Made by a program: the position numbers and the translations under genes. From a virus, in the IMG/VR virus record IMGVR_UViG_3300035438_000817, positions 1 to 64,000 of that record: DNA of 64,000 bases, one strand, 5' to 3'. Position 1 is the first letter of the stretch. Each line of letters begins with the position of its first letter. Shown here piece after piece: positions 1 to 64,000 of the stretch. The notes beneath the pieces were generated by a model that searched no databases, had not been told where the DNA came from, and was given only the letters and a program-made list of their open reading frames with translations.

Positions 1-878
1 GGTAACGATTTTGTTACAGTTGATTGTTGTCTGACGATATTATTTATATCGCTTGAATTGATCCAATTTAATTGTTTACGTAAATCATCAAACCCATCTT
101 TCCAAAAAGTAGATGATGAATATTGATGCCATAAATCATTTGGTAAAATTGGTCTACGTTGTTTAAATTCTACACGCTTTCTGACTTTATGTAATCCTTC
201 AATCTTGACACCAACATCAAATTCATCATATGAATCTTCTACATTATTAAAATCATGTTCAAACCATGATTCTCCAAGAAAATTATAAATCTTCTTCATA
301 ACTATTAATGGATTTTTAACCAAATCATCATATTCAACATAACAAATTTGATCACGTTCATTACAAAATAATGATTGTTTAACATTTGCTAATGGCCCAG
401 CAACATATCCAGTAAAATTAGGTAAATTACCCATTAACATATTAGTTCGTTCATATACAGATAAATTCGGTTGATGATGATATAATGCTTTAACTGTATA
501 TGGATTCTTAGCATTCAATTGTTCAAAACTATCTAAAATCCATGGTATTTCTCTAATACATATAATCATTTTAAAATCTGGATATAAATCTTTTAATAAT
601 GATGTGGCTCCAGACCAACCACGATTCGTATTAAAACAAACTTCATTACTTTCATTATAAAATGTATCAAATATATTTCTAATAATTTCTTTACGTTTTT
701 CAATTGTAATAGTAGTATCTATTCCAACAGATGTATTAGTAGAATCTATAATTGCAGTTGCATATCCTTGTATTACATCACTGATACCAGCAGTAAATCT
801 AGGATTTTGTTTTAAAATTGCACTTAATAGTGTTGTACCACTACGAGGCAATCCAGATATGAAATTATATTTTCTCAT
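1..878 (-). CDS. Sulfotransferase (partial, runs off the left edge)
   Basis: Reading leftwards from an ATG at 878, the frame stays open to base 1 (292 codons), so the C-terminus lies outside the window. Near the N-terminus is GLPRSGTTLLSAIL, the P-loop-like 5'-phosphosulfate binding motif of PAPS-dependent sulfotransferases. A later YVEYDDLVKNPLIVMKKIYN followed by FLGE matches the family pattern YEDL...P...I..FLG. The protein would transfer sulfate from PAPS to a hydroxyl, probably on a sugar given the neighbours. Its ATG overlaps the TAA of the carbamoyltransferase by one base (TAATG), so the two are translationally coupled. It is one of two sulfotransferases in this cluster. The fold assignment is firm; the acceptor is unknown. 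Confidence 0.85.
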   Translation of the reverse strand, partial: MRKYNFISGLPRSGTTLLSAILKQNPRFTAGISDVIQGYATAIIDSTNTSVGIDTTITIEKRKEIIRNIFDTFYNESNEVCFNTNRGWSGATSLLKDLYPDFKMIICIREIPWILDSFEQLNAKNPYTVKALYHHQPNLSVYERTNMLMGNLPNFTGYVAGPLANVKQSLFCNERDQICYVEYDDLVKNPLIVMKKIYNFLGESWFEHDFNNVEDSYDEFDVGVKIEGLHKVRKRVEFKQRRPILPNDLWHQYSSSTFWKDGFDDLRKQLNWINSSDINNIVRQQSTVTKSL

Positions 879-2572
879 TATTTACTAATTAGTTTTCCAA
901 TTTCTGGCAAATACAAATAATTAATATCACTATTCAGAATAGTTACAAAAGCATCAACTAAACTTTCTACTAATGGTTGACCAGCTAAATTAAAACTTGT
1001 ATTCATTACCATTGGAATTTGTGTTCTATTATAAAATGCTTCAATCAAACGATAGTAATGTAAATTTTGTGCTTCAGTAACAGTTTGAACACGACATGTA
1101 TTATCTACATGACATACGGCAGGAATTTCATTTACTTTATCTGGCCAAACATTAACTGCATACATCATAAATGGACTTGATTTCATTCCAGCCATATCAA
1201 ACCATGTTGAAGCATGTTCTTCCATAACACTACCAGCAAATGGTCTAAACCATTCTCTACGTTTAACTTGATTAACAAAATCTTTACCATCTACTCTACG
1301 TGGATCAAATAATATTGAACGATTACCTAATGCTCTTGGTCCAGCTTCCGCGGCCCCTTGAAATAAAGCAACAATATTACCATCATCAATCAATTGTGCT
1401 ACAGTATCATATGTTACATCTGATACTTTAAGATTTGGTACTTGTTGTAATAAATTATCTAACTGATCATAGTTTGGATGTACACCAAGATATACACTAG
1501 TTAACTCTCTTAATTGTACTTCATTTGAGTGATTATGCCAAGCATATTTGGCTAAACCAATAGCAGTTCCACCATCATGTGCAATTGGATCAATATAGAA
1601 ATTAATATCGGGAAAATGTTTAACATACTTATAATTGGCCACACAGTTTAAACCAAATCCACCACTAATAATAATATTACGTTCACCAGTAATATCAATT
1701 GCCTTTTCAATAAGAGCAATCATTTGTTCTTCAGTTTGTCTTTGAATCTTATATGCCAAATTCTTATCAATATCACGACATAATGAAAAATCATTATGCC
1801 ATTCTTTTGGATCATTAAATCGTTTTAAGTATGGATTATGATTCTCGTCAATATGTGCACCAGCAGGATATCTAGGAATCAATAAGTTCTTATTACCTTT
1901 TCCATTAATAAAGAAATCTGGAATATCTACATCTTCTGTACCATATGGACTTAGACCCATAGTTTTACCAGCTTCAATAAATCCAAAACCAAGATAATCT
2001 GATACGGCCTCATAGGCTTTAGTAATGGTTACAGTATTATCAAACTCTTGTATACCATTATCATAGTACATGGCATTACCATCGCTATAACGCTTGTATA
2101 CAGCGTTAAACTCATGTGGATATGAACAGTAGTAAATTGATTCAGTTTCGTATCCAGATGCAATTGGACCATTTTCTCCAATTTGTTCTTGATGTACTGA
2201 ACCAGCACCATCTACAATTACGGCTGCAGCAGTATCAAAACCACTACTATAAAAACTGGCACTAGCATGACCCAAATGATGTAAATGTCCAAGATTTGTT
2301 ACTTTAACATTTGGACAACTTTTTCTAACCAATGCTGTATATGGATCTTCTCCAGTCCATGGTAATTGTGGTAATTGTGAATTAGTACCACCAATAATTA
2401 ACTCATCAACTACATGATTATTCAATACATGAACAATAGCCTTAAATGGATTACCATCATATTTACTTCTAGATAGTCGTTCTTCTTCTGTATAGTATAC
2501 TAATTCACCATCAACTACTAATGCCGCTGATCCATTATGTCCTGGATTAATTGCTAAAATTGTATATCCCAT
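878..2572 (-). CDS. NodU/CmcH-family O-carbamoyltransferase
   Basis: 564 residues, the usual length for the NodU/CmcH/TobZ family, which transfers a carbamoyl group from carbamoyl phosphate to a sugar or antibiotic hydroxyl by way of carbamoyl-AMP. The N-terminal Kae1/ASKHA-like domain (about 1-350) starts with the family's INPGHNGSAALV and contains HHLGHASAS, whose H98 and H102 match the HxxxH metal site of TobZ. GGFGLNCVANY follows near residue 305. The C-terminal YrdC-like domain holds RREWFRPFAGSVM (about 440) and MNTSFNLAGQPLV (about 529). The gene is intact. It overlaps the next gene upstream by one base and the sulfotransferase downstream by one base. Such genes occur in T4-like marine phages; the acceptor is unknown. 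Confidence 0.92.
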   Translation of the reverse strand: MGYTILAINPGHNGSAALVVDGELVYYTEEERLSRSKYDGNPFKAIVHVLNNHVVDELIIGGTNSQLPQLPWTGEDPYTALVRKSCPNVKVTNLGHLHHLGHASASFYSSGFDTAAAVIVDGAGSVHQEQIGENGPIASGYETESIYYCSYPHEFNAVYKRYSDGNAMYYDNGIQEFDNTVTITKAYEAVSDYLGFGFIEAGKTMGLSPYGTEDVDIPDFFINGKGNKNLLIPRYPAGAHIDENHNPYLKRFNDPKEWHNDFSLCRDIDKNLAYKIQRQTEEQMIALIEKAIDITGERNIIISGGFGLNCVANYKYVKHFPDINFYIDPIAHDGGTAIGLAKYAWHNHSNEVQLRELTSVYLGVHPNYDQLDNLLQQVPNLKVSDVTYDTVAQLIDDGNIVALFQGAAEAGPRALGNRSILFDPRRVDGKDFVNQVKRREWFRPFAGSVMEEHASTWFDMAGMKSSPFMMYAVNVWPDKVNEIPAVCHVDNTCRVQTVTEAQNLHYYRLIEAFYNRTQIPMVMNTSFNLAGQPLVESLVDAFVTILNSDINYLYLPEIGKLISK

Positions 2573-3504
2573 TATCGTACCTTTTTCTCAATATCTGCAA
2601 CAATAGTATTAAACATATCGTCTAGTTCTTTTGTTGTAAAATTAATTGTTCCTTCATTTAATCTATTACTTAAAGTGGCATCTAATCCGGCAATACGTAT
2701 TGGTGTATATTTTCTAACTTGTTGTGTTTCAATGATTTTAAAATAATCTGGATAACTAGTATTGATTGGAAATGTACTACCAAAAATTACAGTACCTGGA
2801 GTTCCAACTGCACGAGCCATATGTTGACCTACACTATCACATCCAATAAAATAATCGGCTTCTTGAACCAATGCACCCCATTGTCTAAGATCACATGTAT
2901 ATTTTTGTGATACTGTATCTTGTTTCAATTGAAAATCTGGTTCACCAAAGAAAATAGTATTATATCTCATGGCAATTTTCTTAACAAGATAGAGATAATC
3001 TTTCTGACTTAAACTACGTGATTCTTCATCAAATACACCTTGACGATTATCTATTTTGGCACCGCGACCAAATGGTTGAAAGATTACTGTTTTTTGTTTT
3101 TTCTGTGCAGCTTTCAAATCTTCAAGTGTATTCTTTGCTACCATAACTTCTTGTTGATTAAATTTAAGAACTGGTATACCTAAATCACTATGATCTTTAG
3201 TATTATTAATTTCTCTATCAAATCCTTCTACTAAACTAATCTCTTGTCTAAAATAAGCTGGACAACGATATGGTTCTGGTGTAATAATTTGATCTGCATT
3301 TTTAATTACATTGTCAAATACACCTTTAGTATCAATTCCATATGTTCTGTCTTGTAGTTCTGGAATACCCCAATATAAGAAATCCCATGCGGCTACCATA
3401 ACTGCCCAATCAACATCTGGATTTAATTTACCAAATTTAATAAGTGCTGGAATTGCTGCAATTGCACGACCAGCACCACCATCAATCCAAAATATCTTTT
3501 TCAT
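2572..3504 (-). CDS. Glycosyltransferase family 9-like (heptosyltransferase-like)
   Basis: 310 residues. The N-terminus (MKKIFWIDGGAGRAIAAIPA) is a GT-B style first strand and glycine-rich loop. The best match to ADP-heptose transferases is in the second domain: ADYFIGCDSVGQHMARAVG then TPGTVIFGST, the equivalent of the family's DSGPMHLAAALGKPVVALFG nucleotide-sugar site. It probably transfers a sugar from an NDP-sugar. AGAGAG lies about 8 bases before the ATG. A TGTAAATA octamer at 3536-3543 could be a weak late promoter in the 63-base gap upstream. Specificity cannot be read from the sequence, and family 9 membership is by motif only. Confidence 0.7.
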   Translation of the reverse strand: MKKIFWIDGGAGRAIAAIPALIKFGKLNPDVDWAVMVAAWDFLYWGIPELQDRTYGIDTKGVFDNVIKNADQIITPEPYRCPAYFRQEISLVEGFDREINNTKDHSDLGIPVLKFNQQEVMVAKNTLEDLKAAQKKQKTVIFQPFGRGAKIDNRQGVFDEESRSLSQKDYLYLVKKIAMRYNTIFFGEPDFQLKQDTVSQKYTCDLRQWGALVQEADYFIGCDSVGQHMARAVGTPGTVIFGSTFPINTSYPDYFKIIETQQVRKYTPIRIAGLDATLSNRLNEGTINFTTKELDDMFNTIVADIEKKVR

Positions 3505-3567
3505 TGTTTAACTCTCTTATAATAAAACTTACTATTATTTACATCATAACAATGACATTCAAATATT

Positions 3568-4959
3568 TTATTTGTACCAAAACCAAACATTAGATTGTGT
3601 AAATCTGATCTCATTAGTAATATTATTCTTTTGTCTAAACTCATTAACTGCTTGATTTACTGCTGGTAAATTCCAATCATGACCAGCAAATATACCACCT
3701 GTTTTGACTTTATCCCAATAATTATCTAAATCTCTAACTACTGCTGAATAACTATGATCACCATCAATAAAGATATAATCTAAACTTTGATCTGGTATAT
3801 AGGATGCTGCCGTAGTAGCATCCATTTCTAATAATTCTATTTTATCCATATATGGATTTAATAGATTCATAGCATATTCACGCCATTGATCTACCATTGA
3901 TTGTGTAACTGGTCCCCACCAATCCATATATGGTGTCCAACTATCAATAGCATATACTTTACTAATCTCTGGTGCCAAATCAAAGAAATGTCTAAGAGTA
4001 TATCCTTTACAAACACCTAATTCACATCCGATAAGATCAGTACCTAACTCTTTGATATATGATAGTAAACCATATGCCGATACGTCTTTCAATGATACTA
4101 TACTATTTCCATCTCTAACTGATAATAAAGTTTTAATCATTTCAGTTATTGTACTATTTTCTAATAAATATTTTTGAACAATTGGTTGAGGTTGTCCACC
4201 TACTAGTAACAGATTTGATAAATCTGATCCCCATTTTTCAATGAATCTATCAAAATATATTTTGTCTCTTTGTTTAGTTTCATCAGAGGTTTCACCACTG
4301 TCCCATAATGATTTACCTTGAAAATGTAATAGATATGATTGTGTAGTATATTTGACATTGAATCCTAATTGAATTGCACGAATTCTATAATCAACATCTT
4401 CACCACCACCTACACCAAAACTTTCATCAAATAATCCTATCTTAGAATATATCTCATAAGGTAATCTAAATGCATAAAATGGCATTAATAATCTTTCATA
4501 AAATCCAGCTGGATTAAGTTGTTTATGTCGTCTAACAATATCACTTAAAGTATAAAAATTATTATCAAATTGATTCATTGACATTGAATTTGTCAATGTT
4601 AATTGATCTGTAGTATATTCATGTGTTTGATTACAACTAGATATAACAATAACATTATTATGTTGAGTTAATGGTTGTAACCAATTTTCAGTAAAAACAA
4701 TATCATTGTTTAGAATAATAAGATCCTTACCATCAGATATACTAATAATATCATTGATATTTTTGGCAAAACTTTTTGGTTGTTCATTGACAATTACAGT
4801 AACATTTGGTCTTTGAGTAGTAACTATCTGATCATTATCAATCAAGTAAAATACATCATTTGATTTTAATTTAGTAAATCTAAAAAAACTTGAAATAGCC
4901 AAATCAGTATAATGATCAGACTTTTTTGTAGTGATCATTAAAAATACTATTGGTCTCAT
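3568..4959 (-). CDS. Bifunctional glycosyltransferase (GT2) / class I methyltransferase fusion
   Basis: 463 residues in two domains. Residues 1 to about 240 look like a GT-A family 2 transferase: KDLIILNNDIVFTENWLQPL has the acidic metal/NDP site region, and FGVGGGEDVDYRIRAIQLG is the ED motif of the acceptor side. Residues about 290-463 are a SAM-dependent methyltransferase of the Methyltransf_24 type: GCELGVCKGYTL (SAM loop), KVYAIDSWTPY, and LDYIFIDGDHSYSAVVRDLD. One polypeptide could therefore add and methylate a sugar. The start overlaps the upstream sulfotransferase by four bases (ATGA). No frameshift is needed to read through both domains. Substrates are unknown. Confidence 0.85.
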   Translation of the reverse strand: MRPIVFLMITTKKSDHYTDLAISSFFRFTKLKSNDVFYLIDNDQIVTTQRPNVTVIVNEQPKSFAKNINDIISISDGKDLIILNNDIVFTENWLQPLTQHNNVIVISSCNQTHEYTTDQLTLTNSMSMNQFDNNFYTLSDIVRRHKQLNPAGFYERLLMPFYAFRLPYEIYSKIGLFDESFGVGGGEDVDYRIRAIQLGFNVKYTTQSYLLHFQGKSLWDSGETSDETKQRDKIYFDRFIEKWGSDLSNLLLVGGQPQPIVQKYLLENSTITEMIKTLLSVRDGNSIVSLKDVSAYGLLSYIKELGTDLIGCELGVCKGYTLRHFFDLAPEISKVYAIDSWTPYMDWWGPVTQSMVDQWREYAMNLLNPYMDKIELLEMDATTAASYIPDQSLDYIFIDGDHSYSAVVRDLDNYWDKVKTGGIFAGHDWNLPAVNQAVNEFRQKNNITNEIRFTQSNVWFWYK

Positions 4960-5756
4960 GATTTATTCCAAAAATCCAATTTCATATCTGTATATAATTT
5001 TGTCAATTCTTTACCAATGACTAATTCTGGTTCTGGACTCACTCGTTCCATTACTGATCTGACATCATGTAATCCATTTAAACCACCATGATAATCATCA
5101 TTTTCTAACATTGATTGCATATTATTAATATCAACTTGATATGTTTCTATACCAATAAATTCACAAATTCTATTCATTGTATATTGACTGTTATTAACAA
5201 TATCATTATATTCAACAATACACATATCAATGTCAAATGAATTGTATCCCATTCTGAAACTTGTATATGGATGATTGATATATTTTTCCCACAATATACG
5301 ACAACGATTTTTGTTATTGATTGCTAAATTATTGTCAATTAAATCTTGATCTACAAATGTAATTTTATCTGAATTTTTATTAATCAACAAGATGTAAGAT
5401 GATAGAATTTCTGGTATACTTCTAGCCGTACAGATGATTTTTGGTTTTGATCCTAATGCATTAATCATTAACTTACCGTGTCTAGGCCATAATCTATTTT
5501 TATCAATGATAACAGGTTTGTCTATATGATGATAGGCACCTGCGATCATACCATTTATAATATTTCCGTATTGATCTGGATGTCTGTTGACATATGCAGC
5601 TGAAATATTATTCCAATTATTGTCAATGATTTCTATTAAATCAATAACTGGACTAGTAGTACTGGAATGAATTAATGGATGTTGATTTAATAACGATCCT
5701 AGAACAGAACTTCCTGATCTGGGAATTCCGGACATCATAATAAATTGTTTATTCAT
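4956..5756 (-). CDS. Sulfotransferase
   Basis: 266 residues. MMSGIPRSGSSVLGSLLNQH is the 5'-phosphosulfate loop of PAPS-dependent sulfotransferases. IICTARSIPEILSSYILLIN is the region that contacts the 3'-phosphate (R/S), and VEYNDIVNNSQYTMNRICEF then IGI is the characteristic C-terminal segment. It is related in pattern to the partial sulfotransferase at 1-878 but clearly diverged. It overlaps both neighbours by four bases, so it sits inside a translationally coupled run with the GT2-methyltransferase and the GT-A gene. Sulfation of a glycan built by the cluster is the natural inference; the substrate is not shown. Confidence 0.85.
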   Translation of the reverse strand: MNKQFIMMSGIPRSGSSVLGSLLNQHPLIHSSTTSPVIDLIEIIDNNWNNISAAYVNRHPDQYGNIINGMIAGAYHHIDKPVIIDKNRLWPRHGKLMINALGSKPKIICTARSIPEILSSYILLINKNSDKITFVDQDLIDNNLAINNKNRCRILWEKYINHPYTSFRMGYNSFDIDMCIVEYNDIVNNSQYTMNRICEFIGIETYQVDINNMQSMLENDDYHGGLNGLHDVRSVMERVSPEPELVIGKELTKLYTDMKLDFWNKS

Positions 5757-6460
5757 AATTGTTTTTTCATTACTGGTAAGATTGGTTTAGTAATGTGAAC
5801 TGTTTTATTATACCATTTTTCAAAGTCACCTGTAAACTTATATGGACCAATATGATTACAAGTGATTTCTTGATCTAACCAAATTTTAAATCCACCATCT
5901 TTAAGTTTATTAAATGCATGAATATCTTCACTAATCATTTGATCTACACCGGCGACATTTTGAATCACAACATCAAATATCATTCTACGTTCTTTGTCGT
6001 CTTTTGGATCCATATATGATTTACTTACGTCCCATAAATGTTGCATGGCAACTTTACTAAATTTTACAAACCCAGTACCAAGACCATCAACTTCAATTAA
6101 TTTAGTTATTGGATCTCGTGGTTTCTTCTGTAATTGTCTAACAACATATTCTTCTTTATCACCTTTTTTGCGATAGGTACCACCTACTACATCAACTGGA
6201 TAATCTAATAGTTTGAAAAATTGTTCTGGTTGCCATTCAATGTCACTATCAATCCAAACTAAATCATCTACATTAGATTCTAAGGCAACATGAATAGTAT
6301 CATTACGTGCACGTTGAAGTAATGCATCAAAACTTACCCACATAGGTATAATTTCAATATCACGTTTAATAGCCATTTTAATAGTGTTCATTAAAGCATT
6401 GACATACCAAACATCAATTCTACCATCATAACATGGTGTGCCAATCATTACTTTACGCAT
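5753..6460 (-). CDS. GT-A fold glycosyltransferase
   Basis: 235 residues. The N-terminus (MRKVMIGTPCYDGRIDVWYV) and the motif DDLVWIDSDIEW (about 66-77, with a DxD-type DSD) are those of a nucleotide-diphospho-sugar transferase of the GT-A fold. QPEQFFKLLDYPVDVVGGTY and DGLGTGFVKFSKVAM are typical of the phage and environmental members. A C-terminal EDIHAFNKLKDGGFKIWLDQ then CNHIG supplies the late acidic and His residues expected for catalysis. It overlaps the GT4 gene upstream by 13 bases. Donor and acceptor are unknown. Confidence 0.75.
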   Translation of the reverse strand: MRKVMIGTPCYDGRIDVWYVNALMNTIKMAIKRDIEIIPMWVSFDALLQRARNDTIHVALESNVDDLVWIDSDIEWQPEQFFKLLDYPVDVVGGTYRKKGDKEEYVVRQLQKKPRDPITKLIEVDGLGTGFVKFSKVAMQHLWDVSKSYMDPKDDKERRMIFDVVIQNVAGVDQMISEDIHAFNKLKDGGFKIWLDQEITCNHIGPYKFTGDFEKWYNKTVHITKPILPVMKKQL

Positions 6461-7344
6461 AATTCACCAAAAAATTTATTCCATTCTGTTTTACGAATAT
6501 TCCATGAATATCTTAGATTGAACCAATCACTTTGTTCTAATAGACCTTCACTGGAATAATTATTTATAGCGTCATTTAGAGCTTGAGAATAATTGTGTGT
6601 GAGTTCTTGTCTATCATCACTATAGTCTACATATGTGGCATAGTCATCACACGTTTCGGATAATGCCCCATAATTAGTTGTTACTATACGACAACCAGCT
6701 GCGCCGGCTTCAATAGCGGATAAACAACTTGTTTCTTCATATATACTTGGATAGGCTAATATATGAGATTGTTGAAGTGCATATCTAACTGCCTGATTCA
6801 TACCAAAACCTTTATAGATAACATTTTTCATTGTACGACAACGATGAAACAATTGTTCTATATGTGAATTAGTGGCATATCCTTTACCATAGATAATATT
6901 GGATGAATAGACTGTCAATTCAACATCCGATCTGTTGAGTAGTTGAAAAGCGTCTAGTAATACTTCTAATCCACGATTAGGCATACTGGTATAAATCAAT
7001 CTTATTTTATCAGTTGGTTTATATTTAAATTCAATATCTTCAATGGCATTTCTGATAACTAGATTTTTAGATTCATCTACTGGAAATCTATTTTGAAATT
7101 GATTTTTTTGCCATTCAGATACATAAACAAATTTATCTATATTATCGGTAAAATTTTTATATAACATACCGATAATATTTTGTTGATCGTATGATAGATG
7201 TTGCCAAACAATGTTTGCACGATTTGGATCTATTAGACCTTCATAACAAACAGAAACAATCAAATTGATCTGATCAGACCAATCTGTTCCTGTATATTTA
7301 ATTAAGTTATTGTAAAGTAATTCTGTTCCGCCGATAGGTTTCAT
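6448..7344 (-). CDS. Glycosyltransferase family 4-like (GT-B)
   Basis: 298 residues. GGTELLYNNL at the N-terminus is the glycine-rich loop of GT4 enzymes. YVSEWQKNQF and the hinge YTSMPNRGLEVLLDAFQLL follow. The C-terminal half carries YPSIYEETSCLSAIEAGAAG, the E-x7-E nucleotide-sugar motif. At about 300 residues it is shorter than the usual 350-400, with a reduced N-terminal domain. It is the first gene of the sugar cluster. The octamer TATAAATC at 7396-7403, 40-50 bases upstream, matches the late promoter at seven of eight positions, so the cluster may be expressed late. Confidence 0.82.
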   Translation of the reverse strand: MKPIGGTELLYNNLIKYTGTDWSDQINLIVSVCYEGLIDPNRANIVWQHLSYDQQNIIGMLYKNFTDNIDKFVYVSEWQKNQFQNRFPVDESKNLVIRNAIEDIEFKYKPTDKIRLIYTSMPNRGLEVLLDAFQLLNRSDVELTVYSSNIIYGKGYATNSHIEQLFHRCRTMKNVIYKGFGMNQAVRYALQQSHILAYPSIYEETSCLSAIEAGAAGCRIVTTNYGALSETCDDYATYVDYSDDRQELTHNYSQALNDAINNYSSEGLLEQSDWFNLRYSWNIRKTEWNKFFGELCVK

Positions 7345-7395
7345 ACATATATTTAATATGAAACTTAGTGACAGAAAATTAAAATTTAGATGATT

Positions 7396-7403
7396 GATTT
7401 ATA
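7396..7403 (-). promoter_or_regulatory. Possible late promoter for the sugar-modification cluster
   Basis: On the minus strand this reads TATAAATC, seven of eight matches to the T4 late octamer. A start site would lie near 7390, leaving a leader of about 45 bases before the GT4 ATG at 7344. No sigma70-type pair is obvious here. Confidence 0.35.
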
Positions 7404-7416
7404 AAAATATGTGACG

Positions 7417-7656
7417 CTATGAGGCGGGCGGATTTATAGGTTCATCAGTATCCAAAATTCCATTCAATTTCCACAGTTCTGTATGTTCAAAAATTTGATC
7501 TACTGGATACGCTTGTACTGCTTCCCAAATAATTGAGGTTCCATCATATGGAGTTCCAATAATCAGATTATTTTCTTCATCTGTATCTGCATTCAATCCA
7601 ACTGCAGTATGTTCAGGGTTGGCCCAAAACATTGAATGTATTTGTTTAATTTTCAT
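7417..7656 (-). CDS. Small conserved protein following a tail-fibre gene
   Basis: 79 residues starting MKIKQIHSMFW. A longer frame exists back to 7764, but it would run through the end of the upstream fibre gene. The ATG at 7656 has AAAAGGAAATTAAA directly before it, so the shorter start is chosen. It lies 13 bases after the fibre gene's stop. The middle (DEENNLIIGTPYDGTSIIWE) is acidic. There are no membrane segments or catalytic motifs. Position suggests a fibre-associated or fibre-assembly protein; this is inference only. Confidence 0.7.
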   Translation of the reverse strand: MKIKQIHSMFWANPEHTAVGLNADTDEENNLIIGTPYDGTSIIWEAVQAYPVDQIFEHTELWKLNGILDTDEPINPPAS

Positions 7657-7669
7657 TTTAATTTCCTTT

Positions 7670-9862
7670 TCAAGAGGGTGATCTAACAATATTTGCACCA
7701 GATCCCAAAATAAAAAATTGAAATCCGTTGTAATATGAATATATAGGATATTGAGATGATCCAAAAGCTGTAGTGAAGTTAGGTCTTAAAACCCATGTAA
7801 CTGCGTCTGTTGATGTAGCGCACGTGCCAAGTAATCCGCTAGCAATAAAAAAAGATCCAGTCCAACCAATTGTGGTTATGTTTTGTGTAGTTACCGCTGC
7901 AAGACCAGGCCGCGCTGTCCAAGAAATTCCATCAATTGACGAAACACAACTACCTTCGGAACCGACTACCACTATCAGAGAACTGTTCGTGCTTACAGCA
8001 ATAGAGTTCGGGGTCATTGTTGACGATGAGTAGGCTGCGTTGAATGCAGTAGACCGATTTGTCCAAGTAATACCATCAGGTGATGTACTTAACGCTCTGC
8101 TAGATGAACTTAGTCCATTAGTAAGAATAAATAAGCCTAATGTGGGACTCCATGCTAATGCATGCCCGTTGGCAAAGTTTGCTTGGAAACTAGGAAATCC
8201 AGGAGATGAGAATGTCCAAGTAATACCATTGGTTGAACGAACGACTCTAGGGCTGGAGCCGCGCGATTCGCCAACTAAAAATGTTGTTCCATTCCACACC
8301 AAATTAGTAGTAGATGACGAGAGGAAACTGGTAACGGAAGTAAAACTGTTTGAACGAGTCCATGTAATTCCATCAGGAGAATAACAAGCAAAACAAGTTT
8401 CGCCTGATCCCTCCAGACCAGTTGCAACATAATTTATTCCATTATAATTAATAGATTTAAGACTTGCCAAAGAAGTGGTGTTGGTTACAGCAATTGCTGC
8501 TAAACCAGGTTGTGAAGTCCATGTACTTCCATTGTTTGTTGATGTGGCACAAGTACCATTATTTCCAACAACAACTGTCAATCCCGTCGATGAATTTCTT
8601 ATAATACCAGATACGGTCATGGCTAAATTTCCAAGTGACCCAATTGGAAATGTGGTCCCATCTGTTGATCTATAGTATAGTCCGATAGAACCAGTATATG
8701 ATATCTGACTTGATGATCTAGAAAGTTGTGCTGGTGACTGAGTAGTAGAAAAAGTTACTCTGGTTGTCCAATTAACTAAATCTGTTGATGTTGCAATTCG
8801 CTGTTGCGAAACAGCTACGTAAGTTGATCCCAATTTTAATATATCAAACTGTCCCCCAATAGCACTAGTAGACATTTTTGTATAATTGATTCCATCAGAT
8901 GTGTAAACAGTTGGGTATCCAGGTGTTCTGCAAAAGGTTATATTGTCATATGTTATTGAAGCTGGACCACTTGGGGTCCCAAAGTCGGCTGTTCCATAAG
9001 CAGTAGCACATCCAGACCTATACGCCCAAGTAATACCGTCATCAGATGTAATTGCTATCATTTGATAAAAACTACCAGAACCGTTTGAAGAGTAGCCAAA
9101 GCTTATAAAACGACTTCCATTCCAAACACATCCCCAACCGCCAATCTTAGTTCCACCATTATTTGGAGCTAAAGCAACTTGTGCAGCATATGACGCTGAT
9201 GAACTTGTCCACGTAATACCATCAGTGGAATACGCTGCAGCGCCGCCATATGCAACAACACACCAACGGGTTAAGCTAGAAGAATATGCCATCTGTATAT
9301 TGTTTGGTCCGAACGCGCCAAATACTGCTGCCAAAGTGCCTGAGGTCCATGTTACACCATTATTTGAAGAATAGAAATATAATGGTGTTAAAGGTGATGT
9401 AATAACCCATCTACCATTAGCAAAGTAAAGTCGTTGTTGCAAGGTGCGGGCGAGTAAACTGTTAATATTAGGTAATTCATTTAGATTACTTGAAACCGTA
9501 TTCCAATTAACTCCATCCGATGATGAACGAATAGTCCAATTTGGTGCTGAAAAACTCAAAGCTAAAAATATAGATCCATTCCAAGCCGTATTATTAATAT
9601 TTGATGTAACATCTGATACTGTGAAGTTTGTTGAAAAATTAGTTAGATTTGCAAAAGTTTGCCCAAGAATACCGGCATTAGTACCATAAAAATTAGAGAT
9701 ACTAATTGCGCCAGAGCTTGGTACTGCGCCATTAGTTCCAGATATGCCAGTAGCTACTAAACCTCCTCCGGCATAGTATTCGCTTAAACTGATTGGGTTA
9801 GTTCCACCAAATTCAGTTTGTATATCATTTAATGATAATGCACCAGTAGTTGGTAATGTCAC
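7670..9862 (-). CDS. Tail fibre/adhesin with repeated beta-propeller-like blades
   Basis: 730 residues with a GTG start at 9862, chosen because AAGGAT lies 9 bases upstream. The N-terminal ~60 residues (LPTTGALSLNDIQTEFGGT, ISLSEYYAGG) form a module found at the head of many marine phage structural proteins, probably a virion attachment segment. The rest repeats a pattern of about 60-80 residues built around S(T)-x-DGITW or TDGINYT, with interleaved strands such as WNGSRFISFG and YNGINYVATG. This resembles BNR/Asp-box and YCF48-type propeller blades. No catalytic residues of sialidases are evident, so binding rather than cleavage is likely. It sits in the fibre block and is probably a distal adhesin. 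Confidence 0.8.
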   Translation of the reverse strand: MTLPTTGALSLNDIQTEFGGTNPISLSEYYAGGGLVATGISGTNGAVPSSGAISISNFYGTNAGILGQTFANLTNFSTNFTVSDVTSNINNTAWNGSIFLALSFSAPNWTIRSSSDGVNWNTVSSNLNELPNINSLLARTLQQRLYFANGRWVITSPLTPLYFYSSNNGVTWTSGTLAAVFGAFGPNNIQMAYSSSLTRWCVVAYGGAAAYSTDGITWTSSSASYAAQVALAPNNGGTKIGGWGCVWNGSRFISFGYSSNGSGSFYQMIAITSDDGITWAYRSGCATAYGTADFGTPSGPASITYDNITFCRTPGYPTVYTSDGINYTKMSTSAIGGQFDILKLGSTYVAVSQQRIATSTDLVNWTTRVTFSTTQSPAQLSRSSSQISYTGSIGLYYRSTDGTTFPIGSLGNLAMTVSGIIRNSSTGLTVVVGNNGTCATSTNNGSTWTSQPGLAAIAVTNTTSLASLKSINYNGINYVATGLEGSGETCFACYSPDGITWTRSNSFTSVTSFLSSSTTNLVWNGTTFLVGESRGSSPRVVRSTNGITWTFSSPGFPSFQANFANGHALAWSPTLGLFILTNGLSSSSRALSTSPDGITWTNRSTAFNAAYSSSTMTPNSIAVSTNSSLIVVVGSEGSCVSSIDGISWTARPGLAAVTTQNITTIGWTGSFFIASGLLGTCATSTDAVTWVLRPNFTTAFGSSQYPIYSYYNGFQFFILGSGANIVRSPS

Positions 9863-9889
9863 GCTTCTGTATCCTTATCTAATTAGAAT

Positions 9890-10489
9890 TTATTTCAGAA
9901 ATTTGCACTTCAAATTCTTTAATAAATTCATTATTAAACCAATCATAGTAGTACTTTTAACATTTTTACTCTTAAGTTCATCAATTTCTGTCTTGAGTTC
10001 AACAATTGATGCAAATGACAATGCTACTAATTTTTCATAATCAACTGCTAATGTACCATCTTCACGAGTACGAACGGCTTGTGGAAACACTGACTGTACA
10101 TCTTGTGCTATAACACCAAAGTCTGACTTTTGAACAAAATAACCGTCCTCACCTCCGCGTTGTGCAACATAATCATCAGTCCAGTCAAATGTTTTACCAC
10201 CAATCGCTGATACTTTATTAAGAGCATCGGGAATATCTTGAATGTTCTCTTTAAATTTACGATCTGAAGAGTAAAAAGCAATTATATTATTAGTAGAACG
10301 AATCTCTCCAGTGGTCTGGACCACATTGTTAATATTCATCAAAACTTGTGATGAAGTCACAGTGGTGCCGCCCACAGCCACTTGCTTGTACAATGTATTT
10401 GTACTGGCATCAAACCATTCATCACCCAGCTGTTGACTAACAGGCTGGGTGTTTGCAGTACGATTTACAATATACGGTCTGCTGCTCAT
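9890..10489 (-). CDS. Short fibre protein with C-terminal S74 intramolecular chaperone
   Basis: 199 residues. The C-terminal domain is a Peptidase_S74/endosialidase-type chaperone: SSDRKFKENIQDI gives the S-D...K cleavage signature (autocleavage expected just before S75), and SDFGVIAQDVQSVFPQAV and LAVDYEKLVALSFASIVELK follow. These domains trimerise fibre stalks and then cut themselves off. Only 74 residues precede the cut, so the mature product would be tiny, or this protein may act on a neighbour. The leader AAGGATACAGAA before the ATG is shared with the propeller gene just downstream. Confidence 0.88.
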   Translation of the reverse strand: MSSRPYIVNRTANTQPVSQQLGDEWFDASTNTLYKQVAVGGTTVTSSQVLMNINNVVQTTGEIRSTNNIIAFYSSDRKFKENIQDIPDALNKVSAIGGKTFDWTDDYVAQRGGEDGYFVQKSDFGVIAQDVQSVFPQAVRTREDGTLAVDYEKLVALSFASIVELKTEIDELKSKNVKSTTMIGLIMNLLKNLKCKFLK

Positions 10490-10501
10490 TGTTCTGTATC
10501 C

Positions 10502-13381
10502 TTAAGCCTGACTTTCTGTCCAACCTAAACGAGCATTGACTGAGTTAGTTGCAACTGCTGTAATATTAGTAGCACACAATGTCAACACATCTGGTCCATC
10601 TGGATACTTACCCTGGTCGGCTGTGGGCACGTTGTTGTTTAGACCACCGCCTAGAATACTAGTTCCCAAGTCTCTAACTCCATCCAAAGCTGTAGTAGTT
10701 ACACCCGGAGTATTGGTAAAGAATCCAAAAATGTCTTCGCCACCTGATATAGTCTGTCCACTAGCATGAAATGCAATCTGACTCAAACTAGATCCACCTA
10801 AGTTTTGAAATGTTCCAGCACTAAGACGACCATTAAGACGACCCGTAATCAACAACGACACACTAGCACCTGTACTATAAACCCCGCATTGTTTTAACAC
10901 CAACTGCATACGATTTTGAAGTTCGCGTATGCCCATGGTACCAACAAGACCAGAGTCTACGCTAGGCGATACACGTAGACTGATTAGTGGTTGTGTGACA
11001 CCTGCGCCAATGTTGGTAATGGCATTTCGCATACCTGCCACGAATTCAAATTGCTTGTCATCGTCAAACCCACCATCCATAATTACTGAACTACCCCAGT
11101 GATTGATCGCAGGCGCAACTTGCGGACTGTATTGTTCTACTTTGACAGGCGCTGTTGCACTGAATGTAAATGTAGTGGCAACTCCTGTTCCACCCCCACC
11201 AGTAAGACCACCAGGACCAGTTAGATTGATGACATTTCTCGTTAGACCAGTAAATGTAGTTGCTGTTTTACCAGTATAGGATATGTACTCTATAGCACCA
11301 GTTGTGGCTGATGCAATGACTGCCAACACTCCCGATGGTGCAAAAAATGTAGTATCAGCCACACTCATGCTTGCCGTAATACCAGATGTCAAGGTTGCTG
11401 TCAAATATGTGTAATAAGGCAAACTACTGGTTTCGTATCTGGCCGGCAAGTTACCCGACCGGAAATAGGCTTCTGTGTTGAGGTTATTGTTGATTATACG
11501 ATGACAGTAAATCACTTCGCCACGATTATTTTTAAATCCAAATCTCACAGAACCAGCACCATACCAGCTGTAATCCATGTAAAGCATCTGAATACGAGCC
11601 AAGTTAATGTTGTAAAGACTGGCCCCTGTTCCATCACAGCGATCAATGTTCCAGTTGGTCTGTGCAAAACGTGTGTCTACCGTTCTACTGATTACACAGT
11701 TAATAGCTGTAGCACCACGATATTCTGGGTAAATAGTCATACTGGTATCTGATGCTATATGTTGTATAATGTAGCTTTGTCCACGTATTACAATAAAATC
11801 GCCTGGCTTAAATTCACTAGAAAACTTAGTTGAAGTGCCTGTAACAGTGGGACTGTCTTGAGTCACTGATGATGTTCCAGATGTTTGCAGAGTACTACTG
11901 CGTCGTACTACCCACAGAGTTTGTCCATCAAATTCAAAAAATGCTCCATTCTGACTGTCAAACATGCCTACACGAATTGGACCTCCATACCAAGAATTTG
12001 GAGCCACAGTAATATTGTTACCAGTGGCAGGTGTTGCTGACGGAGTACTTAACGCTGTAAATGTAAAAACATAAAAATTTGTAACCGCAGTTACAGTAAA
12101 TGTTCCATTGTAAGCAGTTTGATCGGCTCCAGTGATAATCACTGTAGCACCAACTCCTAGACCATGACTCAGACGAGTGGTTACTGTTACTGTAGCGCCA
12201 GAACTGGTTATGTTGTTTATTGTCAGATTTGGTTTCAGAATAGTTCCAGTACTGAACTGTATGGCTTTACCAGACTGATAGCGAAACTGTCGGCGTGACT
12301 GACGTATAACTTGACCGCCGTGATATGGAAGTTGATTACTACTTTGTACTCCTCCATCAAAAGGTCTGTGTTCTATATAACCCAGAGTTCTAGTATAAAG
12401 TGAAGCGTTGAGCACTGCTGTAATTGTTCCGGTAGCTGTACAAGCAAAAGTAAATGTGTTTGCAGTGGGTGTGGTGGCCACAGTCCAACTGGAGTTTAGT
12501 CTACCAGTAGCACCTGTAGTACCTATTATGAAAATACCACTGCCTACTCGTAGTCCATGTGGATTGGTGGTGGTTACTGTGCCTATAGTACCATTCAACA
12601 CAATAGAATTAGTAGCAGCAGGAATAGCAGCACCTGTGAAAAAGTCTGCAATAAACAAATAAGTTTTAGTAGCATCAAACAAAGCTGCGGCCGGACTTGT
12701 GACTGCGCTATAGGTAAAGCTAGTGTTGGTTGTTACACTTTCTACTATCCAATATCCGTCAGCATTAGCAGTATCTAGCGTACCTTGTATGAATATGGGT
12801 CTGCCTACAGTAATACCAGTGGTGTTATTGATAGTCACTGTGACTGTGGTGGTACTGGCAGTCACGTTGGTCATGGTATAAGAACCTGAAGCGCCACGAT
12901 ATGTGGGTACGCTGGCCACGTTGCTGATACCCTGACTGGAATCATAGAATGATGATGGACGATTGTTTACAAGAGTTTGACTTTCCCATTTAGTTGGTTG
13001 AATACCATATTCAAAGTCGGTATCAATCAAGGCTTGAGGTGTACTGACTCGTAACTTGTCTACAGGATCTCTAAGAGTTTCGTTGGGTTTAACTTCGTAG
13101 TAACTTTCTTCAACCATGACAGAAATTTTATCAGTACTGTTCATAGCCGTGGTGTTATACGCCAACACAATGGTGGTAGTTTCTAAACCAGTGGTTGAAT
13201 CCACCGCGTTAACATAACTACTAGCACCTAGACTTGGGTCCGAAAAATTATAGATCACTGTATCGGTAGTGGTATTAGTGATCAACAATAGTTGTTCTCT
13301 ACGAATATTTTTACCGATAACTTGTACTGTACGAGTTCCTGGGGTAAAAGTATATCTTTCAATTATAACGTTCTTTGCCAT
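10502..13381 (-). CDS. Large virion structural / fibre-associated protein
   Basis: 959 residues. The N-terminus (MAKNVIIERYTFTPGTRTVQ) and the body, rich in Ser, Thr, Gly and beta-strand patterns, resemble the very large structural proteins encoded in the fibre regions of marine T4-like phages. No enzymatic motif is seen. Repeated segments such as VTVTxxxHGLxVGxxVxIxG occur at least three times (near residues 195, 270 and 390), suggesting tandem beta-domains. AGGAG precedes the ATG inside the end of the neighbouring gene. The structural role is inferred from context and composition. Confidence 0.7.
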   Translation of the reverse strand: MAKNVIIERYTFTPGTRTVQVIGKNIRREQLLLITNTTTDTVIYNFSDPSLGASSYVNAVDSTTGLETTTIVLAYNTTAMNSTDKISVMVEESYYEVKPNETLRDPVDKLRVSTPQALIDTDFEYGIQPTKWESQTLVNNRPSSFYDSSQGISNVASVPTYRGASGSYTMTNVTASTTTVTVTINNTTGITVGRPIFIQGTLDTANADGYWIVESVTTNTSFTYSAVTSPAAALFDATKTYLFIADFFTGAAIPAATNSIVLNGTIGTVTTTNPHGLRVGSGIFIIGTTGATGRLNSSWTVATTPTANTFTFACTATGTITAVLNASLYTRTLGYIEHRPFDGGVQSSNQLPYHGGQVIRQSRRQFRYQSGKAIQFSTGTILKPNLTINNITSSGATVTVTTRLSHGLGVGATVIITGADQTAYNGTFTVTAVTNFYVFTFTALSTPSATPATGNNITVAPNSWYGGPIRVGMFDSQNGAFFEFDGQTLWVVRRSSTLQTSGTSSVTQDSPTVTGTSTKFSSEFKPGDFIVIRGQSYIIQHIASDTSMTIYPEYRGATAINCVISRTVDTRFAQTNWNIDRCDGTGASLYNINLARIQMLYMDYSWYGAGSVRFGFKNNRGEVIYCHRIINNNLNTEAYFRSGNLPARYETSSLPYYTYLTATLTSGITASMSVADTTFFAPSGVLAVIASATTGAIEYISYTGKTATTFTGLTRNVINLTGPGGLTGGGGTGVATTFTFSATAPVKVEQYSPQVAPAINHWGSSVIMDGGFDDDKQFEFVAGMRNAITNIGAGVTQPLISLRVSPSVDSGLVGTMGIRELQNRMQLVLKQCGVYSTGASVSLLITGRLNGRLSAGTFQNLGGSSLSQIAFHASGQTISGGEDIFGFFTNTPGVTTTALDGVRDLGTSILGGGLNNNVPTADQGKYPDGPDVLTLCATNITAVATNSVNARLGWTESQA

Positions 13382-13383
13382 TT

Positions 13384-14061
13384 TTATTCATCTCCTAGTG
13401 CGATTGTTTCTGGGGCAAACGGGTACCTGCGTGTTTGAATTGTTGACGAATTATCAGTAATAATTATAGATGATTGATCGCCAATTGCTGGCGAATTATA
13501 AATGATAACATTACTACTAACTGAATCACTTTTAATTCTAAATCCTCTCCAACTATCATAGTCTACAAACCAAGGCCAAGTTAATTGTGTTACATATGGT
13601 GCCAAAGTTTGCCCACCTACTGTGACACTTACATCTTTACTATTTACAATATTTGTTACATTAGATTGATTATTTTTCAACGAAAACACTGAAGTTACAT
13701 TGTCAAATTGATTTGATATATCATTAAGAACTACATTCAGATTAGGCGTAATCAAATTACCATAAATTTCTACATTACCGCCATATTGTGTCATTCTAAT
13801 AGTGCTATTGGCAAATACTTCAATGATAGGTATACCAGATACATCATTGACTGAAAATATAGTACCAGTTAAACTATTTGTTATTGACAATAACTGACCT
13901 GCTGTTCCACTAAAACTTAACGTTCCATTACTATCTGGAAGAGTTGTAAGTGTAATATTTTGAGCAGCAAGTGTAGAATTAGCCCCACTAAACACAATAG
14001 TTGGATCAGTAGTTTGTCCTATGTTTGGAGTAATTACTATATTTTTGTCTGAATTTGCCAT
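13384..14061 (-). CDS. Probable virion structural / fibre-attachment protein
   Basis: 225 residues, Ser/Thr/Asn-rich with alternating hydrophobic residues typical of beta-structured fibre proteins (TLPDSNGTLSFSGTAGQLLS, GTIFSVNDVSGIPIIEV). This stretch matches a pattern common in phage fibre proteins ahead of the sequence-variable region. Three tandem late-promoter-like boxes lie directly upstream (14079-14113), and AGGATAAAG precedes the ATG. It ends two bases before the ATG of the 959-residue gene. It has no enzymatic motifs. Confidence 0.65.
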   Translation of the reverse strand: MANSDKNIVITPNIGQTTDPTIVFSGANSTLAAQNITLTTLPDSNGTLSFSGTAGQLLSITNSLTGTIFSVNDVSGIPIIEVFANSTIRMTQYGGNVEIYGNLITPNLNVVLNDISNQFDNVTSVFSLKNNQSNVTNIVNSKDVSVTVGGQTLAPYVTQLTWPWFVDYDSWRGFRIKSDSVSSNVIIYNSPAIGDQSSIIITDNSSTIQTRRYPFAPETIALGDE

Positions 14062-14078
14062 TCTTTATCCTAATGCAT

Positions 14079-14113
14079 TATTTATCATATGTATTTATCA
14101 TATGTATTTATCA
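14079..14113 (-). promoter_or_regulatory. Three tandem late-promoter-like boxes
   Basis: On the minus strand TGATAAATA occurs three times with an exact 13-base period (complement TATTTATCA at 14079-14087, 14092-14100 and 14105-14113), joined by CATA. Each contains the late-type octamer GATAAATA. The third overlaps the stop codon of the upstream LamG gene. The nearest box is 18 bases before the ATG at 14061. Confidence 0.65.
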
Positions 14114-14788
14114 TATTCCATAACGTGATCTTAAGGCTGTAAAGTTTGTTTGTATCTCTGTAAAACTCAATCCTCTATTATATATTAGCGCAGTTGCAAT
14201 ATCTCCCTGAAGATATTCTGTTGAATATGTTTTTGCAACTTGAATTGTAGTTGAGGTTACATTATGTGAAGTTGGAGTATCACTACCAACATTAGTAGTA
14301 TTTGCCCATACTCTTCTATTGGTCCCATCAAATTGTGCTGTTGCCATAAACCAAGTTCCCACAGACAATCCTGCATTATTATTTGTAATTGCAAGATCAT
14401 TATTCCACCAATAATGTGACAAATATCCAAGAGTACTGGTATAAGTTCTTAATGCATTTGATTGATTATTTGTATCAAATCCACCAATGGACATAATACC
14501 TTTACCATCTGTCCAAGATCCAGTAACTCTTACCCAACAAATCATAGTATAAGGAGAATTTCCTGTGGGTATTGATGCACTCCCATCACCAGTAAAGTAT
14601 CCAGTTAAACCTGTTGAAAAATATCCAGAACTGTTCCAAGTTGGTGAATTAGTTAAAGTTAAATTATTTCCATTACCACTCAGATCAGTCCAAGTTGTAC
14701 CTGTACCTGGATAACTTCTAATGTTTGCAGCATCCACACACAAACTTAGTCCATTGGTTATTATGTAGGGTCCATCATACGCACTCAT
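14111..14788 (-). CDS. LamG/concanavalin A-like lectin-domain fibre protein 1
   Basis: 225 residues forming essentially one LamG (Laminin_G_3-type) jelly-roll. The opening IITNGLSLCVDAANIRSYPG then TTWTDLSGNGNN is the standard start of the phage-associated form. GNSPYTMICWVRV and GTWFMATAQFDGTNRRVWAN are the central strands. The end FTALRSRYGI is shared with the next two genes. It probably binds glycans on the host surface. Its ATG overlaps the previous gene's stop by four bases. Confidence 0.82.
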   Translation of the reverse strand: MSAYDGPYIITNGLSLCVDAANIRSYPGTGTTWTDLSGNGNNLTLTNSPTWNSSGYFSTGLTGYFTGDGSASIPTGNSPYTMICWVRVTGSWTDGKGIMSIGGFDTNNQSNALRTYTSTLGYLSHYWWNNDLAITNNNAGLSVGTWFMATAQFDGTNRRVWANTTNVGSDTPTSHNVTSTTIQVAKTYSTEYLQGDIATALIYNRGLSFTEIQTNFTALRSRYGI

Positions 14789-16089
14789 ATTCCAAATCTC
14801 CCTCTTAATGCATTAAAATTCTGAGAAATTTCTGGAGCTGATAATGTTCGGTTATACATTTTCATATTGGCTACTGAATTCTTAGAGTATAACAAATAAA
14901 AACTAGCTCCGGGAGCAACGTTTTGAGTTTTTCCCAACCAAAGTTGATTACTAGTGAATACTCCTGAGACACTGGTTACTGTTGTTGATCCTGATCCAAG
15001 TGGAGATCCGTTGATATAGGGCGTAAATACATTACCTGATCTAGTTACTACTATTTGATACCAAGATCCTTGATTTATTTGAGCCCCAGTATCACCTAGA
15101 GTCCATGATGCACAAGTAGGACCAGCTGATCCATTCCATATTACATATGACATTACAGTAGCAGTATACATAAATCCAGCGTGATATCCAGAATAAAGTG
15201 CTAACGTACTAGAACCTTCAGTTACATCACCGTATCCTCCAGGATTTCTATCATCTATTCTGAACCAAACTTCCCAAGTATGATCATTATACAAAAAGTT
15301 AGTAACAGATAATGGACCTGATGTACTAACAAAAGACCCTCCTCCATCTTTTGGTATAGCGGCAGTACGAGTAAACTGCATATAACTATTTGTAGTATTA
15401 ATATAATAAGCATTATTACCATAACTATCCGACATGTTATATCCGCCAATCGTATCTATTATATTGGTTGATCTAACAGTAGTAGTGGCTGTTGTTGCAG
15501 TATATTCATTCATTGACGAATTAAGTTCTAGTTGTGATCCATATAGATAAACTGATCCAGTTGAATTTAAGTATATCTGCCATCTTAATACACTATTTGC
15601 TGCAATTGTTCCTGTTACGGTAGTATAGATTCTATACCATCCATCTGCATAAGATACTGAATAACCAGTGGCAGTCCCGTTTGAAATCACTCCTGTACTG
15701 GGAGTAAAATTAAAACTAAAAGGTTGAGTTGAGCTCCCAAGAAAAAACGCAGCTAAAGTAATGGTTGTTGGTGGAGTGCTGGTTGCTTTGACAAAAACAG
15801 ACAAGGTAACAGTTCCAGTTCCCGACAAACTGACATCTTGATATATACTATCTCCAGAAACATATGAACTTGTAGCTAATGTATCGGCGTTTAATTGAAA
15901 ATCAAGTGGATTTGATGTGGTATTTTGAGTTACTGTTACATTAGGTCCAATTGTAGCCCATGGACTATTAACGAATTGATCTGAATATTTTAATAAGTTC
16001 TGAGCAGGATTGAAACTTTTTATATTAGCAAAATCGTAGTTGGCTAATAAACTGTTTGTTATTACTGATGGAGAATGATTTAATCCCAT
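14785..16089 (-). CDS. LamG lectin-domain fibre protein 2 (two beta-domains)
   Basis: 434 residues. After a short opening (SVITNSLLANYDFANIKSFN) comes a carbohydrate-binding-module-like region (about 25-200, including SIYQDVSLSGTGTVTLSVFV and GWYRIYTTVTGT). The LamG jelly-roll follows (about 215-434: YNDHTWEVWFRIDD, GSWYQIVVTRSGNVFTPYIN), ending FNALRGRFGI. The same start and end signatures as its two neighbours point to duplication with insertion of an extra domain. It is coupled to genes on both sides by stop/start overlaps. Confidence 0.8.
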   Translation of the reverse strand: MGLNHSPSVITNSLLANYDFANIKSFNPAQNLLKYSDQFVNSPWATIGPNVTVTQNTTSNPLDFQLNADTLATSSYVSGDSIYQDVSLSGTGTVTLSVFVKATSTPPTTITLAAFFLGSSTQPFSFNFTPSTGVISNGTATGYSVSYADGWYRIYTTVTGTIAANSVLRWQIYLNSTGSVYLYGSQLELNSSMNEYTATTATTTVRSTNIIDTIGGYNMSDSYGNNAYYINTTNSYMQFTRTAAIPKDGGGSFVSTSGPLSVTNFLYNDHTWEVWFRIDDRNPGGYGDVTEGSSTLALYSGYHAGFMYTATVMSYVIWNGSAGPTCASWTLGDTGAQINQGSWYQIVVTRSGNVFTPYINGSPLGSGSTTVTSVSGVFTSNQLWLGKTQNVAPGASFYLLYSKNSVANMKMYNRTLSAPEISQNFNALRGRFGI

Positions 16090-17278
16090 TATATTCCATA
16101 CCTTCCACGAAGAGCATTAAAGTTTTGTGAAACTTCAGTAGCAGTTAATGCCGTGTTATAAAATTTTGTAGTGGCTATTTTAGAATCTGAATATACTCCG
16201 CCACGTTGTCCTATAGTCACTACTTGTGTAGTATTGGTCACGTTAACTGTTGATTCTATAGAACCAATTAATACTCCATTTCTATAAAAACTCAACGTAG
16301 TTCCATTGTATGTTGTGCAGTAACATTGCCAGTTATTGAAAAAAACAGCATCAGTAAGTGTTGTGCCAACGCTGTTTTGTGTACCAGTTCCAAATCTTTC
16401 AGTTGCAACTAAATTAGATCCGGCTGCAACTCCGACTTTGGTATAATATAAATTATATCCGTCGCGACCAGTACCAGTATTAGATTCTCTGTTGATGAAA
16501 CCAGGATAATTGGAGCTGGTATCTGTTCTTGGATACACCCAAACTTCAAAGCTATATGCGGATCTATTTAAAAATTGTAATAAACTAGAATTTGGTAAGT
16601 TTACACTGGCATTAGTTCCGTTAAATGACAAGTTTCCTTGATTTGAACCATCATATAATGGATTGTTAGAAAAAGTTCCAGTCAAACCATTGGAAGTTAA
16701 ATCTCTCCAAAGATTGACATTGGCAGTTGCAACAGATCCAGTGGTTGTTGTCAATTGAGTGGCAGAAAAACCTGGCTCAATTTGTAGTCCCCAAAAATCT
16801 AATACATAATCTCTTGCACCGTCACTTAATAAATCTACAAAAGATTTTGCAACAGCGGTAGATACAGCCGAAGATTGTACTCTAACCCATTCTCCTGTTA
16901 TAAGACTGGAAGTATAATCTGCATTTGGAGTTCCATCTGCTAGATCAAAGTTAGTTACACCAATTGATCCTGATACTTTTCTAACATAAAAACTCACAGT
17001 CCAGTTACTGGTCCCATTGGGTGTAAATGACGGTAATAAAACTCTTAATAGACTGTTGCCACCAGATGTACACGTTATTCTAACTGCGGTTGCAGTACCA
17101 TCTGGCGCCACAATTCCTGTTGTCAATGTTGCATTAGTTGGAAAGTAGTTTGTCCAAGTAATAGCATTATAGTTACTATAGGATACATAGTTAATTCCAC
17201 CGTAACTTTTTATATTAGCCGCATCTAAATAAAGAACTAAACCATTAGTTACTATTTTAGGATTATAAGCTACTGCCA

Positions 17279-17279
<1 letters not shown>
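16089..17279 (-). CDS. LamG lectin-domain fibre protein 3 (two beta-domains)
   Basis: 396 residues. It opens KIVTNGLVLYLDAANIKSYG, has an inserted CBM-like domain (about 35-185, with NWTVSFYVRKVSGSIG and GEWVRVQSSAVS), then a LamG domain (about 190-396: SAYSFEVWVYPRTD, NWQCYCTTYNGTTLSFYRNG) ending FNALRGRYGI. It overlaps the stop of the giant collagen-like gene by one base, so it is translated from the same message. Host-surface glycan binding is the likely role. Confidence 0.82.
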
Positions 17280-28033
<10,754 letters not shown>

Positions 28034-28087
28034 CTTCGTTTCCTTTTGGGTACTAGGCTATCATGTTTTAAATATGATTTATCTCTG

Positions 28088-28095
28088 TATTTATC
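28088..28095 (-). promoter_or_regulatory. Late promoter of the giant fibre operon
   Basis: Minus-strand GATAAATA, 55 bases before the ATG at 28033. It lies between that ATG and the terminator of the preceding unit (28134-28153), so it probably starts the message running through the giant fibre and LamG genes. A second partial box (GATAAATC) lies about 12 bases downstream. Confidence 0.7.
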
Positions 28096-28133
28096 AGTAT
28101 GTTATAATTAAATTATTGACATTTTTAATAAAA

Positions 28134-28153
28134 ATAGCGTCTAGAGACGCTAT
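28134..28153 (-). terminator. Rho-independent terminator after the second collagen-like gene
   Basis: A 9-bp perfect stem (ATAGCGTCT/AGACGCTAT) with a two-base loop, followed on the minus strand by TTTTTATT. It lies 54 bases past the stop at 28207. A second perfect 18-base palindrome (28190-28207, ACGTTCAAATTTGAACGT) overlaps the stop codon itself but lacks a T-run on the minus strand. Confidence 0.75.
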
Positions 28154-28206
28154 AATTATGTATTATCAAATATATATTATAACCCAACTACGTTCAAATT
28201 TGAACG

Positions 28207-31200
28207 TTATTTTATCTTTCTTATTTCATCAATTTGTTTTTGTTGTTCCTTAACTGCTTCAATTAAGATAGCAATTAATGGCAAATACGAAACTGATAAT
28301 CCATTTTCATTTTTTGATACCAATTCTGGTAAAATTTTAGCAACTTCTTGAGCAATTACTCCATAAGATTTCTTACCCCATTCTTTCCAATTAAAAGAAA
28401 CTCCAGTAATTTGATTCAAAATAGTTAACGGACTAACAATATTTTTAATATTTTCTTTCAATGTTCCATCGCTAGTAGAGTTGACTTCTACAGCGTTTAG
28501 TTGACCAGTACTAGGATTAAATGTTAATTTACTACTACTTACATATATCGTAGCTAAGCTACCAGTAAAAATATTTGAAAGAGCAGGATAAAATGTATTA
28601 TTATCAACAGTATCAGTAATTATTGATACCCCAGTACCAGTCGCTCCAGTTAATCCAGTAGCACCAGTTGACCCAATACTACCAACACCACCAGATAATC
28701 CAGTGGCACCTGTAGCGCCAGTAAATCCAGTTGATCCATCAAATCCAGTAGAACCGTCAAATCCAGTAGCACCCGTACTTCCTATAAATCCAGTAGCCCC
28801 CTGTAATCCAGTAGCTCCCTGTAATCCAGTAACACCAGTAGCACCTGTTGATCCAGTAAATCCAGTTGATCCATCAAAACCAGTAGCGCCGTCAAATCCA
28901 GTTGATCCAGTAAATCCGGTAGCTCCATCAAAACCAGTAGCACCAGTAGATCCAATATCACCTTGAACTCCAGTGGCACCGGTAGATCCGTCTAATCCAG
29001 TAGATCCTGTGGCTCCAGTAAATCCAGTAGCACCTATGTCGCCCTGAACTCCAGTAGCACCAGTGGCTCCATCTAATCCAGTAGCACCAATATCACCCTG
29101 TAATCCAGTAGCACCAGTAGATCCGTCTAATCCGGTAGCACCTGTGGCTCCATCTAATCCAGTAGCGCCAGTGGCTCCGTCAAAACCAGTGGCACCTATA
29201 TCACCCTGAACTCCAGTAGCACCAATATCACCCTGTAATCCAGTAGCACCAGTGGCTCCGTCAAATCCAGTAGCACCAATATCACCCTGTAATCCAGTAG
29301 CACCAGTGGCTCCGTCAAATCCAATTGGTCCAGTGGCCCCATCAAATCCAGTAGCACCTATGTCACCTTGAATTCCAGTAGCTCCAGTGGCTCCGTCAAA
29401 TCCGGTAGCACCTATGTCTCCTTGAATTCCAGTAGCGCCAGTTGATCCATCTAATCCAGTAGCACCAGTAGCGCCATCAAATCCAGTGGCACCTATGTCG
29501 CCCTGTAATCCAGTAGCACCTGTGGCTCCGTCAAAACCAGTTGCCCCAATATCACCTTGAATTCCGGTTGCGCCAGTGGCTCCATCAAAACCAGTAGCGC
29601 CAGTGGCACCATCTAATCCAGTAGCACCAGTGGCTCCATCAAAACCAGTAGCACCTATATCACCTTGAACTCCAGTTGCGCCAGTTGATCCATCTAGTCC
29701 CGTGGCTCCAGTAGAACCAATAAATCCAGTAGCACCTATGTCACCTTGAACGCCAGTTGCTCCTGTGGCGCCTGTATATCCAGTAGCACCTGTATATCCA
29801 GTTGGACCCACAATAGTTCCAACATTGACCCAAAGTGTACCATCATAAACCCATAAATTACCAGTAGCTTGATCTATAACTCCATTTCCAAGTACTGCAG
29901 ATGGAAATGCAGCATTAAGTGTTGTTTGTGGATTATTAGGAGGATCAACGTTTACATTTGGTACTGATCCTATTATGGAAACTGACGTACCTGCTACTCC
30001 AGTAGCACCAATATCACCTTGAATTCCAGTGGCACCAGTGGCACCGTAACCAGTAGCACCTGTGGCTCCAGTTGATCCATCTAGTCCTGTTGCGCCAGTG
30101 GATCCTTCAAAACCAGTAGATCCAGTGGCTCCGCTTCCTGTAGCACCGATGAATCCAGTGGCTCCGATAAATCCAGTGGCTCCATCTAATCCAGTAGCGC
30201 CAGTAAATCCAGTAGCACCTGTACTTCCAGTGGCTCCATCTAATCCAGTGGCACCCGTAGAACCAGTAAATCCAGTGGCTCCGTCAAATCCAGTAGCACC
30301 TGTACTACCAGTAGCACCTGTAAATCCAGTACTTCCTGTAAATCCGGTACTTCCGGTAAATCCAGTACTTCCGGTAAATCCAGTTGATCCAGTAGCACCT
30401 GTGGCTCCAGTAGCACCTCTGAATCCAGTTGCACCAGTTGATCCAGCAGTACCACCACCTCCAGCACCCCAATATAAATTACCTAATCCGTCAGTACTGA
30501 CTACTAGTCCACTAGCACCACCAGTAATAACTACATTCCCAATATCTCCTAAATTGGCACGAGTATATACTACCAATTGATTTGCCGTAGCAATATTACT
30601 ACTAGAAATATTTGATGTAACATTACTAGAATCAATATTAGTAATGTTTAATGTACTAGTCTCAACATCAAATATAAAATTACTACTACCATCTAATCCG
30701 CTTGGTATACTTAAATCAGTCCAACTAGTTCCATTTACACCACTGATAATTACGCCGTCTGTTCCAACTATATAATATTCACCACTACCATATATACTAT
30801 CAATTAAATTACTAGTTGTTCCAGTACTACTAGTAGACCATGATGTTGCACCATTGTTACTAGTGATTTGAATTCCATTATCGCCAGCTGATACCAATGT
30901 AGGTATAGTTGATACAGTTGCCAACGTAATTGTATTAAGATTTTCAACAGTTCCACTAATTGATGATGTCCATGTTATACCATCAGAACTGACAATTACT
31001 GTACCATTATTTCCAGTTGCAATATAATTGTCACCATCAAATACCACGCTATTTAAATTATCAACAACTCCACCATCTTGGATAATCCAATCTATTGCGT
31101 CTTCACTTAATAATATTGTACCAGCATTACCAACTACAACATATATACCATTGTCTACATCATAAGCAATACCACGTAAATTTTCTAATACTCCAGTAGC

Positions 31201-31710
31201 CTGTAAAGTCCAAGTAATAGCATTTAAACTAGTTAATATTGTTCCATTTTCACCAACCGCAACATATAATCCAGTAATATCAGTATAATATACTCGTAAT
31301 AAATTTTCTGTTGTTCCGCTTGTTTGTACTGTCCATGTAGTGGCAATATTACTACTTGTGATAATAGTACCATTATCTCCAACTGCAATAAATCCTAATG
31401 GTGTTGGAGTTACTGAATTTATTGGTTGATTAACTGGACTAGTTTGATTACTGTAATTTATTCCATCTGTACTGTAAAAATATCGTAATGGTGTACCAAA
31501 TATTACCCATGTACCGCTATTATAAGCAATTGTATCTAGATTATTTGTGGCCGCAAATTGAACTGCGCCTGGTGGTGGAGCCGCAGTTCCACCGGATCCT
31601 AAACTATATAGTTGAGTAAAGTTTTCATTAATCTTTTCAAACGCAAGTCTTAGAGGATCGCCATTACCATCGTTTGACGAAGCTCCAATGTTAATAATTT
31701 GTTGTGCCAT
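28207..31710 (-). CDS. Collagen-like tail fibre with propeller-like N-domain and S74 chaperone
   Basis: 1167 residues. Residues 1-40 ([32 protein letters not shown]) are a fibre N-terminal attachment module common in T4-like marine phages. Residues about 60-340 hold six or seven ~41-residue repeats of the form [13 protein letters not shown]...TWT..., typical of YCF48/BNR propeller blades. Residues about 423-1023 are collagen-like Gly-X-Y ([19 protein letters not shown]), richer in Asp and Gln than the giant fibre. They are broken at about 572-638 by a small globular piece. The C-terminus is an S74 chaperone: S1080-D-G-T-L-K-E-N-I (expected cleavage before S1080) and [17 protein letters not shown] late promoter lies 21 bases upstream and a terminator follows. 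Confidence 0.9.
28640..30440 (-). repeat. Collagen-like coding repeat of the second fibre
   Basis: About 600 residues of Gly-X-Y triplets, interrupted at 29795-29995 by non-collagen sequence. The commonest super-repeat is [19 protein letters not shown], recurring more than ten times. Composition differs from the giant fibre (more Asp, Ile, Gln, Leu), so the two repeats are not recent copies of each other. Confidence 0.9.
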
Positions 31711-31730
31711 GCTTTATCCAGTTATAGTAA

Positions 31731-31738
31731 TATTTATC
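31731..31738 (-). promoter_or_regulatory. Late promoter of the second collagen-like fibre
   Basis: Minus-strand GATAAATA, 20 bases before the ATG at 31710. The leader also holds GGATAAAG as the ribosome binding site. Confidence 0.65.
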
Positions 31739-31786
31739 GTATTATATTTAAATTAATCGTCAAAACTAGGGTCCCATGACTTATAA

Positions 31787-31794
31787 CATAAATA
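31787..31794 (+). promoter_or_regulatory. Late-promoter box predicting a leaderless transcript
   Basis: CATAAATA ends six bases before the ATG at 31800. With T4 late spacing (octamer at -13 to -6), transcription would start on the A of that ATG. The HNH gene at 34079 has exactly the same arrangement. Confidence 0.5.
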
Positions 31795-31799
31795 TTATA

Positions 31800-32117
31800 A
31801 TGCTAAAACAACAATCTATCAGACCCATGTGTAAAGAATGTAATAAATTACCATCAAGACCAAATGGTCGTAGTGTAAGTGGATATCAGCGATGGCATAC
31901 TTTATGCAATCATTGTGCAAAATTAAAATATACCAAAAAGAAAAAAGATTCAAAGTGCAATATATGTAACTTTGAATCAATTGATAGTTGTCAATTATGT
32001 TTGATTAATGGAGAAACTATCTGCCAAAATTGTAACGCCCTCAGATTGAAAAATATCAAAAAGAGGGCGGAATTAACAGTGGATGCCACCATTGATTGGA
32101 GTAATATCAGATTGTAA
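31800..32117 (+). CDS. Small zinc-ribbon protein (accessory gene)
   Basis: 105 residues from the ATG at 31800, or 113 from an upstream ATG at 31776; neither has a clear ribosome binding site. The later start is preferred because a late-promoter box ends six bases before it. The protein has five CxxC knuckles (CKEC, CNHC, CNIC, CQLC, CQNC), enough for two or more zinc sites, and a basic middle (KLKYTKKKKDSK). It looks nucleic-acid binding. No HNH or GIY catalytic residues are seen. It lies on the strand opposite its neighbours, and its stop codon abuts the stop of the next gene with no bases between. Confidence 0.7.
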   Translation: MLKQQSIRPMCKECNKLPSRPNGRSVSGYQRWHTLCNHCAKLKYTKKKKDSKCNICNFESIDSCQLCLINGETICQNCNALRLKNIKKRAELTVDATIDWSNIRL

Positions 32118-33581
32118 TTAGTCTAAATCAACAACCCAACCACCAGTTTTAGAATCAAAATTAGCCATTAACGTATTACCAGATGCAAATGGAGATGAAA
32201 CTTTCATAACCGGACGTCCATAATTATCTAATGTAATGCTACCAGCTTGAACTGTCTTCATACCTAACTGTTGACCAGTTCCACTATTGATAAAGTTAAC
32301 TTCAATCTCACCATTACCATAAGTTTCATTCATTTGTTTACTTTCATATTCAGGTTTACGAATATCTTTTGTTGGATAATCAATATCATCATTACGTGAC
32401 TGATGATCATCAGGATCATAATCTTGATAACCTCTACCACGACGACCTTGTTCACCCTTACGCATTGAATGATCAGTATAACTAGAATTTCTAGCTCTAG
32501 GTGTCTTTTTATCTGTTGGTGCACCTTGTTGTATTTTTCCACCACGTGCTAAGAAATCTTCTACATCACCTTCATTAAGACCAATATATGTCATAAACTT
32601 TCTACTATTAAAACGTGAATTATTACTTTCAAAAATCTTACAGTGACGCTTAGCTAAAATCTTACGATTATTTTCAGGTAATGTTTTGAGAATATCAGCT
32701 ACTTGACGAAATTTGTTAAGTCTAACACCTTCTGCCAATGCACCTTTCTTCAAATGAGCAATAAAAGATTTTAATGTTCCTTCTGGATTACTAGTCTTAT
32801 ATTTCTTGTAGTTTTTTGCAAAATTAGGATGTTTTGGATCCCATTTATCATATCCTTCATCACTGTCACTGACAGATTTTTCACGAGTAGAAGAATTCCC
32901 TTCACCAGACTCTGACAATTTATCTTTACAATCAGCTACCATTTGTTTTAATTCGGCACGATCACAATCAGGATGCATTTTACAAATTTCTGCTACAGTT
33001 TTTCCATCTTTACACATTTTTTTAATATGTGCCATTGATGGTAATTTTCCAGTTTTAGATTTTACTGATTCAAATTGATTGCTACGTGTATTACTATCAG
33101 ATTCTTCATCGTCTACACCGTTAATATTGTCCCAGTATTCTTCTGCTTCTTCTGAGCTCAGAAAAATCGCCCCGTTGCGTCGCATCGCATTTGCAACAAA
33201 ATCATCTTTCTCCATAGACATTGCTTGATTTATAAGCCAACGCTTCATAGCGCCTTCATCTAAAGTTTGTGAATTATCGTCTTCCATATTTTTATATTCA
33301 AACATGACATAATCAGCAAAAATCTTTTCTACAGTTATACCATTTTCTCCACTAAAGAACATACCAGCTGGACCACCATCTGTAATTCCAAGTTTATCTT
33401 GAATATATGCGGCAGCGGCATCAAGTGCTTCTTCAGCTAAACTTTCTGGATCTTGATGAGTATCTTCTACATCTTCAGATACTTTCTCTTCAATACTTTC
33501 ATTTAAATTAATTTTTTTACCTTGATCTACTGACTCAATTAAATCTAGCATTGATCTCATACGTGTTTGATTGTCTAACAT
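32118..33581 (-). CDS. Putative capsid-targeted internal protein, long form
   Basis: 487 residues, acidic and hydrophilic. The first ~30 residues (MLDNQTRMRSMLDLIES) are nearly the same as those of the gene directly upstream (33626-33955), although the rest differs. They contain LIE|S at 14-17 and LNE|S at 26-29, both fitting the (L/I)xE consensus of the T4 gp21 prohead protease. This is how T4 internal proteins with capsid-targeting leaders look. A helical segment near 185-230 (GKLPSMAHIKKMCKDGKTVA, MHPDCDRAELKQMV) is Cys-rich and HTH-like. A low-complexity basic/acidic stretch (about 350-430) precedes a small C-terminal beta-domain. The targeting role is inference. Confidence 0.7.
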   Translation of the reverse strand: MLDNQTRMRSMLDLIESVDQGKKINLNESIEEKVSEDVEDTHQDPESLAEEALDAAAAYIQDKLGITDGGPAGMFFSGENGITVEKIFADYVMFEYKNMEDDNSQTLDEGAMKRWLINQAMSMEKDDFVANAMRRNGAIFLSSEEAEEYWDNINGVDDEESDSNTRSNQFESVKSKTGKLPSMAHIKKMCKDGKTVAEICKMHPDCDRAELKQMVADCKDKLSESGEGNSSTREKSVSDSDEGYDKWDPKHPNFAKNYKKYKTSNPEGTLKSFIAHLKKGALAEGVRLNKFRQVADILKTLPENNRKILAKRHCKIFESNNSRFNSRKFMTYIGLNEGDVEDFLARGGKIQQGAPTDKKTPRARNSSYTDHSMRKGEQGRRGRGYQDYDPDDHQSRNDDIDYPTKDIRKPEYESKQMNETYGNGEIEVNFINSGTGQQLGMKTVQAGSITLDNYGRPVMKVSSPFASGNTLMANFDSKTGGWVVDLD

Positions 33582-33603
33582 GTTAGTATCCTATATTATA
33601 CTG

Positions 33604-33611
33604 TATTTATC
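33604..33611 (-). promoter_or_regulatory. Late promoter of the long internal protein
   Basis: Minus-strand GATAAATA, 22 bases before the ATG at 33581. The leader ATAGGATACTAAC is almost identical to that of the paralogue upstream, so promoter, leader and N-terminus were duplicated together. Confidence 0.7.
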
Positions 33612-33625
33612 TTTTTTAATAATAT

Positions 33626-33955
33626 TTAAAAATCGTCATTAGGTGGTGCATCACCATTATGTTGAGCATCAACTTGATGTTCAATATACTCAACAAAAAT
33701 GTCAAGTACTGTTTCAGCATTTTCGTCACGAAAATATTCATAAGCAATTTCTTCATCTTCTTCAGATACTTCTAATGCATCTTGAATGTATCTTACTGCT
33801 GCACTAAGTGCTTCTTGTGCAAGTTGACGAGGATCAGAACCACTATCTTCAGATAATTCTTCACCAATACTTTCATTTAATTTGAGTTTTTTACCTTGAT
33901 CTACTGATTCAATTAAATTTAACATTGCTCTCATACGTGTTTGATTGTCTAACAT
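33626..33955 (-). CDS. Putative capsid-targeted internal protein, short form
   Basis: 109 residues, strongly acidic. The N-terminus MLDNQTRMRAMLNLIES matches the long form at 32118-33581, as do the following LNESIGEELSED and a helix with LAQEALSAAVRYIQDALEV. The match then ends. The same LIE|S site (after residue 16) would be cut by gp21. Probably a paralogue packaged in the prohead; no enzyme motif is seen. AGGATACTACT precedes the ATG. Confidence 0.7.
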   Translation of the reverse strand: MLDNQTRMRAMLNLIESVDQGKKLKLNESIGEELSEDSGSDPRQLAQEALSAAVRYIQDALEVSEEDEEIAYEYFRDENAETVLDIFVEYIEHQVDAQHNGDAPPNDDF

Positions 33956-33977
33956 AGTAGTATCCTATAATATATAA

Positions 33978-33985
33978 TATTTATC
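33978..33985 (-). promoter_or_regulatory. Late promoter of the short internal protein
   Basis: Minus-strand GATAAATA, 22 bases before the ATG at 33955, the same spacing as for the paralogous gene. Confidence 0.7.
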
Positions 33986-34065
33986 TTGATTGATCATATT
34001 TGTTGACATTTAATGAATGACAGTGTATAGTTAAAGATTGAAAAGTAATATTAGTAACAGCGAAA

Positions 34066-34073
34066 GATAAATA
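34066..34073 (+). promoter_or_regulatory. Late promoter predicting a leaderless HNH transcript
   Basis: GATAAATA ends six bases before the ATG at 34079, so the predicted late start site coincides with the initiation codon. No Shine-Dalgarno sequence is present. Confidence 0.6.
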
Positions 34074-34078
34074 AACAT

Positions 34079-34867
34079 ATGAACCAATTTAACAATACAA
34101 AATATACACGATGGTACTATGGTATCATCCAAAAACGAGCCATTTTAGATAAAGATTCTCGTGGTGAAATACATCATATTATCCCACGTAGTATGGGTGG
34201 CAATGATTCACCTGAAAATCTTGTCAAATTAACTGGACATGATCACGCTTGGTGTCATTGGCTCTTGACTAAAATGACTACTGGATCAGCCAAAGTATCA
34301 ATGATATATGCCTTTAATATGATGGGTGTCTCTGGAGAACATATGGAACGTCAGTCATCATATGCTATTGTCAGAGCGTATGAGAAGAACAGAATAGAGT
34401 GGAGTAAGAATCATAGTGAAACTATGAGTGAACAATTTATAAATGGTCGAGAAATTTGGAACAAAGGTCGTAAAGAAGATCGTCCTGAAGTTTTAGCCAG
34501 AGTAAAAGAAGCGGCTCAGAATAGACCAAAATTAACAGATGAAAAATTAAAAGAAAAAGTAAGAAAGTCAGTTGACACAATGAAGAAAAATGGTACGGAT
34601 AAACGATCTCAAGAAACAAGAGATAAGCAACGAGATTCTATGATAGGGTTAGTTCGTGGGCCGATGAATGACGTTCATAAGAATAAGATTGCCATATCTT
34701 GTCGTAAGCCTAAATCAGAAGGACATGGTGACGCTGTTGCTGCGGCTAATCTAGGTGTTGTTAGTATTAATAGAAACGATGTCGAGAAAAAAGTCAAACA
34801 AGATACACTTCAATCTTGGATAGAACAAGGATGGCAACTTGGTGGTAGACCACGTAAGAAAAAATAG
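34079..34867 (+). CDS. HNH homing endonuclease
   Basis: 262 residues. The HNH core is clear: GEIHHIIPRSMGGNDSPENL then VKLTGHDHAWCHWLL, with paired His at the first strand, Asn in the loop and a final His. The C-terminal two thirds is basic and carries NUMOD-like and helical DNA-binding segments (KLTDEKLKEKVRKSVDTMKK, RSQETRDKQRDSMIGLV) ending SWIEQGWQLGGRPRKKK. It is on the plus strand between gp23 and the internal-protein genes, all of which are on the minus strand, which is typical of a free-standing homing gene. It has its own late box and a strong terminator. Confidence 0.88.
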   Translation: MNQFNNTKYTRWYYGIIQKRAILDKDSRGEIHHIIPRSMGGNDSPENLVKLTGHDHAWCHWLLTKMTTGSAKVSMIYAFNMMGVSGEHMERQSSYAIVRAYEKNRIEWSKNHSETMSEQFINGREIWNKGRKEDRPEVLARVKEAAQNRPKLTDEKLKEKVRKSVDTMKKNGTDKRSQETRDKQRDSMIGLVRGPMNDVHKNKIAISCRKPKSEGHGDAVAAANLGVVSINRNDVEKKVKQDTLQSWIEQGWQLGGRPRKKK

Positions 34868-34873
34868 ACAACA

Positions 34874-34897
34874 AAAAACCCGCCGAAGCGGGTTTTT
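34874..34897. terminator. Bidirectional rho-independent terminator between HNH gene and gp23
   Basis: A perfect 10-bp stem (AAAAACCCGC/GCGGGTTTTT) with loop CGAA lies between the convergent stops of the HNH gene (34867) and gp23 (34939). It has A-runs and T-runs on both sides, so it should work in both directions. It is the most GC-rich hairpin in this stretch. Confidence 0.88.
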
Positions 34898-34938
34898 GTT
34901 TTACTATATTCAAAAAGTTCTTGAATAGTGGTAAAATA

Positions 34939-36135
34939 TCACTGAAACGATATATTAGTTACCGCGATCTCACCAACGTAGTCAGCAGCATTACCAAAGC
35001 TGGATGCTGTGTTTGTCAATTCCACGTAGCCGTATCTCGTCATAAACGAAACGACTGGTTCGAATGTTGACGGATCTAGAACAACACCACTGCTCATCAA
35101 CGGAATGTATGGGCAATAGAATGCAGCTGCGTCTGTTTCTGAAGAACCCTTATAACCAACTAGAACTGGTGTTCCACTTGGAGCATATGAGTCAACGAAA
35201 ACGCGCATTGCGTTGTTCAATGTACCGACTAATTTTGTATTAGTAGGTGCTTCGAATGTACCTTCTGTAGTACGGGCAAAAGCTGATGTTGTAGCAGACT
35301 GAAGAACAGTCAGCATTTCTGAAGAAACAACACACCAGTTACCAGCGCCACGACGAGTACGTTGGGCGATTAGGTTAGCAACACGGTTAATTAGAACAGC
35401 TAAAGCAGCGTGTTCGTCACCAACGTATGTAGCGGTACCAGAAACGGTAGCTTGGTTATATGTAAACTCAGTAGCAGCCAATTGACGTAATGAAAGAAGA
35501 ATTTCTTGGTCGATTTCAGCAGTAATTTCTTGTGCTAAAGCGGCCATGATTTCGGCTTCAACGTCGATACCATGCATTGATTGTGCGTCTTGTGCAGCTT
35601 CGAATGTCCAACGAGCTTGTAACTTACGGCTCTTGGCTTCGACAGCTTGACGTAGAATCTGTACAGAGATTGCTTTTCCGCCGTTACCTTCAAGAGTAGC
35701 GGTTGGAGCTGCGGTATAACTGTTTGCTGTATTATCGCTAGACTTTGTACGTGAATACGCTTGAGCGATCAAGAATGGTGATAGAGCTTCGTCACCAGCC
35801 ACAACCGAAGTTTGAGCTGCTGAATTGTCTGTCAAGTTTTGAGCATAGCGAACACGTAGTGTATGAATCTGTCCAACTGGACCAGTCATTGGTTGAACAC
35901 CAATTAACTCGTTAGCGATAACAGTAGGCATAACACGGCGAATAACTGGAAGAATGACACGATTTAGTGTGGCAATATTACCAGCGGTTGTAGTTCCAGC
36001 ATTACTTTCAGAAAGTAGTTGCTTTTTGGTGTTTTCTAAAATAACACCCATTGATGAGCGGCGGACGCCTTTGAGACCTTCAAGGAGGGCTTCTTTGGTT
36101 TCATTCCAGCGGCTCTCTAATAGTACTTTTGACAT
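34939..36135 (-). CDS. gp23: Major capsid protein gp23
   Basis: 398 residues, shorter than T4 gp23 (521) and closer to marine T4-like homologues. ATLNRVILPVIRRVMPTVIA then NELIGVQPMTGPVGQIHTLR aligns with the T4 segment VRRAIPNLIAFDICGVQPMNSPTGQVFALR. The N-terminal ~43 residues are a helical delta-piece. LSE|S at 41-44 is a plausible gp21 cleavage site giving a mature start at SNAGTTTAG. AGGAG lies before the ATG. It follows gp22 directly, in the order 20-67-21-22-23 of T4. No gp24 vertex-protein gene is seen in the window. Confidence 0.95.
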   Translation of the reverse strand: MSKVLLESRWNETKEALLEGLKGVRRSSMGVILENTKKQLLSESNAGTTTAGNIATLNRVILPVIRRVMPTVIANELIGVQPMTGPVGQIHTLRVRYAQNLTDNSAAQTSVVAGDEALSPFLIAQAYSRTKSSDNTANSYTAAPTATLEGNGGKAISVQILRQAVEAKSRKLQARWTFEAAQDAQSMHGIDVEAEIMAALAQEITAEIDQEILLSLRQLAATEFTYNQATVSGTATYVGDEHAALAVLINRVANLIAQRTRRGAGNWCVVSSEMLTVLQSATTSAFARTTEGTFEAPTNTKLVGTLNNAMRVFVDSYAPSGTPVLVGYKGSSETDAAAFYCPYIPLMSSGVVLDPSTFEPVVSFMTRYGYVELTNTASSFGNAADYVGEIAVTNISFQ

Positions 36136-36164
36136 TTAATTATCTCCTGTTAATAGTATGTCGA

Positions 36165-37268
36165 TTAAAGCCCTGCCAGACGCTTGATATCAATCACGTT
36201 ATCACGTTCTTGGGTCTCAACTTCTGTTTTCTTGGCAGATTTATCACCAGTAATTGCTACACTTTCAGAGATCATTTGTTTTTTAGCAACTGGTCTTTGT
36301 TCTGTTAATGTATTCAATACTGCTGGTAGATACTTGTCGAATGCGCCTTTCAATTTTGGTGTTTGGACGCTTTCTAGTAAGTTCTTCATTACATGGGCTT
36401 TGTCTTCATTTAGTGTTCCGAGTAATTCACTCATAGTACGTTCACGAAGGTTACTTTCTTTAATAATGCGAACTTCACGGTTTTTACTTTCTACTAAACG
36501 TTGTGATTGTTTAGCAGTTTCGATAGATTCAGCTAATTGTTGATCTTTTTGATCTAAGATTGCTAGAAGTTTACGTGTCTCTGCTTTTTCGTTCAAGTGT
36601 GTTGAACTAAATTCAGCGGCAAATGCTTCAAACAAACGACGACCAAATGTGTTTTCATTTGCACTTTGGATGTCTTCTTTCAATTGACTGATTTCGCCTT
36701 TTAAATGTGTACTGATTGCTGAACTAACTTTTCTTGCACTTTCAGCTACAAATTTAGCTTTAAGTGAATCAAGTTGGTGTTTAGCTTCTGCAACTAATTT
36801 GACCTTGGCTTCTACTACAGCACGTTTGTCAGTTTCAAATTCGCCAATTTCACGGGCTAGAGCATTTACTACGAATTGTTCTAGTTTACCACGGGCTTCC
36901 ATTTGAACTTTACGATCATTACGTAATTCTTTGATTTCTTCGGCTAGTTTAGTAACCATAAATTCATTGAATTTTTGTACATTTTCACGTAATTTAACTT
37001 GTGCTTTGACACGATCTTCATTCATTGCTTGTCTTTCTGTTTGAAATTCTGTAATTTCACCAGTTAGACCTTCAGTAACCATCTTATCAAGGGCTTCTAC
37101 CATTACGTTCTTGTCATGCTCATATTTCTGTGCGAATTCCTCTCGGAGTTCTGAACGAACTTGTTCGCGAGCTTCGTTTAATTTTACTTCCCATGCCTCA
37201 TTAATGGCTTGGGCTGTATCTTCAGTAACGATTCCGCTTTCAAGTAATGGTTTGATGGCATCAAACAT
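36165..37268 (-). CDS. gp22: Prohead core scaffolding protein gp22
   Basis: 367 residues, almost wholly charged alpha-helix with long coiled-coil stretches, as expected of the gp22 scaffold that is cut to fragments by gp21 during head maturation. Position between protease gp21 and capsid gp23 is the T4 order. Several (L/I)xE sites are present (for example ITE, LLE, LNE). The N-terminus FDAIKPLLESGIVTEDTAQA is typical of marine gp22. AAGGGGAT precedes the ATG. It is longer than T4 gp22 (269). Confidence 0.92.
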   Translation of the reverse strand: MFDAIKPLLESGIVTEDTAQAINEAWEVKLNEAREQVRSELREEFAQKYEHDKNVMVEALDKMVTEGLTGEITEFQTERQAMNEDRVKAQVKLRENVQKFNEFMVTKLAEEIKELRNDRKVQMEARGKLEQFVVNALAREIGEFETDKRAVVEAKVKLVAEAKHQLDSLKAKFVAESARKVSSAISTHLKGEISQLKEDIQSANENTFGRRLFEAFAAEFSSTHLNEKAETRKLLAILDQKDQQLAESIETAKQSQRLVESKNREVRIIKESNLRERTMSELLGTLNEDKAHVMKNLLESVQTPKLKGAFDKYLPAVLNTLTEQRPVAKKQMISESVAITGDKSAKKTEVETQERDNVIDIKRLAGL

Positions 37269-37280
37269 TGATATCCCCTT

Positions 37281-37922
37281 TTATAATTTCAATTCCTTGA
37301 TAAGACGAACTACTTCATCTTTCAAGAATTTTTGAACTCTAGCATCCTTGTCCAAATTTGTACCTTTTAAGTTTTCTAAAACACGATGGCCATTTTTCAT
37401 GTTCATCAATGATTCATAAATTGCTTTTGGGTATGCATTTGGAGCACTGGGTTGTGCCACGATGTCCACAGTAACTATTTCAAAGTCACTGACTTTGCCT
37501 GTAGCTTCATCAACGTTACCGCTGCCTCTACTACTAACGCCGAGTTTGACTCCATTCTCCAACATGGTGGCAGCTAACTGTCCCATGGGAGTTGGAATAA
37601 TTTTTAATTTACCGAAACCATTAGCGCCATCCATCCACATTTCTGTAATGATATGACTAACTCTATCTAAATTGATTTTTAAATCATCTGGGTGATCGAT
37701 TTCACCCAATACTGAGTTACCGCTTCGGATTTGTTCGTTTAAGGTTACTACGGCTTGTTCAATTTCAGGAACGGGGTAAACACGCTCATTTGCGTTCTTC
37801 ACCCCACCCTGGATAAAAATTCCTCTCATATAAAGAGATTTTTTATCACCTTCTTCCTTAACTGATTCGACTATGAGGTTCGCTCTGTCGAATGTTAAGT
37901 TCTCTCTAAGATACAAAGCCAT
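37281..37922 (-). CDS. gp21: Prohead maturation protease gp21
   Basis: 213 residues. Catalytic motifs of the T4 gp21/herpes-type serine protease family are visible: GNSVLGEIDHPDDL carries the His (near 76) and VKLGVSSRGSGNV the Ser (near 132). SDFEIVTVDIVAQPSAPNAY is the conserved strand after it. It cuts scaffold, capsid and internal proteins after (L/I)xE. The start has AAAGGATAAGGTATAA upstream. It lies 14 bases after the gp67-like gene and 12 bases before gp22. Confidence 0.95.
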   Translation of the reverse strand: MALYLRENLTFDRANLIVESVKEEGDKKSLYMRGIFIQGGVKNANERVYPVPEIEQAVVTLNEQIRSGNSVLGEIDHPDDLKINLDRVSHIITEMWMDGANGFGKLKIIPTPMGQLAATMLENGVKLGVSSRGSGNVDEATGKVSDFEIVTVDIVAQPSAPNAYPKAIYESLMNMKNGHRVLENLKGTNLDKDARVQKFLKDEVVRLIKELKL

Positions 37923-37936
37923 TTATACCTTATCCT

Positions 37937-38764
37937 TTAAATTCTACGCTTGGTAGTGCGACGGCTTTCTGGAACCGCACTGCGCTCATTTGTACCACTA
38001 GCCTGTGTTTTAGTTGGCTTAGGAGCACTTTCACCTTTACCTGAACCGTTGCTAGCATCGCCACCAACTTTGTTCTTGAATGATCCAGCACCTTTAACTT
38101 CTGTTTCGCCTTTAGCGCCATAATTTGTTGGCTTCTTTGGGCTAGTAGGAACTGATTCTGAACTACCACTAAAATTAACTGGCTTTGATGCCATACCTTT
38201 TTGACCACTGTTAGCATCTACTGTACTTTTCTTTGATGAACCATCGGCGCCGTCAGTGTGTGTTACTGAAACCTTTTTTAATTCAACGGCTTCCATAACG
38301 TCACTTTCTTGGTCGTCTTTATCATCCATTTGACTACCAAATTCTTCTTCGTCACCACCGAATTCTTGTTCAAATTCAGCCATTAATTGGTCAAGTTTGT
38401 CTTCAAGATCAACAACACGATCTTCAAGTTCTTCTTCTTCGTATTCTTCACCTTCTTCATCACCGTCTAGTTCAACTTCATCGTCAAACTCATCTTCTTC
38501 ACCATCAGTATCATAGTCGCCGTCCATTTCTTCATTATCCATGAATTCATCGTCGTCTTCCATCATTCCTTCCATTCCAATTTCTTCACTACCCATTTCA
38601 TCAGAAACTTCGTCCATCATACCTGTTACTTCATCTTCACTAATTAATGATTCATAAATATCACGAGATTTTTCAACTACAATCTCATGAAATAATTGTT
38701 CTGCTCTTTCATTGTCTTCATTGATAATAAGATCAATAAGTTTTTCAAATTTTGCTGTAGACAT
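37937..38764 (-). CDS. gp67: Prohead core protein, gp67-like with acidic and basic halves
   Basis: 275 residues. The N-terminus (KFEKLIDLIINEDNERAEQL then FHEIVVEKSRDIYESLI) follows the pattern of T4 gp67, and residues about 60-135 are extremely acidic, as in gp67. The C-terminal half (about 165-275) is instead Ser/Gly/Lys/Thr-rich and ends TTKRRI, so it is more than three times longer than T4 gp67 (80) and may combine the roles of gp67 and gp68. Position before gp21 fits T4 order. AAGGAG precedes the ATG and a CTAAATA box lies about 35 bases upstream. Confidence 0.8.
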   Translation of the reverse strand: MSTAKFEKLIDLIINEDNERAEQLFHEIVVEKSRDIYESLISEDEVTGMMDEVSDEMGSEEIGMEGMMEDDDEFMDNEEMDGDYDTDGEEDEFDDEVELDGDEEGEEYEEEELEDRVVDLEDKLDQLMAEFEQEFGGDEEEFGSQMDDKDDQESDVMEAVELKKVSVTHTDGADGSSKKSTVDANSGQKGMASKPVNFSGSSESVPTSPKKPTNYGAKGETEVKGAGSFKNKVGGDASNGSGKGESAPKPTKTQASGTNERSAVPESRRTTKRRI

Positions 38765-38798
38765 TTAAAATCTCCTTATGTAAATGGCTTTGTATTAA

Positions 38799-38806
38799 TA
38801 TTTAGC
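38799..38806 (-). promoter_or_regulatory. Late promoter (CTAAATA type) of the head operon
   Basis: Minus-strand GCTAAATA, 35 bases before the gp67-like ATG and just downstream of a terminator. It would drive gp67-gp21-gp22-gp23. The CTAAATA form also precedes gp26 and gp48. Confidence 0.5.
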
Positions 38807-38811
38807 GAATA

Positions 38812-38838
38812 GCCAAAAAAATAGCGTAATATGTACGC
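38812..38838 (-). terminator. Rho-independent terminator
   Basis: On the minus strand a GCGTA/TACGC stem with a five-base loop is followed by TATTTTTTT. It lies about 35 bases past the stop of the 74-residue gene and separates it from the head operon. Confidence 0.65.
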
Positions 38839-38871
38839 ATTTTATGGGTTTTTTAAATATATAGTATAAAT

Positions 38872-39096
38872 TTACAAACCGCCGCTCTCGGCTGGTGGGG
38901 CACCATATTGTTTTCTGATGTTTTTTAAATCAATCGCTCGTTCATAACTTTGAACTTCGTTCATTTTACGAATCTTGGATATCATACCAAGTGTTAATTT
39001 GGTTTTGCGTGACTCACCCCATTCTGGTTGAGATTTATCATCTTCAACATCTTGATATCCTTGAGGTGCATGTGAGTAAAATTCAAATAGCATCAT
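38872..39096 (-). CDS. Small conserved head-region protein
   Basis: 74 residues, basic in the middle (SRKTKLTLGMISKIRKMNEV) and ending YGAPPAESGGL. Small proteins of this kind are found between gp20 and gp67 in marine T4-like phages; no function is known to me. It has its own late promoter (39118-39125) and terminator, so it is a single-gene unit. AAGGAC lies about 12 bases before the ATG pair. Confidence 0.65.
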   Translation of the reverse strand: MMLFEFYSHAPQGYQDVEDDKSQPEWGESRKTKLTLGMISKIRKMNEVQSYERAIDLKNIRKQYGAPPAESGGL

Positions 39097-39117
39097 GTTA
39101 ATTAAAGTCCTTTATGT

Positions 39118-39139
39118 TATTTATCAAATTTGATAAATA
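39118..39139. promoter_or_regulatory. Back-to-back divergent late promoters in a perfect palindrome
   Basis: TATTTATC at 39118-39125 (minus-strand GATAAATA, for the 74-residue gene) and GATAAATA at 39132-39139 (plus strand, for the homing endonuclease) are separated by AAATTT. This gives a perfect 22-base inverted repeat. Confidence 0.7.
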
Positions 39140-39198
39140 CTATTGTAGTTCGCGGTGATCAGACCCAACTACTCTAATGCTTATTAGGAGCAATCAGC

Positions 39199-39900
39199 AT
39201 GATTATTTATCTAGTAGTCAAAACTCACAATAAAACCGGTTTAAAATACTTATGTCAGACAATAAGAGATCCATTTAAATATAAAGGATCAGGAACATAT
39301 TGGAAACGACATCTTAGAGAACATGGCAATTCTCATTCTACTATAGTAATTAAAGAATGTTTAACAAAACAAGAACTCAAAGAATGGGGAATGTATTATA
39401 GTAAATTATGGAACATTGTTGATGATGTAGATTCATATAACAAAAAAACATGGGCCAATTTAAAACCGGAAGAAGGAGACGGTGGAGCGTCTGGAAAATA
39501 TAGTTCATGTAAAAAACAAGAAGTAAAAAATAAAATTTCTAAAAGTTTAATAAATCTTGGAAATAATCATCCATCTAGAAATAGAACTTCAGAACAAACA
39601 AAAAATTTACGTGACAGAATGAGTGGGAATAATAATTTTGCAAAGAGAAAAGAAATTAGACAAAAAATATCAGAAAATAATCCAATGAAAAGAGAAGATC
39701 AAAAAGATAGACAAAGAGGAAGTAAAAATCCAGCTTATAATTCTACTCTATTTACTTTTAAACACAAAATTACAAATGAAGTCGTGACATACACATGTCA
39801 TGATTTCTGTAAAATAATTTTATCAGATAACGATAGACCAAACATTTGCAAATTAATAAAAAACGAAGCAAAATCCGTAAAAGGTTGGATATTAATTTAA
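39199..39900 (+). CDS. Homing endonuclease-like protein with NUMOD3 repeats
   Basis: 233 residues. The N-terminal ~95 residues (MIIYLVVKTHNKTGLKYLCQ, DPFKYKGSGTYWKRHLREHG) resemble the degenerate GIY-YIG/Hef-type nuclease half of phage homing enzymes. Residues about 110-185 contain several NUMOD3-like DNA-binding repeats (VKNKISKSLINLGNNHPSRN, RQKISENNPMKREDQ, RQRGSKNPAY). TAGGAGCAATCAGC precedes the ATG, with a late box about 60 bases upstream. It lies on the plus strand between minus-strand gp20 and head genes, ending one base from the gp20 stop. The catalytic class is uncertain. Confidence 0.75.
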   Translation: MIIYLVVKTHNKTGLKYLCQTIRDPFKYKGSGTYWKRHLREHGNSHSTIVIKECLTKQELKEWGMYYSKLWNIVDDVDSYNKKTWANLKPEEGDGGASGKYSSCKKQEVKNKISKSLINLGNNHPSRNRTSEQTKNLRDRMSGNNNFAKRKEIRQKISENNPMKREDQKDRQRGSKNPAYNSTLFTFKHKITNEVVTYTCHDFCKIILSDNDRPNICKLIKNEAKSVKGWILI

Positions 39901-39901
39901 A

Positions 39902-41671
39902 TTATACCGGAGGGGGAGTTGCCAATGCACCTGGACTGGCAGTTTGATCATTAGCACCAACTGGAGCAGTAACTTCTGGAGCTATACCTTCTTCTCCTTC
40001 ACTATCACTTTCAATATTGTCGGCAGTTTCCAAATCACTATCAATATCACCAGTACTAATACCAACACTACGTAAATCAGAACCTTTAGCTTCTTGATCT
40101 TCTGGCTCAGATTTCTCTTCTTTCCATAATTTCTGATTTTCTTTGATTTCTTCTTGACTTAATCCCAAGAATCTTTCCATGGCAAATCTAATACTCATAT
40201 ATGGTAAAGCTGCCATAGTAGTAAATGTCTGAACTCTAGATGTATCCAATTCTGATTGACGATAACTAGCAAAGTTTTGTGGTGGAGTAAAGTGAATGTC
40301 AAACAATCCACTATCAATATTAAATCCTCTCCAACGCATAAACAATTTAAACTCTTCATTGAGTTTTTTGCTCATATAACCTTGTAATCGCTCACAATAC
40401 TTATTGAATCTAAACTCTTGAATCATAGCGGTACCAACACGACCATCACTTAATGGTGTTGGATTATCTTCTGGACCAGTTGGCAAGTAGCTACTTGGAA
40501 CACGTAAACCACGTGCCAATCTATTATTGAAGTAACGTAAGTCATCAATCTCACCCAAGTTTTGTCCACCGGGCATAAGTTCTACACTAGATCCACGACC
40601 ATCGGCTGTTACTGGGAAGAAATAATCTTCATTTGTTGACAATGGATTGTAAGTAGCATCAACAATACTTTGACCACCTTGAATACTTGGAATTCTACGT
40701 TGATGAATTTCATCTTTAATACGATTGACAAATGCCATAGCCATATTACTTGGCATATTACCAACGTCAATCTTAAAAATTCTACGTTCTGGTGCTCGTT
40801 GAACACGATAGATCAGAACCGCATCTTCTAACAATTCTTTTTGTTTATAAACTTTGAAAATATTTTCTAATACACTTTGACCAAATGGCCAATAGCGATC
40901 TAGACCTTCTGTCAATGATAAGTGTACAACATGTTTGGCATCAATTGCCATTTCATTAACACCTAAACTAAAACGTGTACCTGTTGTACCATATGGTTCA
41001 TTTGGTACAGTATATGAATATGGTGCACTATATCCAGCAGTTGGTGGTTGTGCTTGAAAATCTGTACTGGTCTTTTCTGCTACCGTTAGATTTTGTAAGT
41101 TTGGATTGATATCTTTAACTACATATTGTTCTGGTAATTTACCTGCACTTTCGTTTACAATAACTTTAACTACTTTAGTTGGATCAACCCAAAACAATTT
41201 GAATGTTTCTGGATCACGTAGAAATACTTGATCACCATATTTTACAGTGTTTCTAAATATTTTGAATGCTCTGACATCCATTTCATTTAATTTACACCAT
41301 TGTTGTAATTGTTTACCAATCAACTCTACTTCAGTTTGTGTTGGTTCACCATTAAAGTGTATATCAAATGGAGTTTTGTTATGTTCATTTAACTGTGTAG
41401 AAAATTCACTTAAAATATCTAAACATCCATTGATTTCTGGATCACAATCCATCATTTCATATTGATTATATCGTTCAATACGATTTGGATGACCAGTATA
41501 TACTTCTGGTAAACGACTTTGATAGTTTCTAAAGGCAAAATTATTATCCCAACCACCTGTTGGTGATTGATTCATACCAGCTCCGCCATTCCAAGAACCT
41601 TCGTTACTGTTGGCTCCTGAAATTGGACTTAGTGATCCGTGTTTATTAGTAAATTTTTTCTTGTATGACAT
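39902..41671 (-). CDS. gp20: Portal vertex protein gp20
   Basis: 589 residues. It has characteristic gp20 segments: MDCDPEINGCLDILSEFSTQ, NTVKYGDQVFLRDPETFKLF, DRYWPFGQSVLENIFKVYKQ, LLEDAVLIYRVQRAPERRIF then KIDVGN, and LRYFNNRLARGLRVPSSYLP. Twelve copies form the portal through which DNA is packaged. The length is slightly above T4 gp20 (524), with a Gly/Asn-rich N-terminus and an acidic tail. A late promoter (41692-41699) lies 20 bases upstream. Confidence 0.95.
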   Translation of the reverse strand: MSYKKKFTNKHGSLSPISGANSNEGSWNGGAGMNQSPTGGWDNNFAFRNYQSRLPEVYTGHPNRIERYNQYEMMDCDPEINGCLDILSEFSTQLNEHNKTPFDIHFNGEPTQTEVELIGKQLQQWCKLNEMDVRAFKIFRNTVKYGDQVFLRDPETFKLFWVDPTKVVKVIVNESAGKLPEQYVVKDINPNLQNLTVAEKTSTDFQAQPPTAGYSAPYSYTVPNEPYGTTGTRFSLGVNEMAIDAKHVVHLSLTEGLDRYWPFGQSVLENIFKVYKQKELLEDAVLIYRVQRAPERRIFKIDVGNMPSNMAMAFVNRIKDEIHQRRIPSIQGGQSIVDATYNPLSTNEDYFFPVTADGRGSSVELMPGGQNLGEIDDLRYFNNRLARGLRVPSSYLPTGPEDNPTPLSDGRVGTAMIQEFRFNKYCERLQGYMSKKLNEEFKLFMRWRGFNIDSGLFDIHFTPPQNFASYRQSELDTSRVQTFTTMAALPYMSIRFAMERFLGLSQEEIKENQKLWKEEKSEPEDQEAKGSDLRSVGISTGDIDSDLETADNIESDSEGEEGIAPEVTAPVGANDQTASPGALATPPPV

Positions 41672-41691
41672 ATCTCATCTTCAATGTCTAG

Positions 41692-41699
41692 TATTTATC
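41692..41699 (-). promoter_or_regulatory. Late promoter of gp20
   Basis: Minus-strand GATAAATA (within TGATAAATAC), 20 bases before the gp20 ATG at 41671 and just past the stop of the tape-measure-like gene. Confidence 0.7.
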
Positions 41700-41701
41700 A
41701 A

Positions 41702-43909
41702 TTAAGCCATTGTTGCTTGCATTTTCTTTTTAGTCATTGAGTTACTTGATTCTAGTAAATCAATTAAAAGAGCAAATTTATCATTAAGATTCATAGACAT
41801 ATTTTCTATATGTTTATTATCTTGAGTTGCAATATTCAATGATCCTGGTAATGATCTTTGAGAAACATTTGTTCCTTTGTCAGATTGATCGGATTCATTT
41901 GTATTTTGTACAATTCCACCGGTGTTAGCTGCAAAACCAGTATCAGATATTAATTCAGACTGAGGTGTGGCTGAGGGAGATTGCGGTAAATTATTTTTTG
42001 GAGCAACAGATGTTGCCGCAACAGTTGGTTTACTTGTTGAGCCAGTAGATGCACTGGAGTTTGTCGCAGATGATGTTACTGCCGATGCTGCTGTTGGAGC
42101 TGCAGGTGATGTTACTGTCGAAGCTACTGCAGTAGATGGAGTTATTTGAGTTGTTGATGAAGTTTTTGGTTGAGTTGGATTATTTTTTTGATATTCTTCT
42201 ATCTGTAATCTAGTTGTTTCATCAAAATCATTTATATTTTTTCTTTTTTCTTCTATTTCATTGGCATAATTTTTTATTTTTAAATTATGTTCTTGTTTTT
42301 TCAATTCTGCTAATTTTTCGTCATACTTTTTTAAAAGTTTTTTTGATTCATCATCAACTGAAGTGCCCATATTAGTAATCAAAGATTCTAATATATCTTT
42401 TTCTGTTGGTGGTTTTAAATTTCTAATTTCTTTTTGAACACTGTTTAATTCTCGCTGAATTTCCAAAGATTTTGGTCCTCCTTTTCCAACCATCTTAGCT
42501 AATTCATCCATAAAATCTTTCATTGTATCGCTCATAACATTCATCAATGTTGCAACGGTTTCACTACTAGTAGCTAATTGTTCCATTCTAATACTAGTAT
42601 CTCTCATGTATGTTTTAGTATCTGCGATTTCAGTATTTAAACCAGTAGATTCTGCTGCAATCTTTTTATTTTTATCTAATTGTTCCTCATATTGTTGTTT
42701 AGTTAATCCATCTTTTTCAGTGATGAATTTTTGCATTTGAGTGTATACTGCATATAATGGATTATCTGAATTTATTACGCCGACTGTTTTTTCTGCATAA
42801 GATACCATTCTTTTATACGTGTCAATCGTTTTTTGAACTGCCTGAAACTCGTCTATTTTTCCAGATGTTAAATCTTTTGTAAGATTCATCATATCGGTTC
42901 CTGCTGCTGCCATCTGACTAAAAAAATCCTTTTCAGCTTGAGTTCTTCCTATTCCAAAATTAGACAATCCTCCTAAAGTCATTTTTGCTAGTTCTGGACT
43001 AGATGCATTTAAAATATGTAAGAAATTTGTTACTGACTTTTTAACTGGTTCAGATAAATCTGTTCTTCCTTGTATACCAAATACATATTCAGCACTATCC
43101 ATTAATTTTTTATTATATTCATCATGTTGTCTGATAGACATTCCAGTTAAATCTGCTAATGTTTTTAGCTCTAATGCATAATTTTCAGTTATTTTTACAG
43201 CATCATCGTCAATTTTAATTTGAGTGCCCTGATATCTTTGTCTTTGATTTAGTGCACTAATTTGAAATTCTGTAAAATCAGTTGCACTAATTCCTAATCT
43301 TTGCATTCGTTTTCTTGTTTCTCTACTATGAATTCCTAAGTCTTCAAGCTTAGCTCTACCGCCCGCAGCTGAACCTCCAAGTAAAGCGATATCTTTTGAA
43401 CTTTTAGTGAACAATGTTTCCATTTCTGAAATACTCATTCCTAATGAAACTCCAGCTTTTTGCATATCAGTAAAACTAGAAACAACTCCATTCTGACTCA
43501 TTTTTTCAAATGAAGCATATGCTTTATCCATTGATCTGATCAAATGAGCCGCAACAGCGCCAGTTGCTTCGGAAGCTGCTCCAAAAAATGCTCCAATTGG
43601 ACCAAATATTCCCAAAAAATTTCCCATAGTGCTAGAAACTAACTCTACAATTGCCGCTAATGGTTCAAAGCTTGAGCCGCTATTCAATAAACTTTTAGTG
43701 AATGTCCCAAACTGAGCAGTTGCGTTTTTGGTAACTCCCTTAAGTTTTTTAAGCATTTCGGCCGATTCTTCTTCTTCCGCTGCAACTTTTGCAGCATTTG
43801 ATGTTAAAATCAGATTGGTGTTAGAATTTTTTAATAAAATTTTATTAAAACTAGATAACTCACTAATAGTTTGTTCTAATTCTGAATTAAAATTGTCAAT
43901 TGTGGACAT
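41702..43909 (-). CDS. Tape-measure-like tail protein 1
   Basis: 735 residues, mainly helical. Residues about 70-135 include hydrophobic, Gly/Ala-rich segments (TMGNFLGIFGPIGAFFGAAS) typical of tape-measure proteins. The domain around 125-300 (AYASFEKMSQNGVVSSF, LGISATDFTEFQISALNQRQ, LADLTGMSIRQHDEYNKKL) has matching segments in the next gene, so the two are paralogues. A coiled coil (about 480-580) is followed by a low-complexity Ser/Thr/Ala linker (590-670) and FAANTGGIVQN, the remnant of a tape-measure C-terminal signature. There is no hydrolase domain. The assignment is by organisation and paralogy. Confidence 0.65.
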   Translation of the reverse strand: MSTIDNFNSELEQTISELSSFNKILLKNSNTNLILTSNAAKVAAEEEESAEMLKKLKGVTKNATAQFGTFTKSLLNSGSSFEPLAAIVELVSSTMGNFLGIFGPIGAFFGAASEATGAVAAHLIRSMDKAYASFEKMSQNGVVSSFTDMQKAGVSLGMSISEMETLFTKSSKDIALLGGSAAGGRAKLEDLGIHSRETRKRMQRLGISATDFTEFQISALNQRQRYQGTQIKIDDDAVKITENYALELKTLADLTGMSIRQHDEYNKKLMDSAEYVFGIQGRTDLSEPVKKSVTNFLHILNASSPELAKMTLGGLSNFGIGRTQAEKDFFSQMAAAGTDMMNLTKDLTSGKIDEFQAVQKTIDTYKRMVSYAEKTVGVINSDNPLYAVYTQMQKFITEKDGLTKQQYEEQLDKNKKIAAESTGLNTEIADTKTYMRDTSIRMEQLATSSETVATLMNVMSDTMKDFMDELAKMVGKGGPKSLEIQRELNSVQKEIRNLKPPTEKDILESLITNMGTSVDDESKKLLKKYDEKLAELKKQEHNLKIKNYANEIEEKRKNINDFDETTRLQIEEYQKNNPTQPKTSSTTQITPSTAVASTVTSPAAPTAASAVTSSATNSSASTGSTSKPTVAATSVAPKNNLPQSPSATPQSELISDTGFAANTGGIVQNTNESDQSDKGTNVSQRSLPGSLNIATQDNKHIENMSMNLNDKFALLIDLLESSNSMTKKKMQATMA

Positions 43910-43927
43910 ATTATTTTCTCATAAAGA

Positions 43928-46777
43928 TTAAGAGGATTTCATTCTTTCTTGTAATGATATTTTATCATTCATTAAATTTATCATTTCATCAACGTTTGAG
44001 TCAATCATACTAATTAAATTAGCTAATAATTTGTCAGATTGTTTTTGTTTTTTACCATAAAACATATTACTATTACCATCATTATCAGGTATAATCATCA
44101 TTCGTTCACGACCATGTAATTCAATTAGATACCCAGTACTTGGACCATCAAATATACCACCAGTTCTGGCGGTTACTTCTGCATGTATGTGACCGCCAGT
44201 CGCTTGGCTAGATGGGTCATTATATTCATCTATTGCTTTTGAAGCACCTGAATTTTTTAAGAAATCAGTTATTTCTTTACTCATTGCTTTTGATATTTTT
44301 CCTCCTCTTGGTACTCCCTGTAAGGTGTAATCAAATGCCAATCCATCTTTATGTGCTGTAGTGCCTCGTTTCATTGTATCATTGAATGCGCTAAATGTTC
44401 CACCAGGATACATATTTTGAAATTTTCTGGCAAGAGCAATTATGTTGTTACTCGCTGATCCACCGGCAATTGCTTCTCCTGGATATTTACCACCTATATT
44501 CAATCCTTGATAGTCTTTTGAGTTGGCAGCCTGACCATTCTGATTATTTTCGTTTTCTTTTGAAATTGCGCTAGAATATATTGAACTTAATTTTTTAGCA
44601 TAATCTGGATCAGTTGCATATCCAGATTTACCCTGAGCAGCTATAGCCTCTGATGCAGTTTTTGCCGCCACCACATCTTTATATCTGGAGTTTGAAGTAA
44701 GTAATCTTACATAATCTGCTGCAGATTCATTCATATTACTATAAGTCATAAATGGCTGGTTTATAGTTACCATTTTACCATTAATAAATTCTTGAGTAGA
44801 TTGAGAATTCTTTCTTTTTCCACTAAAATCTTTTATACCAAAATAGTTATTTCCACCACCTAAACTCTTACCATATCCTGTTTCTAAAGCTGATTGTGTT
44901 GCTCCCAACATTGCAATAGCTTCAGGATTTGGAACTCCAGCTTTTTTTGCTTCTGAATATATTGCAGTATATATATTTTGAAAAAATTCTTTTTGAGGAC
45001 CCTTAAATGACGGTGATCCGCCAGATTGAGATGAGGATGATGAATTAGGTCGCGATCTTTCCGCCTCGGTTTTATATCCTTTTAGTATTTCAAGTTCTAA
45101 TTTTTTTGCAGCAAGTTCTTTTTCTCTTTTTTCCAAATTTCTAAGATTAATATTTTCTAATATAATTAAATTTTTAGTATCTTCTATTTCTTTTTTATCA
45201 GATTTGTCTACAAAATAACCGCTTTTTCCAGCTGCTTTTCTAGCATTTATTTTTTCTTGAGCTTTAATTTGTCTTTTATTATATTCAGCCAACTCGGTAA
45301 TTGAATCTGTTATTTTGTCTCGTACATTATCTTGATCTTCCATTACAATTAAAAGTTCAGGTATATTTTTTCCAACTTGATTAAAAACCCCTTTGATTAA
45401 TGAATTCATTGCCTTAGATATTAATCTCATTGATTTAGTAACCAATGGAATACTCATTGACAATCTTTGAATTGTCAAATTGTTGTCACCCATGTCAATT
45501 CTAGCTCTAGCTAAAGCTTCATCTGTTGTGGTTGGTGGTTTAGTTTTACCCGCCTGAATCATATCTTCTATATCTTTTTGATTTAATTTGGCAAATTGAG
45601 CACCTTTACGTAGTTCAACTGCAACTTTACTATCTAGTGTATCACCGGCCATCATTGCTTGATTCCCTATAACCTGTACATTTTTTACATTGGTTCTTTT
45701 CATGGTATCTACTACATTATTAACTTGACCCAATGGGGAATTAATATGTTTTTGTAAATCTGCTAGAATATCTATGCCAAGTCTACCATAGTGTTGTCTG
45801 ACAACATCAGCCTCATCTGATGTTGCAATGACTCCTTGTTTAAGACCAACCATTAAATCTCTAATACCTTTTTCAGTGATTGGTCCAAATGCAAATTTAG
45901 TTACTTCAAGTAATTTGTTATCTGCTAGATTTTGTTCTATAGTTCGTTTTCCTACAAATATTCTATAACTAGCCTCTTCTTGTCTGGCATCAATTTCTTT
46001 TTGAACTTCTTCTCTTCGTTCACCAGTCATTATACTTATATCAGTAATATTGTTTAAATATTGTTTAAATCTTTCAATATGTTTTGCATCAAATTTTTGT
46101 CGTTCTCCGGTAATTTTTCTTTCATAATCCATATACTTTATCTGACTTGCAGCTAATTCTTTAGTCGTAATTCCAAGTAATTGAAAATCTACTCGTGAAG
46201 TTAATAATGATCCTGATAATTTTTTAAATTCTTGAATCCCGTTAAATGCAGTACCACTCCAAGAAGATAATATTTGACCTTGTCCTTCAAGAAGTTCAGA
46301 TAAATCATTTATTGTAATCATTGTAGATGATGATATATCATCTATTTCATCAAAACTACTTACTAAACCACTTTGACTAAGTTTTTCAAATCCAGTATAT
46401 GTTTTCTCAAATGTTTCAATAGTTGTATTGGCAACTTTTCCCGCAAGTTTAATTGCCTGACCAACAGCTTTACCAACACTACCAAATTTACTAGCCATAC
46501 CACTAGCTAGTGATGTTAGTAATGTTATTGTTTTTGTTAACGGACCAAAACTACTAGAACCAGTAGTTAAACTTTTTCCAATACCAATTAACTCTTGTCC
46601 AAATTTCTCTCCAGAATCAATTAATTTCGCTAATTTTTTCTCTTGATCTTTTTCTTCATTGATTAGTTTTTGTTGACCACGTTCATAACTTGTCATTCCA
46701 GCAGTATTCAAACGAAGTATATCGTTGAAAGACTTTAAATTATCAATATTGATGTTATCTAAATTATTATTGGCCAT
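43928..46777 (-). CDS. Tape-measure-like tail protein 2 with glucosaminidase and M15-like domains
   Basis: 949 residues. Residues about 1-440 parallel the neighbouring gene (TYTGFEKLSQSGLVSSF, LGITTKELAASQIKYMDYER, TDISIMTGERREEVQKEIDA). A coiled coil covers about 490-580. Residues about 595-745 form a GH73/FlgJ-type glucosaminidase: VPNPEAIAMLGATQSALETG (catalytic Glu near 631), YGKSLGGGNNYFGIK. Residues about 770-870 look like an M15-type peptidase: AHKDGLAFDYTL and GGHIHAEV give the HxxxxxxD and HxH zinc ligands. GGIFDGPSTGYLIELHGRER then MMIIPD is a classic tape-measure C-terminal motif. Together this is a tail protein that also breaches peptidoglycan on entry. A late box lies upstream (46819-46826). 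Confidence 0.78.
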   Translation of the reverse strand: MANNNLDNINIDNLKSFNDILRLNTAGMTSYERGQQKLINEEKDQEKKLAKLIDSGEKFGQELIGIGKSLTTGSSSFGPLTKTITLLTSLASGMASKFGSVGKAVGQAIKLAGKVANTTIETFEKTYTGFEKLSQSGLVSSFDEIDDISSSTMITINDLSELLEGQGQILSSWSGTAFNGIQEFKKLSGSLLTSRVDFQLLGITTKELAASQIKYMDYERKITGERQKFDAKHIERFKQYLNNITDISIMTGERREEVQKEIDARQEEASYRIFVGKRTIEQNLADNKLLEVTKFAFGPITEKGIRDLMVGLKQGVIATSDEADVVRQHYGRLGIDILADLQKHINSPLGQVNNVVDTMKRTNVKNVQVIGNQAMMAGDTLDSKVAVELRKGAQFAKLNQKDIEDMIQAGKTKPPTTTDEALARARIDMGDNNLTIQRLSMSIPLVTKSMRLISKAMNSLIKGVFNQVGKNIPELLIVMEDQDNVRDKITDSITELAEYNKRQIKAQEKINARKAAGKSGYFVDKSDKKEIEDTKNLIILENINLRNLEKREKELAAKKLELEILKGYKTEAERSRPNSSSSSQSGGSPSFKGPQKEFFQNIYTAIYSEAKKAGVPNPEAIAMLGATQSALETGYGKSLGGGNNYFGIKDFSGKRKNSQSTQEFINGKMVTINQPFMTYSNMNESAADYVRLLTSNSRYKDVVAAKTASEAIAAQGKSGYATDPDYAKKLSSIYSSAISKENENNQNGQAANSKDYQGLNIGGKYPGEAIAGGSASNNIIALARKFQNMYPGGTFSAFNDTMKRGTTAHKDGLAFDYTLQGVPRGGKISKAMSKEITDFLKNSGASKAIDEYNDPSSQATGGHIHAEVTARTGGIFDGPSTGYLIELHGRERMMIIPDNDGNSNMFYGKKQKQSDKLLANLISMIDSNVDEMINLMNDKISLQERMKSS

Positions 46778-46785
46778 TTTTGCTC

Positions 46786-46793
46786 ACTAAATA
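46786..46793 (+). promoter_or_regulatory. Late promoter (CTAAATA type) of gp26
   Basis: ACTAAATA followed by GTG, about 65 bases before the gp26 ATG. The same CTAAATAGT occurs at 53245 before gp48. Confidence 0.45.
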
Positions 46794-46818
46794 GTGTCTG
46801 AATCAGTGCACTTATAAG

Positions 46819-46826
46819 TATTTATT
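46819..46826 (-). promoter_or_regulatory. Late promoter of the tape-measure-like genes
   Basis: Minus-strand AATAAATA, 42 bases before the ATG at 46777, in the divergent gap shared with gp26. Confidence 0.55.
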
Positions 46827-46857
46827 CTACTATTTTTATCGTTAAAAAGGAACCAAA

Positions 46858-47682
46858 ATGTTAGCCAATAACCCATTAAAACAGTATTTTCGCCGCCCAT
46901 GTTTATATTTCAAACTTCCAAGTGAAGGGAAATATTATTTGCCAGGAGTTGTAGATATTCCGATAAATGGAGAATTGCCTGTTTATCCAATGACCGCTAT
47001 TGATGAAATGACTATTAGAACACCAGATGGATTATTTAATGGTGCGGCTGTTATTGAATTGATTAAAAGTTGTATTCCAAATGTGTTAGATCCATGGAAA
47101 TTAAATAACGTTGACTTAGATGCCGTACTAATAGCTATTAGAGCCGCTGCAAATAATGGTAAAATGTCTATAGATTCAGAATGTCCATCATGTAATGAAA
47201 AAACTGAATATGATATTGATTTGATGCCAATGTTGGCAGATATGAAAGATGTAAACTACAATCAAGTATTAAAAATTAGAGAATTAGAAATAAAATTTAA
47301 ACCATTAACATTTGAAGATACCAATAAAAATGGATTAGATCAAATGGATATTCAAAGAGCATTAATGAATTTGGATTCTTATTCAGATGAAGAAAAACAA
47401 ATTGCAATGAATAATACACTTAAAAAATTAAATGATATGGTTATAAAAGTTATATCTGATACCATTGATTATATTAGAACTCCAGAATTAACAGTTACAG
47501 AAAAAGAATATATTATTGAATTTTTAAATAACTGTGATAGAGAAACTAATAACACAATTAAAGATTATAGTATAAAATTACGAGAGGCAAGTGAACTTAA
47601 ACCAATTAATGTTCATTGTCCTCAATGTCAACATGAATATCAACAAAAAATTGTATTAAATGTTACGGATTTTTTCGCCTAA
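46858..47682 (+). CDS. gp26: Baseplate hub assembly protein gp26
   Basis: 274 residues. It matches the T4 gp26-type baseplate family: FKLPSEGKYYLPGVV, MTAIDEMTIRTPDGLFNGAA, VIELIKSCIPNVLDPWKL, VDLDAVLIAIRAAANNGKMS. Two CxxC pairs (CPSCNEKTEY near 110; HCPQCQHEYQQ near 255) probably bind zinc. AAAAGGAACCAAA precedes the ATG. The gene ends in TTTTTTCGCCTAA, where a slippery heptamer allows fusion to the following -1 frame. It is alone on the plus strand here, facing the tape-measure genes. Confidence 0.88.
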   Translation: MLANNPLKQYFRRPCLYFKLPSEGKYYLPGVVDIPINGELPVYPMTAIDEMTIRTPDGLFNGAAVIELIKSCIPNVLDPWKLNNVDLDAVLIAIRAAANNGKMSIDSECPSCNEKTEYDIDLMPMLADMKDVNYNQVLKIRELEIKFKPLTFEDTNKNGLDQMDIQRALMNLDSYSDEEKQIAMNNTLKKLNDMVIKVISDTIDYIRTPELTVTEKEYIIEFLNNCDRETNNTIKDYSIKLREASELKPINVHCPQCQHEYQQKIVLNVTDFFA

Positions 47683-47717
47683 GGCTTCTTAATCTTAATC
47701 CTGACGAGATTAGGAAG
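47670..47717 (+). promoter_or_regulatory. Programmed -1 ribosomal frameshift signal
   Basis: Slippery heptamer T TTT TTC at 47670-47676, in the correct phase for gp26 codons TTT and TTC. An 8-base spacer contains the gp26 stop region. A 10-bp stem follows (47685-47694 CTTCTTAATC with 47708-47717 GATTAGGAAG, one G-U pair) closed by a 13-base loop. After a one-base backward slip, reading continues CGC CTA AGG CTT with no stop until 47906. The stem also hides AGGAAG, the only Shine-Dalgarno-like sequence for internal starts in the downstream frame. Confidence 0.8.
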
Positions 47718-47906
47718 CTGACAGATGATATGGAAAAGGAACGTTGGAATATATCCTTCAATGCACAAAAATTGGCTTGGTATATGCGAGGTGGCATTGA
47801 TTACGTTGATATCTTAAATATGAGTCATATGGAAATTGACAATCTAAATGTTATCATTGATGAACATATGGAAACTACTAAGAAAACTAAATTACCATTC
47901 TTTTAA
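47676..47906 (+). CDS. gp51: gp51-like baseplate hub assembly ORF, expressed as a gp26 -1 frameshift extension
   Basis: 76 codons in the -1 frame after gp26, running from the slip site to TAA at 47904-47906. The peptide begins RLRLLNLNPDEIRKLTDDM and continues NISFNAQKLAWYMRGG, YVDILNMSHMEIDNL, ending KTKLPFF. Its pattern (short helical protein with a 'bottom' WxRGGI...L..M...EI.. element) and position after gp26 match the short gp51 of marine T4-like phages. There is no ATG near the gp26 stop. The first in-frame ATG (47730) would drop 18 well-formed coding codons. A 349-residue gp26-gp51 fusion is therefore the best reading, analogous to the lambda G/GT tail chaperones. Confidence 0.75.
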   Translation, partial: RLRLLNLNPDEIRKLTDDMEKERWNISFNAQKLAWYMRGGIDYVDILNMSHMEIDNLNVIIDEHMETTKKTKLPFF

Positions 47907-47913
47907 TACAAAT

Positions 47914-47966
47914 GGATGAACTAGTTCATCCGCCAGTGACCTATCGGTACACTGGCATTTTCTTTT
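47914..47966 (+). terminator. Terminator after gp26/gp51
   Basis: A perfect palindrome GGATGAACTAGTTCATCC (47914-47931) is followed at once by a GCCAGTG/CACTGGC stem (47932-47938 with 47950-47956) and ATTTTCTTTT. The second hairpin with its T-run is a rho-independent terminator for the plus-strand unit. Confidence 0.75.
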
Positions 47967-48000
47967 ATGTCTTTGAAATTATATACGTAAAAGATGTTTT

Positions 48001-48070
48001 GTGTCACTGCTAGCGAGTGATAACGAGCGATGTGACACAATACGGGTTGTTGAGCGTAGCGATACAACCC
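48001..48070. repeat. Two further hairpins with related loops
   Basis: GTGTCAC (48001-48007) pairs with GTGACAC (48032-48038), and GGGTTGT (48044-48050) pairs with ACAACCC (48064-48070). Both loops carry a GAGCG..AGCGAT-like sequence, so the two may be copies. No T-run follows directly. Confidence 0.6.
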
Positions 48071-48419
48071 ATTACTTAGATATCTATATAAGTAAAATTA
48101 TTTAACTCACTGAATAAATTACAATCACCCCCCTCTTTTTCTTCTATTAAACCAGATATTTTCTCTGGGGGAAGAACGTTCGCCGAAGCACCGATAAAAC
48201 CCTACTACAATTTGTCATTGATCTGTTGACGCAGTAAAATTCCTTCCGAGAGGATGGTTACGTTTAGAGACTAGTTGCGCTTAGTATTGTCCACGCTTTG
48301 GTCTTACTCCACAGACAGTGGTCGGATTGTCTGTAACGTTTCTAGTTATATTAGACAGGTAATTGTTTGACCTGTGGGCTACATGATGTTTCATGTGCCT
48401 TGCTCTGTTTAGTGTAGTT
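48071..48419. other. Non-coding structured region between convergent units
   Basis: About 350 bases with no open frame of note on either strand and a higher GC content than the flanks. Inverted repeats include ACAGAC/GTCTGT (48311-48316 with 48329-48334), ACAGGT/ACCTGT (48355-48360 with 48370-48375), and a competing long-range pair CCACAG/CTGTGG (48309-48314 with 48372-48377). No tRNA cloverleaf was found. It may hold a small RNA or be a leftover of an exchanged gene. Confidence 0.5.
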
Positions 48420-49016
48420 TTAGATTGTGTTTAAAGTGTTGTTAGACTTGATGTCAGTTGAGTATTTTGTAGATTGTTGATTAGATGAGAGTAGTTTGAC
48501 CAAATATCCATATCTCTGAAAAAATGGTTCAAACGAGTATATATTCCAAGCACCATATACTCTAGTTGAATAGGTTACATGATTTAAATCCATCCATATC
48601 CCAGTTTGTTGTTTCTGATGATGTAGAATAGCGGTCTTGGATTGTACTGCTACATAGCGACCTTTACGATTAAACTTCATTAATAAGATATTGAAATCAT
48701 CTGGATCACTAGCGGTCATCAATTGATCTATCCACGTTTCTAATTGTTTGGATTCGTCAAATAGTTGATGAAATTGAAAATCAGCATAAAACTTACATTC
48801 ACAATTGAACAATGGAAAACTTTGACCAGGAATAATATCTCCTTTGAAGTTTCTAATTTGTCCTTCATGTAATATTTGTTTACGATGACTATTAGTGCCA
48901 CCAGTATAAGCTCCAGAACCAGGCGCTCTCATGAAGTTCTCTCCATATAACTCTGAGAGAAATTTGGATACTTCACGTTCAAACCCGCTTCCTTTGTTTT
49001 TACTTTTACTTGGCAT
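48420..49016 (-). CDS. PD-(D/E)XK-type nuclease
   Basis: 198 residues from the ATG at 49016 (MPSKSKNKGSGFEREVSKFL). A longer frame reaches 49097, but that extension would overlap the end of gp46 and lacks a ribosome site, while AAAGAG lies before 49016. The motifs GSGFEREVSKFLSELYGE, APGSGAYTGG, KGDIIPGQSF and FNCECKFYADF give the E...D...ExK set of restriction-endonuclease-fold enzymes (Holliday-junction resolvase/RecB-like). It is last in the gp55-gp47-gp46 unit, so a role in recombination or DNA processing is likely. The exact substrate is unknown. Confidence 0.72.
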   Translation of the reverse strand: MPSKSKNKGSGFEREVSKFLSELYGENFMRAPGSGAYTGGTNSHRKQILHEGQIRNFKGDIIPGQSFPLFNCECKFYADFQFHQLFDESKQLETWIDQLMTASDPDDFNILLMKFNRKGRYVAVQSKTAILHHQKQQTGIWMDLNHVTYSTRVYGAWNIYSFEPFFQRYGYLVKLLSSNQQSTKYSTDIKSNNTLNTI

Positions 49017-49053
49017 GGTAATACTTATCTCTTTATTGTTAAATTTAAATATT

Positions 49054-51141
49054 TTATACTGTTGTTTCTGTAGTAGTTTCATATGATGTGAAACCACCTT
49101 CTTTAATAACTTTAAGTACGCTAGACACTCTATTTGTTAGTTCATCTCTATGTGATACAAGCCAAACTGATTTGTTACGTCTACGTGCCATATCTTTGAG
49201 TAGTGCAATACTGTTTTCAACACCAATAGTATCTAAACCATTATCAATCAACTCATCAACAAATAATACATTGATAGGACTGTATAATGATTCGTATACA
49301 TCTCTGAATGAAAAGGATAGCCCAAGGATCAGTCTATTACGCTCACCACGACTTAGATTATCAAAGTCTAACTCACGTCCTAGCTCAGTGATTTCAACTG
49401 TTAAATCATTCTGAAATACAACTGTATGTGGTAAACCCATGGAATCCAAATAAAATGATAGACGACTGTTCAAATAAGTTAAATTTTGTTCAATAATCTT
49501 TTTACGAACAAAAGATTTTTTGCTTGTCAATAAGTCTAACAAGTATTCCTGATGTTGCATAAGTCTAGTCAATTCATTAATATGATCAAATGATACAGTT
49601 TGAATGGCTTCACGTTCCATTTCAGAGATTTGATCTATATATGGATCAGTTTCGTCATGTTTGTTGGAAATTTGATCCAACAAACTCTCAACACGACTAC
49701 TATGTTTGATAGCCTCTGATTCAGTCTTATAGTGTGTGACTGGTTCTTCACCACATACAATCTCGCTCTCAGAAATATCCATGATCTGTAGAATGTATGG
49801 GTCTTCCGCTTGACGCAAGTTCTCAATCTCTATCTTTAAGTTTATGACTGTGTAGCTATGTTTAATGGCTTCACTCTCTGTCTTGTAGTGTGGAACTGGC
49901 TTGTCATTAAGTTCAACAATCAATTCTTCTACTCTTTTTAATTCATCTAACAATTGATGTTCACGATCTACTGATGAATCATATGCTTCGTTCTTTGCCA
50001 GCAATACCGCACTGTGACTGTTATCATGAAAATCTTGACCACAAGCATAGCATTTGTTCTCATTGAGCGTCATCATCTCTTTGCCTAGTTTCAAAGTGAT
50101 ATTTGATTGTTTGATCGTCTCGTTGTGAATACGGTCTATTTCTTTTTTTAACGCTGTCTGTTCAACGTTCTGTTGATTGTACACAGCAAGGTCTTTATGA
50201 GATTGTAACTCCATCTCAATATCAATTGCATTCAAGACTTCAAGTCTCTCTCCTAACGCTTTGATATCATTGACTCGTGTTTGCTTCCATATCTTTTGTT
50301 TTGCAACAAGATTGTCGTAATTATTTTTTTTCTCTAAACAAGATAGATAAATGGAACGATCTTTATGTGACTGTAGTTCAACAATAATATCAATCTTGCT
50401 TAATTCATCGTATTCGTTGACCAGTTTGTTCAAATCTTCATCATGCTTTGTTTGCCATAAACGTTGACGGCGTTTGAGATTCTCAATCTGCTCGCCAATT
50501 CGTTTATTGGCTTCTTCAAGCGCACGTATACGATACTCTTCTTGTTGAATATCATCTTTGGTCTGTTTGTTCAGTATCTTAATGGCATCAGCCTTTTCAG
50601 ATAAGATAGTAACACCCAATAACTGTTCAATGATAACACGTTGATCATTGGCTTTGAGTGATAGAAATGGTTCATTATAAGTATTCAGACCAACAATGTG
50701 TCTAAACATGTCACTACTCATATGTAAGACCTTTTCAATAGCGTCCTGAGTTTCACGACTGTCACCTTGACTATCATTGGTCTCTTCACTAGCCATTTCT
50801 TGATCATTTACATAAAATTTCAAAAATGTAGGTTTACGTCCACGTTCAATTCGGTACTCAATATCATCAACTGAGAATGACAATGTAACAACCATGGCTT
50901 TACCATTGGTTCTGTTAATCAAATTGTCTTTCTTGATATTATTGATACCGCCACCAAACAAGGAATATGATAATCCCTGTAAGATACTGGTTTTACCAGT
51001 ACCATTCTTAGCACCATCGCCGCCCAAGTCTAGATTTTCACCTAGAATCAATGTTAGGTCTTGATTATTGAAATTAACTGTTTGGGTAATCGCCCCAATA
51101 GATAGAAAATTCTTAAGAGTTAATACGCCTAGTGTAATCAT
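49054..51141 (-). CDS. gp46: Recombination endonuclease subunit gp46 (Rad50/SbcC-like)
   Basis: 695 residues. Walker A is at GDGAKNGTGKTS (41-52). A coiled coil runs from about 170 to 560, with the zinc hook CYACGQ near 362 at its apex. The ABC signature LSRGERNRL is near 597, Walker B NVLFVDELID near 627, and the final LVSHRDE switch is near the C-terminus. It forms the ATPase part of the gp46/gp47 nuclease that resects DNA ends for recombination-dependent replication. Its start overlaps the gp47 stop by four bases. The length is above T4 gp46 (560), with a longer coil. Confidence 0.95.
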   Translation of the reverse strand: MITLGVLTLKNFLSIGAITQTVNFNNQDLTLILGENLDLGGDGAKNGTGKTSILQGLSYSLFGGGINNIKKDNLINRTNGKAMVVTLSFSVDDIEYRIERGRKPTFLKFYVNDQEMASEETNDSQGDSRETQDAIEKVLHMSSDMFRHIVGLNTYNEPFLSLKANDQRVIIEQLLGVTILSEKADAIKILNKQTKDDIQQEEYRIRALEEANKRIGEQIENLKRRQRLWQTKHDEDLNKLVNEYDELSKIDIIVELQSHKDRSIYLSCLEKKNNYDNLVAKQKIWKQTRVNDIKALGERLEVLNAIDIEMELQSHKDLAVYNQQNVEQTALKKEIDRIHNETIKQSNITLKLGKEMMTLNENKCYACGQDFHDNSHSAVLLAKNEAYDSSVDREHQLLDELKRVEELIVELNDKPVPHYKTESEAIKHSYTVINLKIEIENLRQAEDPYILQIMDISESEIVCGEEPVTHYKTESEAIKHSSRVESLLDQISNKHDETDPYIDQISEMEREAIQTVSFDHINELTRLMQHQEYLLDLLTSKKSFVRKKIIEQNLTYLNSRLSFYLDSMGLPHTVVFQNDLTVEITELGRELDFDNLSRGERNRLILGLSFSFRDVYESLYSPINVLFVDELIDNGLDTIGVENSIALLKDMARRRNKSVWLVSHRDELTNRVSSVLKVIKEGGFTSYETTTETTV

Positions 51142-52154
51142 ATGTTTCTATAAATGTCTAATAATAACTTCTTGTCAAATGTCCCTACTTCCAAACTTTC
51201 AATTTGTGTTTGAATAATTGTATCTACACTTTCAAATTGAGTATTTGTATTATCTGGATTATTGTCTGTAAAATCTCGTTTGATTGGTATTAATGTAAGT
51301 TCTCTAAGATGATGTTCTGGCATTAGTTTTTCACGAATGAAACTTGCCTCTTCAAATGAGATATCAATATCTAAATTGATTTTAACATAACTATCAGGTA
51401 ATAACAAGCCAGCTGGATCATCAAGTACATCACTTAAATTATATACACGATATTTGGGAGCATTAGGCCAACCAAAATACATTGGTTCTTTGTCCCATTC
51501 TAACATCATCATACCACGTTTATCATCACCAGCATCACTATAGTTATGAGGGAAAGCATTTCCAATATAAGTAATGTTATTTTTCTTTTGACGTTTATGA
51601 AAGTGACCACTGAATACGGCTTCATATCCATGTAAATGTTCACTTTGAATTTCTTTATAATCTGGCATTTGAATCATGGCATTCATAAAGAAATTTGGAA
51701 GTTCTAGATGAGAGAATACATATTTCCCTTTCATCTTTTTAAGACGTTTCCATTCATCTCCAACGATCCACGGAATGATAGATACATCTCCCTGTGTGAA
51801 CCATTCATCTATAATAATGACATTTGGAAGATGTTTTGCCCATTCTACTGAATGAGTATCTCTTTTATCTCTATAAAACATATCGTGATTACCCACGATA
51901 AAGTATATTTTATCAAATGCCGCACTTAACTTTTCAAGACCTCTAAGACTAAACTGTAGAGTTTGAATGTTAATAGCGGCACGATTGTGATGCCAATCAC
52001 CTAGAAAGAAACAGGTTTCACAGTTTTGTTTTTTAGCAGTTTCAATAAACCAATCAACAAAGTTTGTACAATCCGTATTATGTTGTATTGAATTGTTTTT
52101 CAAACCCCAATGTATATCAGTGAATGCAGCTGCTTTTTTAAATAAATTTGTCAT
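51138..52154 (-). CDS. gp47: Recombination endonuclease subunit gp47 (Mre11/SbcD-like)
   Basis: 338 residues. Calcineurin-type phosphoesterase motifs are in order: FTDIHWG (D13, H15), FFLGDWHHNR, FIVGNHDMFYRD, YVFSHLE, and VFSGHFHKRQ, supplying the two-metal site. It is the nuclease partner of gp46, to which it is coupled. A sigma70-like promoter lies immediately upstream (-10 TATAAT six bases before the ATG), so a transcript from it would be leaderless. No Shine-Dalgarno sequence is seen. Confidence 0.95.
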   Translation of the reverse strand: MTNLFKKAAAFTDIHWGLKNNSIQHNTDCTNFVDWFIETAKKQNCETCFFLGDWHHNRAAINIQTLQFSLRGLEKLSAAFDKIYFIVGNHDMFYRDKRDTHSVEWAKHLPNVIIIDEWFTQGDVSIIPWIVGDEWKRLKKMKGKYVFSHLELPNFFMNAMIQMPDYKEIQSEHLHGYEAVFSGHFHKRQKKNNITYIGNAFPHNYSDAGDDKRGMMMLEWDKEPMYFGWPNAPKYRVYNLSDVLDDPAGLLLPDSYVKINLDIDISFEEASFIREKLMPEHHLRELTLIPIKRDFTDNNPDNTNTQFESVDTIIQTQIESLEVGTFDKKLLLDIYRNI

Positions 52155-52160
52155 CTAGTG

Positions 52161-52189
52161 ATTATACAGTATGAAAATTGATTAATCAA
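52161..52189 (-). promoter_or_regulatory. Sigma70-type promoter of gp47-gp46
   Basis: Minus-strand TTGATT (52184-52189), a 17-base spacer, then TATAAT (52161-52166). The expected start is at about 52154, the first base of gp47. It lies 15 bases before the gp55 coding sequence begins on the plus-coordinate side, just past the gp55 stop. Confidence 0.6.
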
Positions 52190-52203
52190 TATTTTCGGAG
52201 TGA

Positions 52204-53145
52204 TTAACCAATATTACGTCTTTTTTCTCTTTCGCTATCTAAACTATGTTGACGAGTGAAACTGGGATTTAACCCATTAGATTCCAAAATATCATCTCTA
52301 ATGTTTTGAACACGTTTTTCTGTATTAAGAACACGACAGAAACTATTAGTAATAGCGGCTGTATAGTAGGCAAATGGATTTTGTGATTTAGCTTCATTGA
52401 AACGTAAACCAACGTATGTTAATTGTAAAATGGCTGCCCCACGCATTTCATCTACATAGGTATAACCACGCCAATTGAATCTTAATGAATACTTTTCACA
52501 TAGTTTCAAGTACATGTTAGCCAATTTATTTGTAATTTGGCCATGATCTTTTGAAAAATCTCCAGTTTTCAAATCACCAATCCAATGACTTTTACCAACA
52601 CAAACTAGTGAATTTTTATCATTGATTTTGAAATGTTGAAATGGAGGGAAGTTTAAACGAACGTGAACCATATTATCTAGACCCATTTCTTTTGCTAAAC
52701 CTTTGTCTTCCAAATCTTCAAATAGAATATCTTCTGTTGGTTCAAAATCAAAGATTTCTTTTGCTGATTTTGGTTTGGAATTCTTTCTTGGTTGTTTTGG
52801 AGCCACTGGTATATGATCCCAAGTCATGACTCTAAAGACCAAATCTGTAGTTTTAATGGTTTCTGGATCAATTTTTTCTGTTTTGATCTTGACACCATCT
52901 GGACCAACTACTTGGCTCAGTCTTGCGGCACGATTTTCTTTAGCTTTTTGAATAGTTTCTGGTTTACTGGTATATTCTAAACTACGTTCTAGATTATTAT
53001 TATCTTCGTAGTCTACAATAAAGTCATATTGATGATCATCTGGTATTTCAAATTGACAATATGAATTTTTACTTGAATGTATTTCTTTTAAAATATCTTT
53101 ATTGTTTAGATAGTTCTTTTTTGCTGGGGTTTTTATTGGGATCAT
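52204..53145 (-). CDS. gp55: Late-transcription sigma factor gp55
   Basis: 313 residues from the ATG at 53145. An in-frame TTG at 53172 lies at the edge of the -10 box of the promoter and cannot be in the message, while AAAGAG sits correctly before 53145. The C-terminal third carries the gp55 sigma-2-like region: RGYTYVDEMRGAAILQLTYV then GLRFNEAKSQNPFAYYTAAI then TNSFCRVLNTEKRVQNIRDD. The N-terminal ~170 residues are Lys/Glu-rich and have no T4 equivalent (T4 gp55 is 185). It directs host RNA polymerase to the late octamers found throughout this window. Confidence 0.88.
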   Translation of the reverse strand: MIPIKTPAKKNYLNNKDILKEIHSSKNSYCQFEIPDDHQYDFIVDYEDNNNLERSLEYTSKPETIQKAKENRAARLSQVVGPDGVKIKTEKIDPETIKTTDLVFRVMTWDHIPVAPKQPRKNSKPKSAKEIFDFEPTEDILFEDLEDKGLAKEMGLDNMVHVRLNFPPFQHFKINDKNSLVCVGKSHWIGDLKTGDFSKDHGQITNKLANMYLKLCEKYSLRFNWRGYTYVDEMRGAAILQLTYVGLRFNEAKSQNPFAYYTAAITNSFCRVLNTEKRVQNIRDDILESNGLNPSFTRQHSLDSEREKRRNIG

Positions 53146-53171
53146 ATGCTCTTTAAGGTTAATATGTTGCA

Positions 53172-53200
53172 ATTATACAACGTAATGTTGTGTAAGTCAA
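53172..53200 (-). promoter_or_regulatory. Strong sigma70-type promoter of gp55
   Basis: Minus-strand TTGACT (53195-53200), an exact 17-base spacer and TATAAT (53172-53177). The start is expected near 53165, giving a 20-base leader before the ATG at 53145. It is the closest match to the sigma70 consensus noticed in the window and supports early or middle expression. Confidence 0.8.
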
Positions 53201-53243
53201 GTGAATTTGGAAGATTGGTGAAAAAATACGACTATTATTCTAC

Positions 53244-53251
53244 GCTAAATA
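53244..53251 (+). promoter_or_regulatory. Late promoter (CTAAATA type) of the baseplate operon
   Basis: GCTAAATA followed by GTAG, 43 bases before the ATG at 53295, divergent from the gp55 promoter. Confidence 0.5.
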
Positions 53252-53294
53252 GTAGTAGAGGTATTCTATTTAGGGTAATACCGGAGACAACTAT

Positions 53295-55124
53295 ATGGCC
53301 ACATCACCGACCGAAAAAACTGCACAATACTTGAAATTTAAAACAGATGCTCAGGCTGCTAATGATGCTCGCAATAATATTGTAAATAGTGACAAATATA
53401 AAGAACTTACGACTCAAGTAAAGATTCAAGAAGAGGCCGAGAAACTTGCATATGAAAAAGCAGATGCTCTACAAAAATCAAATGCATCTGTAGAAGAAAC
53501 TTATCAGGCAAGAGTTGCGTTGCAACAGGCTACTGATGCTCTTAAGGTCACAAGAAGTGAATTGGATCCTTTAAATAGTCAAGCAACGGATTTAAGTGTA
53601 CAGTCTTTTAATTTTAATCTGGCTGCCAGACAAGTTCAACAGTCTCCGCAAACTACTAGTCCTCTTCCAACAGAACAACAAGTAGAGGCTGAGGCAAAAG
53701 AAGCAGGATCTGCAGCCGCAAAACAGCCAAGTCCAAATCCAGCGCCAGTTCTTACTTCAATACCCACGGAATCTAATATTGTTCCAACATTAGATACTCC
53801 TGTACCAGCAGACAGTCTAGCAGCCGGTGGACCCACAGCGGAACCTACTAAAACAACACCGAACGACGAACCAGTATTTGTATTCAATCAACGTCAATTA
53901 AATTTTTTGGAATCATATAATCAAAGTTTAATTGATGGTGGAAATCCACAACTTATTATTTCTGATTTGACCAGTACCGAAGCACTAAATCTATTAGCAG
54001 AACAAGGATTGATTCAATCAGATGAAGACTCTCCGACTGATCAACAACCAACTGAAGGGTATACTACAGATGGAGGACTTGTAGTAAATATACGAGGAGT
54101 TGGACAACGAGAAATTGTTGAATACGAAGAATTTCAGTCTGTTGATCCTGGTTTTGAATCTGGTTTTCCAGAAGAACAAATAACAGTTGACAGTTCAGAT
54201 AGATATGTAGCTACATTAGATTTAACTGCAACTGATGATCCACTTGGAGATAAAATAGCAGAACTTCAGGCTGGTCAGAATACTGGTACATCTACGTTAC
54301 CAACTAGAAATCAACAATCTGGTATAGGATCACCAAAAGATTGGCGTTTTAGAATAAGTTTGGCTCCGGGAGCAACTTATTTGTATAAAGATTCAAGTCC
54401 AGGAATATTAAAACCTTTAATGGCCACAAATGGAGTTATTTTTCCATATAGTCCACAGATAAATCTTGCATATACTGCTAATTATAATGCGACTGATTTA
54501 GTTCATACTAACTATAAAGTTTATAATTATAAAAATAGTAGCGTTGAAAATATTAGTATAACTGGAGATTTTACAGTTCAAGACAGCGCAGAAGCAAATT
54601 ATGTATTAGCAGTAATACATTTTTTTAGATCAGTTACTAAGATGTTTTATGGTCAAGATCAAAATCCAGCTAGAGGAGTTCCACCACCATTGTGTTACTT
54701 AACTGGATTTGGACAATATCAATTTGATATGCATCCAGTGGCTATTACCAGTTTTACTTATACTTTTCCAAATGATGTAGATTATGTTAATGCTTATCCG
54801 ACAAACAATAGTGTATCTATTGGTGGACAAAACATGGCACCATATATGCCTCAAATAGCAAGTTTTTTTAGTCCATTAGATAGATTACGAACATTGGCTG
54901 GTAATATTGGAAAAGGTGGATTACCTCCTCCTCCGACATTTGTTACTAGTAAAAATATTAATGAAGTAACAAGAGTACCAGCAAAAATCACTATTCAACT
55001 ATCTTGTATACCTATTGTATCTAGAAATACAATGAGTAATCAATTTAGTTTAAAACAGTATGCAAATGGTTCGTTATTAAAAGGAACTGCAAACTTTTCA
55101 CGCACTGGCGGAGGACTTTGGTAA
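53295..55124 (+). CDS. gp48: Baseplate tail-tube cap protein gp48
   Basis: 609 residues. The C-terminal ~270 residues match gp48 of marine T4-like phages: DWRFRISLAPGATYLYKDSS, GVIFPYSPQINLAYTANYNA, VLAVIHFFRSVTKMFYGQDQ, YLTGFGQYQFDMHPVAITSF. gp48 caps the baseplate and starts tail-tube growth. The N-terminal ~330 residues are a Gln/Glu/Pro/Thr-rich, partly coiled-coil extension absent from T4 gp48 (364). GGAG lies 10 bases before the ATG. It is the first gene of the plus-strand baseplate operon, and its stop overlaps the next ATG. Confidence 0.85.
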   Translation: MATSPTEKTAQYLKFKTDAQAANDARNNIVNSDKYKELTTQVKIQEEAEKLAYEKADALQKSNASVEETYQARVALQQATDALKVTRSELDPLNSQATDLSVQSFNFNLAARQVQQSPQTTSPLPTEQQVEAEAKEAGSAAAKQPSPNPAPVLTSIPTESNIVPTLDTPVPADSLAAGGPTAEPTKTTPNDEPVFVFNQRQLNFLESYNQSLIDGGNPQLIISDLTSTEALNLLAEQGLIQSDEDSPTDQQPTEGYTTDGGLVVNIRGVGQREIVEYEEFQSVDPGFESGFPEEQITVDSSDRYVATLDLTATDDPLGDKIAELQAGQNTGTSTLPTRNQQSGIGSPKDWRFRISLAPGATYLYKDSSPGILKPLMATNGVIFPYSPQINLAYTANYNATDLVHTNYKVYNYKNSSVENISITGDFTVQDSAEANYVLAVIHFFRSVTKMFYGQDQNPARGVPPPLCYLTGFGQYQFDMHPVAITSFTYTFPNDVDYVNAYPTNNSVSIGGQNMAPYMPQIASFFSPLDRLRTLAGNIGKGGLPPPPTFVTSKNINEVTRVPAKITIQLSCIPIVSRNTMSNQFSLKQYANGSLLKGTANFSRTGGGLW

Positions 55125-55423
55125 TGTTATATCCACAAACTAGCCCGTATTTCAATTCAGATATTGTCAATGGAATATTTTTAGATGTAATGATAAACAG
55201 ACCTATACCATCAGATCCAACTGATGTTTATTGGGAAATTACTTCAATCTATAATTTAAGACCTGATTTATTAGCCAGTGATCTTTATAATGATAGTAGA
55301 TTGTGGTGGGTGTTTGCTCAAAGAAATCCAAATAAATTAAAAGACCCATTGTTTGATTTTGTTCAGGGTGTATTTATTTACATTCCTAAACAAGATGTAA
55401 TTGTTGCTTCATTAGGATTATAA
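55124..55423 (+). CDS. gp53: Baseplate wedge protein gp53-like
   Basis: 99 residues from the ATG at 55124, which overlaps the gp48 stop (TAATG) and has GGAGGA about 10 bases upstream. A TTG two codons earlier is possible. SIYNLRPDLLASDLYNDSRL then WWVFAQRNPNKLKDP and VQGVFIYIP form the LysM-like gp53 core (T4: RPEELANAIYGNPQLYWVLL). It is about half the length of T4 gp53 (196), as in marine relatives. gp53 holds the wedge to the hub. Confidence 0.82.
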   Translation: MLYPQTSPYFNSDIVNGIFLDVMINRPIPSDPTDVYWEITSIYNLRPDLLASDLYNDSRLWWVFAQRNPNKLKDPLFDFVQGVFIYIPKQDVIVASLGL

Positions 55424-55424
55424 T

Positions 55425-57917
55425 ATGACCTTTAATTCAAATAAGTCATCCGATGACAGTGCTCCATCGGGTACGAATGCGGCCCCATCCTCAACTTCAG
55501 GTCAAAGTAATACATCCAGTACACAAAATACAGGACAAAAATCAACTAATAGTGCTGGTTCTGATTTTTCTAACAATCGCACTGATAATCCACTTAATAA
55601 TTTTAGTAGTTATACATATTCAATTGTATTATATGCTATTAGTCCAGAAGACGCTAATACATATGCAGAAACAGGACAAACTCCAACAGACAGATCAAAA
55701 TATTATATTGTTGCTCAATCAGGAGGAATAAGTTCCGCTGATAGTCGTGCCATAACTAGTAGTGGCAATCCAGGCCCAAATCAAATGGGATTAGATTATT
55801 TTATTGATTCATTGGAATTCAAAACAACTATTCCTAATACTGCAGCAACCTCTGTTGCTCAAGGGTCTAGAATTAAATTAAAAATTATAGAACCATATGG
55901 ATTTAATTTTACTGAAGAATTGAAAAAATTGGCGTTAAAAATTTCAAAAAAAAGTCCATTGATGAAAGGAGTTACTGAAGATAACTTTAATCATAGACTT
56001 ATGCGTTATATTTTAGGTATTAGATATTATGGTTATGATACACAAGGAAATTTGGTAACATCTAAGAGCGGATTTGTAAAAAACTATAGCAATGGATTTT
56101 CTGATGACAATAGTGTAATAGAACGTTATGTTGTTGTTGCCATAAATGATTTTAAGTTTAAAGTAAATGGAAATTCAACTACATATAATATTGAATTACA
56201 AGAAGCTGCACCTCAAGCTTCTCTGGGAACTATAATCGGAGTAACTCAAAATCCCCTAAATATTAATGGTTCAACTGTAGGTGAAGTTCTTATGGGATCA
56301 AAAGGTCCAAACTCTAAATCTTTAGTGTCAGAACTCAATAGTCAGACTAAAAAATTAACAGAATCTTCAAATAAAACTGAACAGTCACATACTTATGAAA
56401 TAGAATTCTTGGACGAAAAAAATAAATCTGATCCAAATGGTCTGATAGCTACGGCAAAATTGTCAGAATCTGATGCTAAAACTAATACTGGATCAGGTGC
56501 TTCATCAAATACATCTAAATCAAACATTGCGGAACAGTTTAAGCAACAAACTTTTAATAGTAATATAAAATCGGTTGGTTTCAAAGGTGGAACTGAGATT
56601 GTACAAATCATTGATGATATTATATCTAAAAGTAGTTATGTTTCAAATGCTTTAAAAGTATTAAACAATGAAAAACCAGAAACTGGCAGTGTTAAAAATA
56701 CATCAAAACAAGAATTTAAATGGTTTAGTATAAATCCAATTGTTACAACTAAGTCATTTGAAAAAAAGACAAATTATTGGACTTTTAATATAAAATATCA
56801 AATAAAACCATATATTATATATTATATTAAGTCAAATAACGTTACAAATTTTTGTAAATTTAATGGTGCACACAAAGTTTATAACTATTTTTTAACTGGA
56901 GAAAATACTCAAGTTTTAAATTATGAACTTAGTTACAATGCATTATATTTTATTCCAGAAAGTTCAACTCTTAATCAGACTGGGTATGCAATTACGGAAT
57001 CTAATACTAGTTTAGCTAAACAACCAATACCAAGCGCAAATCAAGGTGGTTCACAAAGTGGTACAGGGGGAGTTGGAATTAATAATGAAACTGTTCCGCA
57101 AGAAAACGTAAGAGCACAATTATATAGTCCAAATGATGCTTATAAAGTTACAATGAAAATTATGGGTGATCCGGATTGGATTTTAACAAGCACTGGAATT
57201 AATGCTGTTGCTCAATCTAGATTTAAAGCAAATCCAAAAGTAAAATCATTAAGTGGTACAGCAGCTGATTTGGGACCAACAATGTTTGATGGACAATTAC
57301 TAGTTCAAGTTATATTTAATACTGCTAATGATTATTTAAATACTGGATTAATGGATGTAAGCGATCAAGTATTGACAATGAGCCCAGGAACAAGAAATTT
57401 TAATATTAAAGGTACAATTTTTACAGTATCGCATGTGACATCTTTATTTTTAAAAGGATCATTTACTCAAACATTAGAGATGCAAGTTGTCCCGTCAAAT
57501 TTATTAGTTACCGAAAACTCAAATTCTTCCGCCGATGGTAGAGAATCTTCTACAACACCAAGTGGTACTAATACTGGTACTGATGGTACGACTAGACCAA
57601 CATTATCTACTGGTGATTTTATAGCGGCTGATGCGAGAGCAACCACAGATGCGTCTTTGATAGAATCACAAAGTCAATTGGCACAAAATTCTCCCTCAAA
57701 CAATTCTCAGGGCGTCATAGTTACTGGACAACTTGGTAGACAAGAATTTGCAAGTGATGATAGAACTTTCACGGCTCGCAATAATAGAGCTGCACTTGAT
57801 GCGCCAAATACAGATAATACGCCTTACGATTATGCAGCCTCAGCTGCCTCGGCGCGAGCAGCAGAAAAAGAAGGACTTGGAGTTACTGCTGACGGTACTC
57901 CATGGAGACTTAGATAA
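55425..57917 (+). CDS. Baseplate hub protein (gp27-type candidate)
   Basis: 830 residues. A low-complexity Ser/Thr/Asn N-terminus (1-55) leads to NPLNNFSSYTYSIVLYAISP, a start typical of a large structural protein in marine T4-like baseplate operons. Beta-rich domains follow (LDYFIDSLEFKTTIPNTAAT, GSRIKLKIIEPYGFNFTEEL; later YWTFNIKYQIKPYIIYYIKS, NYELSYNALYFIPESS). The order of domains and its place next to the gp5 spike gene suggest the gp27-like trimeric hub on which gp5 sits. This is inferred from context, since no sequence motif is decisive. A low-complexity tail ends the protein. Confidence 0.6.
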   Translation: MTFNSNKSSDDSAPSGTNAAPSSTSGQSNTSSTQNTGQKSTNSAGSDFSNNRTDNPLNNFSSYTYSIVLYAISPEDANTYAETGQTPTDRSKYYIVAQSGGISSADSRAITSSGNPGPNQMGLDYFIDSLEFKTTIPNTAATSVAQGSRIKLKIIEPYGFNFTEELKKLALKISKKSPLMKGVTEDNFNHRLMRYILGIRYYGYDTQGNLVTSKSGFVKNYSNGFSDDNSVIERYVVVAINDFKFKVNGNSTTYNIELQEAAPQASLGTIIGVTQNPLNINGSTVGEVLMGSKGPNSKSLVSELNSQTKKLTESSNKTEQSHTYEIEFLDEKNKSDPNGLIATAKLSESDAKTNTGSGASSNTSKSNIAEQFKQQTFNSNIKSVGFKGGTEIVQIIDDIISKSSYVSNALKVLNNEKPETGSVKNTSKQEFKWFSINPIVTTKSFEKKTNYWTFNIKYQIKPYIIYYIKSNNVTNFCKFNGAHKVYNYFLTGENTQVLNYELSYNALYFIPESSTLNQTGYAITESNTSLAKQPIPSANQGGSQSGTGGVGINNETVPQENVRAQLYSPNDAYKVTMKIMGDPDWILTSTGINAVAQSRFKANPKVKSLSGTAADLGPTMFDGQLLVQVIFNTANDYLNTGLMDVSDQVLTMSPGTRNFNIKGTIFTVSHVTSLFLKGSFTQTLEMQVVPSNLLVTENSNSSADGRESSTTPSGTNTGTDGTTRPTLSTGDFIAADARATTDASLIESQSQLAQNSPSNNSQGVIVTGQLGRQEFASDDRTFTARNNRAALDAPNTDNTPYDYAASAASARAAEKEGLGVTADGTPWRLR

Positions 57918-57983
57918 AGATATAAAATGAAGACTTTCTGGCAAAAAGTGATAATTACAAATAATGGTAAATAGGAAAATAAA

Positions 57984-60900
57984 ATGGCAATAGATGCACC
58001 AAAAGAAGGCACCCCAGCAAACTTTGAAAGTGATCGTGGCGGACAATCAACTTTAATTAAAGAACCAGTTATTGGAATTGTTAAGAACAATGTTGATCCC
58101 ACTCATAGTGGGGCAGTATACGTATATATTGCAAAACTAAGTTCATCTAGTTCACCAAATGATGGAGGAAGTTGGATTAAAGTTAACTATCTTAGCCCAT
58201 TTTGTGGTTTATCAGGAGTAAGTGGAGTAGCAGGATCAGGATCAACAACCGATGGATATGGTAAATTCGTAGGAAATCCTCAGAGTTATGGATTCTGGGC
58301 AAGTGCACCAGATATAGGAACTCAAGTTCTTTGTATATTCATTAATGGTGAACCAGAACAGGGTTATTATATAGGATGTATACCTCAAATTGGTTTATTA
58401 AGTATGACTCCAGCTATAGGTAGTAGTAAAGTAATTGTTCCTAATGATGGAGAAGCTAAAACATATGGAGGAGCTGACAGATTACCAACTGGAGAAGTAA
58501 ACTCTACTAATCCCAATCTTGCTAATAGCGGTACGATAGTAACTGATCCTAAACCAGTTCATAGTTATCAAGCTGCAATTTTATTTCAACAAGGTCTAAT
58601 CAGAGACAATGCACGCGGAGTTATTAGTAGTAGTGCTCAACGAGAAACTCCGAGTAGAGTATTTGGTATGAGCACTCCGGGCGGTCCGATATTTCAAGGA
58701 GGTTATAATAATAGTAATATCAAAGCCGCAGCCACTGGATCAACTGACCCTAGTAAACTAACAATGATTGGCAGAACCGGTGGACATAGTTTTGTTATGG
58801 ACGATGGTGATTTACAGGGACAAGATCAATTAACAAGAATCAGAACATCTAGCGGTCATATGATAATGATGAATGATAGTTCTCAATCATTGTTTATCAT
58901 TCATGCTAATGGTCAAAGTTGGATAGAATTGGGTAAAGAAGGTACAGTTGATATGTATGCTAGTAACTCAGTTAATATCAGAACTCAAGGTGATCTTAAC
59001 TTACATGCAGATCGTGATTTGAATTTACATGCTGATAGAAACTTTACATTGTATGGTAAAAATCTAAACATGGAATCTGATAATGATATGAATATCAGAA
59101 GTGGTGCCAATTTTAGTCAATATGCTAGCACAAGTTATACAGTTAAAAGCGGTAGTGATTTGGCATTGTTTGGTGGTGGTTCTACTAGTTTGGCTGGTAG
59201 TGGATCCACATACATAAATGGAAAAAAGATATATTTAAATAGTGGCAATAGTGGTACAACACCGGCTGAGGTACCAGTAATACCAAAAGTTAATCACCCA
59301 GATACAACTTATAGTACAGAAAAAGGATGGATGTATCCAAGTCCACACGCTTTACTATCTGTTACTAGTAGAGCGCCAACTCATATGCCTTGGATTGCAA
59401 GCGGAAAAGGTGTAGATGTTAGTGTTTCTAGTAGTACTAATAGTAGTCTGCCAACAACTACACCGGCAGTAGCACAAGTAAATAACGAAAGTGCTAGTGT
59501 TCCAACTCGTCCTACAAATCCTGCAACTATCAATACAGTAACTACACCAACTGGATTTGATAATTCAGTAGAAGGTATTAATGCACAGACATTAAGAGCT
59601 CTAGTTGGTCAAAATGCTGAGTCTAATAGCACAAAGGCTGCCGGCGGGCCACCAGCACGAGCAATTAAAGGAACTGGAACATCAGCAACTGTATCACCAG
59701 TTTCATTAATGTTTGGATTAAATTTAACAATAACTGAAGGTGATATTACAGTTACACCTTACTCTGCACCTGCAGATACTAAACGTGGTGAAGGAATTCT
59801 TGATGGACCAGGAGGATTGACATTAGAACAAGCTTGTGGACCTGGTATGGCAATAAAACCAGGTTCAAAAGATTTACTTCAAACAAGATTGGCTCAAGGT
59901 ATGCCAATGGATAAAGCAATACAAGGTTTAGTAACTGGTAATCTTGGTGCCACTGATCCTATTAAATTGTTAACTGATGGTAAAGTTCAAACTCAAATTA
60001 TTGCTGGCAGTCTCAATAATGCCGCTAATAGTTTGGTAAATTCTGGAATATTAACTGGTGCAGAATCTGCAGGTCAGGCAGGAGGATTAGTATTAGCTGC
60101 TTCTAATTTTGGTGTTAACGCTGTTACGGGAGTAGTTAATGGAGTTCTAGGAACAGTTACTGGAATTGCACAAGGAGTCACTAATGTGGTAACTGGAACA
60201 ATTGGTGCAGTAACCAACATTGCAAGTGGAATTTCATCAGGTGTCAGTAAAATATCAGACATGATGGCCGGAGGTAAATTTGCAGGTCAACTAAGTGATA
60301 GTATCAGTAATGGAGTTACTGGATTAGCCAATAGTATTAAAGGTGCAATTTCAACTAGTGTTGATAGTTTAGGTAAAAGTTTGGCTGGTTTAGTGACTGG
60401 ACTAGAAAGTACATTAAGAGGCGCTTTTAAAACGGTAGAAGCTTCATTTAAGAATCTTACTGCTAATACTCCAAATATATTAGGTGGTAAAGGTAATGCA
60501 AGTAGTGTCACTGATTTGACAACTCCAGGAGCAAAATATCAATCTTCACAGGCGGCATTGGATATTGCACAATCTAAATTTGATGATGCTAGAACTGCAT
60601 ATAGAAATAATCCAGATGATATAAATTCAATTGCATTAAGCTCAGCTGAATCGGCATTATCAGATGCTAGAAAGAAAACAGCCGGTGCATCATTAGATAT
60701 TATAACTGGTGGTGTAGATTCTGTTATATCTGGAGTTAGTAATGTGGTCAAATCTGCCACCTCTACAGTTTCTAATTTATTTACTGGTCCTGCAACCACG
60801 CTTAATAGCGGAATCAATGCATTGCCTGGAGGTTCTGGGTCAATGGTCAATACTGTTACAACTGACAGTGGCACAAACATTGTTAATAATGTTAAGAATA

Positions 60901-61769
60901 GTATTACTTCTGCTGCCAGTACTGGGGCGGTTGCTGGAGCGGCAGTCGCTGCAAATTCATTATCTAGTCCCACTGGTTTAGTTGGAAATTTAGTTAATAA
61001 TACTACTAATGCCATTACTGGAGTTGTCAACGGTGTTGTCAACACCGCTACTGGACTTGTTACTGGAGTTATAGATACTGCAACAAATTTAGTAACTGGT
61101 ACAGTGAATGCGGCTGTAGGTTTAGTAAATGGAGTTCTTGCTTTACCTGGTCAAATTATTAACTCAATAACCGCAACAGCAAATGGAATACTAAGTAGTA
61201 TTCAAACTGCTCTAGCGAGTATTGGAAACATGGGTGGACAAATTAAATCAGCGATTCAGGCGGTTGAAACATTTAGTAAAACTGATTTGACTTCTAAAGT
61301 TGGTACAAATATGGGAGATTCAAGAATACCAATTCCATTGACATTGACTAAATCTCCAACTCCACAAGTATCAGAATCTGGACTTACTTCAAATGATTCA
61401 GCATCAGATCAGCAGGCTAAAGTATTGGCAAAAATTAAAGACCTTGAAGAACAAATACGTCAGAATATTGCTTTGATTAATAAAGAACAAAGAGAAAATG
61501 CTGGACTTTTTACAAAAATATCTAGCAGTGCTAAACAATCTAGATTAGAAAGAGATTTAAAAAAGGCAAATGAAGAATATCAAGCGTTAGTATCTAATCA
61601 GAATCAAGCGCCACCATCGCAATCTCCGTCAACTTCTACTTCAGAAGTTACTACTACAACTGAAATTGACAATTATGGAAACAAAATAATTACTACACGA
61701 GGTGGTGGAACAAGCCGATTCATACCGGTGGCAGAAGCAATAGCTCGCAGAGATTCAACAAACAGATAA
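57984..61769 (+). CDS. gp5: Baseplate central spike gp5-like, without lysozyme domain
   Basis: 1261 residues. An OB-fold-like domain (about 25-145: VIGIVKNNVDPTHSGAVYVY, FWASAPDIGTQVLCIFINGE, GYYIGCIP) is that of gp5/VgrG spikes. Residues about 265-410 hold HSFVMDDGD and the beta-helix repeats TVDMYASNSVNIRTQGDLNL, LHADRDLNLHADRNFTLYGK. No T4-type lysozyme domain is present between them. The C-terminal ~850 residues are unlike T4 gp5: Ser/Thr/Pro linkers, then Val/Gly/Thr-rich repeats near 712-755 and 1009-1059 (GVVNGVVNTATGLVTGV), and a coiled coil near 1150-1200. AGGAAAATAAA precedes the ATG. Confidence 0.8.
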   Translation: MAIDAPKEGTPANFESDRGGQSTLIKEPVIGIVKNNVDPTHSGAVYVYIAKLSSSSSPNDGGSWIKVNYLSPFCGLSGVSGVAGSGSTTDGYGKFVGNPQSYGFWASAPDIGTQVLCIFINGEPEQGYYIGCIPQIGLLSMTPAIGSSKVIVPNDGEAKTYGGADRLPTGEVNSTNPNLANSGTIVTDPKPVHSYQAAILFQQGLIRDNARGVISSSAQRETPSRVFGMSTPGGPIFQGGYNNSNIKAAATGSTDPSKLTMIGRTGGHSFVMDDGDLQGQDQLTRIRTSSGHMIMMNDSSQSLFIIHANGQSWIELGKEGTVDMYASNSVNIRTQGDLNLHADRDLNLHADRNFTLYGKNLNMESDNDMNIRSGANFSQYASTSYTVKSGSDLALFGGGSTSLAGSGSTYINGKKIYLNSGNSGTTPAEVPVIPKVNHPDTTYSTEKGWMYPSPHALLSVTSRAPTHMPWIASGKGVDVSVSSSTNSSLPTTTPAVAQVNNESASVPTRPTNPATINTVTTPTGFDNSVEGINAQTLRALVGQNAESNSTKAAGGPPARAIKGTGTSATVSPVSLMFGLNLTITEGDITVTPYSAPADTKRGEGILDGPGGLTLEQACGPGMAIKPGSKDLLQTRLAQGMPMDKAIQGLVTGNLGATDPIKLLTDGKVQTQIIAGSLNNAANSLVNSGILTGAESAGQAGGLVLAASNFGVNAVTGVVNGVLGTVTGIAQGVTNVVTGTIGAVTNIASGISSGVSKISDMMAGGKFAGQLSDSISNGVTGLANSIKGAISTSVDSLGKSLAGLVTGLESTLRGAFKTVEASFKNLTANTPNILGGKGNASSVTDLTTPGAKYQSSQAALDIAQSKFDDARTAYRNNPDDINSIALSSAESALSDARKKTAGASLDIITGGVDSVISGVSNVVKSATSTVSNLFTGPATTLNSGINALPGGSGSMVNTVTTDSGTNIVNNVKNSITSAASTGAVAGAAVAANSLSSPTGLVGNLVNNTTNAITGVVNGVVNTATGLVTGVIDTATNLVTGTVNAAVGLVNGVLALPGQIINSITATANGILSSIQTALASIGNMGGQIKSAIQAVETFSKTDLTSKVGTNMGDSRIPIPLTLTKSPTPQVSESGLTSNDSASDQQAKVLAKIKDLEEQIRQNIALINKEQRENAGLFTKISSSAKQSRLERDLKKANEEYQALVSNQNQAPPSQSPSTSTSEVTTTTEIDNYGNKIITTRGGGTSRFIPVAEAIARRDSTNR

Positions 61770-61788
61770 AAATTAAAAGGAAAATATA

Positions 61789-62241
61789 ATGCCAACATTT
61801 AAAGGATTTTCAACAGTCGGTGTCAATCAATCATTGTCATTAGTTAGACCTGGTGTATATGGTGGAGTAGGATCCACAACCGTTCAGCCAAGAATAGGTA
61901 GAAAATATGCACTGTCAGATCAAAATCTAGTAATTAGAGATTTATTAAATGCATTAAGTATTAAACAAGGTGATAAAGTTGGACAACCAACGTATGGAAC
62001 TATATTATGGTCATATATATTTGAACCAAGTACACAGGAAACTCAACAAGCAATAGAAGATGAAGTAAGACGAGTTATAAGTTTAGATCCTAGAATCATA
62101 TTAAACAGTGTTGGTATATATATTCAAGAAAATGGTGTATTATTACAGATAGAAATGGCATTTAGTCCATTTAATAATGTTATAAAAACAGATTTTTTCT
62201 TGAATAGATATAATGGAAGTATTCAACAACTAAGTCAATAA
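61789..62241 (+). CDS. gp25: Baseplate wedge protein gp25
   Basis: 150 residues of the GPW/gp25 family. NLVIRDLLNALSIKQGDKVG, PTYGTILWSYIFEPSTQETQ and IEDEVRRVISLDPRIILNSV are the conserved core, and IEMAFSPFNNV is the final strand. gp25 with gp6 and gp53 forms the wedge core that triggers sheath contraction. AAAAGGAAAATATA precedes the ATG. Confidence 0.94.
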   Translation: MPTFKGFSTVGVNQSLSLVRPGVYGGVGSTTVQPRIGRKYALSDQNLVIRDLLNALSIKQGDKVGQPTYGTILWSYIFEPSTQETQQAIEDEVRRVISLDPRIILNSVGIYIQENGVLLQIEMAFSPFNNVIKTDFFLNRYNGSIQQLSQ

Positions 62242-62266
62242 CTTCAAAATACAATGATTTTTTAAG

Positions 62267-62274
62267 AATAAATA
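62267..62274 (+). promoter_or_regulatory. Late promoter of gp6
   Basis: AATAAATA (within GAATAAATATAG), 20 bases before the gp6 ATG; predicted start near 62280. Confidence 0.6.
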
Positions 62275-62293
62275 TAGTATACGGGAAAAAAAC

Positions 62294-64000
62294 ATGGTTA
62301 CTAGTTCAAGACAAAGTGCATTATTTGGTTTACAAGATTGGAAAAGAATCTATCAAACTTATAGAGAGGCTAATTTCATGTCTTATGACTATGAAACTTT
62401 GCGTAAAAGTTTCATTGATTATCTGACTATATATTATCCAGAATCATTTAATGACTATATTGAAAGTAGTGAATTTGTTGCTATTCTAGATGTTATGGCA
62501 TTTATGGGTCAATCACTGGCATTTCGTGGTGATTTAAATGCTCGTGAAAACTTTATTGATACTGCAGAACGTAGAGATTCAGTTATTAAATTAGCTAACT
62601 TAGTTAGTTATAATCCAAAACGTAATACAGAAGCCAATGGTTTAGTAAAAGTCACTTCAATCAGTACTACTGAAAGTATTTTTGATATTAACAATGTAAG
62701 TTTGGGTAATACTACTGTGTTGTGGAATGATGCCGCAAACAGTAATTGGCAAGAACAATTTAATACTATTTTAAATGCTACATATGTTAATAGTCAAAGA
62801 GTAGGTCTTCCAGGAAATAAACAAGATATTTTAGGAATTCAAACTGAAGAATATACTATTAATTTACCATCGGGATATAACCCAGTAGTTCCGTTTTCCA
62901 CTCAAGTAAACGGTGATTTGGTTAATTTTGAACTAGTAAGTGTAACTAGCGCCAATAAAGATTATCTATATGAAATATCTCCCGCACCTAATAGTCAATT
63001 TAACATGGTGTATCAAAATGATAAGTTAGGATATGGTAGTCCAAATACAGGATTCTTTTTCTATTTTAAACAAGGTACCTTGCAAAGTTATGATATATAC
63101 TTTTCAGAAAAAATTCAAAACAATTTTCAAAATATATTTATAGAAGGAATCAATGAAACTGATACTTGGTTATATCAATTAAATAGTAACGAAACAATAA
63201 ATCGTCAATGGACTAAAGTTGATAATCTTTTTACCACTAGTTATAATAGTCAAGGAAATAGTGTTAGTTCAATATTCAGTGTAGTATCAAGAACCAATGA
63301 TCAAGTAAGTTATGTATTTGGTGATGGAGTATTTGGAGAAATTCCAATTGGAAATTATAGAGCTTATGTAAGATCGGGAAATTCATTAACCTATAGTATT
63401 GATCCAAGTGAAATGTCGGGAATCGTAGTCAGTATTCCGTATATTAGTCGTCAAAATACAAATGAAACTTTAACTATAACATTTAGTTTACAAACAGTTA
63501 ATAATACCGCACAATCTCGCGAAAGTATACTTAATATCAAAGAACGTGCACCCGCTCGTTATTATACTCAAAATCGTATGGTTAATGGAGAAGATTATAG
63601 TAATTTCCCATTTACTTTATATAATAGTATTATCAAAAGTTCGGCTCTTAATCGTAGTAGTATTGGAGTAAGTAGAAATATTGATCTATTAGATCCAACC
63701 GGAAAATACAGTAGTACTAACGTATTTGCAGATGATGGTGCATTATATACTGATCAATTACCTAAAAATGTAACATTCTCAACACAAAATATTAATTTTG
63801 CTATTGAATTTTTATCAATAACTTTACCATCATTTTTAAGCAGTTCACCAACTATTCAATATTATCAAGAATATTATCCAAGATATACTGGATATTATCC
63901 AGGAACAGAATCTGTTGATCATAGATGTTACTGGAATGAAACTACGCTTGATGGATCAAATGTAACTGGATATTTTTATGTAAAATTATCATCTGGTGTT
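62294..64000 (+). CDS. gp6: Baseplate wedge protein gp6 (partial, runs off the right edge)
   Basis: The frame opens at ATG 62294 and is open to the end (569 codons seen; T4 gp6 has 660). It has typical gp6 segments: RQSALFGLQDWKRIYQTYRE, FMSYDYETLRKSFIDYLTIY then YPESFNDYIESSEFVAILDV then MAFMGQSLAFRGDLNAREN, NRMVNGEDYSNFPFTLYNSI. gp6 dimers form the inner baseplate ring. A weak GGGAAAA precedes the ATG. Confidence 0.95.
   Translation, partial: MVTSSRQSALFGLQDWKRIYQTYREANFMSYDYETLRKSFIDYLTIYYPESFNDYIESSEFVAILDVMAFMGQSLAFRGDLNARENFIDTAERRDSVIKLANLVSYNPKRNTEANGLVKVTSISTTESIFDINNVSLGNTTVLWNDAANSNWQEQFNTILNATYVNSQRVGLPGNKQDILGIQTEEYTINLPSGYNPVVPFSTQVNGDLVNFELVSVTSANKDYLYEISPAPNSQFNMVYQNDKLGYGSPNTGFFFYFKQGTLQSYDIYFSEKIQNNFQNIFIEGINETDTWLYQLNSNETINRQWTKVDNLFTTSYNSQGNSVSSIFSVVSRTNDQVSYVFGDGVFGEIPIGNYRAYVRSGNSLTYSIDPSEMSGIVVSIPYISRQNTNETLTITFSLQTVNNTAQSRESILNIKERAPARYYTQNRMVNGEDYSNFPFTLYNSIIKSSALNRSSIGVSRNIDLLDPTGKYSSTNVFADDGALYTDQLPKNVTFSTQNINFAIEFLSITLPSFLSSSPTIQYYQEYYPRYTGYYPGTESVDHRCYWNETTLDGSNVTGYFYVKLSSGV

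Follow-up and report, generated by a model that had tools for sequence, protein, structure and literature searches.

In phage lambda, a −1 shift near the end of the short-chaperone gene leads to a minor long form, gpGT, with a C-terminal domain, a layout that the locus described here resembles. Lambda G and GT occur at about 30:1 and act on the tape measure protein, as stated in a passage of PMC5009743, which also calls G-T frameshifting widely conserved “except T4”. In T4 itself, gp26 and gp51 are listed as hub assembly chaperones in the relevant passage of a review (PMC3004832), where gp51 is absent from the particle and genetic studies are said to support gp26 being in the hub. A study by Vladimirov, Gautam and Davidson (2022, Virology 566:9-15) is cited in a passage of the PRFect paper (PMC10885494) for T4-like phages having one short and one fused long tail assembly chaperone (TAC) gene, and in a passage of the Adele paper (PMC12846349) for poly-T slippery signals in T4-like TAC-N genes. 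Going by these two citing papers, the mechanism appears to be already in print for the T4-like lineage, and the remark of an earlier note on this DNA, that no description was known for gp26/gp51 of T4-like phages, cannot be upheld.

We analyzed such a locus in a stretch of 64,000 nucleotides (hereafter, the window), which is part of a 69.5-kb virus record (IMGVR_UViG_3300035438_000817). The comparative data make it highly probable that this locus specifies a tail assembly chaperone in two forms by means of a programmed −1 ribosomal frameshift. The frameshift reading, which the earlier note had proposed from the letters of the window, is now supported by a heptamer kept in 80/80 relatives (the best 80 of 235), by −1 coding without a start codon, by covariation at the foot of a stem, and by homology.

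The heptamer at the end of gp26

The gp26 homologue of the window, the predicted short form (TAC-N), is an open reading frame of 274 residues at 46858..47682 on the plus strand, which matches PF12322 (T4_baseplate, E 4.1e-16) and PHROG 150 (E 2.1e-15) and contains two CxxC pairs. Its last codons are GAT TTT TTC GCC TAA, so that the canonical heptamer T TTT TTC, at 47670..47676 on the plus strand, lies in phase with gp26 (the third base of GAT, then TTT TTC), as had been claimed. The zero-frame UAA stop of gp26 (47680..47682, plus strand) falls within the spacer between this heptamer and a downstream stem. The −1 frame is free of stops from the heptamer to 47903 and closes at 47904–47906. The putative C-terminal extension in this frame (TAC-C, gp51-like; 47676..47906, plus strand) thus has the predicted 76 codons plus a stop, and translation across the slip gives a joined product of 349 residues, made up of gp26 residues 1–273 and the −1 extension, in agreement with the fusion of about 349 residues anticipated beforehand.

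Both strands of the window hold 78 open reading frames of at least 80 residues, and these were scanned for an in-phase XXXYYYZ (Y = A/T) within the final 60 nt together with a −1 frame that stays open over 50 or more codons beyond the stop. Among the 78, gp26 alone pairs a heptamer of this type with such a −1 frame. A search of IMG/VR with gp26 yielded 235 relatives, of which the best 80 were analyzed. TTTTTTC was found exactly 10 nt before the stop in 80/80 of these, so that the heptamer, whose conservation across related loci had been suggested as a check, is kept at a constant distance from the stop, and the −1 ORF, counted from the gp26 stop, was 75 codons long in all 80. Clustering at 90% identity, by a rough ungapped measure, reduced the 80 relatives to 45 representatives, with the four gp26 sequences that are 100% identical to that of the window (L001–L004) collapsed in these counts; the heptamer was kept in 45/45. 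Phenylalanine codons elsewhere in the same genes were mixed (239 TTT to 123 TTC), indicating that the invariant TTT-TTC pair does not reflect codon preference. This conservation makes a chance occurrence of the heptamer very unlikely.

A separate search with the −1 product returned 10 loci. Four of them (L081–L084) lie on the contigs of L001–L004 and were left out; the heptamer was present in 6/6 of those examined, two of which are on contigs already counted. Among the best 80 of at least 600 cyanophage-like IMG/VR loci, TTTTTTC occurred in 79/79 of those with a stop, at 10 nt before it in 78 and at 13 nt in one (L116), L160 having been dropped from the count as a locus containing no stop. In one of these loci (L141), the −1 ORF runs off the end of the contig.

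Directly after the −1 ORF stop of the window, a perfect inverted repeat was seen at 47914–47931; another hairpin, with T-rich sequence behind it, lies within 47914–47965, although an automatic scan of that segment reported the first repeat only, on the minus strand. This segment is a possible terminator of the gp26/−1 ORF transcript. Further downstream, two adjacent minus-strand genes (49054–52154) look, by reading, like a gp46/gp47 (SbcC/SbcD-like) recombination pair, and gp46/gp47 genes also lie near gp26 in RaK2-like records.

A stem-loop past the gp26 stop

A stem-loop, the probable stimulator, was found at 47683..47719 on the plus strand (MFE fold −18.7 kcal/mol, z −2.21), with covariation at two of its outer pairs. 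In the MFE fold of 47672–47740, 14 pairs join 47683–47696 with 47706–47719, and 6 of 200 dinucleotide shuffles folded as well as the native stem-loop. The stem begins 6 nt past the heptamer, directly after the gp26 stop. A stem-loop after the heptamer is therefore present as claimed, but it has 14 bp rather than 10 and starts 6 nt rather than 8 nt downstream. A search of Rfam for 46000–49500 returned nothing relevant.

Conservation of the stem was uneven along its length. The outer six pairs were formed in 327 of 336 cells (56 distinct window-family sequences), and two-sided changes occurred at pairs 15–49 (GC to AU, 6 sequences) and 19–45 (CG to UA, 8 sequences), whereas the inner pairs form in about half to two thirds of the window-family sequences at several positions. 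For the whole 14-pair stem in the window family, 79.8% of cells were paired, as compared with 76.1% in shuffles and at most 54.6% in slid structures, and the covariation score of 0.215 exceeded those of the shuffles (0.156 ± 0.008) and of the slid structures (no more than 0.125). Two of the five measures applied to this stem, namely the counts of pair types and of pairs showing two-sided change, were not above the shuffles, and RNAalifold predicted no consensus structure for the window-family or the cyanophage alignment. The cyanophage-like loci carry a different, less uniform stem directly past the stop, with 69.3% of cells paired; in their alignment, which was made without L116 because of its heptamer at −13, two-sided changes are more numerous in one slid structure than in the stem (39 versus 24 cells). 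Part of the conservation of the arms is a protein constraint, since the arms also encode conserved residues. The proposed test of stem conservation thus gave a divided answer, with the outer six pairs kept and covarying at two positions and the inner pairs variable. A downstream RNA structure at a fixed spacer is present for the foot of the stem only, and the stem as a whole may best be regarded as a real but loosely built element with a predicted stimulatory action.

Named phages, start codons and rival explanations

The ends of gp26 were examined in 22 named-phage records, and the same heptamer was found in RaK2-like, alphaproteobacterial, KVP40-like and cyanophage gp26 genes. TTTTTTC followed by an open −1 ORF was present in 13 of the 22 phages (Atu_ph07, Phosso, PA5oct, RaK2, GAP32, Vibrio 2.275.O, SCTP-2, 121Q, CBB, Munch, S-SSM7, PC-Liy1 and S-RIM8), and two others (XacN1 and CM1) have an open −1 ORF behind TTTTTTT, located 37 and 40 nt before the stop. 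S-SCSM1 (1/22) keeps TTTTTTC, yet a stop follows after only a few codons of its −1 frame. Its gp51 is found in the +1 frame instead, with an ATG of its own (L101, 4660–4720), and a comparison by eye with neighbours such as L168 showed an apparent short insertion after the gp26 stop; S-SCSM1 is perhaps a recent loss of the frameshift. No T-run heptamer was found at the gp26 end of the remaining six (T4, AM101, SD25, 44RR, Skers and Miro). The gp26 genes of T4 and Miro contain an in-phase TTTAAAG at −103 and −13, respectively, with no gp51 in the −1 frame behind it. By annotation, two full genes, one short and one long, are present in T4, 44RR, Skers, Miro and AM101; in Klebsiella phage Miro (L206, 2940–4234), the gene of the long chaperone (247 aa) and that of the short one (184 aa) stand in tandem, which is another arrangement of the duplicated chaperone pair. 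In the Ackermannvirid Vibrio phage SD25 (L103, 4500–4695), the gp26 homologue overlaps by TAATG a gene of 58 residues and has no heptamer; this small ORF has a weak match to the gp51 family (E 0.075). Two separate ORFs without the heptamer, the arrangement that the earlier note had set against its own reading, were accordingly seen only in other groups and not among near relatives.

Fifteen named phages combine the site with an open −1 ORF. Annotation is available for 14 of them, and the joined gene is annotated in 0/14. The downstream piece is missing from the records of PA5oct and RaK2, truncated in those of Atu_ph07 and S-RIM8, and a separate gene in those of Phosso and 121Q. Our data correct these annotations in that the downstream piece would belong to a predicted joined gene in the named phages.

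Records that draw the downstream piece as a gene of its own are in line with a different explanation, in which gp51 is initiated independently, either from the ATG at 47730 or through translational coupling to the end of gp26, the T run being incidental. The ATG at 47730 is available, and it is the first ATG, GTG or TTG in the −1 frame of the window, in accordance with the claim that no start lies near the gp26 stop. The SD-like AGGA (47712–47715), at least 12 nt from this ATG, lies inside the 3′ arm of the stem, buried there as described. A product initiated at 47730 would have 58 residues and would be without the N-terminal portion of the extension, which is conserved. In 18 of the 45 representatives, the −1 frame offers a possible start ahead of codon 17, being an ATG that overlaps the gp26 stop in 10 of them, and in 48 of 63 cyanophage-like representatives an ATG first occurs 2 codons after the stop, so the argument from missing starts is weaker in those sequences; the TAATG overlap of SD25 and the +1 frame of S-SCSM1 also favor separate genes. 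The other 27 of the 45 representatives, however, have no ATG, GTG or TTG before codon 17. Over codons 2–17 of these 27, stops occur in the −1 frame of 0/27 and in the other two frames of 23/27 and 26/27, and the differences (0.334, 0.267 and 0.519) fall mostly on third positions of the −1 frame. As judged from these patterns, the start-less stretch is evolving as −1-frame coding sequence, and coding ahead of any start codon would be difficult to account for unless ribosomes came in from gp26. Together with a heptamer that is invariant beyond codon usage, this leaves independent initiation of gp51 an improbable account.

The T run itself could also give rise to mixed frames by slippage of the polymerase during transcription, for which six T, and seven in XacN1 and CM1, might be taken as a substrate. 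Six-base runs are short for polymerase slippage. Moreover, in 80/80 relatives (best 80 of 235) and in 79/79 cyanophage-like loci the run has a length of exactly six T with C as the next base, it is placed as X XXY YYZ, and a stem with covariation at its foot lies downstream, which together make slippage at transcription highly improbable. Homopolymer runs are also prone to error, and one long gene could have been broken by sequencing or assembly. The same break is found in 80/80 contigs, in 79/79 cyanophage-like loci and in 15 named phages, and the listed named relatives share less than 33% identity with the window protein. A conserved frame break of this kind is the decisive argument against an assembly error, the probability of which we consider negligible. 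Independent initiation, transcriptional slippage and assembly error were rejected on the evidence of conservation, −1 coding and the stem.

For programmed −1 frameshifting, the following course is proposed. Most ribosomes would read gp26 to the UAA and release the short form of 274 residues, while the stem-loop past the stop would hold some of them at T TTT TTC, where the two tRNA-Phe may slip back by one base, from UUU-UUC to UUU-UUU. The slipped ribosomes would read 76 more codons, which specify a helical domain, and yield the long form of 349 residues. The short and long forms would probably act together in holding the tape measure protein, for which the 949-residue neighbour is the likely candidate, and in recruiting tail-tube subunits, after which the chaperones would leave the particle, as in lambda G and GT. 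Slippage, its ratio, stimulation by the stem and the chaperone role are what we infer for the window phage.

Homology, probable chaperone function and comparison with known pairs

An AlphaFold model of gp26 (pLDDT 87.7) matched viral baseplate hub assembly proteins in a search of viral folds (best E 2e-23); a Foldseek search of this model against the PDB returned nothing (best E 1.5). Other large phages, e.g., phiEaH2, phiRSL1 and PS1, also contributed larger unnamed proteins to the viral fold matches, hinting that gp26-like chaperones may be spread more widely than sequence families suggest. The extension was modelled as four helices (pLDDT 88.2), with an unnamed protein of 72 residues as its best viral fold match (E 0.008), and no Pfam, PHROGs or NCBIfam family scored above the cut-off for it, the best Pfam match (E 0.029) being well below the curated score.

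T4 gp26 (208 aa) and T4 gp51 (249 aa) both match PF12322 and are paralogues (hhalign 97.9%), and the C-terminus of T4 gp51 matches PHROG 634, as does cyanophage gp51. In the long-form comparisons, which are single comparisons from shallow alignments, cyanophage long forms aligned over the junction to residues 61–246 of T4 gp51 (98.8%, E 8e-17), suggesting that T4 gp51 is the counterpart of the frameshifted long form, as T4 gp26 is of the short form. Window-family and cyanophage long forms matched over residues 63–343 (96.9%, E 1.4e-10), and the window long form matched T4 gp26 (86.8%); the window short form is homologous to T4 gp26. Compared directly with T4 gp51, the window-family long form matched over residues 50–148 only (60.7%), the RaK2-like long forms reached 37.0%, and the window extension alone gave only a weak value with the T4 gp51 C-terminus (17.5%) and no direct match. 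One sequence (L200) was left out of the T4 gp51 set, its frame stopping at 120 aa. As the window extension is too diverged to match T4 directly, the link runs via the cyanophage long forms.

The short and long proteins most likely represent TAC-N and TAC-NC, the counterparts of lambda G and GT. The “hub assembly factor” of the earlier note is better read as a tape-measure/tail assembly chaperone, although its production in two forms is supported, and the parallel with G/GT that was drawn there gained support from the comparative evidence. In the AM101 record, gp26, gp51 and gp28 are labelled “tape measure protein assembly chaperone”. The genetic support for T4 gp26 being in the hub lowered our confidence in the frameshift and chaperone reading slightly, although it stays high. 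Observations on CBB bear only indirectly on a predicted absence of the chaperone from the virion. In the virion list of the CBB paper, CBB_251 is represented by 29 peptides and CBB_250 is absent, and CBB_249 does not occur in its main text; conversely, CBB_250 is labelled “structural protein” in its record.

The gene divergent from gp26 (43928..46777, minus strand) encodes 949 residues with a glucosaminidase domain (PF01832, E 7e-21). In 77/77 relatives with at least 700 nt of upstream sequence, the start of a divergent ORF of 200 codons or more lies no further than 300 nt from gp26. The 949-residue protein matched the corresponding RaK2 neighbour over about 280 residues (blastp E 1e-9). The annotators of RaK2 compared this neighbour with a tape measure protein, whereas PHROGs places the neighbour proteins of RaK2, CBB and 121Q under “head and packaging”. 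Tape measure proteins span 0.15 nm per residue, at which the CBB neighbour of 722 residues would correspond to approximately 108 nm. The measured CBB tail is 123 nm, baseplate and collar included. The 949-residue neighbour is the best tape measure candidate.

Vladimirov and colleagues reportedly found frameshifting to be conserved in several T4-like groups, with T4 using genes 26 and 51. A search of titles and abstract openings, in literature without most subscription journals, returned none on the site in RaK2-like or jumbo phages. We tentatively suggest that T TTT TTC with its stem is ancestral to the whole T4-related group and near-unchanged in the jumbo, KVP40-like and cyanophage lines, that T4-type phages replaced recoding by duplication (genes 26/51), and that S-SCSM1 and SD25 left by other routes, although the odds are somewhat against this history. 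If it were true, the loss of a programmed frameshift could be followed in these phages as a set of natural experiments, with the jumbo-phage branch as an undescribed one. The present data add jumbo phages to those that appear to make a tail chaperone in two forms, and allow a natural comparison of recoding, gene duplication and overlap coupling for one protein pair.

Compared with lambda, the window pair would work like G/GT by its anatomy, and a set ratio and an action on the tape measure protein may follow by likeness; the window differs in having T TTT TTC with a stem and a candidate tape measure gene that is divergent rather than downstream. T4 genes 26 and 51 likewise provide short and long chaperones, but as two separate divergent genes, and the T4 gene 26 end has no T-run heptamer, unlike that of the window. 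The TAC genes of Vandenendeviridae and Andersonviridae (phage Adele) also use a −1 shift at a conserved poly-T and have a downstream piece that is routinely annotated as a separate hypothetical gene, whereas their motif is GTTTTT, in different phage families, as described in a passage of PMC12846349. Also among the closest systems is that of the T4-like gp26/gp51 TACs (Vladimirov 2022), which belong to the same family as the window protein (PF12322, PHROG 150 and 634), and to which the locus adds a well-documented further member, with an RNA stem downstream and natural exceptions.
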